NCBI GenBank assembly: GCA_040902655.1
Contig: JBBDWV010000025.1
Coordinates: forward strand, 1-53,290
Direction: 5' to 3'
Source: Mycobacteriales bacterium
Lineage (GTDB): Bacteria > Actinomycetota > Actinomycetes > Mycobacteriales > SCTD01
DNA: 53,290 bases
Position 1 is the first letter of the stretch, and each line of letters begins with the position of its first letter. The notes under the pieces were generated by a model. It did no database searches, was not told the DNA's origin, and was given only the letters and a program-made list of their open reading frames with translations. The position numbers and the translations under genes were made by a program. This document shows positions 1 to 53,290 of this stretch, piece after piece.

Positions 1-68
1 GCCGTGCCGGGGAGGGTGCCGTGCCGGGGAGGGTGCCGTGCCGGGGAGGGTGCCGTGCCGGGGAGGGT
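1..68. repeat. 17-bp tandem repeat, four perfect copies, cut by window edge
   Basis: The unit GCCGTGCCGGGGAGGGT is repeated four times without change, followed by a diverged partial copy to about base 90. The array runs off the left edge, so its full length is unknown. It lies just downstream of the PAC2 gene on the opposite strand. A 17-bp unit is not a multiple of three, so an open reading frame through it changes register each copy; I do not consider it coding. Confidence 0.85.
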
Positions 69-95
69 GCCGCGCGGGGAGGGGGTCCCCCTCGG

Positions 96-1007
96 TCAGG
101 AGCCTTCCTCCGTCTGCTCGGCGAGGAAGCGCTCCAGTTCGTCGCCGAGTTGCTCGGCGGTCGGCAGCGAGCCGCCCATCTCGGCGAGCAGGCTGCGGCC
201 GGCACCGGCCAGATAGGCGTCGTACTGCCGCTCGAGCGCCTCGACGACGCCGCGCACCTCGTCCGACCCGGCCACGGTCTCGTCCACCTGCGTGCGCACG
301 TCCGCCGCGGCGCTCTCCAGTGCTCCGGTCGCGAAGGACAGGCCGGTGAGGCCGGCCAGACTGCCCAGCAGCGACATCGCGGCGGCGGGGTACTCCGCGT
401 CGGCCAGGTAGTGCGGCACCGCGACCGCGAAGCCGGCCGCGTCGTGGCCGGCCTGGCCGAGCCGGTACTCCAGCAGGTGGCCGGCGCTCGCGGGCACCTG
501 CACCGTGCCCACCCAGCGCTCGTGGCCCGCGACCAGCTCCGGCCGGGTGGCGTGCGCGATGATGCCCAGCGGGCGGGTGTGGGGGACCGCCATGGGGATG
601 GCGTTCAGGCCGACGGTGGTGCTCACGCCGAGCTGGACGACCAGCTCACCGACGGCGGCCGTGAAGGCCTCCCAGCGGACGTCCGGCTCCGGACCGGCGA
701 GCACCAGGAACGGCGTCCCCTCCGCGTCGTGGGCCAGGTGCACGGCCAACAGCGGATCGGCGTACCCCGTCCAGTGGTCCTCGTCGAAGGTCATCAGCGG
801 ACGACGCGCCCGGTAGTCCAGCAGCGCGTCGACGTCGAAGGTGGCGATCACCCGGGAGTCGTGGCTCTGCAGCAGGTGTGCCCGCGCCAGTCGCTTGGCG
901 CTGCCCGCATCGACGAACCCGTCGAGCGCCTGCACCAGCACCGGGCCGTCGAGCCGGGGCAGGTCGGCCTCCACCTCGTACAGGTCGTGCGGGTCCTGCT
1001 GGTGCAC
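96..1007 (-). CDS. PAC2 family protein
   Basis: This 303-residue protein belongs to the PAC2 (proteasome assembly chaperone 2-like) family common in actinobacteria. The family hallmark near the N terminus is visible as VLVQALDGFVDAGSAKR (about residues 23-39), followed by a long alpha/beta domain and an acidic, helical C terminus. In eukaryotes PAC2 helps assemble the proteasome; in actinobacteria, which can have 20S proteasomes, the role is not established. The start is GTG with a good GAGAGGAG Shine-Dalgarno about 8 nt upstream. The gene precedes nothing on its own strand inside the window. The family assignment is by recognition; the chaperone role is inference. Confidence 0.85.
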   Translation of the reverse strand: MHQQDPHDLYEVEADLPRLDGPVLVQALDGFVDAGSAKRLARAHLLQSHDSRVIATFDVDALLDYRARRPLMTFDEDHWTGYADPLLAVHLAHDAEGTPFLVLAGPEPDVRWEAFTAAVGELVVQLGVSTTVGLNAIPMAVPHTRPLGIIAHATRPELVAGHERWVGTVQVPASAGHLLEYRLGQAGHDAAGFAVAVPHYLADAEYPAAAMSLLGSLAGLTGLSFATGALESAAADVRTQVDETVAGSDEVRGVVEALERQYDAYLAGAGRSLLAEMGGSLPTAEQLGDELERFLAEQTEEGS

Positions 1008-1061
1008 GCCGTGCTCCTCTCGTCCTGCTGTCCAACGCCTCCCCGGAAGGGGGTGTTCCGC

Positions 1062-1421
1062 TCACGCGAGCGGGCGGCGGCCCGCGAAGCCGAGATCGGC
1101 CCGGTGATACCACGCCAGCAACGGGTCGCCCTCCAGCCAGCACAGCAGGACGGGTACGCCGTCCAGTTCCGTGGGAAAGTCCACCAGCAGCGGCGCCCAT
1201 CCCTTGAGCTCCGCGCCCGTGGACTGGACCGTCGTCATCAGCTCGTCCAGCCGGGCCTCGGCCGCCTTCAGCTCGGGCAGGCCGCCGAGCAGCGACGCCC
1301 CGCCGGTACGGACGGCTGCCGCGAGCTCGGCCGCGTCGGCGCGCAGCACGACCAGCTCGTCGAGCACGGGCCGCAGCCGAGCCAGCTCCTCGCGTGCCTG
1401 CTCGACCGTGAACAGCCCCAT
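1062..1421 (-). CDS. DUF2203 family protein
   Basis: A 119-residue helical protein beginning MGLFTVEQAREEL, the usual N terminus of DUF2203 proteins, and containing the family's C-terminal segment WYHRADLGFAGRRPL. The function of the family is unknown. I chose the ATG at 1421 rather than an upstream ATG (1451) or ATG-like extension (1487), because conservation normally begins at the FTVEQA segment and a -10-like TAGCCT ends 8 nt before it, as for other apparently leaderless genes here. It lies 54 bases upstream of the PAC2 gene on the same strand and may be cotranscribed. Confidence 0.75.
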   Translation of the reverse strand: MGLFTVEQAREELARLRPVLDELVVLRADAAELAAAVRTGGASLLGGLPELKAAEARLDELMTTVQSTGAELKGWAPLLVDFPTELDGVPVLLCWLEGDPLLAWYHRADLGFAGRRPLA

Positions 1422-1571
1422 GGCGCCGAAGGCTACGGGAGCTGCGCTCATGACGGTGATGTGACGCTGGTGTGACGGGAATCGCACCCGGCGCGCGGGC
1501 CGTTTGTCCGATTCTCCTGCACACTTGTAGGCACAAGCACGCGCCTGACCGACGCCGAGTCCCGCCCACGG

Positions 1572-1735
1572 TCACGCAAGGCGCACCACAAACCCGAGGG
1601 CGGGAACGGGGGACCCACATCTCCACGGGCCGCGACAGCGGCCCTCGGGGCGAAGCGCGCCACTGCCGTCCGGCAGGCCGCGCCGGGCACTCTCCGCCCG
1701 AGCCCGACAGCTCACCCCGCAGGCGTGCGAGAGGC
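1572..1735 (+). promoter_or_regulatory. c-di-AMP (ydaO/yuaA) riboswitch
   Basis: The leader of the downstream hydrolase carries the conserved blocks of this RNA class in order: CGGGAACGGGGGACCCAC (1601-1618), GGGGCGAAGC (1647-1656), and CCGCCCGAGCCCGACAGCTC (1694-1713), followed by CCCCGCAGGCGTGC. The closing P1 helix is CACGC (1573-1577) with GCGTG (1723-1727). The P1 3' strand sits directly against the GAGAGG ribosome-binding site (about 1729-1734). In actinobacteria this class is known upstream of NlpC/P60 and resuscitation-promoting-factor genes, which is the context here. c-di-AMP binding normally turns expression off; the mechanism at this copy is not visible. Confidence 0.85.
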
Positions 1736-1743
1736 CCACACCC

Positions 1744-2850
1744 ATGTACTCCCCGCGTCATGCCCGTCCGTCCTGCCTGCCCGCCCGCGCCGCGGCCGGC
1801 ACCACGCTGACCGCCGTCCTGCTCCCGCTCGTTCTCGCCGGCCCCGCCTTCGCGCAGGAGTCGGCCACCCCCACCGCCACCATCGGCTCCAGCCCCGAGC
1901 CGACGCCCTCCGCCGAACCGATGCGTGCGCAGACGACGATGCGCATCTCGGCCACCACCGTCGGCGACGACGGCCGCTCCTCGATCGGGGTCCGGCTGCT
2001 CGCCGACGACCGGGCCGTCCCCGACGCGCTGGTCGACGTCGAGGCGCGAACCGGCTCCACCTGGAGTTCCGTCGCGCAGCTGAGGACCAACGCCCAGGGC
2101 CTGGCCGTCGGGTCGCTGCCGTTCTCCGAGAGCACCCGTATCCGGGCCACCCACTCGGGCAGTGCCACGCGTACCAGCGGCACCAGCCCGGAGATCGTGG
2201 TGGTGCGCAAGCAGGTCACCGCGATGCGCATCTCGGCCACGCAGGCCGGCGCCGACGGCCGCTCGCGCATCGGTGTCCGGCTGCTCGCCGACGGCCGGGC
2301 GGTGCAGAACGGCTACATCCGGCTGGAGGCGGCCACCGGCTCGGGCTGGCAGTACATCGGCCGGCTGCTCAGCAACGCCGAGGGCCTCGGCCAGGGGTCG
2401 CTGCCGTTCGACCGCGACACCCGCATCCGGGCGACGTACGCCGGCAGCAGCACGCGTACGCCCGGCGCCAGCCCGGAGATCGTCGTGAAGGCGACCACGC
2501 TGGGCCGGCGAGCCGTGCAGATCGCGGCGGAGCAGCAGGGCAAGCCCTACCGCTACGGCTCGACCGGCCCGAGCAGCTTCGACTGCTCCGGTTTCACCAC
2601 CTACATCTTCAAGACCCGCCTGGGCAAGAGCATCCCGCGCACCAGCGCGCAGCAGGAGGCGTCGATCCCGCGCGTCGCACAGTCCGCCAAGCGCCCCGGC
2701 GACCTGCTGTTCTTCCGCAGCGGCGGCCGGGTCAGCCACGTCGGCGTCTACGCCGGCAGCGGCCGGATGTGGGCCGCGCCGACCACCGGCGACCGGGTGA
2801 AGCTGCAGGCCATCTACTCCAGCAGCTACACGGTGGGCCGGGTCTCCTAG
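1744..2850 (+). CDS. Secreted NlpC/P60 peptidoglycan hydrolase with two N-terminal repeats
   Basis: A 368-residue exported protein. Residues 1-37 form a Sec signal peptide ending AFA-QE. Two copies of a ~90-residue domain follow (about 64-154 and 159-249), each starting with MRISAT and ending with SPEIVV, so they are a recent internal duplication. The C-terminal NlpC/P60 domain (about 254-368) has the catalytic Cys in FDCSG (Cys281) and His in SHVGVY (His332). Such enzymes cleave gamma-D-Glu-mDAP stem-peptide bonds in the cell wall. The two repeats look like an Ig-like or substrate-holding module, but I do not recognise the family. Control by the upstream c-di-AMP riboswitch fits a link between wall remodelling and osmotic signalling. 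Confidence 0.9.
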   Translation: MYSPRHARPSCLPARAAAGTTLTAVLLPLVLAGPAFAQESATPTATIGSSPEPTPSAEPMRAQTTMRISATTVGDDGRSSIGVRLLADDRAVPDALVDVEARTGSTWSSVAQLRTNAQGLAVGSLPFSESTRIRATHSGSATRTSGTSPEIVVVRKQVTAMRISATQAGADGRSRIGVRLLADGRAVQNGYIRLEAATGSGWQYIGRLLSNAEGLGQGSLPFDRDTRIRATYAGSSTRTPGASPEIVVKATTLGRRAVQIAAEQQGKPYRYGSTGPSSFDCSGFTTYIFKTRLGKSIPRTSAQQEASIPRVAQSAKRPGDLLFFRSGGRVSHVGVYAGSGRMWAAPTTGDRVKLQAIYSSSYTVGRVS

Positions 2851-2876
2851 CCCGTCCGCCGCGGCGCGCCGTTGCA

Positions 2877-2914
2877 CGACCCACAAGCTGCCCGCGTGGC
2901 CGGGCTGCGGGTCG
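2877..2914 (+). terminator. Stem-loop downstream of the NlpC/P60 gene
   Basis: CGACCC (2877-2882) pairs with GGGTCG (2909-2914), and inside it GCCCG (2890-2894) pairs with CGGGC (2901-2905) around a CGTGGC loop. It starts 26 nt after the stop codon. There is no T-tract, which is usual for high-GC actinobacterial terminators. It also overlaps the promoter region of the next gene. Confidence 0.5.
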
Positions 2915-2936
2915 CTCGGCGGCTACCGTGGCCGCC

Positions 2937-5036
2937 GTGACGGGGGCCCGCGCGACGAAGGCGCTGCAGGCGCTGGACGCCGCGCTGGGGGCCGTGCCGG
3001 GATCGCAGGAGCGGCCCGGCCAGCGCCGGATGGTCGAGGCCGTCGCCACCGCCCTGGGCTCCGGCGAGCACCTGCTCGTCCAGGCCGGTACGGGCACCGG
3101 CAAGTCGCTGGGCTACCTCGTCCCGGCCCTGGTCTCGGGCAAGCGCGTCGTGGTGGCCACGGCCACCAAGGCGCTGCAGGCGCAGCTGGTCGACAAGGAC
3201 CTGCCGCGGCTGGTGCGGGCGCTCGCACCGGTGCTGAAGCGCACCCCGACCTACGCGCTCGCGAAGGGACGGGGCAACTACCTGTGCCTGCAGCAGGTGC
3301 ACGGCGGACCGGGGGCCCGTGAGGACGAGCCCGACTCGTTGTTCGACGGCCCGGCGTCCTCGCTCGGCACGCAGGTCGTCCGGTTGCGCGACTGGGCCGG
3401 CGAGACGGAGAGCGGCGACCGCGACGAGGTGCCGTTCCCGGTGACCGACCGGGCCTGGCGGCAGGTGTCGGTCAGCGCCCGCGAGTGCCTGGGCAGTCGA
3501 TGTCCCGACCGAGCCGACTGCTTCTCCGAGCAGGCCCGCGAGGTCGCGCGCGAGGCGGACGTGATCGTGGCCAACCACACCCTGCTCGCGCTGGACGTCT
3601 TCACCGGCGTGCAGGTGCTGCCCGAGCGCGATGCCGTCGTGCTCGACGAGGCGCACGAGTTCGTCAGCTCCGTCACCGAGGCCCTCTCCCACGAGCTGAC
3701 GCTCGGCGACGTCCGGCGGGCCGTGGGTGCGGTGGGCGAGCTGGTGTCCGAGGCGACGGTGAGCCGGCTCGAGGACGCGCGCGACGGGCTGGAGGGGGTG
3801 CTGCAGCTGCTGGAGCCGGGCTGGGTGCGGGCGCTGGACCGGCACTCGCTCGACGTCCTCGGGCTGCTCGAGGCCGCCGCCACGGCGGCCTGCAGCGAGA
3901 TCACCCGTGAGATGTCGTCCGGCGAGCTGGCCGGGAACGACGTCGAGCTGGCCCGGCGGGAACGGGCCCGTGGCGCCCTGACCGCGGTGGCCGAGGCGGC
4001 CCGGGAGATCGGCACCCCGTCGGTCTCCTCGGCGGTCTACGCGACGGCGGACGGCTCCACCACCCGGTTGCGGGTGTCGCCGCTGCGGGTCGGCGGCGCG
4101 CTCGGCAGCCGGTTGTTCGGCGAGACCACCGTGGTGGCGACGTCGGCGACGCTGACCCTGGGCGGGTCGTTCCGGCACGCCGCCGGGCAGCTCGGCCTGA
4201 CCTGGCTGGCGGGCTCCCCGATGGGGGAGGGCGAGCCGCACGACGGTCGCGAGCAGGCCGCGGTGGACGAGGCGCTCGACGGTGCCGAGGACGACCCGCC
4301 GCCGCGCTGGAAGCACCTCGACGTCGGCAGCCCCTTCGACTACCGCCGGCAGTCGCAGCTGTGGGTCGCGCGGGAGCTGCCCGACCCCGGCCGGATGGGC
4401 GTGTCCTGGGCGCGTGAGGTCGACGCGCTGCTCGTCGAGCTGGTGCTGGCGGCCGGCGGCCGGACCCTCGGGCTGTTCAGCTCGACCGCCGCGGCGGTCC
4501 GGGCGGCGGCGGCCGTCCGCGAGGCGACCGACCTGCCGATCCTGCTCCAGGGCGAGGACTCGGCGGGGGCGCTGCAGCACGCCTTCGGCGCCGACGCCCG
4601 CAGCTGCCTGTTCGGCACCCGCTCGTTCTGGCAGGGCGTGGACACCCCCGGCAGCGCCTGCCAGCTCGTCGTGATCGACCGCATCCCGTTCGGGCATGTC
4701 GAGGACCCGCTGTCCAAGGCGCGGCTCGCGGCTGCAGCCGACGCCGGGCGCAACGGCTTTCTCGAGGTGACCCTGCCTCCGGCGGCGGTGCTGCTGGCGC
4801 AGGGCACCGGCCGGCTGATCCGGTCGACGCAGGACCGCGGCGTGGTGGCGGTGCTGGACCCACGGCTGGAGACCGCCGGCTACGCCGGGGTGCTGCTGGC
4901 CAGCCTGCCGCCGTTCTACCGGGCCCGGTCGAAGGAGGCGGTGCTCGCCTCGCTGCGGGCCATCGACGCGTCGGCGCCACCACTGACCCCCGTGGGCCCG
5001 CCGCCGTCCGAGCGCCGCCGGGCCCTCGCCGGCTGA
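2937..5036 (+). CDS. dinG: DinG/XPD-type ATP-dependent DNA helicase
   Basis: A ~699-residue superfamily 2 helicase. Walker A is AGTGTGKS (about residues 50-57) and the motif II box is LDEAHEF. Four cysteines (NYLC, then ECLGSRC and DC) lie between them in the position of the XPD/DinG iron-sulfur cluster. The C-terminal RecA domain carries SATL, GTRSFWQGVDTPG and the motif VI segment QGTGRLIRS. It is expected to unwind 5'-3' DNA during repair or at R-loops. I chose GTG at 2937 because a -10-like TACCGT ends exactly 7 nt upstream; GTG at 2928 is an in-frame alternative. It is followed 28 bases later by the enoyl-CoA hydratase gene, with no obvious functional link. Confidence 0.9.
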   Translation: MTGARATKALQALDAALGAVPGSQERPGQRRMVEAVATALGSGEHLLVQAGTGTGKSLGYLVPALVSGKRVVVATATKALQAQLVDKDLPRLVRALAPVLKRTPTYALAKGRGNYLCLQQVHGGPGAREDEPDSLFDGPASSLGTQVVRLRDWAGETESGDRDEVPFPVTDRAWRQVSVSARECLGSRCPDRADCFSEQAREVAREADVIVANHTLLALDVFTGVQVLPERDAVVLDEAHEFVSSVTEALSHELTLGDVRRAVGAVGELVSEATVSRLEDARDGLEGVLQLLEPGWVRALDRHSLDVLGLLEAAATAACSEITREMSSGELAGNDVELARRERARGALTAVAEAAREIGTPSVSSAVYATADGSTTRLRVSPLRVGGALGSRLFGETTVVATSATLTLGGSFRHAAGQLGLTWLAGSPMGEGEPHDGREQAAVDEALDGAEDDPPPRWKHLDVGSPFDYRRQSQLWVARELPDPGRMGVSWAREVDALLVELVLAAGGRTLGLFSSTAAAVRAAAAVREATDLPILLQGEDSAGALQHAFGADARSCLFGTRSFWQGVDTPGSACQLVVIDRIPFGHVEDPLSKARLAAAADAGRNGFLEVTLPPAAVLLAQGTGRLIRSTQDRGVVAVLDPRLETAGYAGVLLASLPPFYRARSKEAVLASLRAIDASAPPLTPVGPPPSERRRALAG

Positions 5037-5064
5037 CGCCGGCCGGCTTGCGAGGATGCCGGGC

Positions 5065-5889
5065 ATGGACCTGGTGACGGTGCTCGGCGACGCGGCCTCC
5101 CACCTGTCGGTGAGCCGTGCGGGCGGTGTCGTGACGCTGGCCTTCACCCGGCCCGACAAGCACAACGCCGTCTCGTACGCGATGTGGCGGGCCCTCGCCC
5201 GGTTGATGCCGGTGCTCGCGGCCGACGAGCGCTGCGACGTGGTCGTCGTACGCGGAACTCCGGGCGGGCCCTTCTCCAGTGGCGCCGACATCGGCGAGTT
5301 CTCCACCCTGCGCGCCGATCCGGAGGGCGCACAGGCCTACGGCGAGGCGGTCGAGGCGGGGGAGCAGGCGCTGATCGGCTTCCCGAAGCCGACGGTGGCG
5401 CTGATCGAGGGCTTCGCCATCGGCGGCGGGAGTCAGATCGCGCTGGCCTGCGACCTGCGGGTCTGCGAGACCGGTTCCCGCTTCGGGATTCCCCCGGCGA
5501 AGCTGGGCGTCGTCTATGCCCTCGGTTCCACGGCCCGGCTGGTGGAGACCGTCGGCGCCGCGTGGGCTCGCTGGATCCTGCTGACGGGCGACCTGCTCGA
5601 CGCGCCCACCGCACTGCGCATCGGCCTGGTGCACGAGGTCGTGGAGCCCGGCGCCGTCGAGGACCGGGCGTACTCCCTCGCGCGGATCCTGGCCGCCCGG
5701 GCCCGGGTGTCCGCGATCGGCGGCAAGGCGCTGATCGCGCGTGCGGCGGCCGGCCGGCTGGCGGAGGACGACGACGTGCTCGCGCTCTACCGGCAGTCGT
5801 GGACCAGCGCGGAGTACGCCGAGGGAGTCGCGGCCTTCCTCGCCAAGCGGGCACCGGACTTCCCGGCGGCGCGGGGCGGCACGAGCTGA
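5065..5889 (+). CDS. Enoyl-CoA hydratase/isomerase family protein
   Basis: A 274-residue crotonase-fold protein. It has the CoA-binding RPDKHNAVS segment, the first oxyanion-hole stretch SSGADIGEF, and the second, EGFAIGGGSQIALACDLR. The Glu usually acting as base in hydratases would fall in the RFGIPPAKLGVVYALGST segment, where Pro/Ala occupy the usual Glu positions, so true hydratase activity is uncertain and an isomerase, decarboxylase or hydrolase role is possible. I prefer ATG 5065 over ATG 5056: GAGGAT ends 7 nt before 5065, suggesting a leaderless start. It is the last gene before the ABC exporter pair and is probably independent of it. Confidence 0.85.
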   Translation: MDLVTVLGDAASHLSVSRAGGVVTLAFTRPDKHNAVSYAMWRALARLMPVLAADERCDVVVVRGTPGGPFSSGADIGEFSTLRADPEGAQAYGEAVEAGEQALIGFPKPTVALIEGFAIGGGSQIALACDLRVCETGSRFGIPPAKLGVVYALGSTARLVETVGAAWARWILLTGDLLDAPTALRIGLVHEVVEPGAVEDRAYSLARILAARARVSAIGGKALIARAAAGRLAEDDDVLALYRQSWTSAEYAEGVAAFLAKRAPDFPAARGGTS

Positions 5890-5956
5890 GCGGACTGCGG
5901 CGGTGCTCCGTCGGACGCGACGTCTAACGTCTGCGCGTCGACGGGACGGGGACGCG

Positions 5957-6921
<965 letters not shown>

Positions 6922-6925
<4 letters not shown>

Positions 6926-7725
6926 GCGCGTTCACCGCCGCGCTGGGTGACGGCGCCGTCGTCGCCCGGCGCAATCTGATCAAGGTCAAGCGGGTGCCCG
7001 AGCTGCTGGTGTTCACCACGCTCCAGCCGATCATGTTCATCCTGCTGTTCGCCTACGTCTTCGGCAGCGCCATCGACACCGGCGTGGTGGACTACCGCGA
7101 GTTCCTCATCGCCGGCATCTTCGCCCAGACGGTGATCTTCGGCGCCACCCTCACCGGCGCCGGCCTGGCCGACGACATCCAGAAGGGGATCGTCGACCGG
7201 TTCCGGTCCCTGCCGATGTCCCGCTCTGCGGTGCTGGTCGGCCGCACCACCAGCGACGTGCTGAACAACGTGCTCGTCATCACGGTGATGTCGCTGACCG
7301 GGCTGGTCGTCGGCTGGCGGATCCGCACCTCGTTCCTCGAGGCGCTCGGCGGCTTCCTGCTGTTGCTGCTGTTCGCCTACGCCATCTCCTGGATCATGGC
7401 CTGGGTCGGGCTGCTGGTGCCGTCGGTGGAGGTCGTCCAGAGTGCGTCGTTCATCGTGATCTTCCCGCTGACCTTCATCGCCAACACCTTCGTGCCCAGC
7501 GCCGGCCTGCCCGGCCCGCTGCGGGTCGTCGCCGAGTGGAACCCTGTCTCGGCGGTGACGCAGGCGGCCCGCGAGCTGTTCGGCAACCTCGGGCCGGGCG
7601 CACCTGAGCCGCAGGTGTGGTCGCTGCAGCACCCGGTGCTCTACACCCTGCTGTGGGTCGCGCTGATCCTGGCGGTCTTCGTGCCGCTGGCGGTGCGACA
7701 GTACGAGCGGGCCGCGTCCCGCTGA
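6922..7725 (+). CDS. ABC-2 type permease, DrrB type
   Basis: A 267-residue integral membrane subunit with about six hydrophobic segments (for example LLVFTTLQPIMFILLFAYVFG and the segments around residues 60, 110, 150, 175 and 245). It contains the ABC-2 features DIQKGIVDRFRSLPMSRSAV and EWNPVSAVTQAARELFG near the C terminus, which are typical of DrrB. It pairs with the ATPase encoded immediately upstream through a 4-base overlap. Together they should form a 2+2 exporter for a hydrophobic compound or lipid. No biosynthetic genes lie nearby, so this is more likely general efflux than self-resistance. Confidence 0.92.
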
Positions 7726-7742
7726 CGCGCCCAGGCCCATGT

Positions 7743-7800
7743 CCCGGCCCCGGCCCCGGCCCCGGCCCCGGCCCCGGCCCCGGCTCGGCCCCGGCCCCGG
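7743..7800. repeat. CCCCGG hexanucleotide tandem repeat
   Basis: The hexamer CCCCGG is repeated about seven times, interrupted by CTCGG, then twice more. It fills most of the gap between the DrrB-type gene and the convergent spermidine-synthase-like gene. It could act as a structured transcription barrier between them. Copy number is probably variable and prone to sequencing error. Confidence 0.8.
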
Positions 7801-7824
7801 TTCCGGCTCGGCGAGGAGCGGGGC

Positions 7825-8652
7825 TCAGCGACGGAACAGGTCCGGTGGCGGCCGCGGGACGCTCCGGGCGGTCGCGTCGGTGACCGGAGCAGCCCCGCCG
7901 GTGAAGTCGCGCAGATCGTTGCCGCTTACCAGCCGGGCGCGCCCTGCCGCGCGTGACACCGTGCGCGTCAGCTCGGCCTCCGGCAGCCGGGCCTGTGACC
8001 CGGCGAGCACCAGGTTGGCGAACCGCCGGCCGCGCAGCACCGACGGGTCGGCCAGCAGCAGCACGTGCTCGAACGCCGCCAACAGTGTCGCCACCTGCGC
8101 CCGGGCGAAGGCGAGCGGCCCGCCGTCGGCGACGTTGACGACGTAGACGCCACCGGGCCGCAGCAGCCGCTGCACCTGCTGCACCCACTCCGACGTCGTC
8201 ACGTGCACCGGCACGAGCGAGCTCTCGAAGACGTCGGCGACGACGAGGTCGCTCTCGCCCTGGCGCAGCGTGGGCAGCTCGCGGCGCGCGTCGCCGATCC
8301 GCAACCGGAAACCGCGGGTGCCGAAGGACGTGCGCACCAGCTCGGCGAGCTGCTCGTCGACCTCCACGACCAGCTGCCGTGACCCGGGGCGGGTCGCGGC
8401 CACGTAGCGCGCGAGCGTGCAGCCGCCGCCGCCGAGGTGCACGGCGGTGAGTGGCCCGTCGGGCAGGCCGTCCACGACGTCGCCCATCAGCCGTACGTAG
8501 TCGAACTCGAGGTGCGTCGGGTCGGCGCGGTCGACGTAGGACTGGGCGACCCCGTCGACGCTGAGCAGCCAGCCGTCCTCTGCGTCGAGGTCCTGCAACA
8601 GCTCGGCCTCGCCGAAGCGCACGGGATACCGGCCCGGCACCGGGCCGCTCAC
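7825..8652 (-). CDS. Spermidine synthase-like methyltransferase-fold protein
   Basis: A 275-residue Rossmann-fold protein of the spermidine-synthase-like family. The nucleotide-binding core is VHLGGGGCTLARYV followed by the acidic strand end VVEVDEQ, then IGDARRELPTL and VVADVFESS where true synthases have their catalytic Asp. The substrate-gating residues of real putrescine aminopropyltransferases are not obvious, so polyamine synthesis is not assured. The GTG start overlaps the stop of the Nudix gene upstream (GTGA), so the pair is coupled. A metabolite-repair or nucleotide-related role with the Nudix enzyme is speculative. Confidence 0.75.
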   Translation of the reverse strand: MSGPVPGRYPVRFGEAELLQDLDAEDGWLLSVDGVAQSYVDRADPTHLEFDYVRLMGDVVDGLPDGPLTAVHLGGGGCTLARYVAATRPGSRQLVVEVDEQLAELVRTSFGTRGFRLRIGDARRELPTLRQGESDLVVADVFESSLVPVHVTTSEWVQQVQRLLRPGGVYVVNVADGGPLAFARAQVATLLAAFEHVLLLADPSVLRGRRFANLVLAGSQARLPEAELTRTVSRAAGRARLVSGNDLRDFTGGAAPVTDATARSVPRPPPDLFRR

Positions 8653-9092
8653 GGCAGCAGCCGGCGCAGCGCGGGCCAGGCAGCGGCGAACGCGCTGTGC
8701 AGCGGCAGGTCCGCGACCTCGCCGACCGGCACCCACCGCAGCTCGAGGCTCTCCCGCTCCGGCACCACCGGCAGCCGGTCCGGGAGAGTTCCCACGAAGG
8801 TCGTGTAGCTCCAGGTGCCGTGGTCGGCGACGTGCTGGGCCCGCACGACCAGGGCGGTGAGATCCAGCCGGGTCTCCTCGACCGTCTCCCGGCGGGCCGC
8901 CTGCTCGGCGGTCTCCGCGCCGGCCCGGGCGCCGCCGGGGACGCCCCAGGTCCCGCCGTCGTGGCTCCAGGCTGCCCGGTGCTGCAGCAGGACGTACGGC
9001 CCGGGTGCGACAGCCAGCAAACCGGCCGCGCCGTACCGGCCCCAGTGCTGGTGGCCGAGCGAGCACTCGAGCCATCCGTCGCCGTCGGTCAT
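8649..9092 (-). CDS. Nudix hydrolase
   Basis: A 147-residue Nudix protein. The Nudix box runs from GARAGAE through RETVEE (about residues 54-75) and keeps the catalytic REXXEE core; Arg occupies the position of the last Gly, a tolerated variation. The fold start LLQHRAAWSHDGGTWGVPGG is typical of the MutT-like subgroup that hydrolyses nucleoside diphosphate derivatives. Substrate specificity cannot be read. It is the first gene of a two-gene unit, overlapping the spermidine-synthase-like gene by four bases. An AGGAG sequence lies close upstream of the ATG. Confidence 0.88.
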   Translation of the reverse strand: MTDGDGWLECSLGHQHWGRYGAAGLLAVAPGPYVLLQHRAAWSHDGGTWGVPGGARAGAETAEQAARRETVEETRLDLTALVVRAQHVADHGTWSYTTFVGTLPDRLPVVPERESLELRWVPVGEVADLPLHSAFAAAWPALRRLLP

Positions 9093-9168
9093 GGCTCCTG
9101 CCTACCCGGCGCGCGGGCGGGCCGCGCGACCGGGGCAGGATGACCCGACGCCGAGGAGAGGAACGTCG

Positions 9169-10185
9169 ATGACCAGTGCAGCTGCGACACCAGGACGAGA
9201 GGTACGCCTGGTGGCCCGGCCGCAGGGCGAGCCGCTGCCGGCCGACTTCGTGCTGGCCGAGGTCGAGGTGCGCGCGCCGGGGGAGGGTGAGGTGCTGGTC
9301 CGCAACCTGTTCCTGTCCGTCGACCCCTACATGCGCGGGCGGATGAACGACGCCAAGAGCTATGTCCCGCCCTTCGAGCTCGGGAAGGCGATGGACGGTG
9401 GCGCGGTCGGCGAGGTCATCGCCTCGCACGCCGACAGCCACGCCGTCGGCGACCTGGTGCTGCACGGCCTCGGCTGGCGCGACCTCGCCGTCGGCCCGGC
9501 CAAGGGCTTCAAGATCCTGCCGCGGGGGGACTTCTCGCCGTCGTACTACCTGGGGGTGCTCGGCATGCCGGGGCTCACGGCGTACGCGGGGCTCGTCGAG
9601 GTGGCGGGGTTCACCGAGGGGGAGACGGTCTTCGTCTCGGGCGCCGCGGGGGCGGTCGGCAGTCTGGTCGGGCAGCTGGCGAAGTCGCGCGGCGGCCGGG
9701 TGATCGGCAGTGCCGGCTCGGCGGAGAAGGTCGCCTGGCTGACCGGGGAGCTCGGCTTCGACGCGGCCTTCGACTACAAGGCGGCGCCGGTGGCTCAGCA
9801 GCTGCGGGCGGCGGCGCCGGACGGCATCGACGTCTACTTCGACAACGTCGGTGGGGAGCACCTGGAGGCGGCGATCGGTGCGCTGAAGGTGCACGGGCGG
9901 GCGGCGATCTGCGGGATGATCAGCGCCTACAACAGCACCGAGCCGCCCGCCGCACCCCGCAACCTCATGCAGGTCGTCGGCAAGCGGCTGAAGCTGCAGG
10001 GCTTCCTGGTCAGCGACCACGGGCACCTGCAGGCGGAGTTCGTCCGCGAGGTCGGTCCGCTGCTGGCCGACGGCCGGCTGACGGCGCAGGAGACGGTGGT
10101 CGAGGGGATCGACCAGGCGGTCGACGCCTTCCTCGGCCTGCTCTCCGGGCGCAACACCGGCAAGATGGTGGTCAAGCTCGGTTGA
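9169..10185 (+). CDS. NADP-dependent medium-chain oxidoreductase (leukotriene B4 dehydrogenase/CurA-like)
   Basis: A 338-residue zinc-free medium-chain dehydrogenase/reductase. The N terminus has LSVDPYMRGRMND, a hallmark of the prostaglandin/leukotriene B4 12-hydroxydehydrogenase and curcumin-reductase group. The nucleotide-binding domain has VSGAAGAVGSLVGQLAK and the family segment DNVGGEHLEAAIGALK. These enzymes reduce the double bond of alpha,beta-unsaturated carbonyls with NADPH. The start is supported by GAGGAGAGG upstream. It is divergent from the Nudix gene and appears monocistronic; natural substrate unknown. Confidence 0.9.
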   Translation: MTSAAATPGREVRLVARPQGEPLPADFVLAEVEVRAPGEGEVLVRNLFLSVDPYMRGRMNDAKSYVPPFELGKAMDGGAVGEVIASHADSHAVGDLVLHGLGWRDLAVGPAKGFKILPRGDFSPSYYLGVLGMPGLTAYAGLVEVAGFTEGETVFVSGAAGAVGSLVGQLAKSRGGRVIGSAGSAEKVAWLTGELGFDAAFDYKAAPVAQQLRAAAPDGIDVYFDNVGGEHLEAAIGALKVHGRAAICGMISAYNSTEPPAAPRNLMQVVGKRLKLQGFLVSDHGHLQAEFVREVGPLLADGRLTAQETVVEGIDQAVDAFLGLLSGRNTGKMVVKLG

Positions 10186-10477
10186 GTTCGACAGCAGGCC
10201 CGGGCGGGTGCGTCGCCTCAACCTCGTGGGCAACTGCCCCGCCGTATCGGTGGCTGCGGGACAACAGAGAGCTGGAGGGAGCAGGTCAGCTGTTGCCGCG
10301 GCCTCGGCCGTGGTCCTGGGCGGCAGCACCGTCGCCGGGTTGGTCCTGACCCGGCCCAGACGGGGTCGCCCCAGCGGCTCCCAGGTCTCACAGATCCCCG
10401 CCGTCGCGCCTGGCGACGGTGGCTGCTGGTCACGGACTCCGCGCGCGCTCCGGAGGTGGGTGTGCTGTCGAGGGGGG

Positions 10478-10524
10478 TGTACACGACAGGTCAAGATTCG
10501 GGAAATGTTGACCGGTGGTGTACA
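10478..10524. repeat. Imperfect 47-bp palindrome
   Basis: A 21-base left arm starting TGTACAC (10478-10498) matches the reverse complement of the right arm (10504-10524) at 18 of 21 positions, with only CGGGA between. The conserved parts are TGTACAC, GGTCAA and ATT. It could be a regulator site, a hairpin or a decayed mobile-element end; no gene starts next to it. Confidence 0.7.
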
Positions 10525-10626
10525 GCCGCTGCGCGGCACCTGTCGATGCGCGAGTCGCTGAGCCGCCACCCCGCCCCCAGCGAACGCCTCCGGCTCGGTC
10601 GCGCTGCCCCGGCCGGCTGCCCGCTC

Positions 10627-10677
10627 GATCTCGGTGCCAGCCCCGTTCATGGACCAGGCGCTGCTGGCACCGAGAAC
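10627..10677 (-). repeat. Dispersed ~51-bp inverted-repeat element, copy 3
   Basis: Read on the minus strand the element begins GTTCTCGGTGCCAGC and ends GCTGGCACCGAGATC, forming a stem around a variable middle. The same ends occur at 32131-32181 and 32221-32272. The middle differs in each copy, so the stem ends are what is conserved. Confidence 0.8.
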
Positions 10678-10745
10678 GCCGGGCAGCGTGTCGGGCGGGT
10701 GGATCTTGGCGCCATCGGGCCGCCCGGGGGAGGGTTGCTGTAGTA

Positions 10746-11591
10746 CTAGTCCGCGTCCTTCCGTCGGCGCACCAGCCCCATGCCGGGCAGCCCGGCCACC
10801 ATGGCGTGCAGGTCCTCCACCAGCGCCAGCAACGCATGCATCTCCGGGCCGACGCTCTGCAGCTGACGGGCCAGCGGCAGCAGGTCCTCGTCCACGGCCC
10901 CCAGCAGCTCGGGCAGCCGGTCGATCAGCAGGACGGCGGCCTCGACCTCCTTCGCGTCCAGCGTGTCCGCCAGCCGCTGCAGGACGGGCAGCAGTTCCAC
11001 CAACGGGCCCTGCGCCTGACCGAGCAGGCCGCTGGCGTCGGTCACCAGGCCGCCGGCCCGGTCCAGGACGGTGCTGCTCCCGACCACTGCCTGGTCGACC
11101 CCGTCCAGAACCGCAGCAGTACGACCGACGGCCGCCTGCGCGCCGTCCAGGATGTCCCCGCTCCGGGCGACCGCGCCGCCGGCGCCGTCGAGCACGCCAC
11201 CGGCGCGTCGTACCGCGTCGTCGGCACCGTCGAGCACCGACCCGCTGTGCCGCACGGCGGCCTCGGCGCCGTCGAGCAGCACGTCGATCCGCTGGGCGGA
11301 GGTGTGGGCGCTGTCGAGGACCGGTACCAGCCCCTCGACGAGCAGCGCGACCTGCGCGAGCAGCGGCAGCGCCGAGGCGACGGTGGCATCGGCGTCCGTC
11401 GCCGTCGCCTCGATCCGTGTCACGGCCACGTCGGCCCGGTCGAGCAGCACCTCGACCCGGTCGAGAGCGTGTTCGAGCCGGGGGACCAGCGCGATGGCGC
11501 CGGTCGCGGCCCGCCCCAGGGCCGCACCGGCGGCAGCCAGGTCCCGGGCGGCGTCCAGCAGGTCGGAGGGGCCGAACAGAGGCAGGCGCAC
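10746..11591 (-). CDS. Helical protein with six 14-residue repeats
   Basis: A 281-residue protein dominated by amphipathic helix. From about residue 104 to 185 a 14-residue unit is repeated six times, each with LDGA or a close variant at positions 106, 120, 134, 148, 162 and 176 (for example VLDGADDAVRRAGG). There is no signal peptide or clear membrane segment; the C terminus is basic. Such 14-mers suggest apolipoprotein-like lipid binding or a long rod; I know no function. It follows the ABC1-kinase gene by 9 bases. A -10-like TAGCGT overlapping that gene's stop codon ends 6 nt before the GTG start, so it may also have its own leaderless transcript. Confidence 0.7.
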   Translation of the reverse strand: MRLPLFGPSDLLDAARDLAAAGAALGRAATGAIALVPRLEHALDRVEVLLDRADVAVTRIEATATDADATVASALPLLAQVALLVEGLVPVLDSAHTSAQRIDVLLDGAEAAVRHSGSVLDGADDAVRRAGGVLDGAGGAVARSGDILDGAQAAVGRTAAVLDGVDQAVVGSSTVLDRAGGLVTDASGLLGQAQGPLVELLPVLQRLADTLDAKEVEAAVLLIDRLPELLGAVDEDLLPLARQLQSVGPEMHALLALVEDLHAMVAGLPGMGLVRRRKDAD

Positions 11592-11600
11592 GCCGTGACG

Positions 11601-12923
11601 CTAACCGAGGCCCCCCTCCCCGAAGCCCGGCAGCCACCGCTGCAGCACCGTGCGTACCGGGACGGTCGCCTCGAGCTGGCAGAGCACGCCGACCATGCCG
11701 AGCCACACCCGGTGGGTGAACAGGTGCTCGGCAGGCAGGTCCAGCTTCAGCGCCACGGCGAAGTCCGGGTTGCGCGGGTCGTTGACCCGGCCGAACTCGC
11801 TCCTCAGCCAGTCCCGGCTGAACCGGAACTGCTCGTGCCGCGCCGGCACCGAGAACGGCGCCATGTAGTCCACCAGCTTGTCCACCTCCACGTGGACGCC
11901 GGGCCGCACGAAGCCCTCCTCGCGCAGCCGGTGCAGCACCTCGTCACCGTCGTCGCCGAGCAGCGCCGCCAGCAGCCGGCCGAAGGTCGCCGGCATACCG
12001 CCGGGCAGCTCCAGCGAGGACCCGAAGTCAAGGACACCGAGGCGGCCGTCGGGCAGCCGCAGGAAGTTGCCCGGGTGCGGATCGGTGTGCAGCAACCCGG
12101 CCCGCTCGGGCCCCGACACCAGGAAGCGTTGGTAGAGCGCGGCGACGTGGTCGCGCTCGCCCTGGTCGCCGCTGCGCGCGACCGCCGAGAGCGGCGCGCC
12201 GTCGAGCCAGTCCATGACGAGCACCCGGGGAGTGGCGCGCAGGACCGTCGGCACGCACAGCTCCGGGTCGTCGGCGAAGGCCAACGCGAAGCGGGTCTGC
12301 GTACGACCCTCGTGTTCGTAGTCCAGCTCCTCGACGAGCCGGTCGCGCAGCTCGCGCATCAGGGGAGGCAGCACCAGCCCGCGGGCCACCAGAGCGGCCG
12401 CCCGGGAGACCAGCGAGAGGGAACGGACATCGGCGGCCAGCGCCTCCCGCACGCCGGGGTACTGCACCTTCACGGCAACGTCCCGGCCGTCGGCCCACAC
12501 CGCCCGGTGGACCTGTCCGATCGAGGCGGCTGCGACAGCGGCCTGGTCGAAACCGCTGAACAGCGAGCGCCACTGCGGTCCCAGCTCGCCGCGCAGGACC
12601 GGCTCCACCTCGCGGAAGGGCAGCGCGGCGTTGCGGTCCTGCAGGGCGCCGAGCGTCTCGCGCCAGGTCGCCTCGGGGTCCTGGGGAAACAGCGCCTCCA
12701 CCGTGGACAGCAGCTGCCCCGCCTTGAGCGCGCCGCCCTTGAGGTCGCCGAGGACCCGGGCGGTACGGGCGGCGTTGCGCTCCCGCAGCCCGGCAGCCAC
12801 GGCCGCGGGGTCCTGGCCGGCGGCCCGTCGTACGACGCCCTCGACGGCCAGCCCGGCGGCGCCGGCCGGAAGGGACAGCAGGCTGGTCGTGCGCCGCAGC
12901 CGGGAGATGGGCAGAGCGGTCAC
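11601..12923 (-). CDS. ABC1/UbiB family atypical kinase
   Basis: A 440-residue protein of the ABC1 (ADCK/UbiB/AarF) family. The diagnostic KxGQ motif is GGALKAGQLLS (about residues 62-72). The kinase core shows AAASIGQVHRAVW in place of a glycine-rich loop, AVKVQYPG with the lysine, the Glu-containing LVEELDYEHEG, the catalytic-loop equivalent LHTDPHPGNFLRL, and VLDFGSS in place of DFG. In other organisms the family supports quinone or lipid metabolism; in actinobacteria the role is not established. The start is GTG. The adjacent repeat-helix protein is a natural candidate partner. Confidence 0.9.
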   Translation of the reverse strand: MTALPISRLRRTTSLLSLPAGAAGLAVEGVVRRAAGQDPAAVAAGLRERNAARTARVLGDLKGGALKAGQLLSTVEALFPQDPEATWRETLGALQDRNAALPFREVEPVLRGELGPQWRSLFSGFDQAAVAAASIGQVHRAVWADGRDVAVKVQYPGVREALAADVRSLSLVSRAAALVARGLVLPPLMRELRDRLVEELDYEHEGRTQTRFALAFADDPELCVPTVLRATPRVLVMDWLDGAPLSAVARSGDQGERDHVAALYQRFLVSGPERAGLLHTDPHPGNFLRLPDGRLGVLDFGSSLELPGGMPATFGRLLAALLGDDGDEVLHRLREEGFVRPGVHVEVDKLVDYMAPFSVPARHEQFRFSRDWLRSEFGRVNDPRNPDFAVALKLDLPAEHLFTHRVWLGMVGVLCQLEATVPVRTVLQRWLPGFGEGGLG

Positions 12924-12953
12924 GGGAGCATCCGTGCCCGCGGGACGGTCAGG

Positions 12954-13655
12954 TCAGACGGCGCAGGAGTCGCCGTCGCAGCCCGGACCCGCGGCGCCGG
13001 TGGTGACCAGCTGCACCGGGCGGCTCTCCTCCCACGCCTTGTCGAGCAGGGCGCGCAGGACGTCGGCGGGTTGGGCGCCGGAGACGCCGTAGGTCCGGTC
13101 GACGACGAAGAACGGGACCCCGCTGATGCCGAAGCGCTGCGCGTCGCGCTCGTCGGCGCGCACCTCGTCGGCGTAGCGGCCGTCGGCCAGCACGGCCCGT
13201 GCCTCGTCGGCGTCCAGCCCGGCCTCGGCGACCAGGCGGACCAGCGTCTCCGCGTCGCCGATCGGCTCGCCCTCGGTGAAGGTGGCGAGCAGCAGGCGCT
13301 CCTTGACCGCGTCCTGCAGACCGCGCTCGGCGGCCAGGTGCAGCAGCCGGTGCGCGTCGAAGGTGTTGCCGACCCGGGCGCGGTCGAAGCGGAAGTCCAG
13401 CCCCTCCTGGGCGGCGTTGGCCGTCATCGTGTCGATCATCTCCTGGCCGTGCTCGACGGAGCAGCCGTACTTCGCGGCCAGCATCTCCGCGTAGTCGCCG
13501 ACCCGCTCGGGCGGAGCCTGGCCGTCCAACTCGAAGGCGCGCCAGACGACCTCCACCTCGTCCCGGTGGGGGAAGGCGGCCAGCGCCTGCTCGAAGCGGC
13601 GCTTGCCGATGTAGCACCAGGGACAGACGACGTCGGACCAGATCTCGACTCTCAT
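12954..13655 (-). CDS. DsbA family oxidoreductase, FrnE-like
   Basis: A 233-residue cytoplasmic thioredoxin-fold protein. It begins MRVEIWSDVVCPWCYIGKR, so the redox motif is CPWC at residues 11-14. The helical insertion and the cis-Pro region FGISGVPFFVVD match the FrnE/2-hydroxychromene-2-carboxylate isomerase-like branch. A short C-terminal tail has two extra cysteines (GCDGDSC) that might be regulatory. It has no signal peptide, so it probably acts in cytosolic thiol stress or polyketide-type chemistry. It lies 30 bases upstream of the ABC1-kinase gene on the same strand. Confidence 0.9.
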   Translation of the reverse strand: MRVEIWSDVVCPWCYIGKRRFEQALAAFPHRDEVEVVWRAFELDGQAPPERVGDYAEMLAAKYGCSVEHGQEMIDTMTANAAQEGLDFRFDRARVGNTFDAHRLLHLAAERGLQDAVKERLLLATFTEGEPIGDAETLVRLVAEAGLDADEARAVLADGRYADEVRADERDAQRFGISGVPFFVVDRTYGVSGAQPADVLRALLDKAWEESRPVQLVTTGAAGPGCDGDSCAV

Positions 13656-13741
13656 GCTTGTGCCAACAAGCAGCGCTGGACGGAGATTCCAGCGCGGCAC
13701 GAGCAGGTCGATCCGGTCGGGGGAGCCCGGGCGGCCCGCTG

Positions 13742-14662
13742 TCAGACCGGCAGCGGCCGGTCCAGGATCTGCTCGGTCAGCTCCCACAGCCGGGCGGCGA
13801 CCGCGGGATCGCGCCCGGTGCGGTAGACGTCGAGCAGCTCCGGCCGGCCGCGGACCTGCCCGAGGGCGGCGGGCCCGACGAAGGCGCCACTGGGGGTGCT
13901 GTGGTCCAGCGCCCGCAGCGTCGGCAGCGCACCGGCGGCGGCGGACTGGAGCGCGACCTTCATCGCGACCTTGGCGGCAGGTACGAGAACACCCAGCCGC
14001 CGCTCGCGCAGCTGGCGGGTGAACAGCTCGGTGTCGCTGACCCCCGGATGACAGGCGACGGCGCTGACCGGGGAGCCGGCAGCGCCGGCCCGGCGGTGCA
14101 GCTCCTGCGCGAACAGCAGGTTGGCCTGTTTGGTGTTGCTGTAGACCTGTTGACCGACGTACGGCGAGGGCGCCACGAGCTGTTGGGTCGTTGTCGTCGC
14201 GGACAACCGGCCGGCCCGGGCGGCGATGCTGGAGACCAGCACCACCCGGCCGCCGGCGGTGTGCAGCAACGGCCACAGGGCGCTGACCAGTGCCGCGTGG
14301 CCCAGGTGGTTGATGCCCATCTGCCGCTCGTGGCCCTGTGCCGTGAGCCCGAGCGGGCCGCCCATGATCCCGGCGTTGCAGACCAGCGCGGACAGGCTCT
14401 CGTGCTCGGCAGCGAGGGCCTTCGCGAACGCCTCGACGGAGCTGAGGTCGGCCAGGTCGAGCTCGAGCACGCTGGCCGTGCCCGGTCCGGTGAAGCTCGC
14501 CCGCGCCTGCTCGCCCCGGTCGGCGTCGCGCACGGCCAGCACCACGGAGCCGCCGCGGGCGACGAGGTCGCGGGCCACCTCGCGGCCGAGGCCGCTGTTG
14601 GCGCCGGTGACGACGAAGGTGCGGCCGGTCTGCTGGGCCAGCTGTCGGGGGTGCCAGGTCAT
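13742..14662 (-). CDS. Short-chain dehydrogenase/reductase, retinol-dehydrogenase-like
   Basis: A 306-residue classical-extended SDR. The cofactor motif is TGANSGLG (about residues 19-26), CNAG stands for NNAG, the catalytic Ser is in VLVSSIAARAG, and the active-site YxxxK is YSNTK. The ~30-residue insertion before YSNTK is typical of retinol-dehydrogenase-like bacterial SDRs. The Arg-containing segment AVRDADRG suggests NADPH preference. ATG 14662 has TACTGT ending exactly 7 nt upstream, so I expect a leaderless mRNA. Substrate unknown. Confidence 0.9.
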   Translation of the reverse strand: MTWHPRQLAQQTGRTFVVTGANSGLGREVARDLVARGGSVVLAVRDADRGEQARASFTGPGTASVLELDLADLSSVEAFAKALAAEHESLSALVCNAGIMGGPLGLTAQGHERQMGINHLGHAALVSALWPLLHTAGGRVVLVSSIAARAGRLSATTTTQQLVAPSPYVGQQVYSNTKQANLLFAQELHRRAGAAGSPVSAVACHPGVSDTELFTRQLRERRLGVLVPAAKVAMKVALQSAAAGALPTLRALDHSTPSGAFVGPAALGQVRGRPELLDVYRTGRDPAVAARLWELTEQILDRPLPV

Positions 14663-14754
14663 GGATCAGACAGTACGGCGCGGTCGGATCGGACCGCGTC
14701 CAGCACCAGCGAGCCGCGTCCAGGACCGGTCGGTGTTACCCTCCTGTCGCGACC

Positions 14755-16839
14755 TCACCCGTCGACGGCGAGCACCAGCGGGAGCACCGGGCCGCTCCCG
14801 GCCTCCCGCAGCACCCGCGTCGCCTCGGTGAGCGTCCAGCCGCTGTCGGTCCGGTCGTCGACGAGCAGCACCGGCCCGGGCGGCAGGTCCAGCCCCGTGG
14901 GCACCGCGAACGCTCCGCGGACCGCCCGCAGCCGCTGTGCGCTGTTCGCGTGGCCGGCGCCGGTCGGTGTGTCGCGGACGCGGTCGAGGGTGCCGAGCAG
15001 CGGCAGCCGACCGATGGCGGCGACCCGGGCCGCGAGGCTCGCCACCAGCAGCGGCCGTGACCGCGACGGCACCGCCACCACGCCGGTCGGCCGGGTCTGC
15101 CAGCCCCACCCTTTCAGCACCTCGACGACGGCTCCGACGATGTCGTCCGGCACCTCGGTGTCGGGTGCCGAGAAGACCACGCGTAGCCGGCCGCCCCAGC
15201 CGACGTCGGACAGCCGGCCGAGCGCGCGCCCGCTCTCGGCCTGCTGCCCGGCCGGGATCCGGCCCTTCACCTCGGTCAGTCCCGTCGGCCACATCCGGCG
15301 CGGCTCGAGCTCGACACCGGGCCGGCCGAGCGCGGCCTGCGCGGCGGACAACGACTCCGGCGACACCTGCGCCGGCAGCGCCCGGCCGGTGCAGCGGTCG
15401 CACCGCCCGCAGGGGGCGGCGGTGCCGTCGAGCACCTCCGGGTCGTCCAGCTGCCGGCGCAGGAAGAGCATCCGGCAGTCGGGCGTCGAGGCGTAGTCGC
15501 GCATCGCCTGCTGCTCGGCCGCGCGGTCCGCGGCGACCCGCGCGTAGCGGTCGGCGTCGTAGGTCCACGCCCGGCCGGTCGAGATCCAGCCTCCGCTGAC
15601 GCGCTGCACCGCACCGTCGACGTCGAGGACCTTGAGCATCGTCTCGAGCCGGGTACGCCGCAGGTCGACGTGCGCCTCGAGGGCCGGCGTGGACGTCGGC
15701 CGGTCGCCGAGCGCGCCGAGCACCTGCCGGACCTGCTCCTCGGACGGGAAGCCGAGCGAGGCGAAGTAGCGCCAGATGGCCTCGTCCTCCGCGCCGGGCA
15801 GCAGCACCACCTCGGCGCGCCGGACGCCGCGGCCGGCCCGGCCGACCTGCTGGTAATAGGCGATCGGTGACTGCGGCGCGCCGAGGTGCACGACGAACCC
15901 GAGATCGGGCTTGTCGAAGCCCATCCCGAGGGCGCTGGTGGCGACCAGGACCTTTACCCGGTTGGCCAGCAGGTCGTCCTCGGCGGTCCGCCGCTCGGCG
16001 TCGTCGGTGCGGCCGGAGTAGGCCGATGCCGCGATGCCGCGGCCGCGCAGGAAGGAGGCCAGCTCGTCGGTGGCGGCGACCGTGAGGGTGTAGACGATCC
16101 CGCTGCCCGGCAGGTCGGCGAGATGGTCGGCCAGCCAGGCCCAGCGGTGCGCGGCGCCCGGCAGCGACAGCACCGACAGGTGCAGCGACTCGCGATCGAG
16201 CGCGCCCCGCAGCACGACGGTCCCGCCGCCGCTCCCGGTCGCCAGCTGCTCGGCGACGTCGGTGACGACGCGCGCGTTGGCCGTCGCCGTCGTCGCCAGC
16301 ACCGGTGTGCCGGCCGGCAGCTCCGCCAGCAGCGTGCGGATGCGGCGGTAGTCGGGCCGGAAGTCGTGCCCCCAGTCTGAGATGCAGTGCGCCTCGTCGA
16401 CGACGAGCAGTCCTGCGGTGGCCGCGAGCCGGGGAAGCACCGCGTCGCGGAAGCCGGGGTTGTTCAGCCGCTCCGGGCTGACCAGCAGGACGTCGATCTC
16501 GCCCCGCGCGACAGCGTCGTACACCGTCGCCCAGTCCTCGACGTTGCTGGAGTTGACCGTGACCGCGCGGATACCGGCCCGCTGCGCGGCCGCGATCTGG
16601 TTGCGCATCAGCGCGAGCAACGGGCTGACGATGACCGTCGGTCCCGCGCCGGAGGCCCGCAGCAGCGCGGTGGCGACGAAGTACACCGCCGACTTGCCCC
16701 AGCCGGTGCGCTGCACGACCAATGCCCGGCGGTGGCCGGACACCAGTGCCTCGATCGCCGTCCACTGGTCCTCGCGCAGGACGGCCGACGCGCCGGCGAG
16801 GGCGCGAAGGTGCCGCTCGGCGGCGTTCCGGGTGCTCAC
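14755..16839 (-). CDS. recQ: RecQ-family DNA helicase with C-terminal phosphoribosyltransferase-like domain
   Basis: A 694-residue protein. The helicase core has TGWGKSAVYF (Walker A), VVDEAHCISDWGHDFRPDY (DEAH), TTATAN, and QQVGRAGRG (motif VI). A RecQ zinc module follows (DCRMLFLRRQ...CGRCDRCTG). The last ~200 residues are not RecQ HRDC; they end with VLLVDDRTDSGWTLTEA, which matches the PRPP-binding loop of type I phosphoribosyltransferases. The fusion would combine 3'-5' unwinding with a nucleotide-binding or ComF-like module. GTG 16839 is preceded 6 nt upstream by CAGGGT. It is divergent from the DUF349 gene. Confidence 0.9.
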   Translation of the reverse strand: MSTRNAAERHLRALAGASAVLREDQWTAIEALVSGHRRALVVQRTGWGKSAVYFVATALLRASGAGPTVIVSPLLALMRNQIAAAQRAGIRAVTVNSSNVEDWATVYDAVARGEIDVLLVSPERLNNPGFRDAVLPRLAATAGLLVVDEAHCISDWGHDFRPDYRRIRTLLAELPAGTPVLATTATANARVVTDVAEQLATGSGGGTVVLRGALDRESLHLSVLSLPGAAHRWAWLADHLADLPGSGIVYTLTVAATDELASFLRGRGIAASAYSGRTDDAERRTAEDDLLANRVKVLVATSALGMGFDKPDLGFVVHLGAPQSPIAYYQQVGRAGRGVRRAEVVLLPGAEDEAIWRYFASLGFPSEEQVRQVLGALGDRPTSTPALEAHVDLRRTRLETMLKVLDVDGAVQRVSGGWISTGRAWTYDADRYARVAADRAAEQQAMRDYASTPDCRMLFLRRQLDDPEVLDGTAAPCGRCDRCTGRALPAQVSPESLSAAQAALGRPGVELEPRRMWPTGLTEVKGRIPAGQQAESGRALGRLSDVGWGGRLRVVFSAPDTEVPDDIVGAVVEVLKGWGWQTRPTGVVAVPSRSRPLLVASLAARVAAIGRLPLLGTLDRVRDTPTGAGHANSAQRLRAVRGAFAVPTGLDLPPGPVLLVDDRTDSGWTLTEATRVLREAGSGPVLPLVLAVDG

Positions 16840-16992
16840 CCCGCGACCCTGCCACGCCGCACCGACACGCCCGGTTCCGTAGCACCCGTCCACGGCCGGC
16901 GGCCGCATCAGCGAGGATGGTGGGGTACCGCGCCCGGAGCAGGGCGCACAGGCGCGCCCGTGCGGCGCTCCGCGACACCGGAAGCGAGCATC

Positions 16993-18258
16993 ATGAGCGA
17001 GTGGGGCCGGGTGGCCGAGGACGGCACCGTGTTCGTCGCAACGACCGAGGGCGAGCGTGAGGTCGGGTCCTGGCAGGCGGGAACGCCGGAGGAGGGGCTG
17101 GCGCACTTCGCCCGGCGCTTCGAGGTGCTCTCCACCGAGGTGGCGCTGCTCGAGCAGCGGCTGCGCACCGGGGCAGGCGACCCGCAGCAGGTCGCTCAGA
17201 GCGCCGAGCGGCTCAAGGGCACGATCCCGACCGCCGCCGCGGTCGGCGACCTGGCGGCTCTCGAGCGACGCGTCGACGCGCTGCTGGAGAAGACCGCCGA
17301 CGCGGTCGAGGCGGGTAAGGCCAAGAAGGCCGAGGCCCGGGCCCGCGCCGCCGAGGTCAAGGCCGCCCTGGCCGAGGAGGCGGAGACGCTCGCCGGCAGC
17401 TCGGAGTGGAAGTCCGCCGGGGAGCGGTTGCGCACGCTCGGAGACGACTGGAAGCGCCTGCCCCACCTCGAGCGCAAGGCCGACGACGAGCTCTGGCAGC
17501 GCGTCGCCGCCGCGCGCAAGCGCTTCGCCGAGCGCCGCACCACGCACTTCGCGGCGCTCGAGCAGCAGCGCGGGGTCTCGCAGGAGCGCAAGGAGAAGCT
17601 GATCCAGGCGGCCGAGGCGCTCTCGGGCTCCACCGAGTGGGGACCCACGGCGGCCCGCTACAAGCAGCTGATGAGCGACTGGAAGGCCGCAGGCCGGGCG
17701 CCGCGTGAGGTCGAGGACGAGCTGTGGAGGCGCTTCAAGGCTGCCCAGGACACCTTCTTCACCGCGCGCAACGCCCACTTCTCCGTCCAGGACGAGGAGC
17801 TGCGCGGCAACCAGAAGGTCAAGGAGGAGATCCTGGCCGAGGCCGAGACGATCGACCCCTCGCAGGGTCTGGACAAGGCCAAGGCCCGGCTGCGCACTCT
17901 GCAGGACCGCTGGGAGGCGGCCGGCAAGGTCCCGCGCGACGTGCTGCGCTCCCTCGAGGATCGCATGGGCGCGGTCGAGGAGAAGATCCGCGGCGCGGGG
18001 GAGCAGCGGTTCCGCGCGTCCGACGAGTCGCCGTTCGCCGTCAGGCTGCGTGAGAAAGTCGTCGAGCTCGAGGGCAAGCTGGACAAGGCCCGTGCCGCCG
18101 GCCGGCCGACCGAGGAGCTCGAGGCGGCGTTGGTGACCCAGAAGCAGTGGCTGTCCCAGGCCGGTGGCTCGGTCGCCGGCTCCGCCCCGGAGCCGTCGGC
18201 CGGAACGCCCACCGCCCGGCGGAAGAAGTCGACCACCGCCTGGGTGCGTGCGGACTAG
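16993..18258 (+). CDS. DUF349 domain protein
   Basis: A 421-residue, highly charged helical protein with three tandem DUF349 units (about residues 132-205, 206-280 and 285-350), each with a W-ELW/ERW-type pattern such as DDWKRLPHLERKADDELWQR. The N-terminal ~40 residues (WGRVAEDGTVFVATTEGEREVGSW) form a small beta domain usually seen in actinobacterial members. The C terminus is disordered and basic. The function is unknown; coiled-coil scaffolding or RNA/ribosome-associated roles have been suggested for relatives. The ATG follows GGAAGCGAG. It ends two bases before the phosphatase gene. Confidence 0.85.
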   Translation: MSEWGRVAEDGTVFVATTEGEREVGSWQAGTPEEGLAHFARRFEVLSTEVALLEQRLRTGAGDPQQVAQSAERLKGTIPTAAAVGDLAALERRVDALLEKTADAVEAGKAKKAEARARAAEVKAALAEEAETLAGSSEWKSAGERLRTLGDDWKRLPHLERKADDELWQRVAAARKRFAERRTTHFAALEQQRGVSQERKEKLIQAAEALSGSTEWGPTAARYKQLMSDWKAAGRAPREVEDELWRRFKAAQDTFFTARNAHFSVQDEELRGNQKVKEEILAEAETIDPSQGLDKAKARLRTLQDRWEAAGKVPRDVLRSLEDRMGAVEEKIRGAGEQRFRASDESPFAVRLREKVVELEGKLDKARAAGRPTEELEAALVTQKQWLSQAGGSVAGSAPEPSAGTPTARRKKSTTAWVRAD

Positions 18259-18260
18259 GA

Positions 18261-19514
18261 ATGAGCACGACACCGTTCATGCCGCGGGACGAGGCGTTGC
18301 GGCTTGCGGCCGTCCGTCGCTACGACGTCCTCGACACCCCGCCCGACGGCGCCTTCGACCGGATTGCGGCCGTCGCGGCGCACCTGTTCGACGTCCCGAT
18401 CGCCATCGTCAGCGTCGTCGACACCGATCGGATCTGGTTCAAGAGCCACCACGGCCTCGACGCCACGCAGGTGGCGCGTGAGCCGGGGCTGTGCGCGTCG
18501 GCCATCCTGGGGTCGGAGCCGTGGATCGTCACCGACGCGGTGTCCGACCCGCGCACGCTCGTCAACAGCCTGGTCAGCGGTGCAGTCGGGCTGCGCTTCT
18601 ACGCCGGTGTGCCGCTCACGACGTCCGACGGCTACAACCTCGGCACGCTCTGCGTCATCGACCGGTTGCCCAGGCAGGTCACCGACGCCGAGACCGAGAT
18701 GCTCCAGCATCTCGCGGCCACGGTGATGGACGAACTCGAGCTGCGCCTGAGCGCCCGGCAGGCGGTCGGCGCCGCCGAGCGCCGGCTGCACGACGTCGAG
18801 CAACTGGCCGCCGCGCTGCAGGCCAGCCTCCTGCCGCCGTCCCTGCCTCGCGTGCCTTTCCTCGAACTGGGCGCCCGCTACCAGCCCGCCCACCGCTTCG
18901 AGGTCGGCGGCGACTTCTACGACGTCTTCCCGGTGGACGACCGCGCCTGGGGGTTTGTCATCGGGGACGTCTGCGGCAAGGGTCCGCAGGCCGCCGGGCG
19001 CACCAGCTGCGCGCGGTACAGCCTGCGCGGCGCCGCCGTGCACGAGTCCGGGGCAAGCTCAGTCCTGGACGCCGTGAACCAGGCCCTGCTCGCCGAGTGC
19101 GGCGGCGCGGTGGAGCCGGCGTTCGTGACGGCGCTCTACGCGCGCGCACAGCCGGTCCGGGACGGCGTCGAGATCGCCTTCGCCAGCGCGGGCCATCCCC
19201 TGCCGACACTGCTGCGCGCCGACGGCACCGTCGAGGAGGTCGGCCGCCCGGGAGCACTGCTCGGCGTGCTGCCGGCGGTCGATGCGCCGGACTGCAGCGT
19301 GTGGCTGTCCGCGGGCGACACGATGCTGCTCGTCACCGATGGGGTGCACGACTCCGGGCGTAGCCGCGGGCTGCAGCAGGAAGGTGTCGAGCAGGTGCTG
19401 CGCGGCTGCCGCGGACTGACGGCCGACGCGGTCGTCGAGCGGGTGCACCGGGCCGCGGCCGTGGCGCAGCGCGACGACATTGCGCTGCTCGCGCTGCGCG
19501 TGCCGCCGGCTTAG
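18261..19514 (+). CDS. GAF-domain SpoIIE/PP2C-type serine phosphatase
   Basis: A 417-residue cytosolic signalling protein. Residues ~10-165 are a GAF domain (VPIAIVSVVDTDRIWFKSHHG, LCASAIL, FYAGVPL, LGTLCVID). Residues ~190-417 are an RsbU/SpoIIE phosphatase: GGDFYDVF, GDVCGKG, ASAGHPLP, the metal-ligand VTDGVHDSG and the terminal QRDDIALLAL. Such proteins dephosphorylate anti-anti-sigma factors, so they feed partner-switching control of stress sigma factors. No anti-sigma genes lie in the window. It is two bases downstream of the DUF349 gene, so cotranscription is likely. Confidence 0.92.
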   Translation: MSTTPFMPRDEALRLAAVRRYDVLDTPPDGAFDRIAAVAAHLFDVPIAIVSVVDTDRIWFKSHHGLDATQVAREPGLCASAILGSEPWIVTDAVSDPRTLVNSLVSGAVGLRFYAGVPLTTSDGYNLGTLCVIDRLPRQVTDAETEMLQHLAATVMDELELRLSARQAVGAAERRLHDVEQLAAALQASLLPPSLPRVPFLELGARYQPAHRFEVGGDFYDVFPVDDRAWGFVIGDVCGKGPQAAGRTSCARYSLRGAAVHESGASSVLDAVNQALLAECGGAVEPAFVTALYARAQPVRDGVEIAFASAGHPLPTLLRADGTVEEVGRPGALLGVLPAVDAPDCSVWLSAGDTMLLVTDGVHDSGRSRGLQQEGVEQVLRGCRGLTADAVVERVHRAAAVAQRDDIALLALRVPPA

Positions 19515-19541
19515 CCGCCCGTCGCCGGCCGGTGCCGCCGA

Positions 19542-20249
19542 CTACCCCTGGACGACGACGTTCGTACGCAGGAAGTCGACGGTGCGGGACCAGGCCAGGG
19601 CGGCGTCGTCGGGGGAGTAGGTGCCGAGCCGGTCGGTGTCGTTGTGGAAGGCGTGTCCGGCGTCGTAGAAGTGGAACTCCACGTCGGCGCCCGACTCCTC
19701 GCGGATCTGGGTCTCCTGCGCGCGGGCGTCGCCGGCCGGGTAGAAGTCGTCCCGCAGGCCGTAGTGCCCCTGCACCGCCGCCGTGAGGCCGGTGAAGGTG
19801 GCCGGGACCGCCGGTCCCACGCCGTAGAAGGGGACGGCGGCGCTGACCTTCTCCCCCTGCTGCGCGGCCAGCAGCAGCACGAAGCCGCCGCCCATGCAGA
19901 ACCCGACGGCACCGACGGTGCTGCTCGTGACGGCCTCGTGGCCGAGCAGGAAGTCGACCGCACCGGCGAGCTCGCCGGCGGCCTGTTCGACCGGCAGGGT
20001 CGTCATCAGCTCGCCAGCCTCGTCGGCATCGTGGGTGGTCCGGCCGCCGTACAGGTCGGGTGCCAGCGCCACGAAACCTTCGGCTGCCAGCCGGTCCGCC
20101 ACGTCCGCGATGTGGTCGGTCAGGCCCCACCACTCCTGGATCACCACGACGCCGGGGCCGGAGCTGGCCTCGGGCAGCACGAGGTAGCCGTGCGCCTGAC
20201 CGGTACCGCTGGGGAAGGTGGTGTTCTGGCGGGACGCGTTCTCGGGCAC
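19542..20249 (-). CDS. Dienelactone hydrolase family protein
   Basis: A 235-residue alpha/beta hydrolase. It has the dienelactone-hydrolase pattern: QEWWGLTDHI with the Glu that positions the nucleophile, GFCMGGGF with the catalytic Cys, an Asp in the LRDDFYP region and the His in DAGHAFHND. Real dienelactone hydrolases open the lactone of chlorocatechol pathways, but many homologues are general carboxylesterases. No aromatic catabolism genes are adjacent. It is convergent with the phosphatase gene and last in a run of minus-strand genes. Confidence 0.9.
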   Translation of the reverse strand: MPENASRQNTTFPSGTGQAHGYLVLPEASSGPGVVVIQEWWGLTDHIADVADRLAAEGFVALAPDLYGGRTTHDADEAGELMTTLPVEQAAGELAGAVDFLLGHEAVTSSTVGAVGFCMGGGFVLLLAAQQGEKVSAAVPFYGVGPAVPATFTGLTAAVQGHYGLRDDFYPAGDARAQETQIREESGADVEFHFYDAGHAFHNDTDRLGTYSPDDAALAWSRTVDFLRTNVVVQG

Positions 20250-20287
20250 GGCGGCGCCTTTCGGAGCGGGAGCGGTTGCTGGCGAAT

Positions 20288-20491
20288 CTAGACCGGCTCC
20301 GGCTCCGGCTCCCCGGCCGGTACGACCTCGGGCGTCGGCTCGAGCGGCGGGGGCGGCAGGACGTCCGGCTCCTGCAGCGGCCCCGGATCGTCGGGGACCG
20401 GCGTGTCCGGGTCGAGCGGCGGTACGGCGTCGGGCTGGGGAGCGCCGGGTGTCGGCTCCAACGGGCGGGCGGCGTGGACTACTGGCTGCAT
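20288..20491 (-). CDS. Small proline-rich hypothetical protein
   Basis: A 67-residue open frame, 20% or more proline with many Glu/Asp, starting MQPVVHAARPLEPTPG and ending AGEPEPEPV. It lies between the acyltransferase and dienelactone hydrolase genes on the same strand, 17 bases after the former's stop. There is no recognisable domain, no clear ribosome-binding site, and low-complexity frames are easily made by GC-rich DNA. It may be a real disordered peptide or noise. Confidence 0.35.
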   Translation of the reverse strand: MQPVVHAARPLEPTPGAPQPDAVPPLDPDTPVPDDPGPLQEPDVLPPPPLEPTPEVVPAGEPEPEPV

Positions 20492-20508
20492 GGGCCCGGG
20501 ATGCCCCG

Positions 20509-22623
20509 TCAGCGCTGCTCCGTCACCTTCAGGGCCGAAGCGATCAGCGGGGCCAGTCGACGGGCGTAGGCGTGCGTGAGGTGCCGCCCGTCGGTGTAGA
20601 CCGGCGTCCGGCCGACGACGGCGGGACAGCGGCCGTCGACGCAGAACCAGGGCTCCGGATCGACGTACGTGGCGCCGACCCGGTGGGCCGCCTGCTGCTC
20701 CGCGGCGCTCACGGCGCGCCACTGCGCGGGCACCGGCTCGGTGCAGTCGACCGGGTCGGACAGCCGCGTCACGCATTCCTGCAGGTTGCCCGACCGCGGC
20801 GGGGCCCCGAGCAGGACGACCCGGTCGGCCTCGGCGCTCAGGGTGCGAAGCGTGACGGCCATGCCGTCCCCCCAGCGCTCGTAGCGGGCCTCCCCGGCCG
20901 GCTCGTCGACCTGCTTGTCGACCAGGGTGAGGGAGTTCGCCACGACCACCAGCTCCGGCTGCAGGGTGCGGACCTGCTCGACCACCCAGTCCTTGTGCTC
21001 GGCGCACTCGGTGAACGGCTCCTCCGGTCGATTCCGGTAGAACATCACCGCCGGCGCCGGGCACTGGTTGCGGGTCAGGACGTGGATGCGGAAGCCGAGC
21101 GGCTCGAGCGCGTCGCGCAGGGCCGGCAGCCAGCTGATCGCCATCGAGTCGCCCACCAGCGCGGCGGTCCGGCTGGCCGTGACCGGGCCGTAGCGGCAGC
21201 GTTCCAGGTTACCTGAGTTGACGTTGTCGCATCGGTCGGTCACCCACTCCGGAGCGCCCGCCAGGCTGATCCGCTCGAGCGATGGGTCCAGCAGCGGCCA
21301 GGACGCCGGCGCGAGCGAGCCGCGGATCCGCTCCGCCAGCGCGTCCGGGTCGGCCGACGAGCCGTCCGGATCGGCCGGGGCGGGTGGCGCGGCTTGCGGC
21401 ATCGGCGCGTCCCGGTGCAGCGCCACCGCCGGCAGCACGAAGCCGCCACCGAGCAGCGCTGCCGTCGCGCTCAGCGCCACCGCCGCCCGCCGGCCGCTGC
21501 CCTTGGGCAGGCTGCGCGGCGCCGGTCGGCGGGCGAGCCAGGAGGAGCGGCGGACCGGCTCCTCCACCAGGTGGTGGCACAGCGCGGCGAGGATGAACGT
21601 GGCGACCAGCGGGACGACCACGCCCAGGCTCGCCGGCAGCACCGCCACGCCGATCACCAGCACCGGCCAGTGCCAGAGGTAGAGCGAGTAGGACAGGCGT
21701 CCCAGGTAGCGACTGACCGGGTTGACCAGCACCCGGTTCCGGTCGGCGGCGCCCGCCTCGCCGGCCTGCAGGACCAGGGCGGTCGACAGCACCGGCAGTA
21801 CGGCGGCGAGGCCGGGGAAGGGCGTGCGCTCGGTGAACAGGACCGCCGACAGCACGATGCCGTACAGCCCCAGCCAGCCGAGGCCGACGGCGAACCGCAG
21901 CGGCAGCCGCTGGACCACCCCCGACTGTGCTCCCAGGGCCAGCAGCGCGCCCACCCCGAGCTCCCACGCACGCGCCGGCGTGGCGAAGTAGGCGACGGTG
22001 GCATCGGCGGCGGTCAGGTGCACCGACCAGGCGAACGAGGCCGCCGTGGCGAGCACGAGTACCGCGCCGGCGCCGCGTCGCCCGGCGAGCCACAGCGCGG
22101 CCAGCAGCAGCAGCGGCCAGACGACGTAGAACTGCTCCTCGACCGCCAGCGACCAGTAGTGCTGCACCGGCGAGGGCGGCCGGGTGTCGTCGAAGTAATC
22201 GGTGCCGATCGTCGTGAAGCGGACATTGGCCAGGAAGCCCAGCGACCACAGCGAATCGCGGACGGCCTGGCCGGCCCGCTCGCCGGCGAACAGCAGGTAG
22301 GCCGCCAGGTTGGTCACGGCCAGGACCAGGACCGCCGCCGGGAGCAGCCGCCGTACGCGGCGGGCGTAGAAGTCGCGCAGGCTGATGCGGCCCCTGTGGG
22401 CGTGCTCGCGCAGCAGTAGCCCGGTGATCAGGAAGCCGGAGACGACGAAGAACACGTCCACGCCGACGTAACCGCCGGTGGGGGCGCCCAGCGCATGGCT
22501 GGCCACGACCAGCAGCACCGCGACGGCCCGCAGCCCCTCGATGTCGGGCCGGAAGGTGTCCGCCGGGCGCGGCCAGCGATGGGTGACGACTCCCGGGACC
22601 GGGTGCCGCAGGGTGCTCCCCAT
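20509..22623 (-). CDS. Acyltransferase 3 / SGNH hydrolase fusion (OafA/YrhL type)
   Basis: A 704-residue membrane O-acyltransferase. Residues ~25-375 are an acyltransferase-3 domain with about 10 membrane segments, beginning FRPDIEGLRAVAVLLVVASH (catalytic His at the end) and including GGYVGVDVFFVVSGFLIT. After one more membrane segment (about 388-410) an extracytoplasmic SGNH domain (about 450-704) has VGDSMAISW and the catalytic DGRHLTH. Such fusions transfer acetyl groups to cell-surface sugars or peptidoglycan. The gene starts 17 bases after the secondary sigma factor gene and so may be read through from it. Confidence 0.93.
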   Translation of the reverse strand: MGSTLRHPVPGVVTHRWPRPADTFRPDIEGLRAVAVLLVVASHALGAPTGGYVGVDVFFVVSGFLITGLLLREHAHRGRISLRDFYARRVRRLLPAAVLVLAVTNLAAYLLFAGERAGQAVRDSLWSLGFLANVRFTTIGTDYFDDTRPPSPVQHYWSLAVEEQFYVVWPLLLLAALWLAGRRGAGAVLVLATAASFAWSVHLTAADATVAYFATPARAWELGVGALLALGAQSGVVQRLPLRFAVGLGWLGLYGIVLSAVLFTERTPFPGLAAVLPVLSTALVLQAGEAGAADRNRVLVNPVSRYLGRLSYSLYLWHWPVLVIGVAVLPASLGVVVPLVATFILAALCHHLVEEPVRRSSWLARRPAPRSLPKGSGRRAAVALSATAALLGGGFVLPAVALHRDAPMPQAAPPAPADPDGSSADPDALAERIRGSLAPASWPLLDPSLERISLAGAPEWVTDRCDNVNSGNLERCRYGPVTASRTAALVGDSMAISWLPALRDALEPLGFRIHVLTRNQCPAPAVMFYRNRPEEPFTECAEHKDWVVEQVRTLQPELVVVANSLTLVDKQVDEPAGEARYERWGDGMAVTLRTLSAEADRVVLLGAPPRSGNLQECVTRLSDPVDCTEPVPAQWRAVSAAEQQAAHRVGATYVDPEPWFCVDGRCPAVVGRTPVYTDGRHLTHAYARRLAPLIASALKVTEQR

Positions 22624-22640
22624 GCCGTTCCGGTCAGGAA

Positions 22641-24119
22641 CTACGCGACGTACTCGCGTAGCGCATCCGCGCGGCCGCCGGCGCGGATCTCGGCGAGGGT
22701 GTCGCGCTCGATCTGACGGATCCGCTCGCGGGTCAGGCCCAGGTGCCGGCCGACCTCGTCCAGCGTGCGCGGGCGGCCGTCGTCGAGGCCGAAGCGCATC
22801 CGCATGACGATCGCGGAGCGCTCGGGCAGCGAGTCCAGGACCTCGGACAGCTGGCCGTGCAGCATCTGCGTCTCGACGGCCGCCTGCGGGTCGATCGAGT
22901 CGACGTCGTGGATGAAGTCACCGAGGACGGCCTCGTCGTCGCCGACCGGCGCCTGCAGCGACAGGGTGTCGCGGCCGTGTCGCAGGATCTCCTCGACCTT
23001 CTCGGCGGTCATCGCGAGCGGCTCGCCGATCTCCTCGGAGGTGGGCTCGCGGCCCAGGCTCTGGGTGAGGTCACGGCGGGTGCGGGTCACCTTGGTGATC
23101 AGCTCGGCCATGTGGACCGGCACCCGGATGGTGCGGCCCTGGTCGGCCAGCGCACGCTGCAGTGCCTGCCGGATCCACCAGGTGGCGTAGGTGGAGAACT
23201 TGTAGCCCTTGGCGTAGTCGAACTTCTCCACCGCGCGCACGAGGCCCAGGTTGCCCTCCTGCACGAGGTCGAGCAGGTCCAGCCCGCGGCCCTGATAGCG
23301 CTTGGCCAGCGAGACGACCAGGCGCAGGTTCGCCTCGAGCAGGTGGCGCTTGGCGATCTCGCCGTCCTTCTCGATCTCGCCCAGGTCGCGGCGCATGGCG
23401 GCCGCGATCTTGGTTTCGCCGGCCCGGTGCTGGCGCAGCTTCTCGGTGGCGAACAGGCCCGCCTCGATCCGCTTGGCCAGGTCGACCTCCAGCTCCGCGG
23501 TCAGCAGGGCGACCCGGCCGATCTCGCGCAGGTAGGCCTTGACCAGGTCGATCCCGGGCGGCGGCTCGTCCAGCGCCAGTGGCTTGTCCTCCTCGGCGAC
23601 GGTGGCCGGCGCGGTGGCCGGCTCCGCGAACACGGTGTCACCCTCGGGCAGCGCGGCCTCGGCGACGGCAGCCTCGGCCTCCGCCTTGCTCTGCTTGGCC
23701 GGCTTGGCCGGCTTGGCCGCCTTGGCGGCGATGGCCGGAGCGCCCTCGGGGGCGGCCTGGCTCGGGACGGTCTCGGTCAGCACGTGCGTGTCCTCTCCGG
23801 ACTGATCAGCCGGTGCGGTGGTAACGGTGCGTCCGGCGGGACGCTTCTCCTGAGGTCCGACGGCCCGCTGGACCGGCCGGGCCCCCGACGCCTTCGACGT
23901 ACGACGAGTACGGGCCGCTGGACGTTCCGCGGCGCCGGGAACGGCCTCGAGCACCGCCCCTTGCTCGGACAGTGAGCGCAGGACCGCGCGCGCCTCGGCC
24001 GGACCGATGCCGGCGGCCTCGAAGGCCGAGCGCAGCTGCGCGAGGGACAGTGGTCCCTCGGCCGTCGAGCGCGCGACCAACGTCTCGACGACGTCGGCGG
24101 GACGTGCGGGGGCGGACAT
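22641..24119 (-). CDS. Group 1/2 sigma-70 factor (SigB-like), with region-1.1-like domain
   Basis: A 492-residue sigma-70. The N terminus (about residues 8-60, with AEGPLSLAQLRSAFEAAGIG and VLRSLSEQGA) resembles region 1.1 of HrdB-type factors. A low-complexity linker follows. Regions 1.2-2.4 include RLVVSLAKRYQGRGLDLLDL and the core-binding and melting segment [14 protein letters not shown]; region 4.2 is [18 protein letters not shown]. It lacks the terminal KLRHPSR...LRDYLD of primary factors, so I call it secondary. ATG 24119 has AGGAG at ideal spacing. Near-identity of the 4.2 recognition helix to the neighbouring factor implies overlapping promoters. Confidence 0.93.
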   Translation of the reverse strand: MSAPARPADVVETLVARSTAEGPLSLAQLRSAFEAAGIGPAEARAVLRSLSEQGAVLEAVPGAAERPAARTRRTSKASGARPVQRAVGPQEKRPAGRTVTTAPADQSGEDTHVLTETVPSQAAPEGAPAIAAKAAKPAKPAKQSKAEAEAAVAEAALPEGDTVFAEPATAPATVAEEDKPLALDEPPPGIDLVKAYLREIGRVALLTAELEVDLAKRIEAGLFATEKLRQHRAGETKIAAAMRRDLGEIEKDGEIAKRHLLEANLRLVVSLAKRYQGRGLDLLDLVQEGNLGLVRAVEKFDYAKGYKFSTYATWWIRQALQRALADQGRTIRVPVHMAELITKVTRTRRDLTQSLGREPTSEEIGEPLAMTAEKVEEILRHGRDTLSLQAPVGDDEAVLGDFIHDVDSIDPQAAVETQMLHGQLSEVLDSLPERSAIVMRMRFGLDDGRPRTLDEVGRHLGLTRERIRQIERDTLAEIRAGGRADALREYVA

Positions 24120-24267
24120 GCGATCTCCTGAGCTCTCGGGGCGGTGGCGCAGTGGACAGAACAGTCTCACGCCGCGCCAAGCGCACGAGCACCGAGCGGA
24201 AACGGTTGAGCGTCCCGGGCGGTCGAGCGCCCATGGTTGGCCACGTGCAGGGTCCAACGATCCCGCG

Positions 24268-24296
24268 CCGGAGAGGATTCCGGTAGGCCTCTCCGG
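24268..24296 (-). terminator. Stem-loop between metallopeptidase and second sigma gene
   Basis: CCGGAGAGG (24268-24276) and CCTCTCCGG (24288-24296) form a perfect 9-bp stem with an 11-nt loop. It lies 60 bases past the metallopeptidase stop on the minus strand, upstream of the secondary sigma promoter region, as expected of a terminator. There is no T-tract. Confidence 0.6.
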
Positions 24297-24355
24297 GTGA
24301 GGTCGCTCACAGGACTACCCGCAGGAGCCGGTCCTATCCAGGCCTGTTGCCGACG

Positions 24356-24699
24356 CTAGTCCCAGCCGAGCTCGTGCAGGCGGTCGTCGTCGATCCCGAC
24401 GTGGTGCGCGAATTCGTGCACCACGGTCACCTGGATCTCCTCGAGCAGGTGCTCGAGGTCCTCGGCCAGCAGGCACAGCGGGATCCGGTAGACGCTGATC
24501 CGGTCCGGCAGCGCCCCCGAGTAGTGCTCGCGTGCGGTCAGTGCGACGCCTTCGTAGAGGCCCAGCAGGTCCGGGTCGCCTTCGGCCTCGTCCTCGACGA
24601 CGACCACCACGTTGTCGAAGCACCGGGCCAGTTCCGGTGGCAGGCCGTCGAGCGCGTCGGCGACGTAGCCCTCGAACTCCTCCGGCGGGACCGGCTGCA

Positions 24700-24700
<1 letters not shown>
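24356..24700 (-). CDS. Small zinc metallopeptidase family protein (PF06262-type)
   Basis: A 114-residue minigluzincin-like protein. The zinc motif is VVHEFAHHVGIDDDRLHELG near the C terminus, with HEFAH and a downstream His/Glu. The N terminus MQPVPPEEFEGYVADALDGLP is typical of the family. Bacterial members are small, monomeric and of unknown substrate. Its ATG shares a base with the stop of the primary sigma gene (TGATG), so translation is coupled and it is effectively part of the sigma operon. Confidence 0.88.
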
Positions 24701-26049
<1,349 letters not shown>

Positions 26050-26244
26050 AGAGGCGTCCTTCGTCCATCGGGGTGGCCGGGCGAGCGCGGTCGTGCGGTG
26101 CCGGCCCGCCGGAGCGAGCACCGTGGCTGACGGTCCACGATCGGGACGGGCACGACGCTCCACCGCCGTCGCGGGTGTGGCAGGACCAGTATCGCCCCTC
26201 TTGCGCCCGGCGAGGGCCTGTCCGGCCGAAAGATGCGCTTCCGC

Positions 26245-26261
26245 AGCCCCGAGCCGGGGGG

Positions 26262-26263
<2 letters not shown>
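26245..26263 (-). terminator. Possible stem-loop at the end of aconitase
   Basis: AGCCCC (26245-26250) and GGGGCT (26258-26263) can form a 6-bp stem with a 7-nt loop on the minus strand, overlapping the aconitase stop codon. It is short and lacks a T-tract, so support is modest. Confidence 0.35.
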
Positions 26264-29081
<2,818 letters not shown>

Positions 29082-29111
29082 GTGCTGCTCCTTCAGTCGT
29101 TGTCGGTCAAG

Positions 29112-29672
29112 TTAGCGGGGGGTGCGCACGGCGTCCTCGACCAGGTCGAGAACGCCCTCGAGGTGCTCGCTGGGCATGCCGGTGGCCAGGCTGCTGACCA
29201 GGCCGTCGAAGACGAGCCGGAGGAAGTCGACCAGCAGGGGGACCGGCACGTCGCTGCGCACCACGCCGGCACCGCGCTGGCGCTCCAGACGCTGGGCGGT
29301 GGCGCGGGTGATCGCGTCCTGGCGTGCGGACCAGGACGCCGCGAAGGCAGGGTCGGTACGCACCCGCCGGCGGACCTCGAGCTGCACGCCGAGCCAGCCG
29401 GCGTCCTTGTTGTCGAGGTCGCGCATCACCTGCACCAGCCCGGACTCGGCCACGACCTGAGCGGTACGGGCGGCGTCGTCCTCGGCCAGCGCGAGGAACA
29501 GCGCCTCCTTGGAGGGGTAGTGGTGGAAGATCGCTCCGCGGGACAGCCCCGTCTCGGCCTCGAGCACCTTGACCGTGACGCCCTCGTAGCCGTGCCGGGC
29601 GAAGGCCCGCCGCGCCCCGGCCAGGATCTCGCCGCGTCGCGCGGCCAGCCGGTCGTCGGTCACCTTGGGCAC
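29112..29672 (-). CDS. acnR: TetR-family regulator, AcnR-like
   Basis: A 186-residue TetR regulator. The helix-turn-helix is in residues ~25-50 (VTVKVLEAETGLSRGAIFHHYPSKEALF). In Corynebacterium glutamicum AcnR is encoded next to acn and represses it; here the homologue lies directly upstream of acnA on the same strand. I therefore infer AcnR function; orthology rests on context and general similarity. The GTG start has TAAGCT ending 6 nt upstream, with a CGTACG-centred palindrome just before that hexamer, so autoregulation is likely. Confidence 0.85.
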   Translation of the reverse strand: MPKVTDDRLAARRGEILAGARRAFARHGYEGVTVKVLEAETGLSRGAIFHHYPSKEALFLALAEDDAARTAQVVAESGLVQVMRDLDNKDAGWLGVQLEVRRRVRTDPAFAASWSARQDAITRATAQRLERQRGAGVVRSDVPVPLLVDFLRLVFDGLVSSLATGMPSEHLEGVLDLVEDAVRTPR

Positions 29673-29678
29673 GACGCG

Positions 29679-29710
29679 AGCTTAGCTCAAACCGTACGTT
29701 CGTCTTGTTG
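29679..29710 (-). promoter_or_regulatory. Candidate acnR promoter and operator
   Basis: On the minus strand a -10-like TAAGCT (29679-29684) ends 6 nt before the acnR GTG. It is embedded in the near-palindrome GAGCTAAGCTC, and CGTACG lies immediately upstream within the -35/-10 spacer. The C. glutamicum AcnR site is also centred on a GTAC-containing inverted repeat, so this is a reasonable operator candidate. Confidence 0.5.
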
Positions 29711-29717
29711 AGAAGCG

Positions 29718-29755
29718 CCTGCGCCGCCGCAGCGAGAAGCCGACGGCGGCGCAGG
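29718..29755 (-). terminator. Strong stem-loop upstream of acnR
   Basis: CCTGCGCCGCCG (29718-29729) and CGGCGGCGCAGG (29744-29755) form a perfect 12-bp stem with a 14-nt loop. It lies downstream of the 47-residue membrane protein gene and upstream of the acnR promoter, both on the minus strand, so it probably separates the two transcription units. Confidence 0.65.
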
Positions 29756-29781
29756 TGGTACGGGTGGTGCGGTCGCGCAGT

Positions 29782-29817
29782 GGTGCGGGTGGTGCGGGTG
29801 GTGCGGGTGGTGCGGGT
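29782..29817. repeat. 9-bp tandem repeat GGTGCGGGT, four perfect copies
   Basis: Four identical 9-bp units, with diverged copies just to the left. The array abuts and slightly enters the stop codon of the small membrane protein gene (29817-29819). It is a likely length-variable microsatellite. Confidence 0.85.
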
Positions 29818-29960
29818 CAGAACACCCGGCGGCGGGTGCCGCCCAGCGGTACCAGGTTGACGATCAGGCCGACGACCAGCAGCACGATGCCGAGGGTGGT
29901 CAGGATCGACGGGCCCACGAGCACGCCGAGGAGCAGGAGGATGAGACCGAGCACGATCAT
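29817..29960 (-). CDS. 47-residue membrane protein, DUF6131-like
   Basis: A short frame beginning MIVLGLILLLLGVLVG and ending GGTRRRVF. It has two hydrophobic segments (about residues 2-16 and 20-38) separated by PSILTT, and a basic C terminus. This matches small actinobacterial membrane proteins annotated as DUF6131; the function is unknown. The ATG is preceded by AAGGGAT at good spacing. It is divergent from the EamA transporter gene. Confidence 0.7.
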   Translation of the reverse strand: MIVLGLILLLLGVLVGPSILTTLGIVLLVVGLIVNLVPLGGTRRRVF

Positions 29961-30101
29961 GGCGGATCCCTTCGTGTTGATGACATTCCGTGCTGGTCAT
30001 GTGCCCTCTGCGTGAGCGCGTACGCCCAGCATCCAGAACATCCCGGCATGTCCGGTCCGCGGCCGCCGGTCCTCCTGTCGGCGTTGCTAGCGTCCGCGTC
30101 C

Positions 30102-30974
30102 GTGCCGGCCCCCTCCGATCGCGTGCCGGCCCCGCTGCTGGTCCTGGCGGCGATCGTCTCGGTGCAGGCCGGCAGTTCGCTGGCCAAAACCCTGTTCGAC
30201 GACGTCGGCGCAGCGGGCGCCACGCTGCTGCGGCTCACGCTGGCGGCCGTGCTGCTGATCGCGGTGCTCCGGCCAGCCGTACGTTCCTGGTCGCGGACGT
30301 CGTGGTCGGCAGCCCTGCTGCTCGGCGGCGCGATGGCGGGGATGAACCTGGTCTTCTACCTCTCGCTCCGGACGGTCCCACTCGGCGTGGCCGTGACGGT
30401 GGAGTTTCTGGGCCCGCTGCTGCTCGCCCTGGTGCAGACCCGACGTGCGGTGGACCTGCTCTGGGCGGTGCTGGCCGCCAGCGGCGTCGCCCTGCTCGGG
30501 CTGGACAATCCCACGGGTGCCCCGCTTCAGGGCCTGCTGCTCGCCTTCGTCGCCGGGCTGTTCTGGGCCGGATACATCGTGGCGAGTGCGCGCCTCGGGC
30601 AGGTGTTGCCCGGGACCGACGGGCTCGCCGTGGCGCTGGCCTTCGCCGCGCTACTGGTGCTGCCGTTCGGCGCCTCCGGAGCGGCGGTGGTCCTGGAGCG
30701 GCCCTCGCTGCTGGTGGCCGCTCTCGGTGTCGCCCTGCTGTCGTCGGTGATCTCGTACGGCCTCGAACTCTCAGCGCTGCGCCGGATTCCCACCCGGGTC
30801 TTCGGGATCCTGATGAGCCTGGAGCCGGCCGCCGCGGCCGTGGCGGGCTTCGCCGTGCTGGGGGAGGCGCTGGGGACGCGGGAGATCGCGGCGCTGCTGC
30901 TGGTGAGCCTGGCCAGCGGCGGGATCACCCTGGCGCGGCGCCGCGACCGCGTGCCGGTGCAACCGCTCGAGTAG
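30102..30974 (+). CDS. EamA/RhtA-family drug/metabolite transporter
   Basis: A 290-residue inner-membrane carrier with ten hydrophobic segments arranged as two EamA repeats (for example LLVLAAIVSVQAGSSLAKTL and LGVALLSSVISYGLELSALRR). The segment SSVISYGLELSALRRIPTRVFGILMSLEPAAAA is diagnostic of the RhtA threonine/homoserine exporter subgroup. I chose GTG 30102: TAGCGT ends 8 nt upstream, and the longer frame from 30012 adds a hydrophilic leader without a ribosome-binding site. Export of amino acids or related metabolites is inferred. Confidence 0.88.
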   Translation: MPAPSDRVPAPLLVLAAIVSVQAGSSLAKTLFDDVGAAGATLLRLTLAAVLLIAVLRPAVRSWSRTSWSAALLLGGAMAGMNLVFYLSLRTVPLGVAVTVEFLGPLLLALVQTRRAVDLLWAVLAASGVALLGLDNPTGAPLQGLLLAFVAGLFWAGYIVASARLGQVLPGTDGLAVALAFAALLVLPFGASGAAVVLERPSLLVAALGVALLSSVISYGLELSALRRIPTRVFGILMSLEPAAAAVAGFAVLGEALGTREIAALLLVSLASGGITLARRRDRVPVQPLE

Positions 30975-30983
30975 CCGGACCGG

Positions 30984-31001
30984 CCGGCCGCCGGTGGCCG
31001 G
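30984..31001. terminator. GC-rich stem-loop between convergent genes
   Basis: CCGGCC (30984-30989) and GGCCGG (30996-31001) flank a GCCGGT loop. It lies in the 62-bp gap between the EamA gene and the convergent HesB-like gene and could serve both. Confidence 0.45.
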
Positions 31002-31036
31002 CGCGGCGGCCCAGGCCTGGATGACGGTGAAGTCGT

Positions 31037-31309
31037 TCAGGGTCGGACGAAGAAGGCGGAGCCGGCCTCGTTGGAGCGGGCATCCAGGGTCTGGCCCACC
31101 AACCGCGCCTCGGCCACCGGCGCCAGGAACAGCCGAGCCTGCCGCCCGGTCACGGTGACGTCCTCGGGCTCGGCACCGTCGGCCAGCCGCATCGCCAGGG
31201 CCGGGTGATCGTCGCGCTGGGCGATCCGCAGCCCGGCACCGGGCGGCAGCTGCCCGTTCTCCACCATGTGCTCGATCATCAGTGCCGCGTCGTCGGTCAG
31301 CTTCACCAT
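31037..31309 (-). CDS. HesB/IscA-like protein lacking cluster cysteines
   Basis: A 90-residue A-type-carrier-fold protein, beginning MVKLTDDAALMIEHMV and containing the family's beta strand pattern (GLRIAQRDDHPALAMRL, LFLAPVAEARLVGQTLDAR). Functional IscA/SufA proteins have a Cys in the middle and a C-terminal CGC; here there is no cysteine at all and the terminus reads GSAFFVRP. It therefore cannot bind a cluster in the usual way. I chose ATG 31309 over the upstream extension to 31399, which lacks family sequence. It may have acquired a structural or regulatory role. Confidence 0.75.
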   Translation of the reverse strand: MVKLTDDAALMIEHMVENGQLPPGAGLRIAQRDDHPALAMRLADGAEPEDVTVTGRQARLFLAPVAEARLVGQTLDARSNEAGSAFFVRP

Positions 31310-31524
31310 GTCGGGATCCTCTGCTCGGGCGGGCGGTCGGCCCCTCATCGCGTGCGAGGTCAGGAGACAGCATGCGCCACTGCCCCACTTCCGTGTCAAA
31401 TCAGTGACGTTTTCCGATCAGACTGTTGTCGGGGACCGGCTCCGGCCGCTCCCGCCTTGGCCCGGCGGGCGAGCGCCGCGGCAGCACCACTGTCGGGCAC
31501 GTGCCCCGCTCTACGGTGCTCGGC

Positions 31525-31899
31525 ATGATGGATTTCGCGAACGGCTCCTTCGTCAAGCTCAGTCCGGTGAGTCCGGCGGACGTGGGTGACGGTGTCGCCG
31601 AGCTGCTCGTTCCCGGCGAGGTGATCCTGCAGGCGTTCAAGGCGATGCGGGACTACGTGGTCTTCACCGACAAGCGCCTCATCGCCGTCAACGTGCAGGG
31701 CCTGACCGGCAAGAAAAAGGACTTCACCAGCCTGCCGTACTCGAAGGTTCAGGCCTTCAGTGTCGAGACTGCTGGCACCCTCGACCTGGATGCCGAGTTG
31801 GACCTGTGGTTCAGCGGCTTGGGGAAGGTCCGCCTGGAGTTCAAGGGGCGGGCCGACATCCGGCAGCTCGGACAGCTCATCGCCGGCTACGTCCTCTAG
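31525..31899 (+). CDS. Bacterial PH-domain protein
   Basis: A 124-residue single-domain protein of the bPH family. Typical features are DYVVFTDKRLIAVNVQGLTGKKKDFTSLPYSKV and LEFKGRADIRQLGQLIAGYVL. Bacterial PH-like proteins of this type form rings or membrane-associated assemblies of unknown role. Two adjacent ATG codons (31525 and 31528) could start it; TACGGT ends 7 nt before the first, which I choose as a leaderless start. It is divergent from the HesB-like gene. Confidence 0.85.
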   Translation: MMDFANGSFVKLSPVSPADVGDGVAELLVPGEVILQAFKAMRDYVVFTDKRLIAVNVQGLTGKKKDFTSLPYSKVQAFSVETAGTLDLDAELDLWFSGLGKVRLEFKGRADIRQLGQLIAGYVL

Positions 31900-31955
31900 C
31901 CCCTGGCAGCACTTGTGCAGCAGTCGTCCTGAAGCCAGCGAGCGTCGCCGGTGCT

Positions 31956-32021
31956 GTGATCAACGCCGTCTTCACGCACATTTCCGCCGTACCGGAAGTG
32001 AGCAACCCCGGCGTTGATCAC
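31956..32021. repeat. 66-bp inverted repeat with 13-bp perfect arms
   Basis: GTGATCAACGCCG (31956-31968) and CGGCGTTGATCAC (32009-32021) are exact reverse complements. Inside the 40-nt loop, TTCCG and CGGAA flanked by CAC and GTG extend the structure with a small bulge. It starts 57 bases after the PH-domain gene and could act as its terminator or as a mobile repeat. Confidence 0.85.
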
Positions 32022-32130
32022 GCCGGAGGCTGGGCCGGGACGCGCGGTACTGCCGGCTCTGTGACGACGCCGCAGCCACCTCACGCGCTGGGTGCAGTAG
32101 GAGCATCACCTATGAGGCCCGGCCACGACA

Positions 32131-32181
32131 GTTCTCGGTGCCAGCAGCGCCCGCTTGTGCGGGCCGCTGGCACCAAGATGG
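32131..32181 (+). repeat. Dispersed ~51-bp inverted-repeat element, copy 1
   Basis: Begins GTTCTCGGTGCCAGC and ends GCTGGCACCAAGATGG; the two ends pair around a variable stem CCCGC/GCGGG. The left 20 bases are identical to the minus-strand copy at 10677. Confidence 0.82.
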
Positions 32182-32220
32182 CCCGGCCCGGCCCGGCCCG
32201 GCGCCGCCCCGGTGCCCGAC

Positions 32221-32272
32221 GTTCTCGGTGCCAGCACCGCCTGCTTCGCGTACAGGCGTAGCACCGAGATGG
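32221..32272 (+). repeat. Dispersed ~51-bp inverted-repeat element, copy 2
   Basis: Begins GTTCTCGGTGCCAGC and ends TAGCACCGAGATGG, with an inner stem CGCCTG/CAGGCG. Downstream GATCGAGC is also found after copy 3 (minus strand), so the repeat unit may extend past the hairpin. Confidence 0.82.
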
Positions 32273-32409
32273 ATCGAGCAGCCCGGCGATCAGCCCGGCG
32301 GCCGCACCGCACGGCTTCTACTGGCGGCTCTTGGACGTAGCAGCACGTCGGGCGATCGGCAACCGCTACCGGCGCGTTGGCCGTGCCGGGCCCCAGGCCG
32401 ACACGAGTC

Positions 32410-32465
32410 CAAGATCTTCGGAACATCCACACGGCCAGCGTCCTGTGGATGTTCCGAAGATCTTG
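32410..32465. repeat. Hairpin with perfect 22-bp arms
   Basis: The arms are 32410-32431 and 32444-32465, exact reverse complements over 22 bases, with a 12-nt loop CGGCCAGCGTCC. The arm core GATCTTCGGAACATCC is much less GC-rich than the surroundings. A stem this long is unlikely by chance and is stronger than a normal terminator. Confidence 0.9.
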
Positions 32466-32650
32466 CTCCAGGCTCGACGGCACGCGGACACCGCGGCGGC
32501 ACCCTGACATCCACGACCGGCGGCACCCCGCCACCGGCAGGCGGCGGCGAGCGGCAGCGGCAGCGGCAGCGTCGCCGCTGACCTCAGCAACGCACGGTAC
32601 GGGCTGCTACGTCGCCACGCACCCGCCTGAGCGTGGGCCAGGATGTAGGC

Positions 32651-33223
32651 ATGACGCTGTGGCTGACCGACGACGACGAGGCGAACACGCTGCTGACCGG
32701 CGACCCACTCGCACTCCTTCTTGGCATGGCTCTGGACCAGCAGATTCCGATGGAGAAGGCCTTCCGCGGCCCCCACGTGCTGCGCTCGCGGATGGGTGCG
32801 CTGGACGCCGGAGCCATCGCGGCTGCGGAGCCGGAGGCGTTCGCGGCACTGGTCGCTCAGACACCGGCGGTGCACCGCTTCCCGGGGTCCATGGCCGCGC
32901 GGCTGCAGGAGCTGTGCCGGGTGTTGGTGGCGCAGTACGACGGGCGGGCGGAGGCCCTGTGGGAGGAGGTCGCCGACGGCGCCGAGCTGCTGCGCCGGCT
33001 GGAGGCGTTGCCGGGCTTCGGTCGGCAGAAGGCGCAGATCTTCCTGGCCCTGCTCGGCAAGCAGCTCGGCATCCAGCCGGCCGGCTGGCGCGAGGCCGCC
33101 GGTGCCTACGGCGAGGACGGGGCGCTGAGGTCGGTGGCCGACGTGACCGGACCCGAGTCGCTCCAGCAGGTACGGGCGTACAAGCAGTCGGTCAAGGCGG
33201 CTGCGAAGGCCGCCAGGCGCTGA
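32651..33223 (+). CDS. HhH-GPD type DNA repair protein
   Basis: A 190-residue protein of an actinobacterial HhH-GPD subfamily. The helix-hairpin-helix is LEALPGFGRQKAQIFLALLG (about residues 118-137). The N-terminal PLALLLGMALDQQIPMEKAF segment matches DNA-glycosylase helices. The iron-sulfur cysteines of EndoIII/MutY are absent, and the usual catalytic Asp after the HhH is not clear, so glycosylase activity is unproven. CAGGAT ends 6 nt before the ATG. The gene follows the palindrome-rich gap. Confidence 0.85.
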   Translation: MTLWLTDDDEANTLLTGDPLALLLGMALDQQIPMEKAFRGPHVLRSRMGALDAGAIAAAEPEAFAALVAQTPAVHRFPGSMAARLQELCRVLVAQYDGRAEALWEEVADGAELLRRLEALPGFGRQKAQIFLALLGKQLGIQPAGWREAAGAYGEDGALRSVADVTGPESLQQVRAYKQSVKAAAKAARR

Positions 33224-33275
33224 AACCTCCACGAGAAACGGCGCGCGCACCTGCCAGCGGCCGGTCACCGAGGGC

Positions 33276-33605
33276 TCAGTCCTGGTCGATGACCCGGCCG
33301 GGCTCGAGGGCGAGGCGCATCGGCTGCTCGGCGGGGCGCTCCACCATGGCCGTCCTCCTGCGGCGGCTGACGGTCGGTCCGGCGTTCGCCATCACGACGC
33401 CGAACCAGGGCAACCCGATGGCGCCCAGGATCAGCACCCCCTTCCAGACCAGGGGCACGGGCAGCATCGTGGCCAGCACGACGCAGGCGATCCGCACGCT
33501 CTGCGTGAGGACGTAACGACGCTGGCGCAGGGTGATGTCGTCGGTATGGCTCAGCCGGGCCGCCGTGACGACGGTGACCTCAGGGGACCGGCGCCGCTGT
33601 CGCAC
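33276..33605 (-). CDS. DUF3099 membrane protein
   Basis: A 109-residue protein with two membrane segments (about residues 35-52 and 55-73, SVRIACVVLATMLPVPLVW and GVLILGAIGLPWFGVVMANAG) and a basic segment SRRRR followed by a hydrophilic C terminus. The LSHTDDITLRQRRYVLTQSVRIAC stretch is typical of DUF3099, an actinobacterial family of unknown function. The start is GTG; no strong ribosome-binding site. It is divergent from the small frame and AlkB genes. Confidence 0.8.
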   Translation of the reverse strand: MRQRRRSPEVTVVTAARLSHTDDITLRQRRYVLTQSVRIACVVLATMLPVPLVWKGVLILGAIGLPWFGVVMANAGPTVSRRRRTAMVERPAEQPMRLALEPGRVIDQD

Positions 33606-33713
33606 GTGCGCCTCCTGCCCGTGGCGAGCCCGCTGCCGGTCAGCGGGCGCGCCGTCTCGGACAACAGTCTGCGCCTGGTTCTGCTTCCGTGCGCACCGGG
33701 GCAGACTGCGCCC

Positions 33714-33809
33714 ATGCAGACCGATGACACCCCCGGCCCGGCGGTCGACGCGGACGCCGCCCTCACGGTGCTCCAGGCCCGCGTCGGTGACGTCAGCGAC
33801 CCGGAGTGA
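33714..33809 (+). CDS. Possible 31-residue peptide upstream of alkB
   Basis: A short frame MQTDDTPGPAVDADAALTVL... ending VGDVSDPE, acidic, no known domain. CAGACT ends 6 nt before its ATG, in the same geometry as other apparently leaderless genes, and its stop is 10 bases before the AlkB start. It could be a leader peptide or small protein; evidence is thin. Confidence 0.35.
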   Translation: MQTDDTPGPAVDADAALTVLQARVGDVSDPE

Positions 33810-33819
33810 CGGTGCCGGT

Positions 33820-34470
33820 ATGACGCGGCACGGCGCACCGCAGGTGGCCTGGCAGGCGTCGCTGTTCGACGGGACGGAGCAGCCCGCCGGACGGCTGTCC
33901 TTCGACGCGCTGCGTCGTGACCCGCTCGACGACCACTCCTGGCTCGACGTCGTGCCGGCCTGGGTCCCCGACCACGGTGATCTGTTCGAACTGCTGCGTG
34001 AGAGGGCACCGTGGCGGCAGCGCACCCGGCAGATGTGGGACAGCGAGGTGCTCGAGCCGCGGCTGGTCGCCGTCTGGGGCACCGGCGAAGCGTTGCCGCC
34101 CGAGATCGCTGAGCTGGTGGCACCGTTGTCGGAGCGTTACGGCGTCCACTTCGACTCCTGCCTGATCAACCTCTACCGCGACGGCAGCGACGCCGTCGCC
34201 TGGCACGCCGACACGGTCCGCAAGAGCATGAGCAACCCGCTGGTGGCGACCGTCTCGCTGGGGGCGCGCCGCTCCTTCCTCGTCCGGCCGGCGCAGGGTG
34301 GCGCGGTGGTGCGCCGCTACGCGCCGGGGGAGGGCGACCTCATCGTCATGGGAGGCGCGATGCAGCACGACTGGCACCACACGGTCCCGCGCGAGAGGTC
34401 GGCCTCCGGCGCCCGGATGAGCATCACCCTGCGGCACTCCCGCCCCGAAACACCGCCGCCCCGACGGTAG
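33820..34470 (+). CDS. alkB: AlkB-like Fe(II)/2-oxoglutarate dioxygenase
   Basis: A 216-residue oxidative demethylase of the AlkB family. The iron ligands are WHADTVRK (HxD) and the His in MQHDWHHTVP; the 2-oxoglutarate-binding Arg pair is in RMSITLR. INLYRDGSDAVAWHAD is the classical family block. Such enzymes directly reverse N-alkyl damage on nucleic acid bases. Its stop codon TAG forms part of the -10-like hexamer of the next gene. The nearby HhH-GPD gene suggests a small DNA-repair neighbourhood. Confidence 0.92.
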   Translation: MTRHGAPQVAWQASLFDGTEQPAGRLSFDALRRDPLDDHSWLDVVPAWVPDHGDLFELLRERAPWRQRTRQMWDSEVLEPRLVAVWGTGEALPPEIAELVAPLSERYGVHFDSCLINLYRDGSDAVAWHADTVRKSMSNPLVATVSLGARRSFLVRPAQGGAVVRRYAPGEGDLIVMGGAMQHDWHHTVPRERSASGARMSITLRHSRPETPPPRR

Positions 34471-34480
34471 CCTGCGCACG

Positions 34481-35131
34481 ATGGGCGCCCGCACCGACGA
34501 TCAGCGCGGGGACCTTCTGCACCCTCTCGACGTGCGCTACGGGCGCTGGGAGCAGCGGCTCGCCGGACCGGTCCTGATCGCCGCGCTGGCCTCCGTGCCC
34601 GCCGTCTTCCTCACGCTGCTCGACGGCACCGCCGCGACGGCGGGCAACGTCGTGAACGCGGTGAGCGGTGCGGTCCTGGTCGCCGAGACGGTGGTGCTCG
34701 CCGTGCTCTCCCGGGACAAGCGGGCCTGGGTACGCGACCATCGCTGGCTGCTGGCCTTCACGATCGTGCTCATCCCGGCCGTGGTGCTCGCCGTCGGTCC
34801 GGTGCAGCTGCTGCGCCTGGTCCGGGTGGTGGGCGCGCTCCGCTTCCTGCGGGCCCGCCGCATCTTCCGGGCGGCCGCCGAGCTGCGCGACCGGGCCGGC
34901 CTCACCGGCTGGACGTCGAAGGTGCTGAGCCTGCTCGTCGCGCTGCTCGTGGCGGTGTTCGTGGCTGTCGTGCTGGCCGACCCGACCTCGCGGTCGCGCC
35001 AGCTGGTGGAGCAGGCGCTGGAGCGGGCCGGCGGGACCGGGTTGTCCGTGGCCGCCGTCGTGCTGGCGGGGCTGCTGCTCGGCGGCGCGAGCTGGGTTGT
35101 CCTGCGCAGCCGGCGCCGCCCGGAACGCTGA
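34481..35131 (+). CDS. Voltage-sensor-like six-helix membrane protein
   Basis: A 216-residue protein with about six membrane segments (roughly 27-47, 56-77, 88-106, 108-125, 147-166, 187-208). Segment 4 carries arginines at 112, 115, 121, 124, 126, 127 and 130 (LLRLVRVVGALRFLRARR), as in the S4 helix of voltage-gated channels; segment 2 has an acidic residue (VAETVVLAV). The S5-S6 loop has no TVGYG-type selectivity filter. It may be a degenerate channel, a proton-pathway protein, or a voltage-sensor-only protein. TAGCCT ends 7 nt before ATG. Confidence 0.75.
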   Translation: MGARTDDQRGDLLHPLDVRYGRWEQRLAGPVLIAALASVPAVFLTLLDGTAATAGNVVNAVSGAVLVAETVVLAVLSRDKRAWVRDHRWLLAFTIVLIPAVVLAVGPVQLLRLVRVVGALRFLRARRIFRAAAELRDRAGLTGWTSKVLSLLVALLVAVFVAVVLADPTSRSRQLVEQALERAGGTGLSVAAVVLAGLLLGGASWVVLRSRRRPER

Positions 35132-35134
35132 GCC

Positions 35135-35323
35135 TCAGCCGAGTGTCTCGCTGATCGCGACGTTGCCGTACTGGCTCAGCAGGTTCTCGGTGGCGTCGAG
35201 CCGGTGCAGGCCGCAGGCCGCGGTCTCCGTCGTGTCCGGCGGCACCGAGTTCTCCCGCACGCTCGTCAGCAGCCACTCGGCGTGCTCGCCACAGTCCTCG
35301 CACAGTCGGGTCACGACCGACAC
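35135..35323 (-). CDS. Small conserved zinc-ribbon-like protein
   Basis: A 62-residue protein with CEDCGEHAEW near the N terminus and CGLH in the middle, a likely CxxC...CxxH zinc site, and the C terminus LLSQYGNVAISETLG. I do not know a named family. The GTG start is preceded by AGCAAG, and no ATG is available. It lies 38 bases downstream of the dienoyl-CoA isomerase-like gene on the same strand. Its stop and the stop of the convergent membrane-protein gene are three bases apart within a GCTGAGCCTCAGC palindrome. Confidence 0.6.
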   Translation of the reverse strand: MSVVTRLCEDCGEHAEWLLTSVRENSVPPDTTETAACGLHRLDATENLLSQYGNVAISETLG

Positions 35324-35361
35324 CTTGCTGTACGGCCGCCGCGCCGGCTGCCGGGCCTCCC

Positions 35362-36198
35362 TCAGAGGCCGCGCGGCTCGGGGAGCAGGTCGGGGAACAC
35401 CGCGGGGCGCTGCTCGTTCTTGGCGGCGAAGGCCTCGGCCATGTCCGCCGGCTGGAACATGCCGGCCTGCCACGTGGCGATCTGCTCCAGCGCGTCGTCG
35501 ACCGGATGGTCCCGGGCGTAGTTCATCGCCACCTTCGTGCCCCAGACCGCCAGCGGCGACTTGTCGGCGATCTCCCGCGCGGTTTCGAGCGCGCCCGCCA
35601 CGGCGGCGGCGTGGTCGGGGAAGACCTGCTGCACCAGGCCGACCTCGTACGCCCGCTGTGCGGGGTAGCGCCGCCCGGTGTAGGCCATCTCGCGCGCAAA
35701 ACCCTCGTTGACGACCTTCCCCAGGCGCTGCAGGGTCCCGACGTCCGCCGTCATGCCGAGATTGATCTCCTGCACGCAGAAGAACGCATCGGCGCTGGCG
35801 TAACGCAGGTCGCAGGCCGTGACCAGGTCGACCGCCCCGCCGATGACGCCGCCCTGCACGGCCGCGAGCACCGGCACCCGCGCCTTCTCCAGGGCAGTGA
35901 AAGACCACTGCAGGAGCCTTGCGTGGGAGCGCATCCGCGCGTGTCTGCGTCCGGCCTCGGCCTGCGCACCGGCCGGGTCGCCGGACAGGAACACCGACAG
36001 GTCCATCCCGGCGCTGAAGTGCTTGCCGGTGCTGCTGATGACGACGGCCCGGGCGGAGGCGTCGTCGCTGACGGCGGTGACGATCTCGGGTAGCTCGCGC
36101 CAGAAGTCCGGGGTCATCGTGTCGAGCTCGTCCGGGCGGGACATCCGCAGGTGGGCGACCTCGTCGGCGATCTCGACGTCGAAGCAGCGGTAGGCCAT
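35362..36198 (-). CDS. Crotonase, delta(3,5)-delta(2,4)-dienoyl-CoA isomerase-like
   Basis: A 278-residue crotonase. The oxyanion-hole elements are HFSAGMDLS and GGVIGGAVDLVTACDLRYAS. The following QEINLGMTADVGTLQRLGK keeps the Glu and Asp that act as acid/base in dienoyl-CoA isomerase (ECH1). This enzyme moves double bonds during beta-oxidation of odd-position unsaturated fatty acids. The assignment to ECH1 rather than generic hydratase rests on this block. No ribosome-binding site is evident; the start is ATG 36198, divergent from the ABC ATPase. Confidence 0.85.
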   Translation of the reverse strand: MAYRCFDVEIADEVAHLRMSRPDELDTMTPDFWRELPEIVTAVSDDASARAVVISSTGKHFSAGMDLSVFLSGDPAGAQAEAGRRHARMRSHARLLQWSFTALEKARVPVLAAVQGGVIGGAVDLVTACDLRYASADAFFCVQEINLGMTADVGTLQRLGKVVNEGFAREMAYTGRRYPAQRAYEVGLVQQVFPDHAAAVAGALETAREIADKSPLAVWGTKVAMNYARDHPVDDALEQIATWQAGMFQPADMAEAFAAKNEQRPAVFPDLLPEPRGL

Positions 36199-36264
36199 GC
36201 GCGCCACTCTGCCAGCGGCAGGTCGGTGGCGGTCGCGCGGCCGGCGGGGACTACGGTCGATCCG

Positions 36265-37056
36265 ATGCCCGAGCCCGTGCTGCAGATGTTCGGAGTGGCT
36301 GTCGTCCGGGACGGCGCGACGATGCTGGCCGACGTGGACTGGACGGTCCGGGACGGTGAGCGCTGGGTCGTGCTGGGACCCAACGGCGCCGGCAAGACCA
36401 CGCTGCTCCACGTCGCGGCCGCGTCCTTGTTCCCGTCACGCGGATCCGTCCAGCTGCTCGGCGAGCGGTTCGGCAGCACCGATCTCGGCGAGCTGCGCAC
36501 CCGGGTGGGCCTGTCCAGCGCCTCCCTCGCCGATCGGATCCCGGCAGCCGAGACGGCACTGGACGTCATCGTCACCGCCTCCTACGGCGTCGTGGGCCGG
36601 TGGTCGGAGCGCTACGACGACACCGACATGGCGCGCGCCCAGGAGCTGCTGGGCCGGATGGGGCTGCGCGACTTCGCCGCCCGCCGCTTCGGCACGCTGT
36701 CCGAAGGTGAGCGCAAGCGCGTGCTGCTCGCCCGGGCGCTGATGACCGACCCCGAGCTGCTGTTGCTGGACGAGCCGGCCGCGGGGCTGGACCTCGGGGC
36801 ACGGGAGGCGTTGCTGCGGCTGCTCAGCCGACTGGCCCAGGACGAGGCGGCGCCGCCGACGGTGCTGGTGACCCACCATGTGGAGGAGGTGCCGGTCGGC
36901 ACCACCCATGCGCTGCTGTTGTCCCGGGGGCGCTCCGTCGCAGCAGGTCCGGTGCGGGAGGTGCTGACCGGCCCGCTGCTGTCGCGGGCGTTCGGACTGC
37001 CGCTGGCGGCCGAAGAGCGCGACGGCCGCTTCGCGGCGCGCGCCAGCGCCTTCTAG
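36265..37056 (+). CDS. Orphan ABC ATP-binding protein
   Basis: A 263-residue ABC ATPase. Walker A GPNGAGKTT, signature LSEGERKRVLL, Walker B LLLLDEPAAGLD and the H-loop VLVTHHVEEVP are intact. The overall sequence resembles the YlmA/ModF-like branch of ATPases with no adjacent permease. A soluble regulatory or translation-associated function, or a permease elsewhere, is possible. TACGGT ends 7 nt before the ATG. Its stop overlaps the stop of the convergent DUF7455 gene by two bases. Confidence 0.88.
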   Translation: MPEPVLQMFGVAVVRDGATMLADVDWTVRDGERWVVLGPNGAGKTTLLHVAAASLFPSRGSVQLLGERFGSTDLGELRTRVGLSSASLADRIPAAETALDVIVTASYGVVGRWSERYDDTDMARAQELLGRMGLRDFAARRFGTLSEGERKRVLLARALMTDPELLLLDEPAAGLDLGAREALLRLLSRLAQDEAAPPTVLVTHHVEEVPVGTTHALLLSRGRSVAAGPVREVLTGPLLSRAFGLPLAAEERDGRFAARASAF

Positions 37057-37253
37057 CCCCGCAGCGTGGCGGTCTCGTCGACCCAGTCCACGGCCTTGGC
37101 CCGCAAGGTGTCCTCGTAGGCCTTGGCGTGGTGAGCGCAGAACAGCAGGTCGCCCGAGGACAGGACGACACGGACGAAGGCCTGCGCGCCGCAGCGGTCG
37201 CAGCGGTCGGCAGCGGTCAGGGTGGGGGCGGGAGGAGTCGCGGTTCCGGTCAC
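37053..37253 (-). CDS. DUF7455 zinc-binding protein
   Basis: A 66-residue actinobacterial protein. LTAADRCDRCGAQAFVRVVL contains CxxC and is followed by LLFCAHHAKAYEDTL, giving a likely zinc site CxxC...CxHH. The DUF7455 family is common in actinobacteria with unknown function. The start is GTG 37253. The last codon overlaps the stop of the convergent ABC ATPase gene, so there is no space for a conventional terminator between them. Confidence 0.85.
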   Translation of the reverse strand: MTGTATPPAPTLTAADRCDRCGAQAFVRVVLSSGDLLFCAHHAKAYEDTLRAKAVDWVDETATLRG

Positions 37254-37359
37254 GCCTAGAACAACACCACACTCGGGCCGTGCGTTCCCGGCGAGGGCGG
37301 GATCGGGGCGTGTCGCCGCGCTCCGGTAGCGAGGCCACGAGCCTGAGCTGCGGGTGGCC

Positions 37360-38469
37360 TCAGCCGCCCAGGCTGCGCACGAGGGCCCGGACCGCCGGAC
37401 GCCGGAGCTGGGCATCCAGCGTCGTCCGGCCGCTGACCAGGCGCGTGAACAGCCTCCACATGGGTGCGGTGCGCAGCAGTTCGTGGACGATCCGCGGATG
37501 GCCGCCGAACGCCGCGAGCGCCCGGCGCCCTGCGGCCATCTCGGCGCCGAGCGAGGCCTGGACCGCAGCCGGGTAGCCGGCCGGGTCGCCCGCCGCCGCC
37601 GCACCGGCGAGTGTGCCGGACCGCAACGCGAAGGAGATCCCCTCCCGCGTCCACGGCTCGAGCAGCCCGGCGGCGTCGCCGGCGACGAGCACCCGGCCGC
37701 GGACCAGCGGTGAGTCGGGGGTCCGGACCCGGGTGAGGTGGCCACCGTCCCTCCGGGCGGTCGCGAGGTCCAGCCCGAGCGAGGCCACGAAGGAGCGGTA
37801 GTAGGCACGCATCGCCTCGCCCTGCGTCCGGCTCCCGATGACGCCGACCGTGAGGGTGTCGCCCTTCGGGAAGACCCAGCCGTAGGAGCCCGGCACCGGC
37901 CCCCAGTCGAGCAGCACCCGGCCGGCCCACTCCGAGCCCGGCGGCGTCGGCAGCTCCGCCTCCAGCCCGAGGTCGACCTGCTCGCAGATCACCCCCACGT
38001 GCACGCCGGCCCGGCTGCCGGAGCCGTCCGCGCCGACGACCGCACCGGCGCGCAGCGAGTCCTCCCGGGTCCGGACCGTCACGCCGCTGCTGGTCTGCTC
38101 GTAGCCGGTCACCGTCACGCCGGTGCGCAGCTCCACGCCGGCCCGCAGCGCGACCTGGACCAGCGCCGCGTCCAGCTGTGCGCGCAGGACCATGGGCAGG
38201 AACGGTTCGCTCTGCCGGGTGAAGCCCGCCCGACCGCCGGCGGTGAAGGTGATGCGGCCGACCCGGTCGAGGCAGAGCGGCGTGAGGTCGACGCCGGCGG
38301 CGGCGACCGCCGCCTGTGACGTGCCGATCAGTCCGCCGCCGCAGCACTTGTAGCGGGGCAGCTGCTCCCGCTCCAGCAGCACGGTCCGGGCGCCGGTGCG
38401 GACGGCGGCCAGCGCCGCGGCGGCCCCTGCAGGCCCTGCACCCACGACCGCGACGTCCCAGCCGGTCAC
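37360..38469 (-). CDS. Geranylgeranyl reductase family FAD-dependent oxidoreductase
   Basis: A 369-residue flavoprotein. The FAD site is VAVVGAGPAGAAAALAAVR, with the family motif PRYKCCGGGL, and the second nucleotide block VLVAGDAAGLLEPWTREGISFALRSG. Such enzymes reduce isoprenoid double bonds, for example in menaquinone side chains or archaeal-like lipids. In actinobacteria the substrate is often menaquinone (MenJ-like), which is the most probable role, though not shown here. Its GTG start overlaps the stop of the upstream 68-residue frame (GTGA). Confidence 0.9.
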   Translation of the reverse strand: MTGWDVAVVGAGPAGAAAALAAVRTGARTVLLEREQLPRYKCCGGGLIGTSQAAVAAAGVDLTPLCLDRVGRITFTAGGRAGFTRQSEPFLPMVLRAQLDAALVQVALRAGVELRTGVTVTGYEQTSSGVTVRTREDSLRAGAVVGADGSGSRAGVHVGVICEQVDLGLEAELPTPPGSEWAGRVLLDWGPVPGSYGWVFPKGDTLTVGVIGSRTQGEAMRAYYRSFVASLGLDLATARRDGGHLTRVRTPDSPLVRGRVLVAGDAAGLLEPWTREGISFALRSGTLAGAAAAGDPAGYPAAVQASLGAEMAAGRRALAAFGGHPRIVHELLRTAPMWRLFTRLVSGRTTLDAQLRRPAVRALVRSLGG

Positions 38470-38672
38470 CGCAGCGCCGTCGCGTGGCGGACCGTCGCCC
38501 CGGCAGGTGGTGGTCTGGGCACGGCAGGGATCTGCGCGGTGGCGACGAACAGGACGAGCAGCACAGACCCGGTAACCAGACCGGCCGGTCCGTCGTTGAC
38601 CAACCCGGACAGCGGGCCGAGCCAGTCGCCGGAGACGCCGGGGCAGGGCGCGGTGCGCGGGACATCCGTCAC
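38466..38672 (-). CDS. Small membrane protein coupled to the reductase
   Basis: A 68-residue frame with one clear hydrophobic helix (about residues 29-50, GPAGLVTGSVLLVLFVATAQIP) and proline-rich flanks. It has a GTG start and a four-base overlap with the reductase start downstream, which supports it being expressed. No family recognised. It might anchor or assist the reductase at the membrane. Confidence 0.5.
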   Translation of the reverse strand: MTDVPRTAPCPGVSGDWLGPLSGLVNDGPAGLVTGSVLLVLFVATAQIPAVPRPPPAGATVRHATALR

Positions 38673-38721
38673 GCGCAGGATGGTTGCACCTACCGGTGCG
38701 GCCGGGCAGAGAGGCGGTCAG

Positions 38722-39894
38722 GTGCGGCTCCTGCGCCCAGGCGTGGTCGGCGTGGCGCTCGCCTCGACGTTGCTGTCCGGCGTCGCCGTCGCGACCCTCG
38801 ACCGGGCCGGGCGCACGGCGGCTGCCCCCGTGGCACAGACCGCAGCCGATGCCGCCGCAGCGCCCGAGCCGCTCGACCTACCCGGCGCCGTCCCGGCCGC
38901 ACCGTTGGGGCAGGCCGCCGATCGCAGCCGTCCCGCCGCGCCCGCGCCCGCGCCGAAGGCGGAGCCGGCGGTGTCCCCGCTGGCCGTCCTGCACGTCCCG
39001 GATCTGCTCGTCCGCGTGTCGCGCCCGTTGACCCCCGCCCACCTCACGGCGCTGCAGGCCGTTCGCAAGGTCGAGGCGGTGGCGCTCATCGACGCCGGGA
39101 CGGTCCGCGTCGGTGGTAAGGCGGCCCGCGTCGTGGGTGTCGACCCGTCGACGTTCCGCGCTCTCACCCCGCAGGAGACCGCCTCCTCCGACGAGCTGTG
39201 GAAGGCCGTCGCGCGCGGCGAGCTGGCGCCGTCCTACGGCCTGGCCCGCGCACGCGACCTGCCGCTCGGCGGCACCGTCACCGTCCAGGGGCACCGCGAC
39301 CTCGAGCTCCGGGTCGGTGCGCTCGCGGCGTACGGCCTGTCGGGCATCGACCTGGTCACCGATCGCGCCGTCGCCCGTTCCCTCGGAGTCGTCCCGTCGA
39401 GCGCGGTGGTCGTGAGCGCCCCCGGCCGCGACATCGGTGCCCTGCGCAAGGCGGTGCACGCGGTCCTCGGCCCCGACGCGGTCGTCGAGGTCCTGCGCCC
39501 CGAGGTCGTGGCGCCCCGTGGCGGCAAGCCCCGCACCTACCGGGAGCTCTACATCGACTCGGCCCGCTACTGCCGCGGGCTGTCCTGGACCGTGCTCGCC
39601 GCCATCGGCCAGGTCGAGAGCGCCCACGGCCGCCACCTCGGCCCCTCCAGCGCCGGCGCGCTCGGCCCGATGCAGTTCCTGCCCAGCACCTGGGCCGCGT
39701 ACGGCATCGACGGCGACGGAGACGGCAAGGCCGACATCATGAGCCCGTACGACGCCGTGCCGTCAGCGGCCCGCTACCTGTGCCGCTTCGGTGCCAACCG
39801 CGGGCCCGACGGCCTCTACGACGCGATCTTCGCCTACAACCACGCCGACTGGTACGTGCAGCAGGTCCTGGGGCTGGCCGCGCAGTACAAGTAG
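38722..39894 (+). CDS. Secreted lytic transglycosylase with unusual N-terminal domain
   Basis: A 390-residue exported protein. Residues ~5-27 form a signal/anchor helix, then an Ala/Pro-rich linker to ~85. Residues ~88-262 form an alpha/beta region (RVVGVDPSTFR, PSYGLARARDLPLGGTVTVQG) that resembles the extracytoplasmic domain of FtsX/MacB permeases. Residues ~270-390 are an SLT domain with the catalytic Glu in AIGQVESAHG (Glu299), GALGPMQFLPSTWAAYGIDG and AIFAYNHADWYVQQVL. It should cleave peptidoglycan glycan strands. The GTG 38722 has GAGAGG upstream; ATG 38680 is an in-frame alternative. Confidence 0.85.
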   Translation: MRLLRPGVVGVALASTLLSGVAVATLDRAGRTAAAPVAQTAADAAAAPEPLDLPGAVPAAPLGQAADRSRPAAPAPAPKAEPAVSPLAVLHVPDLLVRVSRPLTPAHLTALQAVRKVEAVALIDAGTVRVGGKAARVVGVDPSTFRALTPQETASSDELWKAVARGELAPSYGLARARDLPLGGTVTVQGHRDLELRVGALAAYGLSGIDLVTDRAVARSLGVVPSSAVVVSAPGRDIGALRKAVHAVLGPDAVVEVLRPEVVAPRGGKPRTYRELYIDSARYCRGLSWTVLAAIGQVESAHGRHLGPSSAGALGPMQFLPSTWAAYGIDGDGDGKADIMSPYDAVPSAARYLCRFGANRGPDGLYDAIFAYNHADWYVQQVLGLAAQYK

Positions 39895-39910
39895 CGGGGC
39901 GCCGGATCAG

Positions 39911-40876
39911 TTACGGCAGCAGGACGACCTTGCCGATGGTGCCGCGGTCGGCGAGCTTGGCCAGGGCGGACGGCGCCTGGCTCAGGGGGAGTTCCGCACC
40001 GATCAGGGGGTCGATCCGTCCTTGCTCCCACAGCGCCATCAGCGCGTCGTGGGTGTCCGGGATGACCTGCGGCTGGTGCGTGCGGTAGAGCGCCCAGTGC
40101 AGGCCGACGACCGCGTAGTTCTTGACCAGGGCGTGGTTGGTCGGGGCGTCCGCGATCCGGCCGCCGGCGAAGCCGACGACCACGATCCGACCCTCGAAGG
40201 CGATGCACCTGCGGCTCTTGTCGAAGGTGTCACCGCCCACCGAGTCGTAGACGACGTCGGCGCCGCGGCCCTCCGTGATGTCCTTGACCACGGGCACGAA
40301 GTCCTCGGCGAGATAGTCGATGCAGACGTCGGCGCCCAGCTGCTCGCAGACCCGGATCTTCTCCGGACCGCCGGCGGTCGCGATCACGCGGGCGCCGGCG
40401 GCCTTGCCCAGCTGGATGGCGGCGCTGCCCACCCCACCGGCGCCGGCATGGACCAGCAGCGTCTCACCGGGCTGCAGCCGCCCCCGGTGGTGCAGGCCCA
40501 GGTAGCCGGTCTGGTAGGTGATGAGCATGCTCGCCGCCGTCGCGGCGGGCATGGCGTCCGGGACGGGTAGTGCTCCCGCCTCCGACACCACGACCCGCTC
40601 GGCCAGACCGCCGCGTGGCAGGCCTGGGGCGGCGAGGACGCGTTCACCGGCCCGCGGCCCGTCCAGCACGGTGCCGCAGACCTCGAGCCCCGGCGTGAAC
40701 GGCAGGGGGGGCTTCTCCTGGTAGAGACCGCGGCACAGCAGCACGTCCGGGAAGTTGAGCGCGACGGCGTCCACCCGGAGCCGGAGGGTGCCGGAATGGA
40801 CCGCCGGCTCGTCGACCTCCTCCCAGCGCAGGACGTCCTGCGGCTCGCCCACCTCGTGGAGCTGCCAGGCCTTCAC
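39911..40876 (-). CDS. NADPH:quinone oxidoreductase-like MDR protein
   Basis: A 321-residue zinc-free medium-chain reductase of the quinone oxidoreductase group. LNFPDVLLCRGLYQEKPPLPF at the N terminus, VHAGAGGVGSAAIQLGKAAGA as the dinucleotide loop and VVYDSVGGDTFDKSRRC are typical. It reduces quinones or alpha,beta-unsaturated carbonyls. Its GTG overlaps the stop of a 28-residue frame upstream. It lies at the left end of the catabolic locus, divergent from the tetR gene, so it is likely part of the same regulon, perhaps as an enoyl reductase or electron acceptor. Confidence 0.88.
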   Translation of the reverse strand: MKAWQLHEVGEPQDVLRWEEVDEPAVHSGTLRLRVDAVALNFPDVLLCRGLYQEKPPLPFTPGLEVCGTVLDGPRAGERVLAAPGLPRGGLAERVVVSEAGALPVPDAMPAATAASMLITYQTGYLGLHHRGRLQPGETLLVHAGAGGVGSAAIQLGKAAGARVIATAGGPEKIRVCEQLGADVCIDYLAEDFVPVVKDITEGRGADVVYDSVGGDTFDKSRRCIAFEGRIVVVGFAGGRIADAPTNHALVKNYAVVGLHWALYRTHQPQVIPDTHDALMALWEQGRIDPLIGAELPLSQAPSALAKLADRGTIGKVVLLP

Positions 40877-40959
40877 GCCGCCGCCCCCTCGCCGTAGGAC
40901 ACCGGCTCGGCGCCGTCGGGGTACCGCTTCAGGTCCGCGCCTCGCGGATCCACCGCCAT
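40873..40959 (-). CDS. 28-residue micro-ORF coupled to the MDR gene
   Basis: A frame MAVDPRGADLKRYPDGAEPV... ending YGEGAAA, with AAGGAG six bases before its ATG and a GTGA overlap with the downstream reductase start. The ribosome-binding site is one of the best in the window, so the peptide is very likely translated; it may serve to couple translation or be a functional peptide. It is hydrophilic with no known domain. Confidence 0.65.
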   Translation of the reverse strand: MAVDPRGADLKRYPDGAEPVSYGEGAAA

Positions 40960-41092
40960 CGTTCTCCTTCAGGGTTCGCGTCGTGGGGGAGTCCGGGCCG
41001 GGACCCCCTGGGCTGTCCGGAACGAGGTCTACCTCACGGGCCGGCAGGCCGAGCAGCCGACCCTGTCGAGCCGGGCGCGGAGATTCCCGCGG

Positions 41093-41121
41093 TTGACAAC
41101 CAAGCGTTCGCTTGGAAGTCT
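41093..41121 (+). promoter_or_regulatory. tetR promoter with palindromic operator
   Basis: TTGACA (41093-41098), a 17-nt spacer and AAGTCT (41116-41121) make a housekeeping-type promoter. The spacer contains the perfect palindrome CCAAGCG-TT-CGCTTGG (41100-41115), in the position expected for a repressor. It most likely binds the TetR protein encoded 50 bases downstream, and could also affect the divergent micro-ORF/reductase unit. Confidence 0.75.
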
Positions 41122-41171
41122 GCCCGGGCGGCTCCGCAGGCCGACACGTCGGTCCGGCCCGAGGGGACGAG

Positions 41172-41813
41172 ATGGTCGCGAGGTCCGTGCGTGGGCCCGA
41201 TGTCGACACCACGGTCCGCAATGCCGGACTGGTGGCGGCCCGGCGGGCGGAGATCTGTCGCGCCGCCGTCGTCTTGGCGCGTCGCGTCTCCTTCGGTGCG
41301 GTGACGACCCGCGAGATCGCGGCTGAGGCACAGATGAACATCGCCACCGTGTACCAGTACGTCCGGTCCAAGGACGACATCGTCTTCCTGGTGTGCCAGC
41401 AGAACGTGTCCAACCTGCAGGACGAACTCAGTGCCAGCGAGGTGAACCCCGTGCGGAGATTGAAGAGCCGCTTCTTCACCCTCATGCGCGTGATGCAGGA
41501 CAGGCAGCTGGAGATCACCTTCGTCTACCAGGAGTCGCGCAACCTCGACGGCGAGTACCTGCAGGCGGTCAAGGACTGGGACGAGCTCGTCGTCGACCAT
41601 TTCGAGGAGCCGTTGGCAGCCGCGCACCGGCTGGGCATGGCCGAGGTCGAGAACACCCGGCTCGCCGCCCGTTCCATGGTGGAGACCGGTTATGCCTGGG
41701 CCAACAAGAGTTGGTCGTTCCGCAAGATCGCGACCAACGAGGAGTACCGCGACGTCCACTGGCGGTGGTTCGAGAGAGCGTTCGACCTGCGGGTCGGAGA
41801 GGAGCAGGAATGA
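41172..41813 (+). CDS. TetR-family regulator of the catabolic locus
   Basis: A 213-residue TetR regulator. The helix-turn-helix is FGAVTTREIAAEAQMNIATVYQYVRSKDDIVF (about residues 40-71). The C-terminal ligand domain is rich in aromatic and acidic residues (for example AWANKSWSFRKI). I chose ATG 41172, which follows GAGGGGACGAG; the frame extends upstream into the promoter. Its stop overlaps the acyl-CoA dehydrogenase start (ATGA), so it heads the operon. An acyl-CoA or a pathway aldehyde/acid would be a typical inducer. Confidence 0.9.
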   Translation: MVARSVRGPDVDTTVRNAGLVAARRAEICRAAVVLARRVSFGAVTTREIAAEAQMNIATVYQYVRSKDDIVFLVCQQNVSNLQDELSASEVNPVRRLKSRFFTLMRVMQDRQLEITFVYQESRNLDGEYLQAVKDWDELVVDHFEEPLAAAHRLGMAEVENTRLAARSMVETGYAWANKSWSFRKIATNEEYRDVHWRWFERAFDLRVGEEQE

Positions 41814-42964
41814 ACGAGGACGTCCAGGGCCGGGTCCGCGAGCTACTGACCAGCGACGGCGGTGTGCCGGCCGACCACGGGCGGGACGTGGACCGGTTCT
41901 ACGCCGAGACGGTCCCCGCCCTCGCGAAGCGCGGGCTGTTCGGGCTGTTGATCCCGCAGGCCTATGGCGGCCACGGCTACACGGTCGAGCAGTACGTCGC
42001 CGCGATCGAGGAGATCGCGGCCCACGACATGATGGCGGCGTACTCGATCAACGAGCACTCCACCATCGGGACCCTCGGCCTGGTGCAGTACGGCAGCGAA
42101 CAGCAGAAGGCGGCCCTGCTGCCCGCACTCGCGGCCGGCGAGGTGCTCGCAGCGTTCTGTCTCACCGAGCCGGCGAGCGGGTCCGACATCACCAGCCTCG
42201 GGACGCACGCCGCACCACGTGAGGGTGGCTACGTGCTGAACGGCAAGAAGATCCACATCAGCCTCGCCCACCACGCTCGGCTCTTCACGGTCCTCGCGCA
42301 GGTCACCGGCTCCGAGGGTCCGGCCCGCAAGGCGGCTTTCCTGATCTCCCGTGACAACCCCGGCCTGTCGAACGGCCCCGAGAATTCCAGCCCACCCGGC
42401 TACCTCATCCCCATCGCGGGATCGGTCGTCCTGGACGGTTGCGAGGTCCAGGACAGCGACGTGCTGGGCGCGGTAGGTGCTGGTGGGCGCATCTTCAAGC
42501 AGGCACTGGAGACCGCGCGGGTGGGGCTGGCCGGGGCCTACGTCGGCAACGGGCGGGATGCCCTGGCCCGCACCGTGGCGCGAGTCGTCGAGCGTCGCAG
42601 CTTCGGGCAGCGGGTCGCCGACCATCAGATGGTCCAGGCGAAGATCGCCGACATGCACGTCTCGGTCGAAGCGGGCCGCCAACTGGTACGTCACGCCGCG
42701 CGGGTCATCGACACCGAGCCGGAGGCGGCGACGGCGGTGTGTGCGGCCGCCAAGGTCTTCGTCACCGAGGCCGCCCAGCGCATCGGTGCCGACGCCGTCC
42801 AGCTCTTCGGTGGAGCCGCTTTCCTCGTCGAACCGCCGGTGGACTGGTATCTGCGGGACGCCAAGATGGGCGACATCCTGGGGGGGACCTCGGAGGTGAT
42901 GCGGTTGCTCATCGCCAAGGACGTGGTCGGCAGGCACACCCTGGCGGTGGAGGCTCGTGCCTGA
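41810..42964 (+). CDS. Acyl-CoA dehydrogenase
   Basis: A 384-residue flavoprotein of the acyl-CoA dehydrogenase family. AFCLTEPASGSD (FAD/substrate loop), VLNGKKIHIS, and ILGGTSEVMRLLIAKDV at the C terminus are recognisable. At the latter site most family members have YEGT or EEGT, with the catalytic Glu; here it is LGGT. A Glu in ALETARVGLAG aligns with the alternative base of isovaleryl- and long-chain dehydrogenases, so activity is still plausible. It is coupled to tetR upstream and overlaps the ligase by 8 bases. Substrate unknown. Confidence 0.9.
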   Translation: MNEDVQGRVRELLTSDGGVPADHGRDVDRFYAETVPALAKRGLFGLLIPQAYGGHGYTVEQYVAAIEEIAAHDMMAAYSINEHSTIGTLGLVQYGSEQQKAALLPALAAGEVLAAFCLTEPASGSDITSLGTHAAPREGGYVLNGKKIHISLAHHARLFTVLAQVTGSEGPARKAAFLISRDNPGLSNGPENSSPPGYLIPIAGSVVLDGCEVQDSDVLGAVGAGGRIFKQALETARVGLAGAYVGNGRDALARTVARVVERRSFGQRVADHQMVQAKIADMHVSVEAGRQLVRHAARVIDTEPEAATAVCAAAKVFVTEAAQRIGADAVQLFGGAAFLVEPPVDWYLRDAKMGDILGGTSEVMRLLIAKDVVGRHTLAVEARA

Positions 42965-44579
42965 GCCCGCCGCCGAGGAGTTGACCGTCCCCGAGCTGCT
43001 CCGGCGACATGCCCGTGAGCGGCCCGACCAGCCGTTCCTCGAACAGGTCGAGGACGGCAGATCGTCCACCTACGCGCAGGTCGCCGCCACGGTGGAGCGC
43101 GTCGCTGCCGGACTGCGGTCCCTGGGAGTCGGACGGAACGACCGGGTGGTGACGATCCTGCCGAATGTCGCGGAGAGCGCGGTCGCCTGGTTCGCGTGCA
43201 TGCGGCTCGGGGCGGTCGAGTGTCCGGTCGGCGTCGGCTACAAGGGGCCGCTGCTCGTCTCGCTCCTCGACAGTGCCGACGCGCGCGTTCTGGTGGCCTC
43301 GAGGAGTGTCCTCGCCGACCTCGAGCCGGTGCTCGGTGCGGTACCGGGGCTCGAGCACCTGGTCGTGGTGGACGTCCCGGGCAGTTCGGCGCCGGCTCCG
43401 CAGGCACCGGCCGGCCGCACCGTCTGGTCGTGGGAGCAGTTGGCCGACCTCGGCGAGCCGGACCGGCTCGAGGAGGTGCCGTTGGGCATGAGCGACGTCG
43501 CCTGCATGCTGTTCACGTCCGGGACGACAGGCGGCTCCCGAGGAGTCCTGTGCACCTTTGCGCAGGAGTACGAGTCGGCTGTCGCCGCACCTCCCGGGCT
43601 CGACCGGTCAGAGGCGATCTACGCCACGTCCCCGCCCAACCACGTGGGCCAGAAGCTGCTGCTCTACAAGTCGCTCGTCGCGGGGTGCCGACTCGTCATG
43701 CGGTCGTCTTTCAGCCTCTCGCACTTCTGGAGCGACGTCCGGGAGTCCGGGTCCACCCACACGCTGCTGCTCGGCGGCGCGACCAGCTACCTGCTGTCCG
43801 AGCCGGTCCGCGACGGCGAGGACGACAGCCCGCTGCGCTCGGTGCTGATGATTCCGATTCATCCTGACGTCAACACCTTCCGGGCCCGGTTCGGTGTCGC
43901 CGTGCACTCGATGTTCAACATGACGGAGATCTGTCCGGTCACCTCCATCTCGGACGAGGACATCGTCGATCACCGCAGCTGTGGGCGGGTGCGTCCCGGT
44001 TTCGACTGGCGCCTGGTCGACGAATTCGACGAACCGGTGCCGCTCGGTGAGCCCGGCGAGCTCGTGCTCCGTCCGGAGAAGCCGTGGCAGTTCTCGAGGG
44101 GCTACTGGCGCGACGACGCGAAGACCGTCGACGCGTGGCGCAACCTGTGGTTCCACACCGGAGACGTCTTCGTGACCGACGAGAGCCTGCAGCTGCGCTA
44201 CCTCGACCGCAGGAAGGACGTCGTCCGGCGCCGTGGGGAGAACATCTCCTCGGCCGAGCTGGAGAGCATCGCGGTCGCGCACGACCAGGTCGAGGAGGTC
44301 GCGGTGATCGGTGTCCCGTCCGAGCACACGGAGGAGGACATCAAGCTGGTCGTCGTGCCGCGGCAGGTCGGTTTCGACGACGCTCTCGACATCTTCTGCT
44401 TCCTCGAGCAGCGGGTGCCGCGGTTCATGCTCCCGCGTTACGTCGAGTTCGTGCCGGAGCTGCCGAAGACCCCCACGTTGAAGGTGCGCAAGGGCGAGCT
44501 GCGCGCCGGCGGGGTGTCCGGACGGCTGCACGACGTGCAGGAGCTCTCGAGGAGCCGGCGGAAGGGCGGCTCCTCGTGA
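42957..44579 (+). CDS. AMP-forming acyl-CoA ligase, CaiC-like
   Basis: A 540-residue adenylate-forming enzyme. The P-loop is LFTSGTTGGSRGV (about residues 184-196), the A5 region is MFNMTEICPVT, the A7/A8 region is FHTGDVF...RRRGENISSAELE, and the Lys of the acyl-adenylate step is in TPTLKVRKGELR. The overall pattern is closest to crotonobetaine/carnitine-CoA ligase (CaiC), but the family is broad. It would convert a carboxylic acid to its CoA thioester for the adjacent dehydrogenases. GTG start inside the dehydrogenase 3' end. Confidence 0.92.
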   Translation: MPEPAAEELTVPELLRRHARERPDQPFLEQVEDGRSSTYAQVAATVERVAAGLRSLGVGRNDRVVTILPNVAESAVAWFACMRLGAVECPVGVGYKGPLLVSLLDSADARVLVASRSVLADLEPVLGAVPGLEHLVVVDVPGSSAPAPQAPAGRTVWSWEQLADLGEPDRLEEVPLGMSDVACMLFTSGTTGGSRGVLCTFAQEYESAVAAPPGLDRSEAIYATSPPNHVGQKLLLYKSLVAGCRLVMRSSFSLSHFWSDVRESGSTHTLLLGGATSYLLSEPVRDGEDDSPLRSVLMIPIHPDVNTFRARFGVAVHSMFNMTEICPVTSISDEDIVDHRSCGRVRPGFDWRLVDEFDEPVPLGEPGELVLRPEKPWQFSRGYWRDDAKTVDAWRNLWFHTGDVFVTDESLQLRYLDRRKDVVRRRGENISSAELESIAVAHDQVEEVAVIGVPSEHTEEDIKLVVVPRQVGFDDALDIFCFLEQRVPRFMLPRYVEFVPELPKTPTLKVRKGELRAGGVSGRLHDVQELSRSRRKGGSS

Positions 44580-45385
44580 CCGGCCGGCCTCCCGCCCCGC
44601 CGGGCGCCGCCGGCGGGGGCGCAGCGGTCTTCGACCCGCAGCGTCTCGGGCAGATCTACGACGCGCCGGCGGTCGTCGACCAGCGGGCTGCCACCCGACG
44701 ACTGTTGGCGGCCCGACCAGGCGCGCGCGTGCTGGACCTGGGCTGCGGGCCGGGCCACCTGACCGCCGAGCTCGCCGGTGACGTGGGCGAGCAGGGCCAC
44801 GTGCTGGGCCTGGACCGCCAGCCGAGCATGATCGAGGCGGCCCGGCGCAGGACGGGCCGCGGTGCCGGGCAGGCACGGCGAAACTTCGTGCTGGGTTCGG
44901 CGACCGCCCTACCGCTCGACGATGCGTCCTGCGACGGCGTCGTCGCCGTCCAGGTGCTGGAGTACGTGCCGGACCTGGAGCAGGCCGTGGCCGAGCTGTG
45001 TCGGGTGCTGCGGCCGGGTGGCACAGCTGTCCTCGTGGACACCGACTGGCGTTCGTGCGTCTGGCACTCTGCCGACCGGGACCGGACGGACACGGTGCTG
45101 CGGGCGTGGGAGGAGCACTTCGTGCACCCACACCTGCCGACGGGTATCGCCGCGCTGTTGCGGGCCGGCGGCCTGCAGGACGTGCAGGTACATGCGGTGC
45201 CCGTCGTCGAGACCGATCCCGCCGCCGCCCTCTACAGCCTCGGCATGGCGGACCTGATCGCCGCGTTCGTCGCCCGGCGGCACCGCGACCTGGTGGAGGC
45301 GTGGCAGGCCGACATCCTCCAGCAGGCGGCCGCGGGGGAGTACTTCTTCGGCGTGACCCGCTTCGCGGCCGTCGCCACCCGGTGA
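44576..45385 (+). CDS. SAM-dependent methyltransferase
   Basis: A 269-residue class I methyltransferase. The SAM-binding motif I is VLDLGCGPGHLTAEL (about residues 53-67), then LGLDRQPSMIEAARRR, LGSATALPLDDASCDGVV and VLRPGGTAVLVD. It resembles UbiE/COQ5-like enzymes, but no quinone genes are present. It is coupled to the ligase by a GTGA overlap and is the last gene of the plus-strand unit; its stop is one base from the stop of the convergent amidase gene. Methylation in an otherwise oxidative pathway is unexpected. Confidence 0.9.
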   Translation: MTGRPPAPPGAAGGGAAVFDPQRLGQIYDAPAVVDQRAATRRLLAARPGARVLDLGCGPGHLTAELAGDVGEQGHVLGLDRQPSMIEAARRRTGRGAGQARRNFVLGSATALPLDDASCDGVVAVQVLEYVPDLEQAVAELCRVLRPGGTAVLVDTDWRSCVWHSADRDRTDTVLRAWEEHFVHPHLPTGIAALLRAGGLQDVQVHAVPVVETDPAAALYSLGMADLIAAFVARRHRDLVEAWQADILQQAAAGEYFFGVTRFAAVATR

Positions 45386-45386
45386 G

Positions 45387-46838
45387 TCAGCGCGCGGCCT
45401 CGACGGTGGCGCCGACCCGGCCCAGCAACGGCTCGGAGCCCGGTGGTCCGAGCACCTGCAACCCCACGGGCAGGCCTGCGCCGTCGACACCGCACGGCAC
45501 CGACAGCGTCGGCGCCCCCGTCACGGCGCCGAGGCAGGCGTAGCGGGACAGCGCGGCGGCCACCAGCTGCGGACGTCCACCGACCTGCACGGTCTGCTCA
45601 CCGCGTGGCGGGGCCGTGCACGGTGTGGTGGGAAAAACCAGCACGTCGAGAGCAGCGGTGGCGAAGCAGTCCGCCAGCGCGCGTCGCACGGCGCGGGACG
45701 CCTGCAGGGCGGTACTCGCGTCCGCGTCGTCCAGCTCGGTGCCGAGGGTGAGCAGGGCCCGGGCTGCAGACCCCCAGTGCCTCGGCCGGGCGAGCACAGC
45801 GGGGGCCCACAGCCGGGCGGAGGCGTGCAGCATGACCAGCAGGGAGGCGGCCGCCGCCCAGCCCGTCTCCGGCACGGTGACGTACACGGGTCGGGCCCCC
45901 CGGCCGGCGAGCCCGTCGACGGCGCGCTCGACCTGCTCCGCCACGCCCGGCTGGACCGGACCGGTGGTGAGCACACCCACCCGCAACCCCTCGACCTCGG
46001 GAACCGGGACCGGGACCGGCCGTCCGCTCAGCAGGCCGAACAGCCGGAGGCACAGCGAGACGTCGCGGGTGAGCGGTCCGATCGTGTCCTGCCCGGGGGC
46101 GAGCGGCGTCGCGCCCGCGGTGGGCACCATGCCGTGGGTGGGGCGTAGCCCGACGACGCCGCAGAGAGCGGCCGGGATGCCGATCGAGCCACCGGTGTCG
46201 CTGCCGAGGGCGCCGGCGACCAGGCCGGCGGCCACGGCGACGGCGGATCCCCCCGACGACCCGCCGGCCAGCCGGGCGGGGTCCTGGGGGTGCTCCACAG
46301 CAGGGGTCGTCGCGCCCCAGCCCATCTCGTGCGTGGCCGACTTCCCGACGCAGACCGCGCCCGCCGCTGCCAGCCGCTCCCACGCCGCGCAGGAGACGTC
46401 GGGCTCGCGCCAGGCGCCGCCCGGAGTGCCGTTGCGGGTCGGCTGCCCGGCGACGTCGAGCAGGTCCTTGACGACCATGGCCAGGCCCTCGAGCGGACCC
46501 GCCCGAGGGCGGTCGAGCGACTGCGGGACGTGGACCAGCGCCGGTCGAGGCGCGTTCCCGGCCGCCTGCGCACGGCGGAGCAGGTCCTCTCGTGCAGCCG
46601 GGGGGAGGTCCGGCCACGGCGTCGGGCGAGCTGTCGGCGGCGCTGTCGGTGGCGGTGGCGCGTCCGGCAGCCGTTCCCAGCCGCGGGCGGCCGCCTCGCC
46701 GCTCCCGTCGCGCATCGCGGCCGAGACCACCTGCCGGGCGCGGAGCATCATCGCGCGGTAGGCGTCCGCCGTACGCGTCTCCAGCTCGTCGCCGGCGATC
46801 AGCCGCCCCGCCTGCGACGGGCGCGGCGGCGTGCTCAC
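45387..46838 (-). CDS. Amidase signature family protein
   Basis: A 483-residue amidase-signature enzyme. The Ser-cisSer-Lys triad is visible: Lys in AMVVKDLLDVAG, cis-Ser in LAGGSSGGSAVAV, and nucleophile Ser in LGSDTGGSIGIPAA. It hydrolyses an amide or aryl/short-chain amide to acid and ammonia. The N-terminal ~60 residues are helical and Pro-rich. Its GTG overlaps the CoA-transferase stop (GTGA). It is the last gene of the minus-strand catabolic unit and may supply the free acid for CoA activation. Confidence 0.92.
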   Translation of the reverse strand: MSTPPRPSQAGRLIAGDELETRTADAYRAMMLRARQVVSAAMRDGSGEAAARGWERLPDAPPPPTAPPTARPTPWPDLPPAAREDLLRRAQAAGNAPRPALVHVPQSLDRPRAGPLEGLAMVVKDLLDVAGQPTRNGTPGGAWREPDVSCAAWERLAAAGAVCVGKSATHEMGWGATTPAVEHPQDPARLAGGSSGGSAVAVAAGLVAGALGSDTGGSIGIPAALCGVVGLRPTHGMVPTAGATPLAPGQDTIGPLTRDVSLCLRLFGLLSGRPVPVPVPEVEGLRVGVLTTGPVQPGVAEQVERAVDGLAGRGARPVYVTVPETGWAAAASLLVMLHASARLWAPAVLARPRHWGSAARALLTLGTELDDADASTALQASRAVRRALADCFATAALDVLVFPTTPCTAPPRGEQTVQVGGRPQLVAAALSRYACLGAVTGAPTLSVPCGVDGAGLPVGLQVLGPPGSEPLLGRVGATVEAAR

Positions 46839-47980
46839 GCCGAGGCCCGCGCGACCAGCCGGTCCACGACCTCGGCGGGACAGCCTGCGGCGAGCAGGAT
46901 CTCGCGCGTCTGCCGGCCGATCTCGGGCGCGTGCGACTGCGGGCCGGGTGCCGTTCCGTCGAAACGCAGCGGCTGGCGCACGTGCACCCGCTCCGGGTGG
47001 TCCGGCTCGGCCGGGACTGTCACGAACATCCCGCGGGCGCGTACCTGGGGGTCCTGCGGGACGTCGTCGAGGGCGTTCACCCAGGCATGAGGCACGTCGT
47101 GCTCCACCAGCCGCTGTTCCCACGCGGACCTGCCCCGGGCACCGACCTGCGCCGCGATCCGCTCCGTGAGCTCGTCGTGGCGCTCCAGTCGCTCGGCCGA
47201 GCGCAGTCCGCTCAGTTCGGGGAGCTCGCAGGCCGCGCACAGGCGCTTCCAGAAGTGGTCCTCGTGCGCCACGCTCAACGAGAGCAGCTGCCCGTCGGCG
47301 GCGGCGAAGACGCCGTAGCCGGGTTCGTACGGGAACGCCGGAGGTCCGAGCCGGTTCACCACGGGCATCAGGTGTGCCGTCAGGAGCGACACCAGCCCGT
47401 CGGTCATCGAGACGTCGACGTGTGTCCCGTTGCCCGTCCGCTCACGTTGCTGCAGAGCCGACAGCACCCCGACGACCGCGAACAGGCCTGCCGACAGGTC
47501 TCCCAGCGCCAGGCTGGGGGCGGCCGACTGCCCGGGGAGCTGCAGGCGCTCGTACAGATGCCCGGCGACCGCCTGGTAGGACACGTCGTGGGCCGGCCGG
47601 TCCCGGTAGGGGCCGTCCTGTCCGAAGCCCGAGATCGACGCGTAGACCAGGCGCGGGTTCACCTCGCGGACCTGCGGATAGCCGACGCCGAGGCGCTCCA
47701 TCGTCCCCGGCCGGTAACCCTCCAGCAGCACGTCGGAGGTGCGGCACAGCGCCAGCAGCGCGTCGACACCCTCCTGGTCCTTGAGGTCCAGCGCCACCGA
47801 GCGCTTGCCGCGCGCGAGTGACTCGAAGAACGAGCCGAACTGGCGCGCCGGGTCGCCGCCACCAGGCCGTTCCACCAGGACCACGTCCGCGCCGAGGTCG
47901 GCCAGCAGCAGGGTGGCGTACGGGCCGGGGTACTGCTCGGCCAGCGAGAGCACCCGGAGGCCCGTCAGGGGTCCCGTCAC
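46835..47980 (-). CDS. Family III CoA-transferase (CaiB/BaiF type)
   Basis: A 381-residue class III CoA-transferase. GLRVLSLAEQYPGPYATLLLADLGADVVLVERPGGGD at the N terminus carries the family fold start, with a catalytic Asp expected in the LALGDLSAGLFAV region. GFGQDGPYRDRPAHDVSYQAVAGH is another family block. It exchanges CoA between carboxylic acids. Together with a CaiC-like ligase in the opposite unit this provides two routes to the CoA ester. Its GTG overlaps the dehydrogenase stop. Confidence 0.92.
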   Translation of the reverse strand: MTGPLTGLRVLSLAEQYPGPYATLLLADLGADVVLVERPGGGDPARQFGSFFESLARGKRSVALDLKDQEGVDALLALCRTSDVLLEGYRPGTMERLGVGYPQVREVNPRLVYASISGFGQDGPYRDRPAHDVSYQAVAGHLYERLQLPGQSAAPSLALGDLSAGLFAVVGVLSALQQRERTGNGTHVDVSMTDGLVSLLTAHLMPVVNRLGPPAFPYEPGYGVFAAADGQLLSLSVAHEDHFWKRLCAACELPELSGLRSAERLERHDELTERIAAQVGARGRSAWEQRLVEHDVPHAWVNALDDVPQDPQVRARGMFVTVPAEPDHPERVHVRQPLRFDGTAPGPQSHAPEIGRQTREILLAAGCPAEVVDRLVARASA

Positions 47981-49122
47981 TCCTGCGCCCACCCGTTCCC
48001 GTCGACGAGCTGCCGCGCCGCGACCATGTGCTGGATCGTGGGGGTGCCCTCCTCCAACCAGTTCAGCCGCGCGTCGCGGTACAACCGCTCGATGCTCCGG
48101 GCGCGGGTGTAGCCGATGCCACCGTGCACCAGCAGGGCGCGGTCGGTGACCCGGCCGACGGCTTCGAGTCCGAACAGCTTCACCAGGGAGGCCTCGAGCG
48201 GGATCGGCTGCCCCCTGTCGTACTTGTCGGCGACGTCGTCGAGCATGAGGCGCAGCGCGTAGACGTCCTGCGCCATCTCGGCGAGGTAGCGCTGCACCGC
48301 CTGACGCTCGGCGATCGGCTTGCCGAAGGTGACCCGCTCCCGGGCGTGCTGCAGGGAAAGCTCGAGCGCGTACTCCGCGGTGCCCAGGGACGAGCCGGCG
48401 ACGAGCACCCGGCTGATCTCCAGGGAGCGCTCCATGCCCGCCAGGCCCTCGCCCTCCTGTCCGAGCAGGTCCGTCGCGGGCACCCGGACGTTGTCGAAGG
48501 TGAGCTGGCCGTGCTGGCCGCCCTTGCACCCCATCGTCTCGGGAAGCGCCTCGATCGTGAAGCCGGGCAGCCCCCGCTCGACCGACAGCGCGCTGACCGC
48601 CGACCGGCCGCCGGTGCCCGTCCGGGCGAACACGATGAAGTGGCTGGCGAAGTCGGAATTGGTGATGAGCCACTTGCGCCCGTTGAGCACGTAGGAGTCG
48701 CCGTCGCGAACAGCAGTGGTCCCGAGGTCCGCCCCGGTGCCGTGGTCCGGCTCGGTGAGGGCGAAGGCGACCGACTTCTCGCCGCGCGCCGCTGCAGGCA
48801 ACACCGCCCGGGCCTGCTCCTCGCTGCCGAGCTCGGCGTACGCGTGGCACATCGAGTTGTGCACGTGGACCAGCGCCCGGATGCCACCGTGCACCTTGGC
48901 GAACTCCGCGATCACCGGCAGGTACTGGGCGATACTCAGACCCAGCCCGCCGTACTGCTCCGGGATGAGCATGGCGAAGACTTTCAGGTCGGCGAGGATC
49001 GGGAAGAGCCGGTCGCGGGGGATCGACTCCGTCTCCTCGATCTCCTCGGCCAGCGGCGCGACCTCGCTCCACAGCCGGGCGAAGACCTCCGTGCGAAGTG
49101 CCTGGTAGTCCTGGTCCTCCAT
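47977..49122 (-). CDS. Acyl-CoA dehydrogenase
   Basis: A 381-residue acyl-CoA dehydrogenase distinct from the one in the tetR unit. It has AFALTEPDHGTGADLGT, YVLNGRKWLITNSDFASHF, and the C-terminal NWLEEGTPTIQHMVAARQL, in which the Glu before Gly-Thr is the standard catalytic base. It removes two hydrogens from an acyl-CoA. ATG 49122 follows AGAGGAG at somewhat long spacing; upstream extension to 49215 lacks family sequence. It is separated by 52 bases from the alcohol dehydrogenase and overlaps the CoA-transferase. Confidence 0.93.
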   Translation of the reverse strand: MEDQDYQALRTEVFARLWSEVAPLAEEIEETESIPRDRLFPILADLKVFAMLIPEQYGGLGLSIAQYLPVIAEFAKVHGGIRALVHVHNSMCHAYAELGSEEQARAVLPAAARGEKSVAFALTEPDHGTGADLGTTAVRDGDSYVLNGRKWLITNSDFASHFIVFARTGTGGRSAVSALSVERGLPGFTIEALPETMGCKGGQHGQLTFDNVRVPATDLLGQEGEGLAGMERSLEISRVLVAGSSLGTAEYALELSLQHARERVTFGKPIAERQAVQRYLAEMAQDVYALRLMLDDVADKYDRGQPIPLEASLVKLFGLEAVGRVTDRALLVHGGIGYTRARSIERLYRDARLNWLEEGTPTIQHMVAARQLVDGNGWAQE

Positions 49123-49174
49123 CGCTGAGGACTCCTCTCTCGGGGCGGTGCGGTGCTCAGGCCGGTCCGTCAGC

Positions 49175-50269
49175 TCAGGTCGCCTCCGGGGAGACCTTGA
49201 TGCTCGCCCGGGCAACCTTGCGGGCCGCGGAGTCCCGCAGGCCCTGCTCCACGTCGTCCAGCGCGTAGTCGGCGTCGACCAGCGAGTCCCACGGGTAGTG
49301 CGCGTTGTCGGCCAGGAAGTCCAGCGCCCGGCCGAGGAACCACGGGTGGTAGCGGATGGCCGCCCGGATGACCGCCCCCGAGCGGGTGAACAGACCAGGG
49401 TCGAAATCGCACAGCTTGCCGGGGCTGATGCTGCCGATGCTCACGAACCGCCCGCCCGGCCGGACCGTGCGCACGCCGTCCGAGAAGGTGCTCGGCACGC
49501 CGGTGACGTCGATGACCGCGTCCGGCGCGCCGCCGACCGCCTCGTGCACCGCGGCCACCCGCGCCTCGGCGGTGTCCGCACCGGACAGGTCGACCACCTC
49601 GTCCGCACCGAACAGCCGCGCGGAGGCGATCCGGTCCGGGTGCACCTCGGTGACGACGACGCGGGCACCGCGCTCCTTGGCGATCGCGATACCGCACAGC
49701 CCCAGGCCGCCGGAGCCCTGGATCAGCACGGTCTCACCGGTGGCCACCTCGGCGAGGTGGACGCCGTACATCATCTGGGAGAGCGCGCAGTTGGCGCCGG
49801 AGGCAGCCCGGTCCGGGACGCTGTCCGGGACCCGGTAGACGTACTGGTCACGGTGCACGTAGTAGTGGGTGCCGAAGGTGCCATGGAAGTGCGGGCTGCT
49901 CGTGGCCGGCTCGCGCCAGAAGGCGTAGGCGTTCTGGCACAAATTCCACTCGCCGCGCTGGCAGGCCGGACATCTGCGGCACATCTGGAAGTAGGTGGCC
50001 ACGATGCGGTCGCCCTCCCGCAGCGGCTGGCCGGCGAAGTCCCGGTCGACACCGTCGCCCAAGCGGGCGACCCGGCCGATGCCCTCGTGCCCGAGCACGC
50101 AGCCGTCCACGATCAGCGGGTGGTGCCCGCGCCAGATGTGCAGCTCGGAACCGCAGATGTTGGCGCGCAGCACCTCGGTGAGGATCTCGCCGGCGCCCGG
50201 ATCGGGGAGGTCGAATTCGCGCTGCTCGATCCGCTCGGGACCGGTCAGGACCGTCGTCACGCCTTTCAT
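49175..50269 (-). CDS. Zinc-dependent alcohol dehydrogenase
   Basis: A 364-residue medium-chain alcohol dehydrogenase. Catalytic zinc ligands are Cys in NICGSE and His/Glu in LGHEGIG; structural zinc is bound by CRRCPACQRGEWNLC. The cofactor loop is IQGSGGLGLCGIAIAKERG, ending in an acidic or Glu residue pattern typical of NAD. It would oxidise a primary or secondary alcohol to the aldehyde used by the coupled aldehyde dehydrogenase. The ATG overlaps the stop of that gene (ATGA). Confidence 0.93.
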   Translation of the reverse strand: MKGVTTVLTGPERIEQREFDLPDPGAGEILTEVLRANICGSELHIWRGHHPLIVDGCVLGHEGIGRVARLGDGVDRDFAGQPLREGDRIVATYFQMCRRCPACQRGEWNLCQNAYAFWREPATSSPHFHGTFGTHYYVHRDQYVYRVPDSVPDRAASGANCALSQMMYGVHLAEVATGETVLIQGSGGLGLCGIAIAKERGARVVVTEVHPDRIASARLFGADEVVDLSGADTAEARVAAVHEAVGGAPDAVIDVTGVPSTFSDGVRTVRPGGRFVSIGSISPGKLCDFDPGLFTRSGAVIRAAIRYHPWFLGRALDFLADNAHYPWDSLVDADYALDDVEQGLRDSAARKVARASIKVSPEAT

Positions 50270-51732
50270 GCCTGGCTCCTCACATCGAATGCGACCATCT
50301 TGGTCTGGCTGTACTCGTAGACGGCTTCGAGTCCCTTCTCGCGGCCGAAGCCGGACTTCTTGAAGCCGCCGAACGGCAGCGGGACGCCGCCGCCCGCCCC
50401 GTAGGAGTTGACGTAGACCTGACCGGACTTGACGTGCCGGGCGAGCCAGAGAGCGCGGTCGACGTCGGTCGTCCAGATCGAGGTGACCAGCCCGAACGCC
50501 GTGGCGTCGGCGAGCGCCGCCGCCTCGGCCTGGTCGGCGAAGGTCAGCACGCTCAGGACCGGGCCGAAGATCTCCTCCCGGGCCACCCGCATGTCGCTGG
50601 ACACGCCGTCGAGCAGTGTCGGCGAGACGAAGTAGCCGCCGTCGAGGCCCGCGAGCGACGGTGCGCCGCCGCCCGCGGCGACGGTGCAGCCCTCGTTCCT
50701 TGCGATGTCGAGGTAGCCCAGCACCCGGTCGCGCTGGACCGAGGAGATCAGCGGCCCCATGTCCGGGTCGTCGGTTCCGCGGCCGAGGGTGACGCCGCGG
50801 AACCGTTCGCCGAGCAGCTCCACGAGCTCGGCGTGCCGGGACTCGTGGACGATCACCCGGGTGCCTGCCGCGCAGGTCTGGCCGGCGTTCTGGATCAGGG
50901 CATTGGTGATGACCGGAACCGCCCGCGCCAGGTCGGCGTCCGCCAGGACGATGCTCGGGGACTTGCCTCCGAGCTCCATCGTCACGGGCTTGACATTCGT
51001 TGCTGCCGCGGCCATGACGATCCGGCCGGTGTCGACCCCGCCGGTGAAGGAGATGTGGTCGATGTCGTCGCTGCCCGCGAGGTAGGCGCCCGCGACCTCG
51101 CCGCGGCCCGGTACGACGTTGAGGACACCGGCCGGAACTCCGGCCGCCAACGCGATCCGGCCGAGCAGGACCGCGGCCAGCGGGGCCTCCTCCGCCGGCT
51201 TCACCACGCAGGCGTTGCCGACCATGAGGGCGGGGGCGACCGTCCTGGAGCAGATCTGGATCGGGTAGTTCCAGGGGATGATGTGCCCGGTGACGCCGAG
51301 CGGCTCACGGAACGTCAGGGCGAAGGAGGAGCCGTCCAGCGGGATCGTGTCGCCATAGAGCTTGTCGGCGTAGCCGGCATAGAACTCGAAGTACTGAGCG
51401 GCCACCTCCACATCGGCCCTGGCCTGGCGTAGCGGTTTGCCGGTGTCCGAGGACTCGATGTGTGCGAGCCGGTCGGCGTCCGCCCGGATCCCCTGGGCGA
51501 CCCGGTAGAGGATCTGCCCGCGCTCCCTCGGTGGCAGTGCGGCCCAGGTCGGCTGCGCTCTCCGCGCCGCGTCGATCGCCTCCTGGACGTCCTCGGGCTG
51601 CGCGTCCGCCACCCTGGTCAGCAGCCCGTCCGTCGACGGGTCCTTCACGTCGAGGGTCTGGCCGCCGGCCGCCGGCCGGCTGCTGCCGTCGATCAGCAGG
51701 TCGAGCCGATCCTCGATCATCGTGTTCGTCAT
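50266..51732 (-). CDS. NAD(P)-dependent aldehyde dehydrogenase
   Basis: A 488-residue aldehyde dehydrogenase. The catalytic Glu is in MELGGKSP (about residue 255) and the nucleophilic Cys in NAGQTCAAG (about residue 289). IIPWNYPIQI and the C-terminal PFGGFKKSGFGREKG fit betaine-aldehyde or aminobutyraldehyde-type enzymes, but substrate cannot be fixed. I chose ATG 51732 because GGAAGGTG lies 7 nt upstream; GTG 51741 is too close to it. It is first in the minus-strand unit and divergent from the solute-binding protein gene. Confidence 0.93.
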   Translation of the reverse strand: MTNTMIEDRLDLLIDGSSRPAAGGQTLDVKDPSTDGLLTRVADAQPEDVQEAIDAARRAQPTWAALPPRERGQILYRVAQGIRADADRLAHIESSDTGKPLRQARADVEVAAQYFEFYAGYADKLYGDTIPLDGSSFALTFREPLGVTGHIIPWNYPIQICSRTVAPALMVGNACVVKPAEEAPLAAVLLGRIALAAGVPAGVLNVVPGRGEVAGAYLAGSDDIDHISFTGGVDTGRIVMAAAATNVKPVTMELGGKSPSIVLADADLARAVPVITNALIQNAGQTCAAGTRVIVHESRHAELVELLGERFRGVTLGRGTDDPDMGPLISSVQRDRVLGYLDIARNEGCTVAAGGGAPSLAGLDGGYFVSPTLLDGVSSDMRVAREEIFGPVLSVLTFADQAEAAALADATAFGLVTSIWTTDVDRALWLARHVKSGQVYVNSYGAGGGVPLPFGGFKKSGFGREKGLEAVYEYSQTKMVAFDVRSQA

Positions 51733-52010
51733 CGTGGTCACCTTCCGTCGCGGCCCGCGCGGGCGGGGCCGACGTTACATAGACCGGTCGGTCAACACAA
51801 GACTCCCGGTGGGTCCTGCACGGACGTCCCGGACACAGTGCGGTTACGGTATTGATCTGCTGCGCCGTGCTACTGGACGGCGGCCCGGATCAGTGCTTTT
51901 CTCGCAGCTGTACTGACCGGTCCAATGCGAGATCGTCCCAAACAGCAGGACGCGGTTTTCCAGTCCATGGGCAGCGCAGCTGTCCAGGCACATAGACAGA
52001 GGAGCTTGGT
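51733..52010. other. 278-bp divergent intergenic region
   Basis: This spacer separates the aldehyde dehydrogenase unit from the solute-binding protein gene. Apart from the two GACCGGTC-type palindromes I see no other strong element; it is less GC-rich than the genes around it. It should contain both promoters. Confidence 0.6.
51772..51801 (-). promoter_or_regulatory. Candidate aldehyde-dehydrogenase operon promoter with palindrome
   Basis: On the minus strand CTTGTG (51796-51801) and TAACGT (51772-51777) are separated by 18 nt, a plausible promoter. The spacer includes the 12-bp perfect palindrome GACCG-GT-CGGTC (51782-51793), a likely operator. A related GACCGGTC lies at 51915-51922, closer to the divergent lipoprotein gene. 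Confidence 0.5.
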
Positions 52011-53246
52011 ATGACGTTGAGGTCACGACGGGCCGTCGCAGTGCCCGCGCTCGTCCTCTCGCTCGCGCTCGCCGCGTGCGGTGGTGGTGCTGGTGGCGGC
52101 GCTGGTGGCGGCGAGGGTGGTGGCGACCCGATCGAGCTCGGCTTCATCTCCGTGTTCTCCGGGCGGATCGCGATGCTGGGCGAGACCGGCTTCAAGGGCG
52201 CGGAGCTGGCGGTCGCGGACATCAACGAGGCCGGCGGCGTGCTCGGACGTGAGCTCCGCATCTCCCAGAAGGACACCGCGGCCAACCCCGAGCAGGCGGT
52301 CCGCTCCGCGCGCGACTTCGTCCTGCAGGACGAAGTCGACTTCCTCATCGACGGCTCGTCCTCGAACGAGTCCTTCGCCGTGTCGCAGGCCGCTCCGCAG
52401 CTGGACACGGTCGTCATCTCGACGGCCTCGGAGGCCGACAGTCTGACCGAGGAGAAGAACTTCCAGCCGCGGGTGTTCCGCGCGGCGCGCAGCACGTGGC
52501 TCGACGGGATCGCCAACGCGCAGTACGGCAAGACCCTCGGGTTCAAGAACTGGATGTCGATCTCGCCGGACTACGCCTACGGCCGCGACTGCACGGACCG
52601 CTACTTCGAGGCGCTGAAGCAGGAGCAGCCCGGTGTGCAGGTCGGCAACCAGCTGTGGCCGGCGCTGTTCGAGCCGGACTACACGCCGCTGATCCAGCAG
52701 ATCCTGCAGCGCAAGCCCGAGGCGGTCTACAGCTGCCTGTGGGGTGGTGACCTGGTGGCCTTCATCCAGCAGGCCCAGCCGTTCGGTCTGTTCGACAAGA
52801 CCACCTTCGTCACGCCGGCCTTCGCGGACTCACTCGTGATCGAGGCGCTGGGGGACAAGGTGCCGGCCGGCATCCACAGCGCCTCCCGTTTCGCGCTCGG
52901 CTCTCCGCCCAGCGACGCGAACGAGAAGTTCGATTCCGACTACCGCGAGAAGTACGGCGAGGGCCCGACGAACTGGTCCGTGCAGGCCTACATCGGTGTC
53001 TGGCTGCTGGCCGAGGCGATCAAGGAGGCCGACTCGATCGAGCCGGATGCCGTTGCCGGTGCGCTGGAGGGAATCGAGATGGCGGACACCCCCTGGGGCG
53101 ACGTCCAGCTCCGCGAGAAGGACCACACCCTCATCCGGTACGACATCCGCTGGGGCGTCACGGAGCCGTCCGGGACCGACTACCCGATCGACTTCACCTT
53201 CGAGGCCGATTGGGACACCGTGCTCGAGAAGCAGGGCTCTGCCTGA
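52011..53246 (+). CDS. Branched-chain amino acid/amide-type ABC solute-binding lipoprotein
   Basis: A 411-residue periplasmic-type binding protein (Peripla_BP_6 / LivJ-UrtA-like). The signal peptide ends in the lipobox LAACGG, giving a lipoprotein anchored at Cys22 or so, followed by a Gly-rich linker. The fold shows IELGFISVFSGRIAMLGETGFKGAELAV and FKNWMSISPDYAYGRDC. Such proteins capture amino acids, urea or small amides or aromatic acids. AGAGGAG precedes the ATG. The rest of the transporter is presumably past the window edge. It probably brings in the pathway substrate. Confidence 0.9.
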   Translation: MTLRSRRAVAVPALVLSLALAACGGGAGGGAGGGEGGGDPIELGFISVFSGRIAMLGETGFKGAELAVADINEAGGVLGRELRISQKDTAANPEQAVRSARDFVLQDEVDFLIDGSSSNESFAVSQAAPQLDTVVISTASEADSLTEEKNFQPRVFRAARSTWLDGIANAQYGKTLGFKNWMSISPDYAYGRDCTDRYFEALKQEQPGVQVGNQLWPALFEPDYTPLIQQILQRKPEAVYSCLWGGDLVAFIQQAQPFGLFDKTTFVTPAFADSLVIEALGDKVPAGIHSASRFALGSPPSDANEKFDSDYREKYGEGPTNWSVQAYIGVWLLAEAIKEADSIEPDAVAGALEGIEMADTPWGDVQLREKDHTLIRYDIRWGVTEPSGTDYPIDFTFEADWDTVLEKQGSA

Positions 53247-53270
53247 TCGACTGATCGACGGTCGGGTGGC

Positions 53271-53290
53271 CGGACCGGGAGACCGGTCCG
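53271..53290. terminator. Stem-loop at right edge
   Basis: CGGACCGG (53271-53278) and CCGGTCCG (53283-53290) form a perfect 8-bp stem with a GAGA loop, ending exactly at the window edge. It lies 24 bases past the lipoprotein stop, so it may attenuate transcription between the binding protein and downstream permease genes, a known arrangement for ABC operons. It could be longer than seen. Confidence 0.45.

Follow-up and report, generated by a model that had tools for sequence, protein, structure and literature searches.

An Acquired Catabolic Island Encoding a CaiB-like Protein with the Catalytic Triad of Alpha-Methylacyl-CoA Racemase

Introduction

The active site of the alpha-methylacyl-CoA racemase of M. 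tuberculosis (MCR) contains the residues H126/D156/E241 (PMC10967716), and actinobacteria require Mcr for methyl-branched isoprenoids (PMC8538451). In one described strain, LivG/LivH, a binding protein, an acyl-CoA dehydrogenase (ACAD), a TetR-family protein, and an SDR are encoded near the lcp genes (PMC8538451). With respect to the ACADs, an alternative catalytic base of isovaleryl-CoA dehydrogenase has been described (PMC12369846).

The locus analyzed here is located in the window, i.e., the whole stretch of DNA under analysis, which covers the initial 53,290 bases of a contig of 131,496 bases. A first-pass annotation had described it as a catabolic locus of nine genes with one gene at each flank. 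The reading as a tightly packed catabolic locus was sustained, whereas four of its points were not, namely the quinone oxidoreductase gene as a flank, the right end, the CaiB-like protein as a second route to a CoA ester, and the co-occurrence of the nine families. The best explanation of the locus, to which we assign a probability of roughly 0.5, is that it belongs to an island whose products import a carboxylic acid with an alpha branch (2-methyl or 2-alkyl), or derivatives of such an acid, and degrade it by beta-oxidation. This reading is adopted because of the racemase triad found in the CaiB-like protein and because of the neighboring genes.

Gene Content and Operon Structure

All eleven genes named in the first-pass annotation are present, and their families were confirmed using Pfam. 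On the + strand, TetR1, a TetR-family regulator (41172-41813; PF00440, PF17932 weak), is followed by ACAD1, a protein with the acyl-CoA dehydrogenase fold (41810-42964), a CaiC/PRK06155-like, AMP-forming acyl-CoA ligase (42957-44579), and a SAM-dependent methyltransferase (44576-45385; Pfam/NCBIfam), where the successive genes overlap by 4, 8, and 4 bases. On the − strand, a betaine-aldehyde dehydrogenase-like aldehyde dehydrogenase (ALDH, 50266-51741, with the ATG at 51732 as the likelier start) overlaps by 4 bases with a Zn-dependent alcohol dehydrogenase (Zn-ADH, 49175-50269), for which the nearest model, the HpnZ-like TIGR03366, scores below its cut-off. After a gap of 52 bases, the Zn-ADH gene is followed by ACAD2, a second acyl-CoA dehydrogenase (47977-49122), the CaiB/BaiF family III protein, referred to here as the CaiB-like protein (46835-47980), and an amidase-signature hydrolase (45387-46838), with two further overlaps of 4 bases. 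The gene order and the tight junctions had been read correctly: of the seven junctions between neighbors on one strand, six are overlaps of 4 or 8 bases. Several raw open reading frames exceeded the gene length; the spans were trimmed, and the start sites were picked from the sequence.

The genes inside each operon are likely to be co-transcribed. The two operons are convergent, with 1 base separating the amidase and methyltransferase genes, and must have separate promoters. The active-site motifs are intact in five of the enzymes, but not in ACAD1: the amidase has a complete Ser-cisSer-Lys triad (K124/S195/S218), the Zn-ADH retains C39, H61, and the four-Cys zinc motif, the ALDH retains C290 and E256, the ligase retains TSGTTG and K509, and ACAD2 retains E358.

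An inverted repeat, GACAACCAAGCG-TT-CGCTTGGAAGTC, is located at 41095-41120 between tetR and the divergent gene of the NADPH:quinone oxidoreductase family (QOR, 39911-40876, − strand; Pfam/NCBIfam). Its exact core, CCAAGCGTTCGCTTGG, is present as one exact copy in the window, where about 0.5 copies are expected at up to 2 mismatches, and AAGCGNNCGCTT has a single occurrence across the 131 kb contig. The palindrome fits a TetR operator and is a probable candidate for that role. A second palindrome of the GACCGGTCGGTC type at 51778-51797, between the divergent ALDH gene and the gene of a lipoprotein substrate-binding protein (SBP, 52011-53246, + strand), is a possible second operator but is statistically weak.

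The Acquired Island and Its Boundaries

The locus is the left third of an acquired catabolic island of ~35 kb, extending from about 40,877 to 76,183 of the contig and thus past the end of the window. The island is inserted between the QOR gene and an SDR gene, whose orthologue is found here at 76,184, giving a spacing of 35.3 kb. In the relative G017, the gene immediately before that of the QOR (84% identical), on the same strand, is the SDR orthologue, with no block between them, and the QOR-SDR spacing is 1.2 and 3.3 kb in G022 and G011, respectively. In these three genomes, QOR orthologues that are 78-84% identical occupy the same site without the locus. The relatives keep the QOR beside the same lytic transglycosylase gene, which is a core gene, and this places the QOR, previously taken as a flank of the catabolic unit, in the core genome as the left boundary outside the island. 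In the other genomes of the family that were searched, close counterparts of ACAD2, the ligase, the amidase, the methyltransferase, and the ADH were absent, and the CaiB-like protein had distant paralogues only. The G+C content is 0.708 in the block and 0.73-0.74 in the flanks. The simplest reading is that the block was gained in this lineage.

At the island ends, neither a tRNA nor a convincing terminal repeat was seen, the longest common direct match being 15 bases and probably due to chance, and a non-systematic search at the island found no integrase. The right boundary is uncertain by 1-2 kb. The − strand at 40873-40959 carries a reading frame of 28 codons that has a good ribosome-binding site (MAVDPRGADLKRYPDGAEPVSYGEGAAA) and stops where the QOR gene starts. 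This frame may encode a leader or may have arisen at the insertion junction.

On the right side, the locus had been taken to end at the binding protein; the island continues on the same contig with a transporter and further catabolic genes. The SBP gene is the first gene of a complete Liv-type ABC transporter, with LivHMGF encoded 3' of it at contig positions 53360-56816. After LivF, the island contains genes for a third ACAD (ACAD3), a luciferase-like oxidoreductase, a ligase, another TetR, the E1 of a 2-oxoacid dehydrogenase, and a Zn-ADH. Further genes there encode another ligase, an SDR, an epimerase-type protein, a member of the carboxymuconolactone decarboxylase family, another quinone oxidoreductase-like protein, an enoyl-CoA hydratase (ECH) recognized by eye in translation, and a thiolase. 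The presence of the hydratase, SDR, and thiolase indicates that the beta-oxidation steps absent from the window are encoded nearby. The luciferase-like gene lies between ACAD3 and a ligase gene (L150:6014-7009), and the E1 is a fused alpha/beta protein on the opposite strand inside the island (L150:9278-11995, corresponding to 61277-63994 of contig C25).

Recurrence in Other Genomes

Conserved co-occurrence of the nine families had been proposed as a check of the locus, and it was found in parts only. The sub-modules ADH-ALDH and ACAD2-CaiB recur, whereas the full set occurs in none of the sampled relatives. Synteny of the whole set was absent in the family (24 genomes including its own) and in samples of 200-300 genomes of the order, although absence in sampled genomes is not proof; the class sample of 395 genomes covered ACAD1 only, and the phylum sample of 396 genomes covered ACAD2 only. 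Among plasmids, no match to ACAD1 or the amidase was obtained at the limits used.

ACAD2 orthologues (64-70% identical) are encoded 1-5 kb from a close relative of the CaiB-like protein in Blastococcus (L040 and L042), Peribacillus (L039), and Paenibacillus (L041). The Peribacillus and Paenibacillus clusters contain a Liv transporter, ACAD2 (64%), SDR, CaiB, ECH, ligase, and thiolase. The Blastococcus clusters contain ACAD2 (68-70%), SDR, thiolase, ligase, and CaiB, and LivH, LivM, and binding-protein genes were recognized by eye in translation upstream in L042. In G165 and G152, a thiolase-like gene (by eye) comes after that of the ACAD2 orthologue, and next is a CaiB-family gene, which in G152 (L130) is of the plain MCR type. 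Two Rhodococcus plasmids encode ACAD2 with an SDR, a thiolase, a ligase, and a quinone oxidoreductase-family gene, with no CaiB within the stretch that was read. The ADH-ALDH pair recurs on plasmids of Rubrobacter, Halalkalicoccus, and Cnuibacter and in one genus of the same order. The window therefore joins two recurring modules with an amidase, plus an operon without close relatives.

Two further observations concern the surroundings of these genes. A haloarchaeal plasmid cluster (L114) encodes a 50% identical ADH together with an LLM oxidoreductase, ACADs, and Liv genes. ACAD2 orthologues of two other genomes are also found near HyuA/HyuB-like genes of the hydantoinase/oxoprolinase type, recognized by eye (L129:1002-4951 and L130:1026-5418), hinting at nitrogen-containing substrates.

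The Two Acyl-CoA Dehydrogenases and the Two Operons

ACAD2 has three ACAD domains and the canonical catalytic Glu, E358, which is kept in its orthologues. ACAD1 has Gly358 at the position of the canonical catalytic Glu and Ala236 at what we take to be the base position of isovaleryl-CoA dehydrogenase, so that both known base positions are without Glu. Predicted from an alignment of window and locus proteins, the fold of ACAD1 is that of an ACAD (Z 47.8 to SCAD). Judging from these residues, ACAD1 may not be a normal dehydrogenase.

The lack of a known catalytic base in ACAD1 is one of the points in favor of a reading in which the two convergent operons have different purposes. Operon 1 (TetR1-ACAD1-ligase-methyltransferase) would then serve another substrate or a biosynthetic step, and operon 2 with the Liv transporter alone would be the branched-acid pathway. 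The two operons have no common promoter, and operon 1 has no close relatives: ACAD1 has no match at 1e-75 in 394 other genomes, and the nearest matches of the ligase and methyltransferase are 41% and 42% identical, respectively. In addition, the ACAD2-CaiB pair of operon 2 recurs with ligases other than this one. However, both operons are placed in the same island, tail to tail and 1 base apart, and operon 2 itself encodes no ligase; the remaining ligase genes of the island are about 7-13 kb from the start of this operon. Such a division of the locus is quite possible.

Racemase or CoA-Transferase

The reading of the locus as a single branched-acid pathway includes a racemase, and it depends on the assignment of the CaiB-like protein, which had been regarded as a second route to the CoA ester. 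This assignment is doubtful because the protein carries the triad of alpha-methylacyl-CoA racemase. Its residues H131/D161/E240 align with His126/Asp156/Glu241 of the M. tuberculosis MCR (1x74) and are invariant in 25 aligned members of its clade. Among 88 homologues, H/D/E is found in the entire CaiB-like clade and in the MCR-type proteins, and Y/D/N is found in YfdE, SUGCT, and their relatives; this comparison covers MCR up to residue 320 and two solved transferases only. In the maximum-likelihood tree, the CaiB-like clade joins the MCR-type proteins with a support of 100/98, while YfdE and SUGCT are on the other side; the tree is unrooted and has long branches, with YfdE and SUGCT as the only characterized transferases.

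If the protein were a true family III CoA-transferase, it would activate the acid from the alcohol, aldehyde, or amide branch with CoA from succinyl-CoA or a pathway thioester, and the ligase would serve a second substrate or prime the cycle, as in a carnitine-like logic. Several similarities are consistent with this function. The nearest NCBIfam models are those of succinyl-CoA:mesaconate and succinate-glutarate CoA-transferase, all of which score below their cut-offs; the best score, for the mesaconate transferase, is 220 bits vs. a 700-bit cut-off. These scores exclude the named transferases but not the broad family, and PF02515 matched strongly. The top fold match of the predicted model is SUGCT (Z 36.4, 2.6 Å over 374 residues), somewhat ahead of MCR (Z 30.8, 2.9 Å over 350 residues), the chain of MCR being shorter; the structural comparison does not separate the two functions. 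By sequence, the best match among solved structures is YfdE (E 1e-50), above MCR. D161 corresponds to the nucleophile Asp169 (FRC numbering) and could equally be a transferase nucleophile, but it is shared with the racemases and is not discriminating. Against the transferase function, the Tyr at the position of FRC Tyr139 and MCR His126 is replaced by His across the clade, and the Glu of MCR is present too, in addition to the grouping with MCR in the tree. Furthermore, the homologous clusters each encode their own ligase, which would make a CoA-transferase redundant. The transferase function is therefore considered rather unlikely, and the CaiB-like protein is probably a racemase or epimerase, as far as its sequence features indicate.

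Only tentatively, we propose that the clade, whose members occur in Actinomycetota, Bacillota, Pseudomonadota, and Chloroflexota, is an uncharacterized sister family of alpha-methylacyl-CoA racemase. In some lineages, its members would act on alpha-branched acids together with ACAD2-type dehydrogenases and Liv transporters, and ACAD1 would catalyze a reaction other than ordinary dehydrogenation.

Proposed Pathway

In the branched-acid pathway, the Liv-type ABC transporter would import the compound, and the Zn-ADH and ALDH would oxidize a primary alcohol first to the aldehyde and then to the acid, which the amidase would also release from the corresponding amide. The AMP-forming ligase would convert the acid to the CoA ester, the alpha-carbon of which would be epimerized by the CaiB-like protein as in the reaction of alpha-methylacyl-CoA racemase, so that both enantiomers could reach ACAD2. 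ACAD2 would produce the 2,3-enoyl-CoA, and the hydratase, SDR, and thiolase from further along the island would complete the cycle. TetR1 probably controls the + strand operon via the palindrome at 41095-41120. Against this explanation, neither ACAD1 nor the methyltransferase fits into the scheme, and the complete family set is conserved nowhere that was searched. That these are merely ordinary fatty-acid or amino-acid beta-oxidation genes, loosely grouped without a dedicated pathway, is improbable: all of the protein families are common in actinobacteria and the parts are scattered in relatives, but the overlaps are tight, the island is missing from the corresponding site of relatives and has a dedicated transporter, and the module recurs across two phyla.

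The routine annotation of family III proteins is CoA-transferase, yet the racemase triad is present throughout a clade whose genes, in several genomes, lie next to beta-oxidation genes. Should these proteins be racemases, one step is wrong in many pathway reconstructions, and a module of transport plus racemase for alpha-branched acids can be recognized across phyla. The island also illustrates how a pathway of this kind can enter a conserved core gene neighborhood as one block.

Comparison with Known Systems

Other known systems were considered and set aside. In the carnitine (cai) operon, CaiA-, CaiB-, and CaiC-like families also occur together, but the cai genes do not include an ADH, ALDH, or amidase, and the scores are all far below the cut-offs of the carnitine-specific NCBIfam models (CaiB, 112 vs. 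413 bits; CaiC, 192 vs. 651 bits; CaiA, 123 bits for ACAD1 and 166 bits for ACAD2 vs. 540 bits). The intramolecular CoA transfer of the naphthalene type is not parallel, as that enzyme is a family I transferase (PMC11659651), and the paper found on 2-ethylhexanol catabolism offers no comparable gene set.

The clusters of Peribacillus glennii (L039), Paenibacillus sp. BSR1-1 (L041), and Blastococcus (L040 and L042), for which no published description was found, share with this locus ACAD2 (64-70%), CaiB (49-59%), a ligase, an SDR, and a thiolase, with Liv genes in L039, L041, and L042. Unlike this locus, they have no close relatives of its ADH, ALDH, amidase, ACAD1, and methyltransferase.

The Mcr-dependent catabolism of methyl-branched isoprenoids and rubber fragments in actinobacteria has the same order of aldehyde, acid, CoA ester, racemase, and acyl-CoA dehydrogenase, and the gene families named above near the lcp genes of one strain are shared as well (PMC8538451). 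However, the locus here has no latex clearing gene, and its amidase and methyltransferase are foreign to that pathway. A rubber degradation locus was rejected; the only PF09995 gene of the genome, which is latex clearing protein-like, is on another contig (C32:90114-90785, L153).

With MCR of M. tuberculosis and AMACR, the CaiB-like protein shares the CaiB/BaiF fold, 30% identity, the catalytic His/Asp/Glu, and its place in the tree as a neighbor, although it belongs to a separate clade and its predicted fold is marginally nearer to the transferases. Overall, the locus is real, acquired, and catabolic, and its chemistry is of a known kind; what is likely new is the clade of racemase type that carries a CoA-transferase annotation, the module in which it recurs across phyla, and the ACAD without a known catalytic base.
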